Shown here one piece after another: positions 1 to 37,207 of a stretch of DNA of 37,207 nucleotides (the stretch's first letter is position 1; every line of letters starts with the position of its first letter). The position numbers and the translations under genes were made by a program. The stretch covers positions 1 through 37,207 of IMG/VR virus record IMGVR_UViG_3300047356_000053. The stretch is one strand, 5' to 3'. Source of the stretch: a virus. Below the pieces are notes generated by a model that saw only the letters and a list, made by a program, of their open reading frames with translations, was not told the origin of the DNA and ran no database searches.

Positions 1-516
1 GAAATTGCTACTGAGCAAGCTTACAAAGGGAATCGTAAAGAGGCTAGAAGACCAGTCCATTACGATTCTCTGCGTGAGTATCTCATTACTAAGTGGGGCT
101 TTAAACTCCAAGAAGGTCAAGAGGCTGATGATGCTATCGGAATAAAAGCATATTCATTACCAGAAGATTCTAGCTGCGTCATGACTATAGATAAAGACTT
201 AGACATGATTAGAGGATGGCACTACAACTTTGTCAAAGAAGATTTGTATTATGTTACCGAAGCTCAAGCCATTAAGAATTTCTACATTCAGATTCTTACT
301 GGTGATCGAGTTGACAACATTGCTGGTCTTAAAGGTATTGGTCCAGTTAAAGCTAAAAAGATTCTTGAGAAATGTTTTTCTGAAAACGAAATGTTCGACG
401 CTGTTTGTAAAAAGTATAAGAACGACATAGATACAATAACTGAACGTGGCAGGTTGTTGTGGATTCGTAGACAGGAGAATGAGATATGGGACCCACCTCT
501 TTATGAACAATACTAA
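1..516 (+). CDS. 5'-3' exonuclease, 5'-truncated by window edge
   Basis: This is the C-terminal 171 codons of the exonuclease that is complete at 34820-35533. It enters in frame at base 1 and lacks only the N-terminal part with the first metal-binding DGD motif. The kept part includes the EADDAIG acidic motif, TIDKDLDM, and the helix-3-turn-helix stretch LTGDRVDNIAGLKGIGPVKA, all typical of the T5/T7 gp6 flap-exonuclease family. The truncation is a window-edge effect, because the full gene is present in the other copy. Confidence 0.9.
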   Translation, partial: EIATEQAYKGNRKEARRPVHYDSLREYLITKWGFKLQEGQEADDAIGIKAYSLPEDSSCVMTIDKDLDMIRGWHYNFVKEDLYYVTEAQAIKNFYIQILTGDRVDNIAGLKGIGPVKAKKILEKCFSENEMFDAVCKKYKNDIDTITERGRLLWIRRQENEIWDPPLYEQY

Positions 517-529
517 TAGAAAGGTTGTT

Positions 530-916
530 ATGGATACTAAGAAACTTTGGGAATCTTTGAACACTAAAGACTTTCCAGAAATAGTTTACATAGAGTGGTG
601 GGATGCTCTATCTGATTGTGGTTGGGAAGACAATGTTAAGCCTAACATTCATCCTGTTTTAAGTGTAGGGTTTGTTGTGTCAGAAGATGACTCAGCTATT
701 TGTATCGCTGCTGCTTTATCTAACGAACAATCTAACTCAAGACTTCACATACCTAAAGGGTGGATCACTAAGATGAAAAGAGTTCGTTTGAATAAGTTCT
801 TAAACATAAGGAGAAAGCCATCAAAACCCAAAGTGCAAAAGCAAAAGGTAGAAAGCTCCAACAATGGTTCCGAGATCAAATCATTGGAGCGTTTTCATTT
901 TCACGATCAGATGTAA
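530..916 (+). CDS. Conserved phage protein with apparent stop-loss extension
   Basis: The start chosen is the ATG at 530, preceded by AAAGG; an upstream in-frame ATG has no such signal. The 128-residue product opens MDTKKLWESL and has a WWDALSDCGW stretch, VGFVVSEDD, and IPKGWI near residue 85, a pattern I associate with a small phage protein of unknown role. The last 31 residues are lysine- and serine-rich and overlap the next gene out of frame. If base 822 were G rather than C, a TGA at 821-823 would end this protein at 97 residues in an ATGA overlap, the usual junction in this genome. The C-terminal tail is therefore probably a recent read-through extension. Function unknown. Confidence 0.75.
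   Translation: MDTKKLWESLNTKDFPEIVYIEWWDALSDCGWEDNVKPNIHPVLSVGFVVSEDDSAICIAAALSNEQSNSRLHIPKGWITKMKRVRLNKFLNIRRKPSKPKVQKQKVESSNNGSEIKSLERFHFHDQM
808..822 (+). promoter_or_regulatory. Ribosome binding site pointing to an ATC start codon
   Basis: AAGGAG at 808-813 is followed by six bases and then ATC at 820-822, in frame with the resolvase. No ATG, GTG or TTG lies at a suitable distance in that frame before the conserved N-terminal residues begin. The site argues that translation starts, or used to start, at 820. Confidence 0.6.
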
Positions 917-1179
917 GATCCACAAGCATGGGTGCTGGAGGTGAGGACATACAGTTCTCTCAAGAGGTAGGAGATCAGTTAGGTATATCTATTGAATGTA
1001 AATCAAGAGAGTCTATAGCTGTTTATGCTTTTTATTCTCAAGCTGCTGATAATTGCCCTGAAGGTAGAGAACCTGTGGTTATTATTAAGCAGAATCATTC
1101 TAAACCTTTGGCTGTTATTGATGCTAAGTATTATGTTAAATTACTGAAAGGAACCAATGAGACATTTGATAATTCCTGA
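820..1179 (+). CDS. Putative Holliday junction resolvase/PD-(D/E)xK nuclease with ATC start
   Basis: Read from 820 the 119-residue product begins (M)KTQSAKAKGRKLQQW, and continues through RSTSMGAGGEDI to SIECK. This N-terminus, the GED and the E-x-K match the phage family annotated as endonuclease or Holliday junction resolvase, with a PD-(D/E)xK-type active site. The first ATG in frame is at 928, but starting there would discard the conserved basic N-terminal helix, which lies in the same open frame back to 820. It overlaps the metallophosphoesterase start by 23 bases. A role in resolving branched replication intermediates is inferred from the family and the position among replication genes. 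With an ATC start, expression may be much reduced. Confidence 0.75.
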   Translation: MKTQSAKAKGRKLQQWFRDQIIGAFSFSRSDVRSTSMGAGGEDIQFSQEVGDQLGISIECKSRESIAVYAFYSQAADNCPEGREPVVIIKQNHSKPLAVIDAKYYVKLLKGTNETFDNS

Positions 1180-1921
1180 CACACAGTGTAAGCCTAACAA
1201 CTCATTCGATCACTTAGCGTGGGCAGGTGAGTACGCTGTTAAGATTAAACCTGATGTCATCGTTCATCTAGGAGATCACTGGGATATGCCTAGCCTAAGC
1301 GTTTATGACATTGGTAAAAAGTCGTTCGAGGGTAGAACTTATCATGATGATATCGAGGCTGGTAACAAGGCTATGGATACCTTCATGAAACCTGTTATTG
1401 CAGAACAGAAGAGGCAGCGACTAAACAAGAAGAAAGTCTGGAAACCTAAAAAGGTCTTTCTTATTGGTAATCATGAGTATCGCATCGACAGAGCTATTGA
1501 GTCAGACAGAAAGCTAGAAGGATTAATTGGTTATGATGATTTTAATTTAAAGAAATATAACTGGGAGGTCCATCCTTTTCTCGATGTAGCGGTCATCAAT
1601 GGGATAGCTTACAGTCACTACTTTACTTCTGGTGTTATGGGTAGACCTGTCAGTAGTCCTAATCTTTTATTGCAAAAAAAACACATGAGCTGTGTGATGG
1701 GTCATGTCCAAGATAGAGCTATTTCATTCAGTAAGAAAGCTGATGGATCTAGGATCACTGGTCTATTTGCTGGTATCTTCTATCAGCATGATGAGGAGTA
1801 TCTTAATCCTCAGACTAACGGTAGCTGGTCTGGTGTGTGGGTGTTTAATGAAGTCACCAGTGGTAGCTTCGACGAGATGCCTGTGTCAATAAACTATCTG
1901 AGGAAACAGTATGGAAATTAA
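1157..1921 (+). CDS. Calcineurin-like metallophosphoesterase
   Basis: The 254-residue protein has the metal-ligand blocks of the calcineurin-like phosphoesterase superfamily in order: PDTQ (7-10), LGDHWD (38-43), GNHE (104-107), SHYF (153-156) and GHVQ (182-185). The ATG at 1157 is preceded by AAGGAA. The gene overlaps its neighbours on both sides, so it sits in a translationally coupled block. Such enzymes occur in many phage replication modules as candidate nucleases or phosphodiesterases. The substrate cannot be read from the sequence. Confidence 0.9.
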   Translation: MRHLIIPDTQCKPNNSFDHLAWAGEYAVKIKPDVIVHLGDHWDMPSLSVYDIGKKSFEGRTYHDDIEAGNKAMDTFMKPVIAEQKRQRLNKKKVWKPKKVFLIGNHEYRIDRAIESDRKLEGLIGYDDFNLKKYNWEVHPFLDVAVINGIAYSHYFTSGVMGRPVSSPNLLLQKKHMSCVMGHVQDRAISFSKKADGSRITGLFAGIFYQHDEEYLNPQTNGSWSGVWVFNEVTSGSFDEMPVSINYLRKQYGN

Positions 1922-2198
1922 AAAGGTGCTACAAACCAGAGCAGGTACTTATGGTGAATACAGGGACGTAAGTCAGATCAGTCAGGACATAAAGAAAGTA
2001 ATTAAGAACTCTCGTAATTACCCACTAATGCCAGCTTATATGTTAGAGTCTCTTGAGTTAATAGCAAACAAGTTAGCTAGGATTCTTAATGGTGATCCTC
2101 TCTATGATGATTCTTGGAGGGACATTTCAGGATACTGTACTTTAGTGTTGATGGAAATAGAAGACATGGAGAACTCAGATGAATCTCACGATTCCTGA
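1911..2198 (+). CDS. DUF6378-like small phage protein
   Basis: The 95-residue acidic protein shows the pattern R-x4-YGEY near the N-terminus and LELIANKLARILNGDP followed by DDSWRDISGYC. I recognise this as the phage domain DUF6378, whose function is unknown. The ATG at 1911 follows GAGGAA and overlaps the preceding gene by 11 bases. It is common beside nucleotide-metabolism and recombination genes. Confidence 0.8.
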   Translation: MEIKKVLQTRAGTYGEYRDVSQISQDIKKVIKNSRNYPLMPAYMLESLELIANKLARILNGDPLYDDSWRDISGYCTLVLMEIEDMENSDESHDS

Positions 2199-2334
2199 AC
2201 TTATAGAAAAATTATCTGTAATAGATGAAATAGAAATAATCGAAATGTTGGGTCTTACGTCTTTAGATATATTAAATAGATTTGAAGATATTGTAGAAAA
2301 CAATTATGACAAACTTATAGAGGAAATAGAATGA
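2179..2334 (+). CDS. Small conserved acidic protein upstream of the reductase
   Basis: A 51-codon gene runs from the ATG at 2179, overlapping the previous gene by 20 bases, to a TGA that forms an ATGA overlap with the reductase. The product (MNLTIPELIEKLSVIDEIEI at its start) is leucine/isoleucine- and glutamate-rich and predicted helical. Similar short proteins beginning with TIPELIEKL are familiar next to replication genes in marine T7-like phages. Function unknown. The right-hand copy is cut off by the window end. Confidence 0.75.
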   Translation: MNLTIPELIEKLSVIDEIEIIEMLGLTSLDILNRFEDIVENNYDKLIEEIE

Positions 2335-4223
2335 TGGATTTTTATCAAGAGTATATTGCTAAGTCTCGATACTGCAGATTTGTGCAGGATGAGGGACGTA
2401 GAGAGAACTGGTATGAGACAGTAGACCGATACATGGATTTCATGAAGAATCATTTAGAGACTAAACATAACTATGTGATTCCTATGGAAACAGACTCAGA
2501 GTTGCGAGAGGCTATTAAGAACTTAGAGGTAGTACCTTCTATGCGTTCTATCATGTCAGCAGGTAAGGCACTCGATAGAGACAACACAGCAGGATACAAC
2601 TGTAGCTATCTACCTGTTGATGATCCTAAAGCATTCGATGAGGCTATGTACATACTACTGTGTGGTACTGGTGTAGGCTTCAGTGTTGAGCATAAGTATG
2701 TTGACAAACTACCTGAGATACCTGAGAAACTATTCAAGTCAGACACGACTATCGTTGTTGCTGATAGTAAGGAAGGCTGGGCTAAAGCATTACGTCAGGT
2801 CATAGCACTGCTGTACTCTGGTGAGATACCTAAGTGGGACTTACGAAAGGTTAGACCTGCAGGGGCTAGACTCAAGACCTTTGGTGGTAGAGCTAGTGGA
2901 CCAGCACCACTGAATGAGTTGATTGAGTTTGTTATTAATAAGTTTCAAGGTGCAGTAGGACGCAAGCTCAACACACTAGAGTGCCATGACATTATGTGTA
3001 AGGTAGCTGAGGTTGTAGTAGTGGGTGGTGTTAGACGTTCAGCTATGATCTCACTGTCTGATCTGGAAGATGACAAGATGCGTCACGCTAAAGTAGGTCA
3101 ATGGTGGGAAGCTAATCCTCAACGTGCATTGGCTAACAACTCTGCTGTGTATGCTACCAAGCCTGATGTCGGTCAGTTCCTCAATGAGTGGACCAGCTTG
3201 TATCACAGTCACAGTGGTGAGCGAGGTATCTTTAATCGTGAGGCTGCTGTAGCTACTGCTAAGAAGAATGGTCGAAGAGACACAGACTTCGAGTTCGGTA
3301 CTAATCCATGTTCCGAGATTATCCTTAGACCTTATCAGTTCTGTAACTTGTCTGAGGTTGTGGTTAGAGATACAGATACCAAGTACGACCTAGAACGTAA
3401 GGTCAGACTAGCTACTATATTAGGAACGTATCAGTCTACAATGACTCACTTTCCTTATCTCAGAAAAATATGGCAGAAGAATACTGAGGCTGAGAGATTG
3501 CTAGGTGTGTCACTGACTGGTATCCTAGACAACAAACTTATGGGAGAAACCAGTGAGAAAACTAAAGAAATGCTTGAAGGACTCAGAGACATTTCGGTTG
3601 ATACAAACTTACAGCTATCCACTGAGCTTGATATTCCTGTGTCTGCTGCCATCACTTGCATTAAGCCTAGTGGCACTGTTAGTCAGCTTGTTGATAGTGC
3701 CAGTGGTATTCATACGAGACACAGTAAGTATTATGTTCGTAGGGTTCGAGGCGATAAGAAAGATCCTCTATCGACGTTCATGACTGAGCAGGGTATACCG
3801 TCTGAAGATTGTGTGCTACGACCAGAATCTACTACTGTTTTTAGCTTTCCTAAGAAGTCACCAGACAGTGCATTACTGCGTGACGATATAACAGCTATCG
3901 AACACTTAGACTTATGGTTGATGTATCAGAAGCACTGGTGTGAGCATAAGCCTTCAGTCACTATCTCTGTTGAGGAGCATGAGTGGGTAGAAGTAGGCTC
4001 ATGGATTTGGAAGAACTTCGATGACGTTAGTGGTGTTAGCTTCTTGCCCTACGATGGCGGGACATACAAACAAGCACCCTATGAAGAGTGCAGTGAGGAG
4101 GAGTATAAAGAACTGCTTCACAAGATGCCTACAAGTATTGATTGGGACAGTCTCATCGAGGTTGATGACAATGTGGAGGGAGTACAGACACTGGCTTGTA
4201 CAGCAGGAGTGTGTGAGATTTAA
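2331..4223 (+). CDS. nrdJ: Adenosylcobalamin-dependent (class II) ribonucleotide reductase
   Basis: The 630-residue protein makes deoxyribonucleotides for phage DNA synthesis using coenzyme B12. It carries the residue set of the monomeric Lactobacillus-type enzyme: a redox Cys in NCSYLPVD (C91), GTGVGF (112-117), the radical Cys in NPCSE (C327) with Glu two residues on (E329), a second redox Cys eleven residues on (C338), and a C-terminal CTAGVC shuttle pair five residues apart (C623, C628). It is shorter than the roughly 740-residue reference but has no motif missing. The start is ATGATG at 2331, with GAGG upstream. It is the last gene of the rightward arm and meets the leftward late genes tail-to-tail, the stop codons overlapping at 4221-4222. 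Confidence 0.95.
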   Translation: MMDFYQEYIAKSRYCRFVQDEGRRENWYETVDRYMDFMKNHLETKHNYVIPMETDSELREAIKNLEVVPSMRSIMSAGKALDRDNTAGYNCSYLPVDDPKAFDEAMYILLCGTGVGFSVEHKYVDKLPEIPEKLFKSDTTIVVADSKEGWAKALRQVIALLYSGEIPKWDLRKVRPAGARLKTFGGRASGPAPLNELIEFVINKFQGAVGRKLNTLECHDIMCKVAEVVVVGGVRRSAMISLSDLEDDKMRHAKVGQWWEANPQRALANNSAVYATKPDVGQFLNEWTSLYHSHSGERGIFNREAAVATAKKNGRRDTDFEFGTNPCSEIILRPYQFCNLSEVVVRDTDTKYDLERKVRLATILGTYQSTMTHFPYLRKIWQKNTEAERLLGVSLTGILDNKLMGETSEKTKEMLEGLRDISVDTNLQLSTELDIPVSAAITCIKPSGTVSQLVDSASGIHTRHSKYYVRRVRGDKKDPLSTFMTEQGIPSEDCVLRPESTTVFSFPKKSPDSALLRDDITAIEHLDLWLMYQKHWCEHKPSVTISVEEHEWVEVGSWIWKNFDDVSGVSFLPYDGGTYKQAPYEECSEEEYKELLHKMPTSIDWDSLIEVDDNVEGVQTLACTAGVCEI

Positions 4224-4378
4224 TCTTTCTTATTATTAATTAAATCAAATAGGGCACGTACTTTCTCTTCTAACACTGAGATGCGTGCCCCAATCTCTGC
4301 CTTCCAAGTAATAGCTAAGAACACTACGATGAGGAGACCAGAGATAATCTCCCAGAAGTTTATGATGAACTGCTCCAT
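4220..4378 (-). CDS. Small single-span membrane protein, possible holin
   Basis: The 52-codon gene starts at an ATG directly after the TAA of the transglycosylase gene (TAAATG) and ends inside the stop codon of the convergent reductase gene. The product has one hydrophobic span (residues 12-25, SGLLIVVFLAITW) followed by a heptad-like stretch (EIGARISVLEEKVRALF). This architecture and the position next to a wall-degrading enzyme suit a small holin or holin accessory. No family match is certain. It fills the whole interval between the two arms. Confidence 0.6.
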   Translation of the reverse strand: MEQFIINFWEIISGLLIVVFLAITWKAEIGARISVLEEKVRALFDLINNKKD

Positions 4379-5047
4379 TTAATTCTTAATTCCTAATATT
4401 TCTCTGTTAGCATTGGCAAGAATTTTTGGGTCCCACGCCTCACCTTCTTTCTTTGTGTGGTGTAGGTTCAAGTAAATTTTATACATTGCTTTCTTTTGTT
4501 CCTTCTCACTAGCATTAGGATCTAGTAAAGATTTAATTAGTTTGTCACTTCCTTCTTTTTCAAGTATGTCACCTAAAAATAAAATAGTCTGCTGATCTGG
4601 TGTCAGATCTTCAACCTTACCTGTTTTAAATACCTCGTCTAACCACGGAGCATCTATTCTTTTCTTAGCTCTATTTACAGCAGTCTGTAAAGCACTTTGT
4701 CCTCCTTCAGTGCCTACTAAAAACTGATAAAGTCCTGTAGCTGAGCTTGCTTCTTTTCCCTCTAATGGTTTATTTCTTGCTTTAGGATTTCCAGAACTTT
4801 CTGCTCTACCTACTTTAAGAGCAAAGTCATATAGGATGTTCCTTGCTCTAGTTGAATCAAGACCTTCCATTCCTGATCTGTTTAAATGTTTTGTCATCAG
4901 TGTTTCTGCTAATGGAGATCTTATTTGATTGACATCACTGACATTACTTACGTCTACTACTTCTGCTCTTCTTGTAGGAATAACCTCCATCTCAGGAGTA
5001 GACAGGATGTTACCAAACGCATCATAGTTATTACTCATCATGTCCAT
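4379..5047 (-). CDS. Virion-associated lytic transglycosylase-like protein
   Basis: The 222-residue protein contains a lysozyme-like core: catalytic Glu in GRAESSGNP (E83), then ATGLYQF (103-109), typical of goose-type and transglycosylase folds. About 80 residues precede the core and lack a signal peptide. The GAGG ribosome site 9 bases before the ATG supports the start. It follows three ejection-type proteins, so it is probably carried in the virion to open peptidoglycan during DNA entry, as the T7 gp16 transglycosylase domain does. A role as lysis endolysin is the alternative, since no other wall hydrolase is visible in the genome. Confidence 0.75.
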   Translation of the reverse strand: MDMMSNNYDAFGNILSTPEMEVIPTRRAEVVDVSNVSDVNQIRSPLAETLMTKHLNRSGMEGLDSTRARNILYDFALKVGRAESSGNPKARNKPLEGKEASSATGLYQFLVGTEGGQSALQTAVNRAKKRIDAPWLDEVFKTGKVEDLTPDQQTILFLGDILEKEGSDKLIKSLLDPNASEKEQKKAMYKIYLNLHHTKKEGEAWDPKILANANREILGIKN

Positions 5048-5050
5048 GTT

Positions 5051-6022
5051 TTATTTCCTCGGTTGTTCAGGAGTTTTAAATCCCTCTGTTTGTTTTTCTA
5101 GGTTGTCCAAATATGCATCAAGTTGTTCTTCAGTTGTTAGATCTTTAACCGCTTGATCTGCTAATGTTGCAGCAGGACTTGATAAGCTATCGTCTTTTAC
5201 AAAAGATGGTATTACTACTACTTCTGAAACAACTGCACCAAACCGATCATAAGTAGGATCAACCAAATCACCTTTCTCATTAACGTCAAGTCTTGGATTA
5301 CCTAACTCAAGACGTACCTCTTCAATACTTTTACCTTTTAAGTTTTCGTATTGATCTCCGTATGTAGGAGACTCGACAGGAGGTGGCATACCTAACTGAC
5401 CTCCGAACATTGTTTGTCCTTCTAATAAACTACTAGGGTCAGGAATAACAGTCCCCATAGATGGAACAGGAGCTATTGGTCTTTCCATCGAACCTCTTTG
5501 TGGATTAAATTCTTGTCTGGTTGGAGCAGGAGGCTGTCTGGTCATAGATAAAACATCGCCAGTAAACAGTCCAGAATTGTCTATAGGACTTTCAAACGCT
5601 GATCTGTAATCATCCATGACAGGAGGTCGTATATCTTGTAATACTGACTCATAAGAAAGTGGCTCTCCTACAGTACCTGCTGTTCTTCTAGGAAGATCAT
5701 TTGGCATTCTTTCTGGAGGTTCATCACTACGTCTGCTAGGAACACGAGGTGGTAAAGGAGGTGGAGGTGGTTCTTGTTCTACCTGTATGGGTTCTCCTCC
5801 TAACATACCAGATGTGAATCTAACAGTAGGTTGCTCATAACGATCAAAACTATATTCCTGTCTAGGAACAGGATTTAGAGGTTTGTAAGAATTATAAATA
5901 TCTTCAGAGTAATCTTGATACGAAGGACCAACAGGTTGCTGTGCAGCAGTTCCTCTTCCTATTCCAAATTCTCCAAGTCTTCCTACTAAATTGTTTAACA
6001 AACGGTCTAATCGACTAGCCAT
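5051..6022 (-). CDS. Proline-rich virion/ejection protein
   Basis: The 323-residue protein is low in complexity and proline-rich, with a polyproline tract (EPPPPPLPPR) near residue 90 and many arginine and glutamate residues, so it is probably largely disordered. It overlaps the preceding gene by one base in a TAATG junction. Its place between the large internal protein and the transglycosylase suggests an ejected or internal core protein. No enzymatic motif is seen. Confidence 0.55.
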   Translation of the reverse strand: MASRLDRLLNNLVGRLGEFGIGRGTAAQQPVGPSYQDYSEDIYNSYKPLNPVPRQEYSFDRYEQPTVRFTSGMLGGEPIQVEQEPPPPPLPPRVPSRRSDEPPERMPNDLPRRTAGTVGEPLSYESVLQDIRPPVMDDYRSAFESPIDNSGLFTGDVLSMTRQPPAPTRQEFNPQRGSMERPIAPVPSMGTVIPDPSSLLEGQTMFGGQLGMPPPVESPTYGDQYENLKGKSIEEVRLELGNPRLDVNEKGDLVDPTYDRFGAVVSEVVVIPSFVKDDSLSSPAATLADQAVKDLTTEEQLDAYLDNLEKQTEGFKTPEQPRK

Positions 6023-7707
6023 TATTCTTCCTCTTGTGTAGATCTTTCAAACATTCCTAAGTAACTAGGCGTAGCTGATGGTACTACTTGTGCTGCTTGC
6101 TGCGCTCTTCTTGCTGTTCTACCTGCAAGTTGTGAGGCTTCTCCAACAAATCTAGGAGAAGCAAGAGCCAATGGAAGAATAGAAGAAGGACTAAGCAAAC
6201 CAGCACCCACGCCATAAGCTGCACCTCCTGTTGCTAATGCGCTTGTTACTCTTCCTTGAAGTCCTCTAGGAACAACAGAACTTAACTCCTGACCAGCTAA
6301 CTGCGACATAAATTTCTTACCTCCTGTCACTCCTTCTAATTGCTGTGCTAAGTTTAATCTCTGTCCGTAGTTAGTAGAAACACCATCTCTCATTGAAGTT
6401 AATAGTTTTTTTAATGCTACTTCTGCTGTTTTCTTGTCTCCAACACTTAATGCTTTTTCAATCTCTTGAATTGTTTTTGAAGCATTCTCGTAGCTCTTCA
6501 TTACTTTACTGTAGTTAGGATCAACATCATCAATTGACTTTCTAACTAATTCAGCCATCTCAGAAAGAGCAGACCTAGCTTCTCCTATATAATTCATAGA
6601 TTCAGAGTTTAAAGTTCTCTTCAACTCATCAAAGTCAGCCAGTGATTTGTAATTTTGTTTTTCAGCTCTTTGTAATATTTCTGCTGCTTTTTCAGCAGCC
6701 TCTATAGTAGAAGCGTTTGTTGTTCTTATATTTTGAAGCTCAATCAATTTAGCTCTAAGAGGTGATAAAGATAAGTTAATATTTTTTAAATTTGCTTTAC
6801 CTTCTAAATAATTTCTTCTTCTTTGTTTATACAAAATATCTAAATTAAATCTAGCGTTGGCTACCACTTCTGTAGGATCTGCTTTTCCAGTTAAGCTATC
6901 TCTAAATCTCTTGACAGCATCTCCTCCTTCTTTACCAGCTTTGTATGCTTGAGAAACAGCTTCTCTTCCAGTCCCAGAGGTAAAAGATAAAGTAGTTGCT
7001 ACAGCAGGTGCTATAAGTTTTTTGTTTCCTACTTTAGCAACCTTACCTAAACCAGCAAGACCAAAAGTAATAGGATCTATCCTTGCAGCATATTTTGCAG
7101 CCTTTTCTAACCCAGCAGGAACTGTTGCTAGTTTAGCTCCTCTACCTGCTTTAGCAGCAGTGGCTACTACTTTAGCTGCTATGGTTGCTCCTCCACTAAG
7201 TACACCAGCTAAGTCAGCCATAAACCCTGCTGAATCTGTAGCTACAGTTCTTTTAATATTTTCCATACCACCGTATCTATCAGCAAAATACTCACCTACC
7301 GCAGAAGCTAATTGCTGACTTTCTTCATCTTCTCCAATAAGTTGAACAACTTCATCTGGTAAAGTGTTTTGTAAAATACCATAACCTAGTTGACCTACAG
7401 TTTTTGCTGTTTCAATAGGACTCGATACAGCGTCCCATAAAGCCATAGCTTCTCTCTTAGCAGAAGCACCAAAGCCTGAAACAGCTTCTTCAGCTACCTG
7501 TCCTAAACCTACATCGGTATAATCTTTTTTCGTAGGAGTAGGAATAGGATCTGGGTCAGGAGTTGGCTGTCCTTTTGGTTTCCTACTAGCTTTGTATTGC
7601 TTTTTTGCTGCTGCTATAATCTGTTCTTGTGTTGCTCCTTCAGGACCAGTAACAATTAACTCAGTACCGTCAGGTGCTGTAACTTCATAATCTACTAGAG
7701 TTGCCAT
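6022..7707 (-). CDS. Internal virion/DNA ejection protein
   Basis: The 561-residue protein opens with a small domain (VTGPEGATQEQIIAAAKKQY) that I have seen at the N-terminus of internal virion proteins of marine podoviruses. An alanine/glycine-rich region with amphipathic or membrane-active helices follows (about residues 130-240), then a long coiled-coil region and a hydrophobic C-terminal segment. The layout fits a protein ejected to form a channel across the cell envelope. Exact homology to T7 gp14-16 cannot be claimed. Confidence 0.6.
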   Translation of the reverse strand: MATLVDYEVTAPDGTELIVTGPEGATQEQIIAAAKKQYKASRKPKGQPTPDPDPIPTPTKKDYTDVGLGQVAEEAVSGFGASAKREAMALWDAVSSPIETAKTVGQLGYGILQNTLPDEVVQLIGEDEESQQLASAVGEYFADRYGGMENIKRTVATDSAGFMADLAGVLSGGATIAAKVVATAAKAGRGAKLATVPAGLEKAAKYAARIDPITFGLAGLGKVAKVGNKKLIAPAVATTLSFTSGTGREAVSQAYKAGKEGGDAVKRFRDSLTGKADPTEVVANARFNLDILYKQRRRNYLEGKANLKNINLSLSPLRAKLIELQNIRTTNASTIEAAEKAAEILQRAEKQNYKSLADFDELKRTLNSESMNYIGEARSALSEMAELVRKSIDDVDPNYSKVMKSYENASKTIQEIEKALSVGDKKTAEVALKKLLTSMRDGVSTNYGQRLNLAQQLEGVTGGKKFMSQLAGQELSSVVPRGLQGRVTSALATGGAAYGVGAGLLSPSSILPLALASPRFVGEASQLAGRTARRAQQAAQVVPSATPSYLGMFERSTQEEE

Positions 7708-7718
7708 TACTTATCCCT

Positions 7719-8750
7719 TTACATTACTATTGTATTTTTTGGTTTAACTGTCCAATCACCGCCACCACCTTCACCATCTTCAAGAGTGCTAGGAGGAGGA
7801 GTAGATATGTCAGCACCTAGTGAGTCTAAGTATTTTTCAGAACTTCTTAAAGATGCTTCTAATCCTGAAGTGTTATATCCTGAGTCTTTGTAACCCTTAA
7901 TAAGTTTAAGAAGTCCTAATCTAGCCCACTTAGATTGATTTATAAGTTTTTCTTTTGCTATTGCTGGAGAATCAGTTTCATTAATCTTAATTTTATTAAA
8001 CTCTTTAGCTTCGTTATCTGTTAAGGTTGCTCCGAACAACTCGTTTCTTATCTCACTGGTATACGTATCGTAATCCAGCCACCAGTTATAATATCTTTTA
8101 GTTTCTTCAGAAGGTTTCTCATCAAACTTTTTCTTAGCATCTGCTAAAGTTCTTGGTGTTTCAAGACCAGAGAAAGTTTCTTCAAAAGTAGAAGCTAACC
8201 TCATACCTGTTTCTACTCTGTTAACCATCTTTATAGTTTTTCCGATGGTCGCTTCTTTTAATGTTTCTCCTTCTCCTCCTAGTGCTTCTCTTTGAGCTTT
8301 CTGAACCTCAAACTGCAGCTTCTGAGTTTCTAGGTCTTGCTTCTGTCCTTCTCTTTGAGAGGCTTGTGCAGTCGCTACTCTTGACTTAGCTTCTTCCATA
8401 AACTGCATGGCTTCCCTCGGATAACCCCTGTCACTTAACTCTTTAGCCATTTGAGCCATGACTTGAGGATTAGTCATATCCTGTTTACCAAACTTATTCA
8501 TGACATCTTGCATGACATTGGCTCTTTCCATCTCAGGAGAAGGATCTTCACCAAACAGTTTCATTGTTCTTAGATTCTCTCCTAGACGTACACCTTGCTG
8601 AGCAAGACCGCCATACATTCCTAGACCTTGACCAGCTCCTGCTAATCTGTCTCTGTAGTCTTGTCTAGCAAGTGCTTCTCGATCTTGTCTCTTTTTATAT
8701 TCCAACTCCTCTGGAGTAGGTCCAAACAAAGGTAGTATTCCATTAGCCAT
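7719..8750 (-). CDS. Internal virion protein candidate, coiled-coil rich
   Basis: The 343-residue protein begins MANGILPLFGPTPEELEYKK and is rich in Q, E, K and A, with long helical stretches (about 90-150) and a glycine-rich C-terminus (EDGEGGGGDW). It has no signal peptide or enzymatic motif. It sits in the block of virion proteins downstream of the tail genes, which suggests an ejection or core role. Confidence 0.55.
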   Translation of the reverse strand: MANGILPLFGPTPEELEYKKRQDREALARQDYRDRLAGAGQGLGMYGGLAQQGVRLGENLRTMKLFGEDPSPEMERANVMQDVMNKFGKQDMTNPQVMAQMAKELSDRGYPREAMQFMEEAKSRVATAQASQREGQKQDLETQKLQFEVQKAQREALGGEGETLKEATIGKTIKMVNRVETGMRLASTFEETFSGLETPRTLADAKKKFDEKPSEETKRYYNWWLDYDTYTSEIRNELFGATLTDNEAKEFNKIKINETDSPAIAKEKLINQSKWARLGLLKLIKGYKDSGYNTSGLEASLRSSEKYLDSLGADISTPPPSTLEDGEGGGGDWTVKPKNTIVM

Positions 8751-8759
8751 AATTATCCT

Positions 8760-9899
8760 TTAAAATCCGTATGCACTCATAGGTGAAGCTATGTCACCAA
8801 ACATTCCTCCTGAGAAGCCTCCTGATAATACCATTGGATTCCTTTCTCTGTTCTGATCGTACTTCCCTAAGTTAGGAATAATTGTTCTTTCTTCAATAGG
8901 TGCTTGTGGAGGATTAAATATATTACCTATTCCTTTCATTAGATTCTCATTTCCAAACAAACCTTGCATCGCATCATTCTTCATTTGAGCAGCAGCTAGT
9001 TGTTGCTGAGCTGTTCCTAAAGCACCTGAACCAGCCATATCAGCACCGTACTGTTGTCCTGACATAGCCGTAGCACCTAAGTTAGCCCCCATAGTTAATG
9101 GCTGTTGTGCAAGCTCTTCTAGTCTTGCTTGGTTAGCTAAGTAGCTTTGATATGGTGCTAGTGCTCCCTGCATCACATCGTAACCAGTACCCATCAAAGC
9201 ACCAGACTTAGCTACTTGTTGACCTCCAAAGTTGACTGCTTGTTGTGCAGCCTGTTCAGCTCCTGCTGCTAGTTGTAGGTTACGTCTGTTACGAGATTCT
9301 TGTAATTGTTTAAGTAATGGATTACCACCAGCACCTACGCTTAGACCGCCCTGACCTCTACCAAAAGCAGTCCTAGATAGTCTCTCTTCTTCTTCAATGT
9401 CGTAAGGTCTTAATGCAGCCATCTGCCTCTGCATATATTCATTTCTAGCTTGTTCAGGAGAAGTAGCAATGTAGTCTTGTCCGATATTAAATAATCCTTG
9501 AGCTGGTGCAGCAAACTGTTGAGCAAACGGTATGGCTTGCTCAGCAGTGTCTAGTCCCTGACCCATCATCACACCAAGTCTGCCTTGTTGTTCTTGTACC
9601 GTTTCACTAGGTGTGTAACCAGCAGAAGTAACTGCTCCAGTGACAGGATCAACTTCAAACTCAGACTGACCATAAAGAGTCTTCATCGCAACAGGTCTAA
9701 AGAAGCCTTGCTGTCCTAGTTGACGCATTCTTGCATCATACTGAGCAGCCGTTTCTCCAGCTTGTTTAGCTTGCTGCCTACCAGAGATTGCACCACCTAC
9801 AGCAGCTCCTATCTGCGCTCCAAACGGAACACCTGAGGCTGCTCCTACTATTGGTGCTGCAATTGCTGCTACGTCTTTAATGCTTGAGAATAACCCCAT
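8760..9899 (-). CDS. Internal virion/DNA transfer protein candidate
   Basis: The 379-residue protein starts MGLFSSIKDVAAIAAPIVGA and continues with a glycine-zipper-like stretch (GAQIGAAVGGAISGRQQAK), then long Ala/Gln-rich helices. A glycine-rich hydrophobic N-terminus is typical of podovirus proteins that insert into the host envelope during ejection. It is the first of four probable internal proteins in this unit. Confidence 0.6.
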   Translation of the reverse strand: MGLFSSIKDVAAIAAPIVGAASGVPFGAQIGAAVGGAISGRQQAKQAGETAAQYDARMRQLGQQGFFRPVAMKTLYGQSEFEVDPVTGAVTSAGYTPSETVQEQQGRLGVMMGQGLDTAEQAIPFAQQFAAPAQGLFNIGQDYIATSPEQARNEYMQRQMAALRPYDIEEEERLSRTAFGRGQGGLSVGAGGNPLLKQLQESRNRRNLQLAAGAEQAAQQAVNFGGQQVAKSGALMGTGYDVMQGALAPYQSYLANQARLEELAQQPLTMGANLGATAMSGQQYGADMAGSGALGTAQQQLAAAQMKNDAMQGLFGNENLMKGIGNIFNPPQAPIEERTIIPNLGKYDQNRERNPMVLSGGFSGGMFGDIASPMSAYGF

Positions 9900-9916
9900 C
9901 TTCTTTCCTTTTTAAA

Positions 9917-10672
9917 TTAAGCTGTACGCTTCCACATATAAACTACGATGTACGGTTGAACTACAGTTGCTGTACCAGTTCCTGACGAAGAAATACTGTG
10001 AGTATGACCGTCACCATTACCTGTTCCTGTCTCATAACCTGCAGAAGTAGCTCCACCACCTGTAGAATAAGTGCCATATAAATGCCCACTATCGTCAGGA
10101 CTTCCACCAAAATAAATACCACTTGATCCTGAACTTCCTTGAGGATAACCTGTTGTAAATGTGGGTCCTCGCATTTTGTGATAGTGTTTTGGCATCTGAG
10201 CTTCTGTAAGCGCAGTAGATCCAGAAGTACCTGAAGTAGTTACTGAAACACTACCTGTTTTACTACCACCAGTCTCTTCTACAGTGTCAAAGTCTGAGTC
10301 ACCAGAATCTAAACCAATAGGTACTTTACCTGCACCAAATGCTATCCAAGTACCAAAGCCTAACAAGGTAGAAGGATTAGTAGCCACAGTAGCATTCATG
10401 TAAATAGAACCTACAGGATACGCACCTTGCAAAGCACCTTGTACAAAAGATGTTGTTGCTAGCTTATTAGAGCTATCTGTAGAAGGAGTAGGCGTTGGTC
10501 CTTCTGGAGTACCTGTAAACGTAGGACTGTTTAGATTAGCCTTAGATGAAACAGCATTAGAGATAGCTATGTACTCTGCGTCTAACTCTGAGCCTTTAAT
10601 AATCTTCTGCGGATCTCCTGTAGTTAATCCGTCTTTTAATGTAAAGTTAGTTGCTTTTGTATAATCACTCAT
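9917..10672 (-). CDS. Tail-collar domain protein, receptor-binding candidate
   Basis: The 251-residue protein has YPVGSIYMN near residue 90 followed by LLGFGTWIAFGAGKVPIG, the signature of the phage tail-collar domain of T4 gp12 and many tail tips. A glycine/serine-rich loop region and a C-terminal HTHSISSSG with YIVVYMWKR follow. The HTH motif is the kind of metal-binding site seen in these trimeric tips. It lies just downstream of the nozzle gene, so it may be a central tail tip or short fibre. Confidence 0.8.
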   Translation of the reverse strand: MSDYTKATNFTLKDGLTTGDPQKIIKGSELDAEYIAISNAVSSKANLNSPTFTGTPEGPTPTPSTDSSNKLATTSFVQGALQGAYPVGSIYMNATVATNPSTLLGFGTWIAFGAGKVPIGLDSGDSDFDTVEETGGSKTGSVSVTTSGTSGSTALTEAQMPKHYHKMRGPTFTTGYPQGSSGSSGIYFGGSPDDSGHLYGTYSTGGGATSAGYETGTGNGDGHTHSISSSGTGTATVVQPYIVVYMWKRTA

Positions 10673-10680
10673 ACCTATCC

Positions 10681-12558
10681 TTAAATTGTTTTACCTGCTT
10701 TAACATAAATATCTATCTTTTGTATTGACAAAGGTGCAGCGTTAATGTCTGCCTCAAAGCCTAACTGCATAATAGAACCTGACCCACCTAAGTTACTGTT
10801 GACTTCTTCAAGCACTAGACCACTAGAGTATTCAGATAAAGCATTTGCACTAACCAAATAAATAGTAGCGTTTGTTTCTTCTATATCTCCTGATTCTCCT
10901 GTTGTAGTAGGAATGTGATAAAAACCGTCTCCTTCTAATCTGACATTTATAGGTAAGTCATAACCATTACCTTCATCTAATATAGATTTAAAAGCAACTT
11001 GATAGTGCGTTCCGTCAGGTGCTGTTAGTGTGTTAGTAGTAGGTGTACTATTACTAAATGACTGACTACCTACGACAGTCGCTCCACTAACTCCATACTT
11101 ATTGACGTTAAATTCTGATACAACATTAGATCCTGTTTTTAATTTTTTAGTTATAGAACGATATGAGTTAATGTAGTCAAAACCATACTTGAGTGCTACG
11201 TCTTGACCTACACCACCTACAACTACAAAGTTACTTTTCTTCAGGAGCTTTAGTGTTGTAGGACTTCCTAAGTCAAAGTAGTTAGTGTAGTAACGTAGTC
11301 TGTAAGTAGCTGCGTCATCTAAAAACCCAAAGTATTTACCTATGTAACCTTTTTGTCCTATAAACAAATCGCCTGTATAAGTAACGTGTAATGCCGTAGG
11401 TTCAAGACTATCCCAAATAGTAGCCCTTGCTGCGTTATTTTGTAATCTAGCTCGTAGATCAAAACAGTAAACATACTTAGACGTAGGTAGTGTTAATAAA
11501 TAGAAAGCATCTTTAGGATAGTAAACACCTTTAATCTTTTCTTTGTTAGTCTCTGATTTTACAAACTCAATCAGATCATCTCTTACGTTAAATGAGATGT
11601 CGTTAATAGGTGCTGACTTTTCTTGAATGACTCGTGCAATACTTCTAACACCTGTCTCAGACAAGAACATAACATCAGTACCTGTGTTAGCAATACTGTC
11701 TCTAGCTATGCAACCAATATCAGCAATTAAATCAGCTAACTGTAAGTTAGTAACATCAATAGGATTAGCGTAGACAGCAATGTTTCTTTTACCGAATATA
11801 ATCAAGAAACCGTTGTGGGCTGCTAATCCTACTATCTCGTCACCGTTAGGAAACACATCAATTAATGACAAGAAACCTGAGTCACCTGTTGATAGATTAG
11901 TACCGTCTAGTAACGAGCTAAAGTAAACTGTTTGTTTATCATTAGCAATGTCTGCCCACCATGTTCTACCATAAGCACCTATAACTACATTAGGCTTAAA
12001 GTCAGCAGCAGAAGCGTATGTGGTAGGTACTGTCCCAGCATCGCTAAGTAAGTTAAAACCATAAGCACCTGTGTGGGCATGATCTGCTCCTAGTTTGTGA
12101 TAGACTAAAGGTAAGTGATTAGCCTGTGCAAAATAAGCGTGAGGACTAGCTGTCGGTCCTTCACCAAATACAATACTAGCACCCATCCATTCGTTTGCTG
12201 TAATGCTGTAAGCTGTTGTGCCTGTACCTGCTGCATCAGCCACTGTTGTATCAACTGCTGTAACTAACGTAGAAGCACCGCTAGCCCTAGTAAAAAGTTT
12301 GTTGTTACCACCAACAAATGTAACATCTGGATCAGGTAAGTTATAAATAAAATCAATACTGTTAGACGCTAGATCAGAGTTCAAGGATGTGTTTACTTTG
12401 CTCCAACCTCGTCTAGCACCTATACGACCAAACTTATCTATGACACAGTTGTATGCCTCTAGTGCAAACCCTGATGATAAATCAACACTACTATCCTGCG
12501 TATTAATCCCAAAAAAAGCAGGGGCTGATATTGTGGATGACTGTATTCTTCCAGCCAT
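10681..12558 (-). CDS. Tail nozzle (tail tubular protein B-like)
   Basis: The 625-residue protein is predicted mostly beta-strand. Its N-terminal region (SSGFALEAYNCVIDKFGRIGARRGW) is typical of gp12-like nozzle proteins of T7-type tails. It starts one base inside the stop of the adaptor gene (TAATG), matching the usual adaptor-nozzle pairing. Together they form the short tail through which DNA leaves. Confidence 0.75.
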   Translation of the reverse strand: MAGRIQSSTISAPAFFGINTQDSSVDLSSGFALEAYNCVIDKFGRIGARRGWSKVNTSLNSDLASNSIDFIYNLPDPDVTFVGGNNKLFTRASGASTLVTAVDTTVADAAGTGTTAYSITANEWMGASIVFGEGPTASPHAYFAQANHLPLVYHKLGADHAHTGAYGFNLLSDAGTVPTTYASAADFKPNVVIGAYGRTWWADIANDKQTVYFSSLLDGTNLSTGDSGFLSLIDVFPNGDEIVGLAAHNGFLIIFGKRNIAVYANPIDVTNLQLADLIADIGCIARDSIANTGTDVMFLSETGVRSIARVIQEKSAPINDISFNVRDDLIEFVKSETNKEKIKGVYYPKDAFYLLTLPTSKYVYCFDLRARLQNNAARATIWDSLEPTALHVTYTGDLFIGQKGYIGKYFGFLDDAATYRLRYYTNYFDLGSPTTLKLLKKSNFVVVGGVGQDVALKYGFDYINSYRSITKKLKTGSNVVSEFNVNKYGVSGATVVGSQSFSNSTPTTNTLTAPDGTHYQVAFKSILDEGNGYDLPINVRLEGDGFYHIPTTTGESGDIEETNATIYLVSANALSEYSSGLVLEEVNSNLGGSGSIMQLGFEADINAAPLSIQKIDIYVKAGKTI

Positions 12559-13205
12559 TAGACTGCTGTCCAGACGTATTGATCGTTCTGTCTGCTCTCT
12601 GCCATAGCAATGTGATCTGCTAGTGATGCGTCTGCTAAAGCACTAGCTTCCTGAGATGATAATCCACCATCTTCTCCGCGTTCTGCTACAGCTTTTGCAT
12701 AAGCATACTTAACTACAGGATCAGAAGGAACAAGTAATGTTGTTGAAGAGTCTGTTAATTTAGGTTGTGGTTTATATAAGTTAAAGAATATGTTTTCAAT
12801 ACCTTTAGGAATAGGAAACAAGTCAACTTGAGTATCACCATTTGCATCTACACCGTTAAAGTTGTAGTACATCGGTGAACTTCTTGATGATTGACCATTT
12901 AATAAGTAGTTGTTCATTTTGCTAGAAGTAACACCTTCTAAAAAGTAATCTTCCTCAGAATGAATAACATCCATAACTCTAAATCTTTGCCCAGATCCTG
13001 TAAGGACGTAGTTAAAAAGATCGGCAGATGTCGTGACTGTAAGTGTCTCAGTCAGTACATTCCACTGAAAAGAATCTTCTACAATTCTCTTAGCATCATT
13101 GATAAACACACCAATTAACTTAGAGTATGGTGTATCTGTCGGAGCAGTTACTTCATCCTCTCTGAGCCTTATTAGTACGTCATTGACTAACTCTAAGTAA
13201 TTCAT
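12558..13205 (-). CDS. Tail adaptor (tail tubular protein A-like)
   Basis: The 215-residue protein starts MNYLELVNDVLIRLREDEV and contains IGVFINDAKRIVEDSFQW, the helical pattern of gp11-like adaptor proteins that join portal and nozzle. The C-terminal part (VKYAYAKAVAERGEDGG) also fits. TAATG overlaps on both sides indicate coupled translation with the neighbouring small protein and the nozzle. Confidence 0.8.
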   Translation of the reverse strand: MNYLELVNDVLIRLREDEVTAPTDTPYSKLIGVFINDAKRIVEDSFQWNVLTETLTVTTSADLFNYVLTGSGQRFRVMDVIHSEEDYFLEGVTSSKMNNYLLNGQSSRSSPMYYNFNGVDANGDTQVDLFPIPKGIENIFFNLYKPQPKLTDSSTTLLVPSDPVVKYAYAKAVAERGEDGGLSSQEASALADASLADHIAMAESRQNDQYVWTAV

Positions 13206-13381
13206 TATGTTCTCTTTCTAGCTTTTTTCTTAGCAGAATCAGAAAGCTCACCAAAATGATAAACAGGCTTACTTGTAGATGTGTGTGTCTTATTAGTGTG
13301 TAGCTTTCCGTTAGGCATCTTGTGATAAGAACCTGACCACACTGTTCCATCTTTTAAGTAGTGCTTCACACCCTTAGCCAT
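13205..13381 (-). CDS. Small basic conserved phage protein
   Basis: The 58-codon gene lies between TAATG overlaps at 13381 and 13205. The product begins MAKGVKHYLKDGTVW, contains HKMPNGKLHTNKTHT, then HFGELS and ends in a lysine/arginine-rich tail. I recognise the pattern (GVKHY, HKMPNG, HT-x-KTHT) from small proteins in marine podovirus late operons. Its function is not known. Confidence 0.75.
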   Translation of the reverse strand: MAKGVKHYLKDGTVWSGSYHKMPNGKLHTNKTHTSTSKPVYHFGELSDSAKKKARKRT

Positions 13382-13446
13382 TACTTCTTCTTCTTCTTTT
13401 TAGATTTAGTTTTCTTTTTTTCAGGTTTTTTATAATTTCCGTACAT
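13381..13446 (-). CDS. 21-residue polylysine-rich peptide
   Basis: A 22-codon frame starts at the ATG at 13446, five bases after AGGAGA, and ends in a TAATG overlap with the next gene. Twelve of the 21 residues are lysine (KKPEKKKTKSKKKKK). The strong ribosome site and two coupled junctions support real translation. The peptide could neutralise DNA or RNA charge or only serve to couple translation. Confidence 0.65.
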   Translation of the reverse strand: MYGNYKKPEKKKTKSKKKKKK

Positions 13447-13455
13447 AACTATCTC

Positions 13456-13812
13456 CTATGAGTGAAATTGTGTTGCTAATGATGGTGCTAAATTCATACT
13501 AACCATGTAAGTAATTGTGCTTGCTGTATCACTGTTTTGTACTCTTAGTATGTCGTTTTCTTTTAAATCTATTTGTAAGTCGTTTAATAACAAATACTCA
13601 CCGTTAGTAGCTTGTAATGCCTTAGCATGAGCTAACGGATACTCTGTTGCTGTATGACTGTCGTACCAATAAAGATCAGCGTCTGCGTTACCAGCAGTAG
13701 CTAAGATATAAATCATGTGTATCTCAGCAGTGTTCTTAGCTGGGACAGTATACATATCAACCTTTGCGCTATCGTTTGTTCTGGTCTTTACGGCTGTTAC
13801 GTTTCTTGCCAT
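13456..13812 (-). CDS. Small beta-rich virion protein candidate
   Basis: The 118-residue protein has the pattern MARNVTAVKTRTNDSAKVDMYTV, then ILATAGNADADLYWYDS, then NDILRVQNSDTASTITYMVSM. This is a predicted beta-sandwich I associate with small virion or fibre-attachment proteins in marine phages. It overlaps the upstream lipoprotein gene by 44 bases. Confidence 0.6.
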   Translation of the reverse strand: MARNVTAVKTRTNDSAKVDMYTVPAKNTAEIHMIYILATAGNADADLYWYDSHTATEYPLAHAKALQATNGEYLLLNDLQIDLKENDILRVQNSDTASTITYMVSMNLAPSLATQFHS

Positions 13813-14182
13813 GAATTATTCTTTCTATTGAGTTGACAAACCCATTCCATATCTCTTGTGGGCTAGGAAGTAACCACCCTAATACCAACAACAATAAGTA
13901 CCACATTGGTACATTAGTATTATTTTGCACTAGGCTATCTACTTTAGATGTGTTAATGCTGGTGTCATTTTCCTTCTGACTAACATTAACATTCTCACCT
14001 TCGATCTTGGTGTTGTCTTGTTGACCTACGACCTGCTGTGTGTTCTCTTTACCTACCTGAGCATTAGCATTGACATTAGTGCCTGATTTGCTTGGCATTA
14101 TAGCTTTAGCAATACCTAAAGCCGTACATCCTTGTAAAAGAAGCATAGCACAAATAGCAACAAAAAACTTACTTATTTTCAT
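13769..14182 (-). CDS. Spanin-like lipoprotein
   Basis: The start is set at the ATG at 14182, which forms an ATGA overlap with the upstream gene. The longer reading from 14257 would add residues lying before the signal peptide. The 137-residue product opens MKISKFFVAICAMLLLQGC, a lipoprotein signal peptide with lipobox LQGC (Cys19). A polar Asn/Gln-rich linker (about 35-90), a membrane span (MWYLLLLVLGWLLPS) and a basic tail follow. A lipid anchor plus a second membrane segment suits a one-gene spanin linking the two membranes at lysis. This is inference from architecture. Confidence 0.7.
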   Translation of the reverse strand: MKISKFFVAICAMLLLQGCTALGIAKAIMPSKSGTNVNANAQVGKENTQQVVGQQDNTKIEGENVNVSQKENDTSINTSKVDSLVQNNTNVPMWYLLLLVLGWLLPSPQEIWNGFVNSIERIIHGKKRNSRKDQNKR

Positions 14183-14370
14183 CTGTTTAGGATGAGATCT
14201 ACCAACCACCCAAAGGAAGCACCTAGTATTAGTAGCAATACACCAGCACCTTTCCATTTAGTTACTAGCTCAGTCATTCCTTGAACGTCTATACGCAACT
14301 GTTCCATCTGACGTTGTAGAGACTCTACCTGAGCTTCTAACCTACCTATCTGTTGGTTTAGATCTTCCAT
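14179..14370 (-). CDS. Coiled-coil membrane protein, holin/spanin-accessory candidate
   Basis: The ATG at 14370 overlaps the preceding stop (TGATG) and is preferred to a TTG one codon earlier. The 63-residue protein has a heptad-rich N-terminal half (IGRLEAQVESLQRQMEQL) and a single hydrophobic span (AGVLLLILGASFGWLVDLIL) with TKWKGAG between them. Small phage proteins of this form are often annotated as holins or lysis accessories. It ends in an ATGA overlap with the spanin-like gene. Confidence 0.65.
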   Translation of the reverse strand: MEDLNQQIGRLEAQVESLQRQMEQLRIDVQGMTELVTKWKGAGVLLLILGASFGWLVDLILNR

Positions 14371-14525
14371 CAAGTAGTCCTTTTATTTTTCTTAGGTTTT
14401 TTCTTGGCGGTACGTTTAGCTCTTTTAAAATCTTCAGCCGTAGGTGCGCCTTTGTCTCCAGCCTTTTTCATCTTTCTTCCGCTTCTACGTTTAGCGTGTA
14501 TTCTGTCGTATAATCCGATAGCCAT
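14370..14525 (-). CDS. Small very basic conserved phage protein
   Basis: The 51-codon gene runs between a TAATG overlap at 14525 and a TGATG overlap at 14370. The product begins MAIGLYDRIHAKRRSGRKMK, continues KGAPTAEDF, and ends in a Lys/Arg-rich tail. YDRIHAKR and GAPTAEDF are familiar from small proteins of marine podoviruses. Function unknown. Confidence 0.75.
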   Translation of the reverse strand: MAIGLYDRIHAKRRSGRKMKKAGDKGAPTAEDFKRAKRTAKKKPKKNKRTT

Positions 14526-14803
14526 TACCATTTCTCCTTATTAGCCCAGTAAGCTGCTGACATCTTACCTTTAGATATATTCTTAGCGTGTCTTGCTTTA
14601 AATGATTTACGTCTAGCTTTCTCTGACGCAGACTTAGGTGACTTACCTGCACCTGATACACCCTGCTGACCAAACCTAATAGTCTTAACCTTGTCACCCT
14701 CTTTAGCCACAACAACATGAGACTTCTTAGGATGGTTTGGTGTACGTTTAGGTTTGTTGTAACCTGATACTCCTGCTCTTTCTAGTCTACTGTCCTTTGC
14801 CAT
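14525..14803 (-). CDS. Conserved basic protein, DUF5872-like
   Basis: The 92-residue protein begins MAKDSRLERAGVSGYNKPKR and ends with KARHAKNISKGKMSAAYWANK. This pattern (GYNKPKRTP, IRFGQQGVSG, SAAYW) occurs in phages and large viruses and resembles DUF5872, though I cannot confirm the family. It is strongly basic, so contact with nucleic acid or a head role is possible. It overlaps the upstream gene by 17 bases. Confidence 0.75.
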   Translation of the reverse strand: MAKDSRLERAGVSGYNKPKRTPNHPKKSHVVVAKEGDKVKTIRFGQQGVSGAGKSPKSASEKARRKSFKARHAKNISKGKMSAAYWANKEKW

Positions 14804-15062
14804 TGTATACCTCTAACAATTTAACTCTAACTTTTAAATTGTGAATTTCTTGAATTAGTTCTTCTTTAAGTTCTTGTCTAGCGAAAGCGTTTCCAGAACT
14901 AGGAATGATCTGACCTTGTGGGTCTACTAGCATTACCATGTTAGCTTGCAACAGTTGTATCTCACCTCTTAAATCATTGACGTTACTAATAACCCACCAC
15001 ATCGCAGCAAGCATTACTGGTATGATTCCAGCAAGTAACGTAGCTAGATCAAAGTTTTTCAT
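14787..15062 (-). CDS. N-terminally anchored coiled-coil membrane protein
   Basis: The 91-residue protein has one N-terminal hydrophobic span (LLAGIIPVMLAAMWWVI), a short coiled segment, a loop (VDPQGQIIPSSGN) and a C-terminal heptad region (ELIQEIHNLKVRVKLLEVY). It starts in a TAATG overlap. With the two membrane proteins downstream it forms a probable lysis cluster, where it could act as holin or inner-membrane spanin partner. Confidence 0.6.
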   Translation of the reverse strand: MKNFDLATLLAGIIPVMLAAMWWVISNVNDLRGEIQLLQANMVMLVDPQGQIIPSSGNAFARQELKEELIQEIHNLKVRVKLLEVYNGKGQ

Positions 15063-15223
15063 TAGTCTGCTGGCTCTGGTTTGTTACCTTCAGCTAACCA
15101 CTTAAGGTATTCTTGATAGTCTGTGTTTGCTTCATCGAATGGGATGTGAGCATTGTCAGATAATCGGTTAACCATCTGAATGGTTTCGTTTGTAAGTTCA
15201 TCTATGCCTAATAATTTATACAT
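15062..15223 (-). CDS. Small tail-fibre-associated protein
   Basis: The 53-codon gene starts immediately after the fibre gene stop (TAAATG) and ends in a TAATG overlap. The product's second half reads [20 protein letters not shown] followed by NKPEPAD. That ending is common in small proteins or C-termini encoded beside phage tail fibres, some of them assembly chaperones. It may assist folding of the fibre encoded just upstream. Confidence 0.7.
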
Positions 15224-16291
15224 TTATAACTCCGCACTAGCTGTAAAACTTGTTATGTAAGCATAAGCAGTTGTTGCTGTAGTGTCTGATCTAATTAAAG
15301 CGTGGGATGGGTGCGCCTGTTGAATACTCGGCTGACCACCTGCTAAAGAACCATTACTTGATGCGCTAACTGTACAGGTAGGGCTTGTCCTCATAGGCGT
15401 TGGAAAAATATATGTAAATGCTCGGTAATGAGTTCCAGTGTAGTTGTCAATTGGATAAGCCCATATATAACGAGTACCAGAAAGATCGGGATTTTGATAG
15501 TACCTCTGACACAACTGCAACTCAGTCGTATACGGTCTATGCTCAAACTCAGTAGCTGATGATCCAACCTCTAGCTGGACTCCTGTAACTTGCCATGTTG
15601 CGTTTAAAGTACTAATAACATTAACAGAACTATCAGCAGAAAAATTACCTGCACCTACCCATGCTCCAGCAGTTCCTGTGTAAGTAGTGCCTACACCTAA
15701 ACCAAAATTAACTTGTAATCCCGTTCCTGTATCTGTTACCCATGTTCCAGTAGTATCTCCAGCAATAGTAATTGTTTTTCTTTCCCAAGTATTAGCACTA
15801 CTAATTGTGTATGTAAAAGGATACGAACGATCACCACCGTTATTACGAAAAGAGCCACCAAATGTTCCTGTTAATGATGACTTAACATAGAAAGATAACG
15901 TAGTTGTTTTAGCAGCCGATGTGCCATAATTTAAATCAGAAACAGAAGTGCCTTCAATACGTTGCAAAACTACATTGTAGTCTGCTGCATCTACAGAAGC
16001 GTCCGCTGTTGTAGTAGTTACTTTTAAAGAATATTTAAAATCATCAGGAGCGTCAGCAACTTGTTGAAAAGACATTGCCCCAGCAGATTGCTCATATACT
16101 CTCCATCGATCTAATGTGTATCCTGAAGTAGTAGTAACAGCAGCACCAGCGTTCCTCTGGTCAATCGCCATGTTGCCATTAATAATTTTGTTCTTACCAA
16201 TTACGTTATTAGCATTAGGCGTGACACTGTTGATCGTTGTGGTAGCTCCACCGTTAGCATCTGTAATTGCATTGACTGCGATTGTACTCAT
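15224..16291 (-). CDS. Tail fibre/receptor-binding protein
   Basis: The 355-residue protein begins MSTIAVNAITDANGG, then has a fibre domain starting KNKIINGNMAIDQRNAG and YTLDRWRVY (about 33-70), a well-known phage fibre module. The rest is beta-rich and threonine/glycine-rich, with EVGSSATEFEHRPY near the C-terminal third. The MST[IL]-x-V start is shared with other tip genes in this cluster, suggesting a common attachment peptide. Confidence 0.8.
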   Translation of the reverse strand: MSTIAVNAITDANGGATTTINSVTPNANNVIGKNKIINGNMAIDQRNAGAAVTTTSGYTLDRWRVYEQSAGAMSFQQVADAPDDFKYSLKVTTTTADASVDAADYNVVLQRIEGTSVSDLNYGTSAAKTTTLSFYVKSSLTGTFGGSFRNNGGDRSYPFTYTISSANTWERKTITIAGDTTGTWVTDTGTGLQVNFGLGVGTTYTGTAGAWVGAGNFSADSSVNVISTLNATWQVTGVQLEVGSSATEFEHRPYTTELQLCQRYYQNPDLSGTRYIWAYPIDNYTGTHYRAFTYIFPTPMRTSPTCTVSASSNGSLAGGQPSIQQAHPSHALIRSDTTATTAYAYITSFTASAEL

Positions 16292-16293
16292 AA

Positions 16294-16560
16294 TTAACCT
16301 TTTGGATACTTGTTTTTAACCGCTTGAATCTGTGCAGCCATGTCATCAGGAAACACACCAGCGTGATACAGTGCGTCTAGTTGATCGCCTATTGCTGGAT
16401 ACTCTAACACTCGTTGTTCAACGTATGCTTTAGAATCTGCTAATGTCTGAGCAGCAGCTAAATCTACTGTCACTACATCACCATTAGCATCGTAAGCAAC
16501 ATCACCTCGAATGTGATCGACTGTTGCATTAAGTTGAAAAACTGCTTCGTTTCTAGTCAT
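16294..16560 (-). CDS. Tail fibre assembly chaperone-like protein (copy 2)
   Basis: The 88-residue protein ends with YPAIGDQLDALYHAGVF and a run finishing AVKNKYPKG. This resembles the YPSIxEQLDMQYWD tail-fibre assembly motif of the protein at 18320-18634. It starts in a TAATG overlap right after a fibre-tip gene, as its paralogue nearly does, so each chaperone-like gene is coupled to its own tip. Confidence 0.7.
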   Translation of the reverse strand: MTRNEAVFQLNATVDHIRGDVAYDANGDVVTVDLAAAQTLADSKAYVEQRVLEYPAIGDQLDALYHAGVFPDDMAAQIQAVKNKYPKG

Positions 16561-17126
16561 TATCCAGCAATCTCCATAAGTGTAATTGATGCTCTACTAG
16601 CTGGAGCATCCCATCCATTTGTTCCTGAAGAAACTCTTTCTAATTGCAATCTATATGTTATTGCGCTTGTACTACTTGGAGAATCTAAATGATTTACTGC
16701 AAGTATATGTGATGCATTAGCTGACAAATCCCCACCATATGGGCCATTTTTTATATTTGAAGCATCTCTCCAAATCTGTATTTGAATCCAAGTATTTGAA
16801 CCTCCAACACCAACTCCACCACATGTAGCCGCAATATAAATTTTACTAGATGTACTGCTTGGTGTTATTGCAGCATTAATTATCTCTAGAGAACCAGCAC
16901 CTGTTTTAGAAACTGTTGACGCTGGGCCACTTGTGCTAACAACTTGCAACACTTTACCAAGAGATCCGTTAATCATTGTCTCAGTAACTGTTGATGTGTC
17001 ACCTGTAGTTACTACATTTCCTGTAACATCAGGTAACGTCAGAGTTCTATCTGTATTGCTATTAGGGGCAGCAATGGTAAAGTCACCTGTCCCACTAGCA
17101 TCTCCCTGAATAACAACTCTACTCAT
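16560..17126 (-). CDS. Tail fibre tip protein (copy 2)
   Basis: The 188-residue protein opens MSRVVIQGDASGTGDFTIAA with TDRTLTLPDVTGNVVTTGD, a common fibre N-terminus. Its C-terminal domain (GKVLQV, ITPSSTSSKIYI, IQIWRD, ending MEIAG) parallels the 162-residue tip at 18631-19119 (GKILQV, ITPKFANSKIKI, MDIYRN, ending TEIAQ). The two are probably diverged copies of one receptor-contact domain. Confidence 0.75.
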   Translation of the reverse strand: MSRVVIQGDASGTGDFTIAAPNSNTDRTLTLPDVTGNVVTTGDTSTVTETMINGSLGKVLQVVSTSGPASTVSKTGAGSLEIINAAITPSSTSSKIYIAATCGGVGVGGSNTWIQIQIWRDASNIKNGPYGGDLSANASHILAVNHLDSPSSTSAITYRLQLERVSSGTNGWDAPASRASITLMEIAG

Positions 17127-17365
17127 TACATATTCTCCACAACAGTTTTAAGTGCGTCTACATCCGCAGCAGCATCGATGTCAGTCTGAACTGTTTCGTA
17201 CTTAGTCCTGATAGCAGCCCTAGCAGTCTCAGCAGCGTCAGCATCAGCACTGGGGATCTGCTTAGCTATGATGTCATCGTGTGGCTTAAACTCTTCCTCA
17301 CGGTTAGCTCTACGCATCTCATGTGCAATAGTCTTTGCTTTAGTTAAGTTAGTTACAATCGGCAT
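17126..17365 (-). CDS. Tail-fibre-cluster helper protein, alpha-helical
   Basis: The start is placed at the ATG at 17365, which forms TAATG with the upstream stop. The longer reading has no ribosome site. The 79-residue product begins MPIVTNLTKAKTIAHEMRRA and continues REEEFKPHDDIIAKQIP, then an Ala/Asp-rich helical end. I know this type from phage tail-fibre operons, where it is treated as a putative assembly chaperone. Confidence 0.7.
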   Translation of the reverse strand: MPIVTNLTKAKTIAHEMRRANREEEFKPHDDIIAKQIPSADADAAETARAAIRTKYETVQTDIDAAADVDALKTVVENM

Positions 17366-17553
17366 TATGAGTACTCCCAAGCATTTCTAAAAGTTCTATC
17401 GCTAGGAATGTCAGCTACATCTACAATCTGATACGCCTTACCAGTAGGTACATCCTTCTCTGCGATCTGTTCTATTGTTAATCCACAGTTAGGAGCAGGT
17501 ACTATGACTGCAACTCCTCCGTCATCTGTGGGATATATAATTCTCTTATCCAT
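17365..17553 (-). CDS. Small conserved protein of fibre cluster
   Basis: The 62-residue protein begins MDKRIIYPTDDGGVAVIVPA and ends DRTFRNAWEYS. The RTFRNAW ending, followed by the helical partner at 17126-17365, is a recurrent two-gene arrangement next to phage fibres. GAGGAAATT directly precedes the ATG. Function unknown, possibly a chaperone subunit. Confidence 0.7.
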   Translation of the reverse strand: MDKRIIYPTDDGGVAVIVPAPNCGLTIEQIAEKDVPTGKAYQIVDVADIPSDRTFRNAWEYS

Positions 17554-17568
17554 AATTTCCTCTTTAGT

Positions 17569-17961
17569 TTATCTATGAAACGCATACATACAGTACGAAT
17601 AATCGTAAAAAGAATTACTACCATTTACAGTTCCTAAACGTGCAGAAGATGTTGTAGGAGTTGTTGACGATAAAATTCCAAAACTTCCAAGACCTGCTGT
17701 AGAAATATCTGCACTAATTGACGTTATTACATAGTTAGCATCTTCCATAGCAGATTCAAAGTTAACTGTATAATCACCAGTTCCGTTATCGGTAATGCTA
17801 TTTACATTAAACGATCCTCTAATAGCAACTGTTCCAGTACCATTAAAGTTAACCCATGCCTTTGCAGATCCGTTAATCACATTAGTGACCGCAGTAGACT
17901 CTGTGTCTAACTCGTCAGCTATTGTTGTTGTCTTTACTTTTCCTGTTTTAAGTGTACTCAT
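17569..17961 (-). CDS. Tail fibre tip protein (type B, copy 2)
   Basis: The 130-residue protein begins MSTLKTGKVKTTTIADE. It contains KAWVNFNGTGTVAIRGSFNV and SITDNGTGDYTVNF, then MEDANYV. The same blocks occur in the neighbouring 118-residue protein, so they are tandem paralogues that diverge mainly in the C-terminal half. This is what a fibre tip under selection for new receptors would look like. Confidence 0.75.
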   Translation of the reverse strand: MSTLKTGKVKTTTIADELDTESTAVTNVINGSAKAWVNFNGTGTVAIRGSFNVNSITDNGTGDYTVNFESAMEDANYVITSISADISTAGLGSFGILSSTTPTTSSARLGTVNGSNSFYDYSYCMYAFHR

Positions 17962-17966
17962 TTGAT

Positions 17967-18323
17967 TTACCTAAAGACTGCAATGTTATTTGTTGGGGCA
18001 TCATAAAAAGTACCACCATCAAAATTATTTCTTATCCTAACTCCTGAAGTTGATTGAGTATTTGTATAAGCTATTGGCCCCCAATAATTTGAACCAGACC
18101 AATGACCAGTTGTGTAAACAGTAGAATAATTTGCGTCAGTCATGTTGTTTTGAAAATTGACTGTATAATCACCAGTGCCATGATCGGTAATGCTTGAAAC
18201 ATTTCCTGAGCCTCTAATCATATTAGATGATGCTACTTGACCATCAAAGTTAACCCACGCCTTGCAGGTATAAACTTCTACGTTGCTGGTGTTCTTAATT
18301 GTGTCTACCTTGATTGTACTCAT
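17967..18323 (-). CDS. Tail fibre tip protein (type B, copy 1)
   Basis: The 118-residue protein begins MSTIKVDTIKNTSNVEV, with CKAWVNFDGQ, IRGSGNVSSITDHGTGDYTV and MTDANYS, matching the neighbour at 17569-17961. It starts four bases inside the end of the chaperone-like gene (ATGA). Probably a small receptor-contact domain assembled on the fibre. Confidence 0.75.
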   Translation of the reverse strand: MSTIKVDTIKNTSNVEVYTCKAWVNFDGQVASSNMIRGSGNVSSITDHGTGDYTVNFQNNMTDANYSTVYTTGHWSGSNYWGPIAYTNTQSTSGVRIRNNFDGGTFYDAPTNNIAVFR

Positions 18324-18634
18324 GGCTTAGGATTCTCCGTCTTAACAGCCTCAATAGCATCCTTCCAAGTAGTCGTACCATTTACACTATCCCAGTACTG
18401 CATATCGAGTTGTTCTTGGATTGATGGATAAGCAGTTGCTCTGTCTCTTGCGTACTGTTTAGCATCGTATTCAGCTTGTAGTCTAATTACTTCAGCGTCT
18501 ATCTCTGCGTCAGTCGGCTGTGTTTGCTCTGTGTCTAACCACTCAAGCTCATTACCACGCATTGCCCATTGTGCGTCAGGACGTAAAGAAACAATCGCAT
18601 CTACTTTGTCAGCAACTCCATCTAAGTTAATCAT
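18320..18634 (-). CDS. Tail fibre assembly chaperone-like protein (copy 1)
   Basis: The 104-residue protein has a middle helical region (EIDAEVIRLQAEYDAKQYAR) and the ending AYPSIQEQLDMQYWDSVN, then TTWKDAIEAVK. The YPSIxEQLDMQYWD box is a familiar phage tail-fibre assembly/XkdW-like signature. It starts in an ATGA overlap with the fibre-tip gene just upstream, supporting a chaperone role for that tip. Confidence 0.75.
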   Translation of the reverse strand: MINLDGVADKVDAIVSLRPDAQWAMRGNELEWLDTEQTQPTDAEIDAEVIRLQAEYDAKQYARDRATAYPSIQEQLDMQYWDSVNGTTTWKDAIEAVKTENPKP

Positions 18635-19119
18635 TGTGCGATCTCCGTAGCTGATAAAAGAACACAGTTTGGATAAACAGTACTTGTCGCACCTACGCCA
18701 GCACCTCCAATAGTGACTGTTCCAGAATAAGTTTTTGCAAAAATATTATAAGTAACTGTAGAAGTTGTGTTTGGAGAATCAATTATAAACATAGATACGT
18801 TTTGCCAAAACGCTGTGTAATAAGCTACACTTCCTGTAAGACCGTTAGCAGAATCTCCACTTAAACCTGTTGTTCCGTTTCTATAAATATCCATAGCAAC
18901 ATAGTGACCAGAAGATAATACTGACGCAGCAAAGTCTATTTTAATTTTACTATTTGCAAATTTAGGCGTAATAGATACTTCAAAACCAGTATCAGTAAGT
19001 GTTGACACTGATGCACTAAATTTTGGACGTGCTGTACTGTCGTATGTGACTTGTAATATCTTGCCTTGATTATCAGCACCAGTAGTGTCTTGTATGCTGT
19101 CTACTCTTAACGTACTCAT
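18631..19119 (-). CDS. Tail fibre tip protein (copy 1)
   Basis: The 162-residue protein starts MSTLRVDSIQDTTGADNQGK and continues GKILQV, ITPKFANSKIKI and MDIYRN to a TEIAQ ending. It shares this plan with the 188-residue protein at 16560-17126. The MSTLRVDSI start is shared with other tips in the cluster and is the likely docking segment. It overlaps both neighbours by four bases. Confidence 0.75.
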   Translation of the reverse strand: MSTLRVDSIQDTTGADNQGKILQVTYDSTARPKFSASVSTLTDTGFEVSITPKFANSKIKIDFAASVLSSGHYVAMDIYRNGTTGLSGDSANGLTGSVAYYTAFWQNVSMFIIDSPNTTSTVTYNIFAKTYSGTVTIGGAGVGATSTVYPNCVLLSATEIAQ

Positions 19120-19298
19120 AAGATCACCCAGTTCCCACCGCTTGTCACAGTTACTGTAACGCCAGTGCTAATCTCTATGTCACCTATGCTTGCAGCGTTC
19201 TTAGTTGCTGCAATAGTGTAGTCAGCGTCAATGCTTTGTTCGTTCTCTATAAAGTTAGGAAACTGTATTCCTGACGATCCGTTTAATGTAATTGACAT
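19116..19298 (-). CDS. Free-standing fibre C-terminal domain (60 aa)
   Basis: The 60-residue protein starts directly after the long fibre gene (TAAATG). Its sequence NEQSIDADYTIAATKNAASI through GVTVTVTSGGNWVIL parallels the last 43 residues of the 416-residue fibre (NGQTITTSYSITASTNAM through GVSVTVPSGSRWVVL). It is a duplicated tip domain expressed alone, perhaps as an alternative cap. Confidence 0.75.
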   Translation of the reverse strand: MSITLNGSSGIQFPNFIENEQSIDADYTIAATKNAASIGDIEISTGVTVTVTSGGNWVIL

Positions 19299-20549
19299 TT
19301 ATAACACCACCCATCTTGATCCGCTAGGGACTGTTACTGAAACACCACTATTAACTGTTAGTGGCCCTGTAGACATAGCGTTTGTACTTGCTGTTATTGA
19401 ATAACTTGTTGTAATAGTTTGTCCGTTCTCGTAGAAGATAGCATCAGAACCACCACCTGAAGCTCCTCCACCGCCACCAATAGCTCCCCACGCAGAACCA
19501 TCATAGCCCTCAAAGGAACTATCACTAGAATTAAATCTTAAATAACCAGCACTAGGTGAGACATCTCTCTGTGCTGTTGTACCTGCTGGCATCTCAGCAG
19601 AGCCTGTAGCAGATGTCTTAGCTACATAGTCTGTTGTATCAAATGCTTTAACTTGTGCTAGGTTAGTGACTTCACTGTCCATTAACGCACCAGCAGCAGT
19701 AACGTTATCTACGTCTGTTACATCAGCACTGGCTTCAATACCAGATAACTTTGTTTGTTCTGCGTCAGTAAACGCATTAGTATCTGCGTTACTCTCGTAT
19801 GCAGTCTTAATCTCACCAGCAGTTTGATCTGCAGTAGCAGATGCTTCTATACCAGCTAGTTTAGTAAACTGTGCATCAGTAAACGCATTAGCTTCTAACT
19901 CATAGGCAGCTTTAATCTCAGCACCTGTTTGATCTGCTGTTGCAGCAGTCTCAATACCTGCTAACTTAGTTTCTTCAGCAGTAGTATAAGATGCAGTAGT
20001 AGCATCGAGTACAGCAGAGTGTGCTTGTACGTCAGAGCCTATAGTTAAACCAAGATTAGTTCTTGATGTTGCTGCACTTGCTACATCAGATAAGTTATTA
20101 GCAGCCTCTAGTCCACCACTACCTGTTGTAATGGTTTGCCATGTTGTTCCATTCCAGACATAGATAATGTCATCAACAGTGTCGTAATACATTGCTCCTT
20201 CAGCTAACGCATTACCATCATTGTCAACGGTAGGAGCAGATGACTTAGCGCCTAAGTACCTGTCATCAAAAGAATCAAAAGATGCAGCAGCAGCAGTAGC
20301 CGAACTAGCAGCAGCCGTTGCAGAAGATGCAGACGCTGTAGCAGAACTAGCAGACGCTGTAGCAGAACTTGCGGATGCAATAGCAGATGTTGAAGAATCA
20401 GATGCTGACGTTGCAGCAGCAGTAGCTGAACCAGCAGCAGCAGTAGCCGAACTAGCTGCTTCTGCTGCCTTATCAGAGGCTACGGAGGCTTGATTAGCAG
20501 CGTCTGTTGTAGCATCTCCTGATCCTCCAGCCCCTCTCCATATAGCCAT
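19299..20549 (-). CDS. Main tail fibre protein
   Basis: The 416-residue fibre has an Ala/Ser-rich N-terminal coiled region (repeats like SSATASASSATA, residues 15-95), a FDDRYLGAKSSAP junction, a MYYDTVDDIIYVWNGTTWQ module, tandem repeats with KLAGIE-x-AATADQT-x-EIK-x-AY (about 190-290), a glycine-rich hinge and a small beta tip. This is the usual plan of trimeric phage side fibres. The start has GGAAATAAA just upstream and lies ten bases after the PqqA-like gene. Confidence 0.85.
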   Translation of the reverse strand: MAIWRGAGGSGDATTDAANQASVASDKAAEAASSATAAAGSATAAATSASDSSTSAIASASSATASASSATASASSATAAASSATAAAASFDSFDDRYLGAKSSAPTVDNDGNALAEGAMYYDTVDDIIYVWNGTTWQTITTGSGGLEAANNLSDVASAATSRTNLGLTIGSDVQAHSAVLDATTASYTTAEETKLAGIETAATADQTGAEIKAAYELEANAFTDAQFTKLAGIEASATADQTAGEIKTAYESNADTNAFTDAEQTKLSGIEASADVTDVDNVTAAGALMDSEVTNLAQVKAFDTTDYVAKTSATGSAEMPAGTTAQRDVSPSAGYLRFNSSDSSFEGYDGSAWGAIGGGGGASGGGSDAIFYENGQTITTSYSITASTNAMSTGPLTVNSGVSVTVPSGSRWVVL

Positions 20550-20558
20550 TTTATTTCC

Positions 20559-20630
20559 TTACTTAGTTGCGATATACATCGTGACTTCAAAACCAAATCT
20601 CATCTCAGTGTATTCAGGCTTAGTCCACAT
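20559..20630 (-). CDS. pqqA: PqqA-like PQQ precursor peptide
   Basis: A 23-codon gene starts at the ATG at 20630, six bases after an AAAGGA ribosome site. The peptide reads MWTKPEYT at its start and FGFEVTMY at 12-19. Bacterial PqqA peptides are also 22-24 residues, begin MWTKP or MWKKP, and carry the GxEVTxY core. The Glu (E15) and Tyr (Y19) that PqqE crosslinks to build pyrroloquinoline quinone are at exactly the standard positions. PqqA is the ribosomal substrate for PqqD, PqqE, PqqB and PqqC, none of which is visible here, so the phage peptide would need host enzymes. The first 11 bases overlap the end of the 31-codon gene in another frame, which suggests coupled translation. Confidence 0.85.
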
Positions 20631-20715
20631 AGTGTTTCCTTTGTCGTAGTTTAAGTATTTGTTGTTTCTTGTGGTTATCTAGTTCACGCTTACGGCAGAA
20701 GTCTTGCCAAGACAT
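20620..20715 (-). CDS. 31-residue peptide gene downstream of the riboswitch
   Basis: The ATG at 20715 follows AAGAGGAGGG with four bases between, the strongest ribosome site in this part of the genome. The 31-residue product begins [17 protein letters not shown] and ends RQRKHYVD. It is basic and predicted helical. Its position 24 bases after the glutamine-aptamer-like RNA matches the short peptide genes after which the Downstream-peptide motif was named. Some cyanobacterial peptides of that class inhibit glutamine synthetase, but I see no clear sequence match to those, so its role is open. Confidence 0.75.
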
Positions 20716-20738
20716 AACACCCTCCTCTTAAAGAAAGA

Positions 20739-20783
20739 TGCGTTCCTTCGGTTTCCCTACTTCCGTCCTAATGGATGAACGAC
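20739..20783 (-). promoter_or_regulatory. Glutamine riboswitch candidate (Downstream-peptide/glnA class)
   Basis: Reading leftward from 20783, the RNA has outer stem CGUUC/GAACG, a small hairpin UCC-AUUA-GGA, the segment CGGAAGUA, a second hairpin GG-GAAA-CC, then GAAG closing the outer stem. The conserved CGGAAGUAGG and GAAGGAACGC blocks in a three-stem junction are the core of the glutamine aptamers known as the glnA RNA and the Downstream-peptide motif, found in cyanobacteria, cyanophages and marine metagenomes. The element lies just before the ribosome site of a short peptide gene, as expected, so translational control is likely. Assigned from remembered consensus. Confidence 0.8.
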
Positions 20784-20790
20784 AATAATG

Positions 20791-20820
20791 AAACTCCCTA
20801 GACCTTGTGAGTCTAGGGAG
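20791..20820 (-). terminator. Intrinsic terminator after the capsid gene
   Basis: A perfect 10-bp stem (GTCTAGGGAG at 20811-20820 with CTCCCTAGAC at 20794-20803 on the plus strand), a 7-base loop and a short U-rich run (TTTCATTATT) on the minus strand lie 19 bases after the capsid stop. The riboswitch begins only about 10 bases further on, so the downstream genes need partial readthrough, RNA processing or a promoter inside this interval. Confidence 0.8.
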
Positions 20821-20838
20821 ATATTACAACCTACTTAA

Positions 20839-21771
20839 TTAAGCAGGAACAGCGAGAGCTACAGCAGCATCGTCACGAAGCTCAGCTACACCGTAAAGCA
20901 TATCTGATGTGAACAATGTTGCAAGCCACTCTTGCTTGTACTGGGTCTGTGAACGTACACCCATCTGCTCAGCAAGACAGAAAGCATCTTTATGAGCCAT
21001 GAGACAAATACGGTCAGCACCAGAGCTTCCAGCACCTGAGTCAGCGTTGGTTGTCACAAAGGCTTTAACACCATAGAGATCACCAATCTGACCATTACGG
21101 ATCGTGTTGTTTTGTCCTTGCTCACCAACAAAAGACTCAGAACTAAATCTGTCAATACCCATGAGAGTATTTCTTGTTGTAGGTGGAACAATTAAAAAAC
21201 GATCTGTCATAGGAACGTCAGCATCGTCAAGTCGCTGAATAGAACGTCTGATACCTGCATCAGCCAATGCAGCAGCATTAGAAGATGAAGAGTTATAGAC
21301 AGTAGTTCCATTAGAACCAATGAATGCGTTAGTAGTTGAAGATGCTGTAGAGTACGCAGTACCTGAACCAGCAGTACGACCTAGCTGAATCAAGTCAGTA
21401 TCTACTTGTTTAGCAATAGCATGACCAGCGTCATCAGTGTAGAACTTTCGTAGAGAGCTAAGAGCTTGTGTCTCAACAATGTCCTCAATGAAACGTGAGT
21501 ATTCGTAGTGCTTGTTGATGTTGACCAGAACCTCGTTCTCAGTTGCAGCAATAAGCGTTACCTGAGTTGATGCTGCCTTTGCAGACGCTGCACCACGAGT
21601 AGGTTTAGGAATGTGAAGCACATCACCTTTTTTGCCTTTAAAAGACATCTTGGAGAACAAGTTAGCAGCGACAAGATTAGCCTTGTATGCTGCAACAATC
21701 TCATCACTCCAAATCTCAGGGATGAACTTCGCTGCGGTAGTGGTTGTTACATTATTAGTACCTAGTGCCAT
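20839..21771 (-). CDS. Major capsid protein
   Basis: The 310-residue protein begins MALGTNNVTTTTAAKFIPEI and continues WSDEIVAAYKANLVAANLFS and GDVLHIPKP, the familiar start of HK97-fold capsid proteins in marine podoviruses. The C-terminal part (QTQYKQEWLATLFTSDMLYG) also fits. It follows the scaffold gene directly, with AAGGAAATAAGAA before the ATG, and is followed by a strong terminator, as expected for the most abundant late product. Confidence 0.9.
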   Translation of the reverse strand: MALGTNNVTTTTAAKFIPEIWSDEIVAAYKANLVAANLFSKMSFKGKKGDVLHIPKPTRGAASAKAASTQVTLIAATENEVLVNINKHYEYSRFIEDIVETQALSSLRKFYTDDAGHAIAKQVDTDLIQLGRTAGSGTAYSTASSTTNAFIGSNGTTVYNSSSSNAAALADAGIRRSIQRLDDADVPMTDRFLIVPPTTRNTLMGIDRFSSESFVGEQGQNNTIRNGQIGDLYGVKAFVTTNADSGAGSSGADRICLMAHKDAFCLAEQMGVRSQTQYKQEWLATLFTSDMLYGVAELRDDAAVALAVPA

Positions 21772-21789
21772 TTCTTATTTCCTTTTCAT

Positions 21790-22617
21790 TTAATAGACTC
21801 TTCCTTCCTCATAAGCGAGAAGGATTTCATCTGCGTTAGCATAGTATTTTTGCGGATCTCTTATAAGTAGCTCTTGAAAAGCCTTCCGACTATATTTCTT
21901 TTTAGAACCGATTGAAGCAGAGCCTGTATCAACAGCAGCAGCTTTTAAAGACTTAACTCTAGATTCTTGAGAATCAGGAGTGATTTGTTGCTGTAATTCT
22001 GAATTACTTTTAACATTTGAAATAGCCTTCCAAGTGCTAATAAGTTCAGAAGCAGCTTCTAAATCATAACCTTCGTTAGCTTGTTTATGTAGTTTTTGTC
22101 TGATTGGAGAACCGTTTATCCACTCTTTAAACTCAGAGGTATTCACTGTCTCTTTAAAATCAGGAAACTGTTGTTGTAACTGTTGTAAAGCAGCTTGAGC
22201 TTTTACCATTAAAGCAGCCTCTTGAGCGTCTTTAATAGCTGGATGATTACTAATGCGAGCATCCATTGCTGCCGTAGGTTCTTTAAAAAATGTATCGTTA
22301 GGGTCTTCCTCAACTACAGGCTGGTCTGTCGCTTTGTTTTTAAGAAGTTCACGTTTTGTCATTTCATCAAAAAACTTACGATGCTCACCTACTTCTCTGG
22401 CTTGCTTTCCTATAAGTTTCTCAGACTCTTGGTGCATTTTGACAACATCTTCAAAAGACTTACCTCGATATTTCTCAGGTAATTCAGGTTGTTCTTGAAC
22501 AGCTTTTACTTGCTCTTCAGGAGCCTGTGCTTCTACTTGCTCTTCTTTAGATTCTTCACCTACCTCATCAGGTGTAAAGTCAAGGTTTTCTTGTAACGGA
22601 TCTTCAAACTTAGCCAT
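21790..22617 (-). CDS. Capsid scaffolding protein
   Basis: The 275-residue acidic, helical protein is rich in E, Q and K (ESKEEQVEAQAPEEQVKAVQ), with a central coiled region and a basic C-terminal part (SKKKYSRKAFQELLIRD). Composition, size and position directly before the capsid gene identify it as scaffold. GGAG precedes the ATG by eight bases. Confidence 0.8.
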   Translation of the reverse strand: MAKFEDPLQENLDFTPDEVGEESKEEQVEAQAPEEQVKAVQEQPELPEKYRGKSFEDVVKMHQESEKLIGKQAREVGEHRKFFDEMTKRELLKNKATDQPVVEEDPNDTFFKEPTAAMDARISNHPAIKDAQEAALMVKAQAALQQLQQQFPDFKETVNTSEFKEWINGSPIRQKLHKQANEGYDLEAASELISTWKAISNVKSNSELQQQITPDSQESRVKSLKAAAVDTGSASIGSKKKYSRKAFQELLIRDPQKYYANADEILLAYEEGRVY

Positions 22618-22673
22618 ATATAAAAACTCCTGTCACTATGTGATTATAGGATATAAAAAATGCCACTGGACGC

Positions 22674-22907
22674 TCAGCCTCTGCGTTTTTCAGCGACTCT
22701 TGTTGCTTCTTCGTGTTTTCTAGCCCAAGCATCGGCTGCTGTAGGAAAATCACCAGTGATTCCTTCAAGCGCAATACGCGGTGCTGAGATAATACGAAGT
22801 GACATACACTGACAAACAGGACACTCAATAGCGTTTACCTCTGAGTCAATATATTCTTCTGTGGTATGACCTTCGCCACACCTAAATTCAAACATTCGTT
22901 TACTCAT
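22674..22907 (-). CDS. Zinc-ribbon (FmdB-like) small protein
   Basis: The 77-residue protein has an N-terminal zinc-ribbon-like unit (FRCGEGHTTEEYIDSE, Cys10 and His14, then ECPVC, Cys29 and Cys32) followed by RIALEGITGDFPTAADAW. This combination is common in phage head operons and often annotated as FmdB-like. It overlaps the upstream gene by eight bases. Role unknown. Confidence 0.7.
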   Translation of the reverse strand: MSKRMFEFRCGEGHTTEEYIDSEVNAIECPVCQCMSLRIISAPRIALEGITGDFPTAADAWARKHEEATRVAEKRRG

Positions 22908-23133
22908 TGTTTAGTTGCTCCCACGCTTCCTCAGAAAGTTTTTTGAGAGTTCTAATCCAATGTAAAACGTCTAGCTGTCCTTTACGAAAGTTTAAATCTT
23001 CAAGGCTTTGCGTAGCCATTAGATTGTTTCTTTCTTCAATCATTCTTTCAACATCTGTCAACAAATCTTCATAACCTTTTGTTCCCATCATGTTGAATCG
23101 TTCTTCGTAATACTCTTGGAGTTCTTTATCCAA
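22900..23133 (-). CDS. Conserved small phage protein, first gene of second late unit
   Basis: The start is a TTG at 23133. No ATG precedes it in frame before a stop, and AGGAGA lies eight bases upstream. The 77-residue helical protein (MDKELQEYYEERFNMMGTKG, then QLDVLHWIRTLKKLSE) resembles small proteins found near portal and scaffold genes of marine podoviruses. Its role is unknown. Confidence 0.75.
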   Translation of the reverse strand: MDKELQEYYEERFNMMGTKGYEDLLTDVERMIEERNNLMATQSLEDLNFRKGQLDVLHWIRTLKKLSEEAWEQLNNE

Positions 23134-23154
23134 AGGGAGTTCTCCTGTAAATGT

Positions 23155-23175
23155 AAATAAGAATCATTCCTATTT
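23155..23175. promoter_or_regulatory. Fur-like palindrome at late promoter
   Basis: A 21-base imperfect palindrome centred on 23165 contains AAGAATCATTCCTA, with nine of ten arm positions symmetric. It differs at only two positions from the reverse complement of the site at 28471-28491. It begins about 12 bases beyond the -10 of the leftward promoter, where a bound repressor would block transcription. The sequence is close to Fur boxes. Confidence 0.55.
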
Positions 23176-23186
23176 AATTGAGGCTT

Positions 23187-23215
23187 ATCCTACCACAAAT
23201 AGAACAGTTTGTCTA
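23187..23215 (-). promoter_or_regulatory. Sigma70-like promoter for second late unit
   Basis: On the minus strand TAGACA (23215-23210) and TAGGAT (23192-23187) are separated by exactly 17 bases. The element lies upstream of the gene ending at 23133 and would drive scaffold, capsid and tail genes. Confidence 0.55.
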
Positions 23216-23284
23216 AATTATTTGCTTATATAACTTTTTATTATAAAAAATCGTATTTATATAACAAAAGAATTGTACAAAGTA

Positions 23285-23313
23285 TTTACTTTTGTGAAAT
23301 TAGGTCTTAAAAT
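23285..23313 (+). promoter_or_regulatory. Sigma70-like promoter of plus-strand cassette
   Basis: TTTACT (23285-23290) and TAAAAT (23308-23313) are separated by 17 bases. The promoter lies 44 bases before the first gene of a two-gene plus-strand cassette inside the leftward late region. Confidence 0.65.
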
Positions 23314-23356
23314 AGATTCAACACTTGAGAAACACACAACAACTAGGAGATTCAAA

Positions 23357-23614
23357 ATGAAATTAATTAGAACACGCCACTTCGACAACACAGTTAGATT
23401 AGTGCTAGTTGGTCAGAGAGGTAGAAAATGGACTAAGGCAGTTGTACTGACTACACCGATCAGAGTCGTAAAAGTGGATAACAAAATAGCTGACCGCTTT
23501 GAGACTTTCGAGGGTAGTATCCCAAAAGCAAAAAGGTTAGCAAGAGAGTTTGCTTCTTGGACCTACTCGGAAGGCTTGCCAAAAACATTAACCAACTTCT
23601 TGAAAGGAGTTTAA
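23357..23614 (+). CDS. Unknown 85-residue protein of reversed cassette
   Basis: The ATG at 23357 follows AGGAG with seven bases between and is preferred to an upstream TTG, which lies before the promoter's -10. The product begins MKLIRTRHFDNTVRLVLVGQ and is basic with a mixed alpha/beta look. It is four bases from the next gene and oriented against all surrounding genes. I do not recognise a function. Its partner looks like a metallopeptidase, so an accessory or inhibitor role is only a guess. Confidence 0.75.
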   Translation: MKLIRTRHFDNTVRLVLVGQRGRKWTKAVVLTTPIRVVKVDNKIADRFETFEGSIPKAKRLAREFASWTYSEGLPKTLTNFLKGV

Positions 23615-23618
23615 GAAA

Positions 23619-24053
23619 ATGAAAGTATCAAAAGAAGCAATGGCGTGGTACAAAAAAGCCGATCAAGTATGGACAAGCGTTGGTGAAACCTCGCACGATA
23701 ACGTATCGTGGAAAGAAGATCGTATTTGTTTTAAGACAGCTTCAAGAGCAGCAAAAGCAATGTGGAAATCTGAATTTCCTAAACAAAGATTTCCTTTTGA
23801 AATTATTAAGACAGCAGGTAGAAGATCTAACTGGGTTCGGAGAGGTGTGCTGTCAATCAACACTCAAAGAAACTGGGCAGCTTTAGTTCATGACTTTGGT
23901 CATTTGATGGGAATAATACATCAACGTAGAAACAAAAACTGGAAAACACATCACTGTGCGGAACACGCAATCATGGAGTGGAAACTAGCCAGAATGATTG
24001 TTGATAAAGGTTACATCGACAAGTCAAAAGAACAATTAAAAAAAGGGACGTAA
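23619..24053 (+). CDS. HDxxHxxGxxH metallopeptidase-like protein
   Basis: The 144-residue protein has H91-D-F-G-H95-L-M-G98-I-I-H101, which is the metzincin zinc signature HExxHxxGxxH with Asp in place of the catalytic Glu. Further His and Glu residues (H111, H112, H116, E120) follow and recall SprT-like proteins. AAGGAG precedes the preceding gene's stop and this start. There is no signal peptide, so a cytoplasmic role against a host protein is plausible. The Glu-to-Asp change could weaken catalysis or leave a zinc-binding protein without protease activity. Confidence 0.7.
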   Translation: MKVSKEAMAWYKKADQVWTSVGETSHDNVSWKEDRICFKTASRAAKAMWKSEFPKQRFPFEIIKTAGRRSNWVRRGVLSINTQRNWAALVHDFGHLMGIIHQRRNKNWKTHHCAEHAIMEWKLARMIVDKGYIDKSKEQLKKGT

Positions 24054-24060
24054 GCCCCTC
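24038..24060 (-). terminator. Weak intrinsic terminator after portal gene
   Basis: On the minus strand a short AGGG/CCCT hairpin (24044-24059) is followed by seven T residues (24044-24038), directly after the portal stop at 24064. The stem is only four base pairs, but the T-run and position fit termination of the TerS-TerL-portal unit. It overlaps the end of the convergent peptidase-like gene. Confidence 0.45.
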
Positions 24061-24063
24061 TCT

Positions 24064-26088
24064 TTATTGAGTCATCCTTTTCTCTTGCATTTGCTTATCA
24101 ACTATCCTCTCTTTTGATTCAATATCTTTTTCTTTAATCATCAGATCAGCAATCTTAGCTCTCTTCTGAAACTCTTCAGTGTCCTCATCTTTAATGTTAG
24201 CTGACAAGTTTCTAATCATGTCAGTCTTAACCTTGTCCTCCATCAGAGAAGCCTCAACCATTATCTTCTGAGCATTCGCCTGTGCCTCTTGAGCATCAGC
24301 CATAGACTCTTGCGCTCTAGCCTGTAACTCAGCAGTCTGGGCTGCGAGGTACTGCAACTGAGCTTGCTGTGCTTGCATCTGCATCTCTTGAGCCTGTGGA
24401 TTAGGCTGCGACATTTGCTCTAACTGAGCCATTAACTGCTCTCTGTTTAACAGACCAGAGGTAGACACGATGCTCTTTAGAATGACAGGGACAATAGGAG
24501 ACTTTGGTCCTAGTGTCTGTAACAAACCAATCAACTGCTGCTGCTCATGCTCTCTGGCTAAAGCACCAATAGAAGACATCGTAGTAAACTTGAAGTCTTT
24601 CATCGGATAGCGTTCTGGGTCAAACTGCATATATCGATACGCAACCTTTTTAACCATCGGTATGATGAAGTCATCCTGAAACGATGCCATCGCTACCTTG
24701 TTCTTTTTAACGATAGCAGACATGGCTAAAGACATTCCCATTCCGTTGTTCTGTCCTCCTCCTGCTGCACTCTTGACCAACTCTGCCGAGTCTAGTGTGC
24801 CTGTTGCTTGCAGCAGCATTGCTTCAAAACCTTTTGCTGTTTCATAGTTAGAAGCGTCTGTACTCCCAAACTTAAACGGTTGTAATATTTCTGCAGGATT
24901 GCCATTAGTCAGTATGTTTTTACCAGCTCTGACTTCAAACTTCATACCTCTCGGTAATCTTGTTGCATCTATGCCCATCATAGGTGCAGTTGTTAGTGCT
25001 AAGGAGTCCATATGAGAGCGTAGTTGAGCGTCAACAGCTTTTTGCATGTTATATGCCTTCTCAACTGTTCCAACTCCGTAGAACAGCTTAGGACGCACTT
25101 CAGGTCTATAAATGACGATTGGACGGTCTTCCATCATGTATGGAGAGCGTTCTGCCTTCAAAAGTTGAGAATCATTAGCAATAACGATGACAGCCTCGAC
25201 TAAATCAGCCATTTCAGCAGCTTCATCGTCATCTGGGAACAATTCTTCTGCTTTTTGCTCTACTTCACCTGAAGATTCTAATAAATCTCTTGGAACCAGC
25301 CCATAATACCGAATTACCTTAACTTTATCGTCTTGATACTCGGTTGCTTCAAGTTTAGACGGTTCTATATCGTCATCTTCATAATATGGCTCGATATCTA
25401 CCTTTTTATAGACCCCAGAAGCCATTCCACGCACTATTTGATGGTAACTGATGTATTCTTCAACAGCTACGCCTAAAGATTCATCAACTGAGTCAGCATT
25501 TGGGTCTACTAAGAGATTACGAGGGTGAACAGGCTTAACTTTGACTGTTACCTTCTCTCTTTCAGTAACTCCTACCTCTGCCATGCCTTGTTCTGGCATT
25601 TCTTGGGTAGTAGGGACACGTTCTAGCTCTGTTTGAACTAAAACTTCCCCTACACCTGTCCCATACAGCTCTGCTAGTTTAACAATCGATGATACGTTGT
25701 TGATGTAAGCGTTGTTATGCGTGTCTTCTAGTAGAAGAGACTGCATAAGCTCAACATCTGCACTGTTTTGATCTAATCCGTCATCACTTATTTCAAACAG
25801 TTTTCCGGATCCAGCAAAGCCTTCCATAGTTTCCGCAACCCTGTTATCAACAGCTTGACGGGTGGCAGGACTAATGATTTTACTACGCTCACTGTCCCTT
25901 GTACGATCTTCCGCAGCCCAAACTCCATAATATATCCTTTCATATTCATCCCACTTGGTTTCATAATTAGAGTCTCTCCAGTCTCTCCACTTGTCACAGT
26001 GGTCAACCACGAAAGACACCAGCTCTTTCTCACTTTGTGTTTCAGGTGCTTCTTCTTCCATGAAATCTGTATTATAGTTTTCAGCCAT
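24064..26088 (-). CDS. Portal protein (head-tail connector)
   Basis: The 674-residue protein begins MAENYNTDFMEEEAPETQSE and has an internal NNVSSIVKLAELYGTGVGEV, then DRPIVIYRPEVRPKLFYGVG and QLRSHMDSLALTTAPMMGID, the pattern of podovirus portals. A long Q/A-rich coiled C-terminus (MQAQQAQLQYLAAQTAELQA) would form the barrel. It forms the dodecameric DNA gate and lies directly downstream of the terminase genes. Confidence 0.9.
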   Translation of the reverse strand: MAENYNTDFMEEEAPETQSEKELVSFVVDHCDKWRDWRDSNYETKWDEYERIYYGVWAAEDRTRDSERSKIISPATRQAVDNRVAETMEGFAGSGKLFEISDDGLDQNSADVELMQSLLLEDTHNNAYINNVSSIVKLAELYGTGVGEVLVQTELERVPTTQEMPEQGMAEVGVTEREKVTVKVKPVHPRNLLVDPNADSVDESLGVAVEEYISYHQIVRGMASGVYKKVDIEPYYEDDDIEPSKLEATEYQDDKVKVIRYYGLVPRDLLESSGEVEQKAEELFPDDDEAAEMADLVEAVIVIANDSQLLKAERSPYMMEDRPIVIYRPEVRPKLFYGVGTVEKAYNMQKAVDAQLRSHMDSLALTTAPMMGIDATRLPRGMKFEVRAGKNILTNGNPAEILQPFKFGSTDASNYETAKGFEAMLLQATGTLDSAELVKSAAGGGQNNGMGMSLAMSAIVKKNKVAMASFQDDFIIPMVKKVAYRYMQFDPERYPMKDFKFTTMSSIGALAREHEQQQLIGLLQTLGPKSPIVPVILKSIVSTSGLLNREQLMAQLEQMSQPNPQAQEMQMQAQQAQLQYLAAQTAELQARAQESMADAQEAQANAQKIMVEASLMEDKVKTDMIRNLSANIKDEDTEEFQKRAKIADLMIKEKDIESKERIVDKQMQEKRMTQ

Positions 26089-26089
26089 A

Positions 26090-26428
26090 TTATTTCCCTA
26101 CCTTAAAATTCTCTAGTGGAGTACCTTTTTTATAATTCTTAGCGTAGTCTAGTGCTTCATCTTCTGTTTTAAACTCTTTAAAATTTCCTGTACGCATAGC
26201 ATGATCCAAAGCGTTTTTAAAGTCTTTAAACTCGTAAAGCTCTCCAGTTTCAGGCATATATTGGATCATAGGAAAAGCTATAGGTCTACCATCTACTGTT
26301 GTGTTTGACATTAAATGCGTAGCGTATCTTTCTTGATCCATGAACGCACCTTTTTCTGTCTTGTCAATGTAAGGATAGTTCTGTGGATTGTTTATTCTAT
26401 CTATAAATTCTGGTTCATTCTTAGGCAT
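26090..26428 (-). CDS. Conserved head-region protein between terminase and portal
   Basis: The 112-residue protein contains MDQERYATHLMSNTTVDGRP followed by IAFPMIQYMPETGEL, and ends YAKNYKKGTPLENFK. I recognise this as a small conserved protein at the same place in many podoviruses. Its function is unknown. Confidence 0.8.
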   Translation of the reverse strand: MPKNEPEFIDRINNPQNYPYIDKTEKGAFMDQERYATHLMSNTTVDGRPIAFPMIQYMPETGELYEFKDFKNALDHAMRTGNFKEFKTEDEALDYAKNYKKGTPLENFKVGK

Positions 26429-26429
26429 A

Positions 26430-27692
26430 TTAATATCCTGATATCCAGTCTAAGGGTTCGTAATCATCATCTAAATCTTCAAAGTACATCACTGCATTAG
26501 CTATCTGAGCAATTAAACTTACTGAGTCAACCATGTCATCATGCACACCAGTAGTAGGAAAGTTAAGCAGCTCGTCTTTAAACTCTTTAACCCAGTCACC
26601 ATCACAAAGTTCTACCTGCTTATGTTCGAACCTACCTTGTAAAGCACCTACGACTCTGTCTACCTTGCTTCTGTTACCTATCGCTATTTCTTCTATTCTT
26701 GGGTAGATGTTTTGTTTTAACATCATCTCGGTTAAGTAGGGCATAACAGCTCTCATCAAAGAACCTTTTTCTATTCCAATTACCTGAATGCCGTATAACT
26801 GGGTGTGCTTTAGGATTCTCTCGCATACCTCTTTTATATCCCACCTTCCTGCATCAACCTTGTCTACCCACCACTTGTTATCGTCTCCTACCTTGACAAT
26901 AGCTATAGACGTTTGGTCTAGGTACTTCTTTTTGTTACTGGCTTGCTTTGAGACGTTCTCAAAACCTGCTAAGTCCACAGCCATGTAGTAAGTACCATTC
27001 TCTGGCTCATCGTCTTTATCTCTTACTACCACCCATTCTTCTTTAAATATGTCTGACTGTGGTGCTTCAAAGTTAGCCATGAACTCTTGCCTAAACGCAA
27101 ACGTAGACATCGTTTCTTTAGCTATTTCAATTTCTTCTTTATCTAGCAGTGGATTATCAAAGCTAGTAAAATGCCACGACTTCCAGTCCTTAACTTCTTT
27201 CTTACCCAGCTTGTAGAGATCGTAGAAATGATTACGTCCCTTAGGTGTACCGATAAAGACACACTGACCCTTTAAGTCAGCTAACGCTGGTCTAAGAATC
27301 TGTTCAAACACTGTAGGTTTAATATCTGCATACTCATCGAGTACAACAAACTTTAAAGCTACACCTCGCATCGTCTCTGGTCTATCAGCACCTTTTAATG
27401 ATATGACAGAACCATTAATCAGTGTTAACTGCATATTGTTAACGTGGCTGCTTGCTATCACTGGATTGCCTAGCTCTAACAGTTGCTGCCACATAATGTC
27501 TCTAGCCTGTTGCTGCGTAGGGGCTATGTACCAGACATGACCCTTATCAGCCTCTAACGCAGAAACTATCAATCTCCACGCAGCCAGTCTGCTCTTACCT
27601 GTCCTACGACCAGCAGCTATGACCTTAAACCTAGAGTCATCTGTCCAAACCTCTTGCTGCCACGGAAGTAAACTAATCTTCAGGTCTGACAT
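26430..27692 (-). CDS. terL: Terminase large subunit
   Basis: The 420-residue packaging motor has an N-terminal ATPase with Walker A AAGRRTGKS (26-34) and Walker B VVLDE (116-120), and a C-terminal RNase H-like nuclease starting at AVDLAGF (Asp240) and including HDDMVDS near residue 385-395. It overlaps the small subunit gene by 20 bases. The length is typical for the shorter podovirus terminases. Confidence 0.95.
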   Translation of the reverse strand: MSDLKISLLPWQQEVWTDDSRFKVIAAGRRTGKSRLAAWRLIVSALEADKGHVWYIAPTQQQARDIMWQQLLELGNPVIASSHVNNMQLTLINGSVISLKGADRPETMRGVALKFVVLDEYADIKPTVFEQILRPALADLKGQCVFIGTPKGRNHFYDLYKLGKKEVKDWKSWHFTSFDNPLLDKEEIEIAKETMSTFAFRQEFMANFEAPQSDIFKEEWVVVRDKDDEPENGTYYMAVDLAGFENVSKQASNKKKYLDQTSIAIVKVGDDNKWWVDKVDAGRWDIKEVCERILKHTQLYGIQVIGIEKGSLMRAVMPYLTEMMLKQNIYPRIEEIAIGNRSKVDRVVGALQGRFEHKQVELCDGDWVKEFKDELLNFPTTGVHDDMVDSVSLIAQIANAVMYFEDLDDDYEPLDWISGY

Positions 27693-28071
27693 CTACGGTC
27701 TCAAACTCTACATCAGTTACTTCCTCATCAATGACTTCAGCTTGCTTATCACCTACCATTGATATCTGAATGTTGACACTACCTCTACCTGCATCCTTAC
27801 CCTTGTCAAAGTAAGACATCGGCAGCACTCGATCAATACACATCTTCAAACAAGCAACCTGATCTTTGTCATCATTATCAAGAGCTTTGGTGATGATCGT
27901 ATTAATCACAGTCTCACCGCTAGTAGCTAATAGCCTAGCATGAAACTCTTTTATTCTGGACGCTTCTCCAGCAGGTCTACCAACCTTATTTCTTTTCTTT
28001 TTAGCCTCAACCTCAGTCTTTCTCGGTCTACCGCGACCCCTTTTTTTAGGGACATTATCCTTATCAGACAA
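27673..28071 (-). CDS. terS: Terminase small subunit
   Basis: The 132-residue protein has a basic N-terminus with AT-hook-like units (KRGRGRPRK and NKVGRPAG), then a helical core (NTIITKALDNDDKDQVACLK). The start is a TTG at 28071 with GAGG seven bases upstream. Size, basic DNA-binding start and overlap with TerL identify it. The phased repeats 160-270 bases upstream could be its recognition site. Confidence 0.75.
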   Translation of the reverse strand: MSDKDNVPKKRGRGRPRKTEVEAKKKRNKVGRPAGEASRIKEFHARLLATSGETVINTIITKALDNDDKDQVACLKMCIDRVLPMSYFDKGKDAGRGSVNIQISMVGDKQAEVIDEEVTDVEFETVDVRPED

Positions 28072-28086
28072 AGTTTATCCTCTAAT

Positions 28087-28115
28087 TAGATATCTATGTA
28101 GGTTTAGAGGGTCAA
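28087..28115 (-). promoter_or_regulatory. Sigma70-like promoter for terminase-portal unit
   Basis: On the minus strand TTGACC (28115-28110) and TATCTA (28092-28087) are 17 bases apart, 16 bases before the TTG start of TerS. An extended -10-like TGCTAGGAT at 28172-28164 could be an additional start. Confidence 0.6.
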
Positions 28116-28230
28116 TGACGGTAATCATTGTTCATAATTCCTCTTAGGCTACATAAAGGAGGTATCCTAGCATATTTTACTTATTCTTGTATGCTTTTTT
28201 TTGTAGGGTACTTATTCTCCTTAGTTCTAA

Positions 28231-28344
28231 ATGAGCTTATCAGTTCTTAACGTCCGTTAACGTCCCTTAGCGGTGCTTAGAGGTTCTTATCGGTCCTTAG
28301 AGGTTCTTAGAGGTTCTTATCGGTCCTTAGAGGTTCTTAGAGGT
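28231..28344. repeat. Phased decamer array, about eleven units
   Basis: Eleven consecutive 10-base units run from 28231 to 28340 with a partial twelfth. The consensus is close to AGGTTCTTAG, alternating with CGGTCCTTAG and AGGTTCTTAT; early units such as CGTCCGTTAA are more diverged. A three-unit (30-base) super-repeat is exact from 28281 to 28340. A 10-base period puts each unit on the same face of the helix. It lies between TerS and the DnaA boxes. This is either an origin iteron array or a terminase recognition (pac/cos-type) site. Confidence 0.85.
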
Positions 28345-28432
28345 AAATCCTCTTTTCATTTTCACTTTTTTTGTGTCTGTTAGGGTGTTAATTATATAAC
28401 ACTCAGAGTGACAACCTATCCCCCCATTAAAG

Positions 28433-28567
28433 TTATCCACATTCCGTCCACAAGTTATCCACAATCTGCTAAATGAGAATGATTCTTATTTAGATTTGTA
28501 AATGATAATGATTCGCATTTACAAAGTTATCCACAAACTATACAAAGTTATTAACATTTTATCCACA
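28433..28567. other. Putative replication origin: four perfect DnaA boxes
   Basis: TTATCCACA, the highest-affinity DnaA box, occurs at 28433-28441, 28455-28463, 28527-28535 and 28559-28567, all in the same direction. The surrounding DNA is A+T-rich and has no gene. The cluster lies in the divergent 28072-28863 gap, next to the decamer array. This suggests host DnaA takes part in starting replication, although the phage has its own primase-helicase and polymerase. Confidence 0.75.
28471..28520. promoter_or_regulatory. Two Fur-like palindromes inside the origin
   Basis: Two 21-base palindromes, 28471-28491 (containing GAGAATGATTCTTA) and 28500-28520 (containing GATAATGATTCGCA), lie 29 bases apart between the second and third DnaA boxes. 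The second extends to 25 bases with GTAAAT/ATTTAC ends. Both resemble Fur boxes and the site at 23155-23175. A shared regulator could couple late transcription to origin use. Confidence 0.6.
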
Positions 28568-28662
28568 GGGGCTTATTAATTTGGGAGGAGGATGTGTTTG
28601 CGAAGTAGCCTCATAGAACTCCACAGGATCACACAAAACTCCACAAATCTACACAACAGGGC

Positions 28663-28735
28663 TTGACATTAACGCAATTATCGGTCACTAAAAAATAACT
28701 AGGAAGTTTACATAATCTGTTGATTTATTTATGCT
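28663..28735 (+). promoter_or_regulatory. Tentative upstream rightward promoters
   Basis: A perfect TTGACA (28663-28668) has only a weak -10 (CACTAA) 17 bases later. TTTACA (28707-28712) is followed after 17 bases by TATGCT (28730-28735). Both point to the early genes. Neither is as convincing as the promoter at 28789. Confidence 0.35.
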
Positions 28736-28788
28736 TTAAAGGAATAAGTAATATGCCTAAATAAATTGTTTATTTGATACGAAAATGC

Positions 28789-28817
28789 TTGACTCAAAAT
28801 AAAAGTACAATTAACAT
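28789..28817 (+). promoter_or_regulatory. Sigma70-like early promoter 1
   Basis: TTGACT (28789-28794) and TAACAT (28812-28817) are 17 bases apart. The surrounding GCTTGACTCAAAAT is repeated at the promoter at 29306. It drives the single gene at 28864. Confidence 0.8.
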
Positions 28818-28863
28818 AGAGGTGTGGTAAGGGAATATTAATTAATAACTAAGGAGAAATAAA

Positions 28864-29253
28864 ATGGCAAGACTTACAGTAAAATACGAATGCAAAGCAT
28901 ACAAAATCTACGAAGCACCTAGCAAGTACAAAGACAAGGATGTTATTGCAATCGCGTATGAGTCAAGAAATCATGGAACTCTACATCGTCTTTACACTTT
29001 AGGTAGTGTTGCTCGATATGCAATGGATAACTGCGAATGCCCAGTCTCAGCAATTAAAATATGCAAAGAACGTGGTCAGCCTCTTCACTATGCAATCCCA
29101 AAAGAAAAGACGCTTACTAGCCATGAACGTCCACAAGAAATTGCATTCTTGCAAAAGCATGGAGATAAAATTAAGTTTCATGGTAAGACTTTTGAGATTG
29201 TTTCAACACCGAACAACAACATATCTCTCAAGTTAATAGCTGTCTGGTCATAG
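28864..29253 (+). CDS. Unknown 129-residue early protein in its own transcription unit
   Basis: The gene has a good ribosome site (AAGGAGAAATAAA), its own promoter 46 bases upstream and a strong terminator 17 bases after the stop. The basic product starts MARLTVKYECKAYKIYEAPS and has several Lys/His-rich stretches and four cysteines. As the first gene transcribed rightward it is a candidate host-takeover or regulatory protein. I do not recognise its family. Confidence 0.8.
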   Translation: MARLTVKYECKAYKIYEAPSKYKDKDVIAIAYESRNHGTLHRLYTLGSVARYAMDNCECPVSAIKICKERGQPLHYAIPKEKTLTSHERPQEIAFLQKHGDKIKFHGKTFEIVSTPNNNISLKLIAVWS

Positions 29254-29270
29254 CACCAGTAATAAACATT

Positions 29271-29292
29271 AGGGAGCTTCGGCTCCCTTTTT
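29271..29292 (+). terminator. Strong intrinsic terminator
   Basis: A 7-bp stem AGGGAGC/GCTCCCT with a stable TTCG loop (29271-29288) is followed by five T residues. It isolates the first early gene from the operon that begins at the next promoter 14 bases on. Confidence 0.92.
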
Positions 29293-29305
29293 AGTTATAA
29301 AAGGC

Positions 29306-29334
29306 TTGACTCAAAATTAAAGCGAGAATAAAAT
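29306..29334 (+). promoter_or_regulatory. Sigma70-like early promoter 2
   Basis: TTGACT (29306-29311) and TAAAAT (29329-29334) are 17 bases apart, almost identical in layout to the promoter at 28789. It drives the early operon from 29377, which can run on into the replication genes as no clear terminator follows. Confidence 0.85.
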
Positions 29335-29376
29335 AGAGTTGTAGTTAGGTAATTTTAATTAATCAAGGAGAAATAA

Positions 29377-29625
29377 ATGACTAAAGTTAAATCAGAAATA
29401 AGCTGGGATGGTTACTACTTTCAAATTACTTTGGATGGTAAGAAGTATCCAAGAGAGCGTGGTGACTGGTATGTCATCTCTAGAGGTTTTGAACCAGAGC
29501 AAGCCAAAGAAGAAGCAATAGAGTTTGCTAAGTGGGAGAGAGCAGGTAAATACATCTCTAGCGCAGGTGTTAAGTATCAGTCTAAAGAACAGTATGAAAA
29601 ATTCATTGAGGAGGAGATGTCTTGA
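29377..29625 (+). CDS. Unknown 82-residue early protein
   Basis: The ATG has AAGGAGAAATA before it. The product starts MTKVKSEISWDGYYFQITLD and is mixed-charge with aromatic residues, probably a small alpha/beta fold. It is the first gene of the early operon and overlaps the next by four bases. I do not recognise a function. Confidence 0.75.
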   Translation: MTKVKSEISWDGYYFQITLDGKKYPRERGDWYVISRGFEPEQAKEEAIEFAKWERAGKYISSAGVKYQSKEQYEKFIEEEMS

Positions 29626-29804
29626 ACTCTCAATATCAAGACGTAGAGTACGTCATCATTGCAAACACCTCGGAAGGACATCACGAAGCTGTGATGTTCT
29701 TTGAGGATCTTCAAGAAGCAAAGAGTTACAAAAATGTTTTGAACTCTGCTGTCTACACAATAGTTCGTAGAACCACCACAATTAACGATGAGGAGATCAC
29801 ATGA
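29622..29804 (+). CDS. Unknown 60-residue early protein, TTG start
   Basis: The TTG at 29622 overlaps the previous TGA (TTGA) and follows GAGGAG. The product MNSQYQDVEYVIIANTSEGH has a beta-alpha-beta look (VIIAN, FEDLQEAKSYK, VYTIVRR). It ends in an ATGA overlap with a tiny membrane peptide gene. Function unknown. Confidence 0.7.
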   Translation: MNSQYQDVEYVIIANTSEGHHEAVMFFEDLQEAKSYKNVLNSAVYTIVRRTTTINDEEIT

Positions 29805-29893
29805 ATAACTTTGGAATGATCTTGTTTTTATGTTTGTTAGCAGCAGCTCACGTTGGGATACTTGTCTGGATGTGGCTAGGAGCATTGTCATGA
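29801..29893 (+). CDS. 30-residue membrane peptide
   Basis: This gene lies between two ATGA overlaps (29801-29804 and 29890-29893) and has GAGGAG upstream. The product is a single hydrophobic span, MNNFGMILFLCLLAAAHVG continuing with ILVWMW. Phages use such early peptides to alter membranes or exclude rivals, but no function can be assigned. Confidence 0.65.
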   Translation: MNNFGMILFLCLLAAAHVGILVWMWLGALS

Positions 29894-30072
29894 AGTTTAA
29901 AACTCCATATGAGCAAGGCAAGTGTGATTGTCACTACCGAAGGTATGACCGAAATAGGGCTTGCTGGAATGAGAAAGAACGTATAGAATATGATAAAGGT
30001 TGGGAATACGGTCAAAAACTCAACTACTACTACGATGATTTTGAATATTACGATAAGGATGAATTGTTATGA
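29890..30072 (+). CDS. RMF/CrpP-like small protein (first of pair)
   Basis: The start is the ATG at 29890 in the ATGA overlap, with AGGAG before it; a longer reading from 29830 has no support. The 60-residue product has KTPYEQGKCDCHYRRYDR, then ERIEYDKGWEYGQ and a Tyr/Asp-rich tail. The PYxxG ... ER-x-x-Y/W-x-x-GW-x-x-G pattern resembles ribosome modulation factor and the related small phage proteins. Ribosome binding is possible but unproven. Confidence 0.65.
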   Translation: MKFKTPYEQGKCDCHYRRYDRNRACWNEKERIEYDKGWEYGQKLNYYYDDFEYYDKDELL

Positions 30073-30374
30073 AAAATAAAACACCATTTCAGTGCGGTCA
30101 AGAAGATGCTTTTTTTAACTTAGCAAGAAGACCTAGAATGATTATTGATGGTCGTGTTTACAAACTGGTCCAGTCTCAAGAAGAACTGGTGGCTCAGTAT
30201 GAGGCTGGTCGAAACGATGCAGATGAGTTTTACGAAGGTAAAAAATTAACAAGAAAAACCATTGTCTTCAAAGAAGGTGATGGGTCTACAAGAGAGCTGG
30301 TCGATGACGTTAAAGATGGTACAATTAAATCAGGAAACATTGTTGACCAGCTAACCAGAGGTACAAAAAGATGA
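30069..30374 (+). CDS. RMF/CrpP-like small protein (second of pair)
   Basis: The 101-residue protein starts MKNKTPFQCGQEDAFFNLAR and continues LVAQYEAGRNDADEFYEGKK, echoing the KTP-aromatic-x-x-G and Y-x-x-G pattern of the preceding gene. The two are probably tandem paralogues. The C-terminal half has an acidic, strand-forming stretch (VFKEGDGSTRELVDDV). It overlaps both neighbours by four bases. Confidence 0.65.
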   Translation: MKNKTPFQCGQEDAFFNLARRPRMIIDGRVYKLVQSQEELVAQYEAGRNDADEFYEGKKLTRKTIVFKEGDGSTRELVDDVKDGTIKSGNIVDQLTRGTKR

Positions 30375-30652
30375 AATGCCGCGCCTGTGATGCACTGCTC
30401 TCTGACTTTGAAGCAAGCAGAAAGTCAGTTGAAACCACTGAAATTACTGAAGAAGGTAAGAAGCATTACAAAAGAGAATACATAGACCTTTGTAATTATT
30501 GTTTTGAATCGTCTGATAATTCTGGAATGGTTCTTGAGAGATTGGATTTGATGGAAGCAGCAGATGACAGAACAGGTCTTGAGTACGATGAATTGTACGT
30601 TACTGATTTTGATATCGATGGGATACCTGATGTCTCATCTTACGACACTTAA
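30371..30652 (+). CDS. Zinc-finger-like phage protein (CxxC...CxxC)
   Basis: The 93-residue protein begins MKCRACDALLSDFEASRKS and later has YIDLCNYCFES, giving a zinc site of Cys3, Cys6, Cys41 and Cys44. Similar CRAC...LCNxC proteins are widespread in T4- and T7-like phages, usually near replication genes. The acidic C-terminus (DFDIDGIPDV) is less conserved. Role unknown, probably nucleic acid or protein binding. Confidence 0.75.
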   Translation: MKCRACDALLSDFEASRKSVETTEITEEGKKHYKREYIDLCNYCFESSDNSGMVLERLDLMEAADDRTGLEYDELYVTDFDIDGIPDVSSYDT

Positions 30653-30664
30653 AAAGGAAAAATT

Positions 30665-30862
30665 ATGGATGATGAATTTTATGATGTAGATGGACATGAT
30701 GACGGTCAACAGTTTGCTGACGCTGAGGAGGAGGCACATTTCCATGCAGTGGTTTCAGAGTTTTTAGAGCTGTTGGATATTTACTCTCCTCAATTTGTTT
30801 TATTGACAATGAATCAGATGATTCAGGAGAGATCAGAAGGAACACTAAGTAGTGTTAATTAG
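30665..30862 (+). CDS. Small acidic protein
   Basis: The 65-residue product is strongly acidic at its start (MDDEFYDVDGHDDGQQFADA) and helical afterwards (FLELLDIYSPQFVLLTMNQM). AAGGAAAAATT precedes the ATG. Acidic phage peptides sometimes mimic DNA, but nothing more specific can be said. Confidence 0.65.
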   Translation: MDDEFYDVDGHDDGQQFADAEEEAHFHAVVSEFLELLDIYSPQFVLLTMNQMIQERSEGTLSSVN

Positions 30863-30893
30863 TATTAATTATTATTATTATAATTAGTATTAA
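30856..30893. repeat. Direct repeat TAATTAGTATTAA, two copies
   Basis: TAATTAGTATTAA occurs at 30856-30868 and 30881-30893, 25 bases apart, in a nearly pure A/T stretch just before the primase-helicase gene. It could be an operator, a melting element or a weak internal promoter region. Confidence 0.7.
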
Positions 30894-30937
30894 CTTAAAC
30901 TAAGTAGTAAATTTTAGCACATAAAAAAGGATTTGTT

Positions 30938-32572
30938 ATGGGAAATCAATTAAAGGCACATCAACCTTGTCCAGACTGCGGATCGTCAGATGCTCTGGCT
31001 GTTTATGACTGGGGTACAAAGTGCTATGCTTGTGAGGCTGTAAATGTAAATGATAAAAACTCAGGTGAACATAAAAGGAGAAATATGACGTTAGTTTCTA
31101 ACAGCACATCAGCTTGGAAAGAGGTTAAGACTCTCAATCATCCGTCAGAAGATTCAATATTTAAATCAGTTCCAGAGCGTGGCATATCGAGAGCTACAAT
31201 GGAGTTTTTTGGTGTGAAAGCAGACGGACAAAATTACTGGTTTCCGTACACCGACGGTGACGGTAAAATTGTTGCTTACAAAAAACGTGGCATCACTGAG
31301 AAAAAGTTTAGCACTACTGGTGACTGGTCTAATGCTCAGTTGTTTGGAATGAGTCACTTTGCTAAGGGTGGCAAGTTCGTGACTTTGGTAGAGGGTGAGC
31401 ATGATTGCAGTGCAGCATTTCAAATGCTAGGATCTAAATTTCCAGTGGTGTCAATTAGGAACGGAGCAGCCAGCGCATCAGTCGATGTGCGTAAGTATTA
31501 CAAGTGGCTCGATAGCTTTGATAATGTCGTAGTGTTCATGGATAACGATGAGCAAGGTAAGGCTGCTGTCGAGGCTATTACCAAAGTTCTTGGATCTAAA
31601 ATTAAAGTGTTTAAGCCTCAATCTGATTACAAAGATGCTTGTGACTATCTGTCTAGAGGTGATGACAAGCTCTTCATGGATACTTGGTGGAGAGCAGAAC
31701 GTCATGTCCCAGAGGGAATTGTAAGCTCTTCATCGTTGCGAGAAGAGGTTCTGAAACGACCTACGAAGGCTGTTGTTCGATATCCCTTCCAAGCATTAGA
31801 CGAGATGACGATGGGTATCAGGGAAGCAGAGCTTGTGACTGTGACTGCTGGCTCAGGTCTCGGTAAGTCTCAATTTATTCGAGAGCTTGCTTACAGCATC
31901 TTTAATCAGACTAATGATAACTTTGGAATCATGTTTCTTGAAGAAGACAAAGCAAGAACAGCAAGGTCACTGATGTCTTTACACTTAAACAAACCAATAC
32001 ATTTGCCAGACACTGAAGTTTCCGATGAAGAATTAGCAGATGCTTATAATGCTTTGCTCAAGGATGACAGGTTCTATTTTTTTGACCATTTCGGATCTAA
32101 TTCAATCGATACTATTTTGGACAACTGTCGTTACTTTGCTCGTGCTTTGAACTGCAAATTCATCTACCTCGATCACGTCTCAATAGTGGTTTCAGCGCAA
32201 GAGGCGAGCGATGAACGTAAAGCAATTGACGAGATTATGACTAAACTCCGAATGCTTGTTCAGGAGACAGGGATCACTCTTTTCTTGGTGTCTCACTTGA
32301 AGCGTCCAGAGGGTAAGGGCTTTGAGGATGGTGCACAGGTCTCTGTGTCAGCTCTCAGAGGCTCTGGCTCGATAGCTCAGTTGTCGGACATTGTTATCGG
32401 CTTAGAGCGTTCTAGTCAGCATCCTGACCTTACTGAGCGCAATACTACACAGGTCAGGGTTTTAAAGAACAGGCACTCCGGTCAGGTTGGTCCTGCTGGT
32501 CGATTACTTTATGATTTAAAGTATGGTAGGATGTGTCAACGTCTTGATGAAGAAGACGAGAATGCTTTATGA
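30938..32572 (+). CDS. Primase-helicase (T7 gp4-like)
   Basis: The 544-residue protein combines both replisome activities. It has an N-terminal zinc ribbon (Cys11, 14, 29, 32), a TOPRIM core with VEGEHD (about 151-156) and MDNDE (about 201-205), and a DnaB-like helicase with Walker A GSGLGKS (about 305-311), Walker B FIYLDH and the late motif ALRGSGSIAQLSD. It unwinds the fork on the lagging strand and primes it. The start has AAAAAAGGATTTGTT upstream. Confidence 0.95.
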   Translation: MGNQLKAHQPCPDCGSSDALAVYDWGTKCYACEAVNVNDKNSGEHKRRNMTLVSNSTSAWKEVKTLNHPSEDSIFKSVPERGISRATMEFFGVKADGQNYWFPYTDGDGKIVAYKKRGITEKKFSTTGDWSNAQLFGMSHFAKGGKFVTLVEGEHDCSAAFQMLGSKFPVVSIRNGAASASVDVRKYYKWLDSFDNVVVFMDNDEQGKAAVEAITKVLGSKIKVFKPQSDYKDACDYLSRGDDKLFMDTWWRAERHVPEGIVSSSSLREEVLKRPTKAVVRYPFQALDEMTMGIREAELVTVTAGSGLGKSQFIRELAYSIFNQTNDNFGIMFLEEDKARTARSLMSLHLNKPIHLPDTEVSDEELADAYNALLKDDRFYFFDHFGSNSIDTILDNCRYFARALNCKFIYLDHVSIVVSAQEASDERKAIDEIMTKLRMLVQETGITLFLVSHLKRPEGKGFEDGAQVSVSALRGSGSIAQLSDIVIGLERSSQHPDLTERNTTQVRVLKNRHSGQVGPAGRLLYDLKYGRMCQRLDEEDENAL

Positions 32573-32766
32573 GAAAAAAATATTTAGTTTGGGCTAATGT
32601 TTACGGAGGCTGTGGAGAACACTACAATAAGATTGTAGCTAAAGGATCTTGGGCTTATTGTAAAGAACGATACTATGATTGTTGTGATGACCCAGATGAG
32701 TATCGAGGTATTTACATTGAGGAGTACAAATCTATCGATGGTGAACCAGACTTGGAGGACTTTTGA
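32569..32766 (+). CDS. Unknown 65-residue protein between helicase and polymerase
   Basis: The gene overlaps the helicase (ATGA) and the polymerase start (TTGA). The product MRKKYLVWANVYGGCGEHYN has Tyr, Cys and acidic residues and ends in EPDLEDF. Four cysteines with aromatic residues might bind metal. I do not recognise its family. Confidence 0.7.
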   Translation: MRKKYLVWANVYGGCGEHYNKIVAKGSWAYCKERYYDCCDDPDEYRGIYIEEYKSIDGEPDLEDF

Positions 32767-34406
32767 GAAACATAATTATTGATGTAGAAACCGACAGCAC
32801 CATCAGTCAGATCTGGTGTGCTGTCACCAAAGACTTAACAAATAAAGAGGAGGCTAAAGTATGGACGCAAGCAAGCGAGTTACAAAAGTATCTAAGACCA
32901 AACGATATCTTGATTGGTCACAACATCGTAGGATTCGATGCTCCAGTGTTAAAGAAGCACTGGAACTTGAATATAGAATCAAGCCAATTGCGAGACACAT
33001 TATTAATGTCAAGGCTACTAAACCCAGTTCTCGAAGGAGGACACTCGCTAAAATCATGGGGACTACGGTTAGGAAAGCACAAAGGAGAATTCACAGCTTT
33101 CGATGGAGGGCTGTGTGATGAGATGGTTGACTACTGCATCCAAGATGTCGAAGTCACCGCTTCACTATTTGAGAATCTTAGTAGAGATCTACTGGACTGG
33201 GGTGAGTCATCTACTCTTGAGCATCAAGTCGCTGCTATTATCAAAGAGCAAGAAGATAACGGATTCAAACTTGATGTTAAGAAAGCGTTATTCCTTCTTA
33301 CAGACTGGAGGAAAAGACTGGCAGAAATTGAGGAAGAATTACAAACAGTTTTCAGACCTATTGTAACTGAGCGTGTTAGCGAGAAGACAGGTAAAAGACT
33401 TAAAGATAAAATAGAAATATTTAATGCCGGTAGCCGTAAGCAGATATCAGAACGTCTTATGGCTCTGGGTTGGAAACCTACCAAGCACACTGAAAAAGGT
33501 TCTGTCATTGTCGATGAGAAGGTTCTGTCTAACATAGACATACCAGAGGCTAAACTAATCTCTGAGTATCTTCTTCTTCAGAAAAGAATTACTCAGGTGG
33601 AGAAGTGGATTGACTACGCTGACAGGAACGATAGAGTTCACTGCCGTGTGATTAGTAATGGTGCAGTGACATCTCGGATGACGCACAGCCGTCCTAATCT
33701 TGCACAGGTTCCGAGGGTAGGTAATCCGTTTGGTAAAGAGTGCAGAGAATGCTGGACGGTAGAGGACGGTAATAGACTTGTAGGTATAGATGCTAGTGGT
33801 CTTGAGTTGCGTATGCTTGCACATTATATGCGTGACGAGGAGTACACTAACGAGATACTGAGTGGTGACATCCACACAGCTAACATGAAAGCTGCTGGTC
33901 TAACCAACAGAGATCAGGCTAAAACTTTTATATATGCTTTTCTTTATGGTGCAGGACCAGCTAAGATAGGTCAGATTGTAGGTGGTGGTGAGAAAGAAGG
34001 TAAGAAGTTAATTGATAGCTTTCTTGATAACACACCAGCATTGCATAAACTAAAAGAGAAAGTTAATCGGATATCTGAGAAAGGTTCTCTTCCTAGCCTC
34101 GATGGGAGGCGTTTAATTGTTCGTTCTCAACACGCTGCTCTCAACACTTTGCTTCAGGGAGCTGGTGCTGTGGTTATGAAAAAGGCTTTAGTATTACTAC
34201 ATTCCAAATTAAAAGCTGGTAAAATACACGGCTCTTTTGTCGCTAATGTTCATGATGAATGGCAAATAGAGACAACAAAAGAACTTGCTGAATCTGTAGG
34301 TCGTTTAGGCGTTCAGGCAATTCAGGAAGCAGGACTCGCTTTAGGGCTACGTTGTCCACTCGATGGCGAGTTTAAAATAGGTGCTAATTGGGCAGCAACA
34401 CACTAA
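32763..34406 (+). CDS. Family A DNA polymerase with 3'-5' exonuclease
   Basis: The TTG start at 32763 follows GGAGG and places the exonuclease motif I (DVETD, 7-11) at the N-terminus. GHNIVGFDAP (about 52) and YCIQDVEV (about 123) complete the proofreading site. The polymerase has motif A DASGLELRM (343), motif B RDQAKTFIYAFLYGAG (from about 383) and motif C NVHDEWQ (about 495-501). The residue matching E. coli Phe762 is Tyr, as in T7 polymerase. At 547 residues it is much shorter than T7's 704, with the loss between exonuclease and palm. It replicates the genome with the primase-helicase just upstream. Confidence 0.95.
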   Translation: MRNIIIDVETDSTISQIWCAVTKDLTNKEEAKVWTQASELQKYLRPNDILIGHNIVGFDAPVLKKHWNLNIESSQLRDTLLMSRLLNPVLEGGHSLKSWGLRLGKHKGEFTAFDGGLCDEMVDYCIQDVEVTASLFENLSRDLLDWGESSTLEHQVAAIIKEQEDNGFKLDVKKALFLLTDWRKRLAEIEEELQTVFRPIVTERVSEKTGKRLKDKIEIFNAGSRKQISERLMALGWKPTKHTEKGSVIVDEKVLSNIDIPEAKLISEYLLLQKRITQVEKWIDYADRNDRVHCRVISNGAVTSRMTHSRPNLAQVPRVGNPFGKECRECWTVEDGNRLVGIDASGLELRMLAHYMRDEEYTNEILSGDIHTANMKAAGLTNRDQAKTFIYAFLYGAGPAKIGQIVGGGEKEGKKLIDSFLDNTPALHKLKEKVNRISEKGSLPSLDGRRLIVRSQHAALNTLLQGAGAVVMKKALVLLHSKLKAGKIHGSFVANVHDEWQIETTKELAESVGRLGVQAIQEAGLALGLRCPLDGEFKIGANWAATH

Positions 34407-34416
34407 AAGGAAATAC

Positions 34417-34818
34417 ATGGCTAATCTAAAACCAGTAGTAGTTCAGGCAGATGTTATGTGGGCTTTTCTTGACACACCTAATGAGATGAGTGGTAAGTAT
34501 CAGGTAGACTTGTGTAACCTCTCAACAAAAGCTATCGATGAGCTTCAGTCGATGGGTGTCAATATCAAGAAGAAAGATGACAAAGGCTTTTACGTTACAG
34601 CTAAGTCTAAGAACTATCCTATCAAGGCTGAGTTGTCTGACGGTTCACCAGTCACTTGCAAAATTAAGAATGGCTCCAAAGCAATAGCTACTCTTAAACC
34701 TTATGCTTACAACTGGAAGGGCAAGACAGGCGTAGGAACAGGTATCAACAAGTTAGTCATAACTGATTTGATTGAGTATGTTCCTTCTTCTGATCCAGTA
34801 GCTGAAGAGTCGTTGTAA
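34417..34818 (+). CDS. Single-stranded DNA-binding protein (gp2.5-like)
   Basis: The start is the ATG at 34417 after AAAAGGAA; an upstream start would overlap the polymerase. The 133-residue protein (MANLKPVVVQADVMWAFLDT, then KYQVDLCNLS and GVGTGINKLVITDLIEY) has the fold pattern of T7 gp2.5-type OB-fold proteins and an acidic C-terminus (DPVAEESL) for contact with polymerase and helicase. Position between polymerase and exonuclease supports the call. Confidence 0.8.
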   Translation: MANLKPVVVQADVMWAFLDTPNEMSGKYQVDLCNLSTKAIDELQSMGVNIKKKDDKGFYVTAKSKNYPIKAELSDGSPVTCKIKNGSKAIATLKPYAYNWKGKTGVGTGINKLVITDLIEYVPSSDPVAEESL

Positions 34819-34819
34819 T

Positions 34820-35533
34820 TTGTCTAAGTCAATGAACAATGCAACTGCACTCATTGACGGAGATATTCTGACGTACCGCATTGGTTTCTCTTCTAATGAA
34901 CCTGATGAGGAAAAGTTTGCTATTTCTCGGATGGGTAATTTTGTTGATAGGTTAATTAAGGTCACAGGAATAGATTCTTATGAAGGCTATCTGACAGGGA
35001 AGAAAAACTATAGGTCGGAAATTGCTACTGAGCAAGCTTACAAAGGGAATCGTAAAGAGGCTAGAAGACCAGTCCATTACGATTCTCTGCGTGAGTATCT
35101 CATTACTAAGTGGGGCTTTAAACTCCAAGAAGGTCAAGAGGCTGATGATGCTATCGGAATAAAAGCATATTCATTACCAGAAGATTCTAGCTGCGTCATG
35201 ACTATAGATAAAGACTTAGACATGATTAGAGGATGGCACTACAACTTTGTCAAAGAAGATTTGTATTATGTTACCGAAGCTCAAGCCATTAAGAATTTCT
35301 ACATTCAGATTCTTACTGGTGATCGAGTTGACAACATTGCTGGTCTTAAAGGTATTGGTCCAGTTAAAGCTAAAAAGATTCTTGAGAAATGTTTTTCTGA
35401 AAACGAAATGTTCGACGCTGTTTGTAAAAAGTATAAGAACGACATAGATACAATAACTGAACGTGGCAGGTTGTTGTGGATTCGTAGACAGGAGAATGAG
35501 ATATGGGACCCACCTCTTTATGAACAATACTAA
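34820..35533 (+). CDS. 5'-3' exonuclease (T7 gp6/T5 flap nuclease family)
   Basis: The 237-residue protein has LIDGDILTYR (12-21), EADDAIG, VMTIDKDLDM and the helix-3-turn-helix GLKGIGPVKAKKI, the two-metal and DNA-binding parts of flap exonucleases. It removes primers and degrades host DNA in T7-like phages. The start is uncertain: a TTG at 34820 follows the previous stop, and an ATG at 34832 begins closer to the conserved core. Neither has a good ribosome site, so coupling with the upstream gene is likely. The 3' part lies in the terminal repeat. Confidence 0.9.
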   Translation: MSKSMNNATALIDGDILTYRIGFSSNEPDEEKFAISRMGNFVDRLIKVTGIDSYEGYLTGKKNYRSEIATEQAYKGNRKEARRPVHYDSLREYLITKWGFKLQEGQEADDAIGIKAYSLPEDSSCVMTIDKDLDMIRGWHYNFVKEDLYYVTEAQAIKNFYIQILTGDRVDNIAGLKGIGPVKAKKILEKCFSENEMFDAVCKKYKNDIDTITERGRLLWIRRQENEIWDPPLYEQY

Positions 35534-35546
35534 TAGAAAGGTTGTT

Positions 35547-35933
35547 ATGGATACTAAGAAACTTTGGGAATCTTTGAACACTAAAGACTTTCCAGAAATA
35601 GTTTACATAGAGTGGTGGGATGCTCTATCTGATTGTGGTTGGGAAGACAATGTTAAGCCTAACATTCATCCTGTTTTAAGTGTAGGGTTTGTTGTGTCAG
35701 AAGATGACTCAGCTATTTGTATCGCTGCTGCTTTATCTAACGAACAATCTAACTCAAGACTTCACATACCTAAAGGGTGGATCACTAAGATGAAAAGAGT
35801 TCGTTTGAATAAGTTCTTAAACATAAGGAGAAAGCCATCAAAACCCAAAGTGCAAAAGCAAAAGGTAGAAAGCTCCAACAATGGTTCCGAGATCAAATCA
35901 TTGGAGCGTTTTCATTTTCACGATCAGATGTAA
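35547..35933 (+). CDS. Conserved phage protein with stop-loss extension (second copy)
   Basis: This is identical to 530-916. The probable ancestral stop would be at 35838-35840, with the same C (here at 35839) that removes both this stop and the next gene's ATG. Confidence 0.75.
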   Translation: MDTKKLWESLNTKDFPEIVYIEWWDALSDCGWEDNVKPNIHPVLSVGFVVSEDDSAICIAAALSNEQSNSRLHIPKGWITKMKRVRLNKFLNIRRKPSKPKVQKQKVESSNNGSEIKSLERFHFHDQM

Positions 35934-36196
35934 GATCCACAAGCATGGGTGCTGGAGGTGAGGACATACAGTTCTCTCAAGAGGTAGGAGATCAGTTAGG
36001 TATATCTATTGAATGTAAATCAAGAGAGTCTATAGCTGTTTATGCTTTTTATTCTCAAGCTGCTGATAATTGCCCTGAAGGTAGAGAACCTGTGGTTATT
36101 ATTAAGCAGAATCATTCTAAACCTTTGGCTGTTATTGATGCTAAGTATTATGTTAAATTACTGAAAGGAACCAATGAGACATTTGATAATTCCTGA
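35837..36196 (+). CDS. Putative Holliday junction resolvase, ATC start (second copy)
   Basis: This is identical to 820-1179, including the AAGGAG site (35825-35830) and the ATC at 35837-35839. The same base in both copies argues against a simple read error only if the two copies were assembled independently. Confidence 0.75.
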   Translation: MKTQSAKAKGRKLQQWFRDQIIGAFSFSRSDVRSTSMGAGGEDIQFSQEVGDQLGISIECKSRESIAVYAFYSQAADNCPEGREPVVIIKQNHSKPLAVIDAKYYVKLLKGTNETFDNS

Positions 36197-36938
36197 CACA
36201 CAGTGTAAGCCTAACAACTCATTCGATCACTTAGCGTGGGCAGGTGAGTACGCTGTTAAGATTAAACCTGATGTCATCGTTCATCTAGGAGATCACTGGG
36301 ATATGCCTAGCCTAAGCGTTTATGACATTGGTAAAAAGTCGTTCGAGGGTAGAACTTATCATGATGATATCGAGGCTGGTAACAAGGCTATGGATACCTT
36401 CATGAAACCTGTTATTGCAGAACAGAAGAGGCAGCGACTAAACAAGAAGAAAGTCTGGAAACCTAAAAAGGTCTTTCTTATTGGTAATCATGAGTATCGC
36501 ATCGACAGAGCTATTGAGTCAGACAGAAAGCTAGAAGGATTAATTGGTTATGATGATTTTAATTTAAAGAAATATAACTGGGAGGTCCATCCTTTTCTCG
36601 ATGTAGCGGTCATCAATGGGATAGCTTACAGTCACTACTTTACTTCTGGTGTTATGGGTAGACCTGTCAGTAGTCCTAATCTTTTATTGCAAAAAAAACA
36701 CATGAGCTGTGTGATGGGTCATGTCCAAGATAGAGCTATTTCATTCAGTAAGAAAGCTGATGGATCTAGGATCACTGGTCTATTTGCTGGTATCTTCTAT
36801 CAGCATGATGAGGAGTATCTTAATCCTCAGACTAACGGTAGCTGGTCTGGTGTGTGGGTGTTTAATGAAGTCACCAGTGGTAGCTTCGACGAGATGCCTG
36901 TGTCAATAAACTATCTGAGGAAACAGTATGGAAATTAA
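36174..36938 (+). CDS. Calcineurin-like metallophosphoesterase (second copy)
   Basis: This is identical to 1157-1921 and complete in both copies. Confidence 0.9.
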   Translation: MRHLIIPDTQCKPNNSFDHLAWAGEYAVKIKPDVIVHLGDHWDMPSLSVYDIGKKSFEGRTYHDDIEAGNKAMDTFMKPVIAEQKRQRLNKKKVWKPKKVFLIGNHEYRIDRAIESDRKLEGLIGYDDFNLKKYNWEVHPFLDVAVINGIAYSHYFTSGVMGRPVSSPNLLLQKKHMSCVMGHVQDRAISFSKKADGSRITGLFAGIFYQHDEEYLNPQTNGSWSGVWVFNEVTSGSFDEMPVSINYLRKQYGN

Positions 36939-37207
36939 AAAGGTGCTACAAACCAGAGCAGGTACTTATGGTGAATACAGGGACGTAAGTCAGATCAGTC
37001 AGGACATAAAGAAAGTAATTAAGAACTCTCGTAATTACCCACTAATGCCAGCTTATATGTTAGAGTCTCTTGAGTTAATAGCAAACAAGTTAGCTAGGAT
37101 TCTTAATGGTGATCCTCTCTATGATGATTCTTGGAGGGACATTTCAGGATACTGTACTTTAGTGTTGATGGAAATAGAAGACATGGAGAACTCAGATGAA
37201 TCTCACG
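36928..37207 (+). CDS. DUF6378-like protein, 3'-truncated by window edge (second copy)
   Basis: This copy of 1911-2198 lacks its last eight bases, because the window ends. The following 51-codon gene begins at 37196, with only four codons present. Confidence 0.8.
   Translation, partial: MEIKKVLQTRAGTYGEYRDVSQISQDIKKVIKNSRNYPLMPAYMLESLELIANKLARILNGDPLYDDSWRDISGYCTLVLMEIEDMENSDESH

Follow-up and report, generated by a model that had tools for sequence, protein, structure and literature searches.

The window, by which is meant the whole stretch of DNA analysed, corresponds to a 37,207-base virus record in IMG/VR; an exact direct terminal repeat of 2,190 bases (positions 1-2190 and 35018-37207) leaves 35,017 unique bases. 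It carries a T7-like gene set, including genes for primase/helicase, family A DNA polymerase, ribonucleotide reductase, terminase, portal, major capsid and tail fibre proteins; with capsid, portal and terminase genes and the exact 2190-bp terminal repeat, it is certainly a bona fide virus genome. The DNA polymerase is 51% identical to that of the pelagiphages HTVC103P/104P. No close cultured relative was found, capsid identity reaching at most 35% among the matches listed from 50,697 phage records.

A tiny gene, pqqA, lies at 20559-20630 on the minus strand and comprises 23 codons and a stop, the ATG starting at 20630 and the TAA ending at 20559. A sequence-only reading of this DNA had placed a 23-codon gene with its own ribosome site here, in a late gene setting, and both the coordinates and the setting are right, with major capsid, tail fibre, portal and terminase genes around it. 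The ribosome site AAAGGA (20637-20642, minus strand), read directly from the DNA, is located 7-12 nt 5' of the pqqA start and is conserved among relatives. The upstream neighbour is the major capsid gene (20839-21771, minus strand; phrog_267 major head protein, E 2e-49) and the downstream neighbour is a tail fibre gene (19299-20549, minus strand; tail fibre PHROGs, best E 2e-36). A terminator-like hairpin (CTCCCTAGAC-tcacaag-GTCTAGGGAG, then TTTCATT; 20794-20820, minus strand) is found 3' of the capsid gene and is present in every relative displayed, whether pqqA is present or absent. Between this terminator and pqqA are two features absent from the sequence-only reading, both on the minus strand: a glutamine riboswitch aptamer (glnA RNA, RF01739; 20737-20783; 55.9 bits against a gathering score of 35, model positions 1-53) and ORF31, encoding a basic peptide of 31 aa (20620-20715). 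The ribosome site of ORF31 (GAGGAGGG, 20720-20727, minus strand) is predicted to form a hairpin with the aptamer 3' flank; the 3' end of ORF31 contains the pqqA ribosome site, and its stop codon overlaps the first pqqA codons (ATGTGGACTAA).

The Pfam profile PF08042 matched the window genome at 41.7 bits (E 8e-12) over its full length (model positions 1-19 of 19), and the peptide alone at 43.9 bits; since the curated cut-off is 21.1 bits, the score is twice the cut-off and the peptide stands far above the short-peptide background. Window PqqA shares with bacterial PqqA its length, the N-terminal MW-KP, the core RFGFEVTMY and the residues E15 and Y19, which are established as the source of the PQQ skeleton (Barr et al. 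2016, as cited in PMC7678222) and which are present at the crosslinking positions that had been claimed for them. It differs in being encoded in a phage genome, next to capsid and tail genes and without pqqB-E. Bacterial pqqA usually shares its genome with pqqB-E, but the PF08042 family definition does not require that. A comparison with the PHROGs assigned PqqA to no family. Judged by this profile match and these residues, the identity of the product as PqqA can be regarded as certain for practical purposes.

Conservation of pqqA and its spread among phages

Relatives of the window were collected with the capsid protein, not PqqA, as the query, which retrieved 80 IMG/VR loci. Capsid identity was at least 78% in 26 of them, of which 25 were informative and one ends too early. 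The pqqA gene is placed directly 3' of the capsid gene in 21 of the 25 informative loci (one copy is cut by the contig end); in the other four, with capsid identity of 78-80%, pqqA is missing, the capsid terminator runs straight into the tail-fibre gene, and no altered copy was found in any frame. Among the 80 loci, relatives with less than 78% capsid identity showed no pqqA. Counting the window, the clade has 21 complete copies, which represent 14 DNA versions and seven peptides with an invariant 11-residue core; their divergence (pS 0.40, pN 0.05, pN/pS 0.127) indicates purifying selection on pqqA, and its position among the late genes is constant. Loss of the frame or of E15/Y19 in related phages, which the sequence-only reading had named as refuting its claim, was not observed: the frame is intact in 21/21 copies, and Glu and Tyr stand four residues apart in the window and all 20 complete syntenic relatives, a constancy that is partly by construction because the detection pattern demanded E and Y.

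A tblastn search with the 23 residues of PqqA against named phages matched 12 records. Nine of them are Methylophilales phages, namely MEP301, MEP401, MEP402, Venkman, four Melnitz strains and P19250A; the remaining records are one uncultured Manatee Spring podovirus and two called Acinetobacter phage. One of the latter (CAKLQF020000010, 'Acinetobacter phage MD-2021a') was rejected as phage evidence, since the contig is bacterial and carries ppk, fur and the whole pqqA-E operon; CAKLQH020000055 is the second record under this name. The nine Methylophilales phage records span podo-, sipho- and myo-type virions. Shared-protein counts indicate that the named carriers have few proteins in common with one another or with the window, MEP401 and MEP402 being sisters. 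The genome position of pqqA differs between the methylophages examined. Each of these cultured methylophages encodes a PqqA of 23-24 aa, as the window does; unlike it, they belong to other lineages, have pqqA at other genome positions and lack an adjacent riboswitch. The Melnitz riboswitch is located apart from pqqA, at 46.4 kb, and its authors drew a link to tmRNA. Since MEP431-434, present in the taxonomy, lay outside the returned phage records, it cannot be claimed that all methylophages carry pqqA.

The methylophage records examined contain no PqqA annotation. In Melnitz (MZ577097, 76100-76195) and the Manatee phage (MW202481, 2067-2195), a hypothetical gene, probably miscalled, is annotated opposite pqqA. 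Neither the MEP301 paper nor the Melnitz paper refers to pqqA, and a word search of the Venkman paper counted no 'PQQ'; the gene was missed in the annotations and papers examined for cultured methylophages because it is only 72 bp long. Besides the named phages, the search of viral genomes proposed in the sequence-only reading found RFGFEVTMY in at least 120 IMG/VR loci. The longer 11-residue pattern, used as a DNA pattern in a scan of 84,980 bacterial and archaeal genomes, was found mostly in Methylophilales, and the commonest viral PqqA peptide is also the commonest bacterial one among the matches listed.

Enzyme genes, candidate hosts and methanol oxidation

The supposition that the phage contributes only the substrate was borne out by gene content, as no pqqB-E were found in the window and tblastn searches with PqqB, C, D and E found none of these genes in 208 viral loci; most of these loci are fragments, so the absence is well supported in the surroundings of pqqA but less so across entire genomes. 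The same settings detected PqqB, C, D and E in 20-29 of 120 bacterial loci. The candidate hosts are bacteria in which the nearest PqqA peptides occur; all eight have pqqC, in a single copy each, and all eight have a PQQ-dependent alcohol dehydrogenase. The third refuting point of the sequence-only reading, absence of pqq genes from the host, was thereby examined in candidate hosts; the claim had passed the other two. Six candidate host genomes contain 1, 2, 2, 2, 3 and 12 copies of pqqA. The twelve copies belong to the LSUCC0135 assembly (G003, L182; Methylophilales), where they are scattered over contigs against one pqqC, and could be a real amplification or an assembly problem. A PQQ-producing methylotroph with five pqqA copies has been described (PMC9851590). 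Hosts thus multiply pqqA and not the enzyme genes, which fits a consumable that is spent one for one.

The PqqA of the window differs from the OM43 type, its nearest counterparts being those of marine betaproteobacteria related to TMED22, and a virus of the window clade (L475) encodes a PqqA exactly equal to the TMED22 peptide. In TMED22 itself, one pqqA precedes pqqB and another lies elsewhere. This 23-residue marker may point to a TMED22-like host for the window. Base composition (Markov order 4 and 6) was also tried and did not separate an OM43 from a TMED22-like host; MEP301, a known OM43 phage, scores like the window in this test.

One 72-kb virus contig (L244/L360) contains, together with pqqA, a gene for a PQQ dehydrogenase of the methanol/ethanol family (608 bits against a cut-off of 480), as well as genes for formate dehydrogenase alpha and a quinoprotein-associated SoxYZ-like carrier. 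The 33.0-43.0 kb region of this contig (L360, IMG/VR 3300025120_009955) further includes a thioredoxin-like protein, CsgA-like repeats and a glutamine riboswitch. Both pqqA and methanol dehydrogenase had been reported in Lake Baikal phages by Coutinho et al. 2020 (PMC7678222), where population VP_266 was assigned to methylotroph hosts. VP_266 and the window have phage pqqA in common, but VP_266 also encodes methanol dehydrogenase, whereas the window, a T7-like genome of 35 kb, carries only pqqA, which stands behind a glutamine riboswitch. The gene set of the 72-kb contig, matching the Baikal report, speaks for methanol oxidation being supported rather than inhibited.

The glutamine riboswitch upstream of pqqA

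The RF01739 aptamer occupies the same place in 13 relatives (53-57 bits), and ORF31 is present in 13/13 of these closest relatives with the riboswitch; both are missing from seven pqqA carriers that are more distant. Comparisons of ORF31 with Pfam (no match), the PHROGs (chance-level scores only) and named phages (no match) placed it in no known family. As in glnA RNA, the aptamer of the window is complete, but a short basic peptide and pqqA follow it, not glnA or a gene for a glutamine synthetase inhibitor.

Glutamine riboswitches are common in IMG/VR phage contigs, a scan for the aptamer having found at least 120 loci (L380-L456 and others), and a hairpin that involves the ribosome site is conserved among them. 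Across these and previously collected loci, a 5-bp stem can form between the aptamer 3' flank and the next ribosome-site region in 74 of 93 phage riboswitches, against a mean of 16 and a maximum of 27 in the shuffled-arm control, and the stem shows paired changes (CACCT/GGGTG, CACTT/AAGTG, CATCT/AGATG, CAATC/GATTG). The predicted fold of the window RNA likewise pairs the aptamer 3' flank with the ribosome-site region. The phage glutamine riboswitch is, as modelled, most likely a switch acting on translation and opened by glutamine, a direction that we infer. Translation of pqqA is probably coupled to the glutamine pool because the ORF31 stop overlaps the pqqA start; as pqqA has its own ribosome site, it is from this overlap that we infer its control by the riboswitch.

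The order riboswitch, basic peptide of 28-34 aa and pqqA recurs in three other loci (L294, L437 and L459), the capsid, terminase or portal proteins of which match other families, with weak protein similarity between L459 and the window; the arrangement apparently arose on more than one occasion. It is a minority arrangement all the same, since a riboswitch lies nearby in one of 120 pattern-sampled pqqA virus loci, among the matches listed, and a general rule linking riboswitches to phage pqqA was rejected on this count. In L475 (about 540-760, minus strand), a single reading frame joins the basic peptide to PqqA.

Basic peptides of 28-38 aa (W/Y-x-x-W/Y-C, then many K/R) follow glutamine riboswitches in unrelated phages, Melnitz included; members of this family are the window peptide (20620-20715, minus strand), L361 (224-322), L413, L437, L459, L472 and L480. 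Other peptides downstream of IMG/VR phage glutamine riboswitches include some with YRGV repeats. It is speculation, by analogy with cyanobacterial riboswitch-controlled glutamine synthetase inhibitors, that the basic peptides may act on nitrogen metabolism.

Function and significance of phage pqqA

We consider it fairly probable that phage pqqA is functional and supplies the precursor for host PQQ synthesis, the enzymes being those of the host. The phage peptide would be bound by host PqqD and crosslinked between E15 and Y19 by host PqqE, and host proteases, PqqB and PqqC would then convert the crosslinked peptide to PQQ. PqqA would be the sole used-up part of the pathway, one peptide per PQQ, and the catalysts PqqB-E would persist past host shut-off while host pqqA messages decay; because PqqA would be consumed and PqqB-E are catalytic, one 72-bp gene could sustain PQQ synthesis, methanol or alcohol oxidation and respiration. 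In the window clade, the riboswitch and the overlapping ORF31 would tie this translation to the glutamine pool. The putative role as an auxiliary metabolic gene, proposed in the sequence-only reading, gains support from the profile match, purifying selection, E15/Y19, the many methylotroph phages that carry it, the lack of pqqB-E in the phages and candidate hosts having pqqC and PQQ-dehydrogenases. In acetic acid bacteria, more PQQ is made when pqqA or pqqAB is overexpressed, the gain being 29% with pqqAB alone as against eightfold with the whole operon (PMC7936290), so that substrate alone should bring a modest gain. Against supply count this limited gain from pqqAB alone, the possibility that dehydrogenase-bound PQQ is enough for the hours of infection, and the four close relatives without pqqA (capsid identity 78-80%).

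The same sequence-only reading had suggested, as a second possibility, a decoy that occupies PqqD/PqqE and lowers host PQQ, e.g., to stop methanol oxidation. A competitor would be expected to be encoded as substrate alone, as is the case here, but it should also lose E15/Y19 or mutate the core; all copies retain both residues, many are letter-identical to host PqqA, and the methanol dehydrogenase near pqqA in one virus points to more oxidation, which makes a decoy very unlikely. It is unlikely to almost the same degree that selection acts on the riboswitch-ORF31 cassette, with pqqA a passenger on its expression. Riboswitches with short peptides do occur in many phages without pqqA, but loci L025-L035 keep pqqA in place without riboswitch and ORF31, which largely refutes this explanation; a single one of the 120 pqqA viruses has such a riboswitch nearby among the matches listed, and pqqA is under purifying selection of its own.

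Another target of the peptide, e.g., a signal in PQQ-dependent regulation, or a use of PQQ as an infection antioxidant rather than a dehydrogenase cofactor, is doubtful. Stress roles of PQQ have been reported (mentioned in PMC7936290), and the second pqqA of TMED22, apart from pqqB, is found beside a sensor kinase and a response regulator, as judged from ORF reading; however, the named pqqA phages almost all infect methylotrophs, and the proximity of pqqA and methanol dehydrogenase in one virus favours cofactor use. Phages often carry the end of a gene used for integration, and pqqA could in principle be kept as DNA, e.g., as an attachment site copied from the host gene, and not for its peptide; the many synonymous differences between phage and host copies refute this, ribosome sites are kept, positions vary among unrelated phages and pN/pS is 0.13, all of which leaves such an origin barely credible.

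Precursor supply being the preferred reading, the presence of a tiny pqqA in many unrelated methylotroph phages suggests that host cofactor raw material may be topped up during infection. The claim that the gene represents an unusual new type of auxiliary metabolic gene was too strong: phage pqqA is already known as a kind from the Baikal report (PMC7678222), and viral pqqA is among the genes listed in a reservoir study (PMC13188868). What appears to be new, as far as the open-licence literature goes, is the spread of pqqA among cultured methylophages, together with the riboswitch cassette. As a tentative proposal, somewhat short of an even chance as a whole, a glutamine-gated cassette in marine phages of PQQ-dependent bacteria may couple PQQ precursor supply to the nitrogen or amino-acid state of the infected cell, with phage PqqA near-general, and overlooked, in methylophages.

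Most auxiliary metabolic genes encode enzymes; the product of phage pqqA would be the raw material of a cofactor itself, which offers a cheap and direct test of whether cofactor supply limits infection. For uncultured phages that infect PQQ-dependent bacteria, the gene could also act as a marker of the host. The riboswitch link, if true, would be among the few cases of small-molecule control over a phage metabolic gene, and pqqA itself links viruses to marine methanol oxidation.
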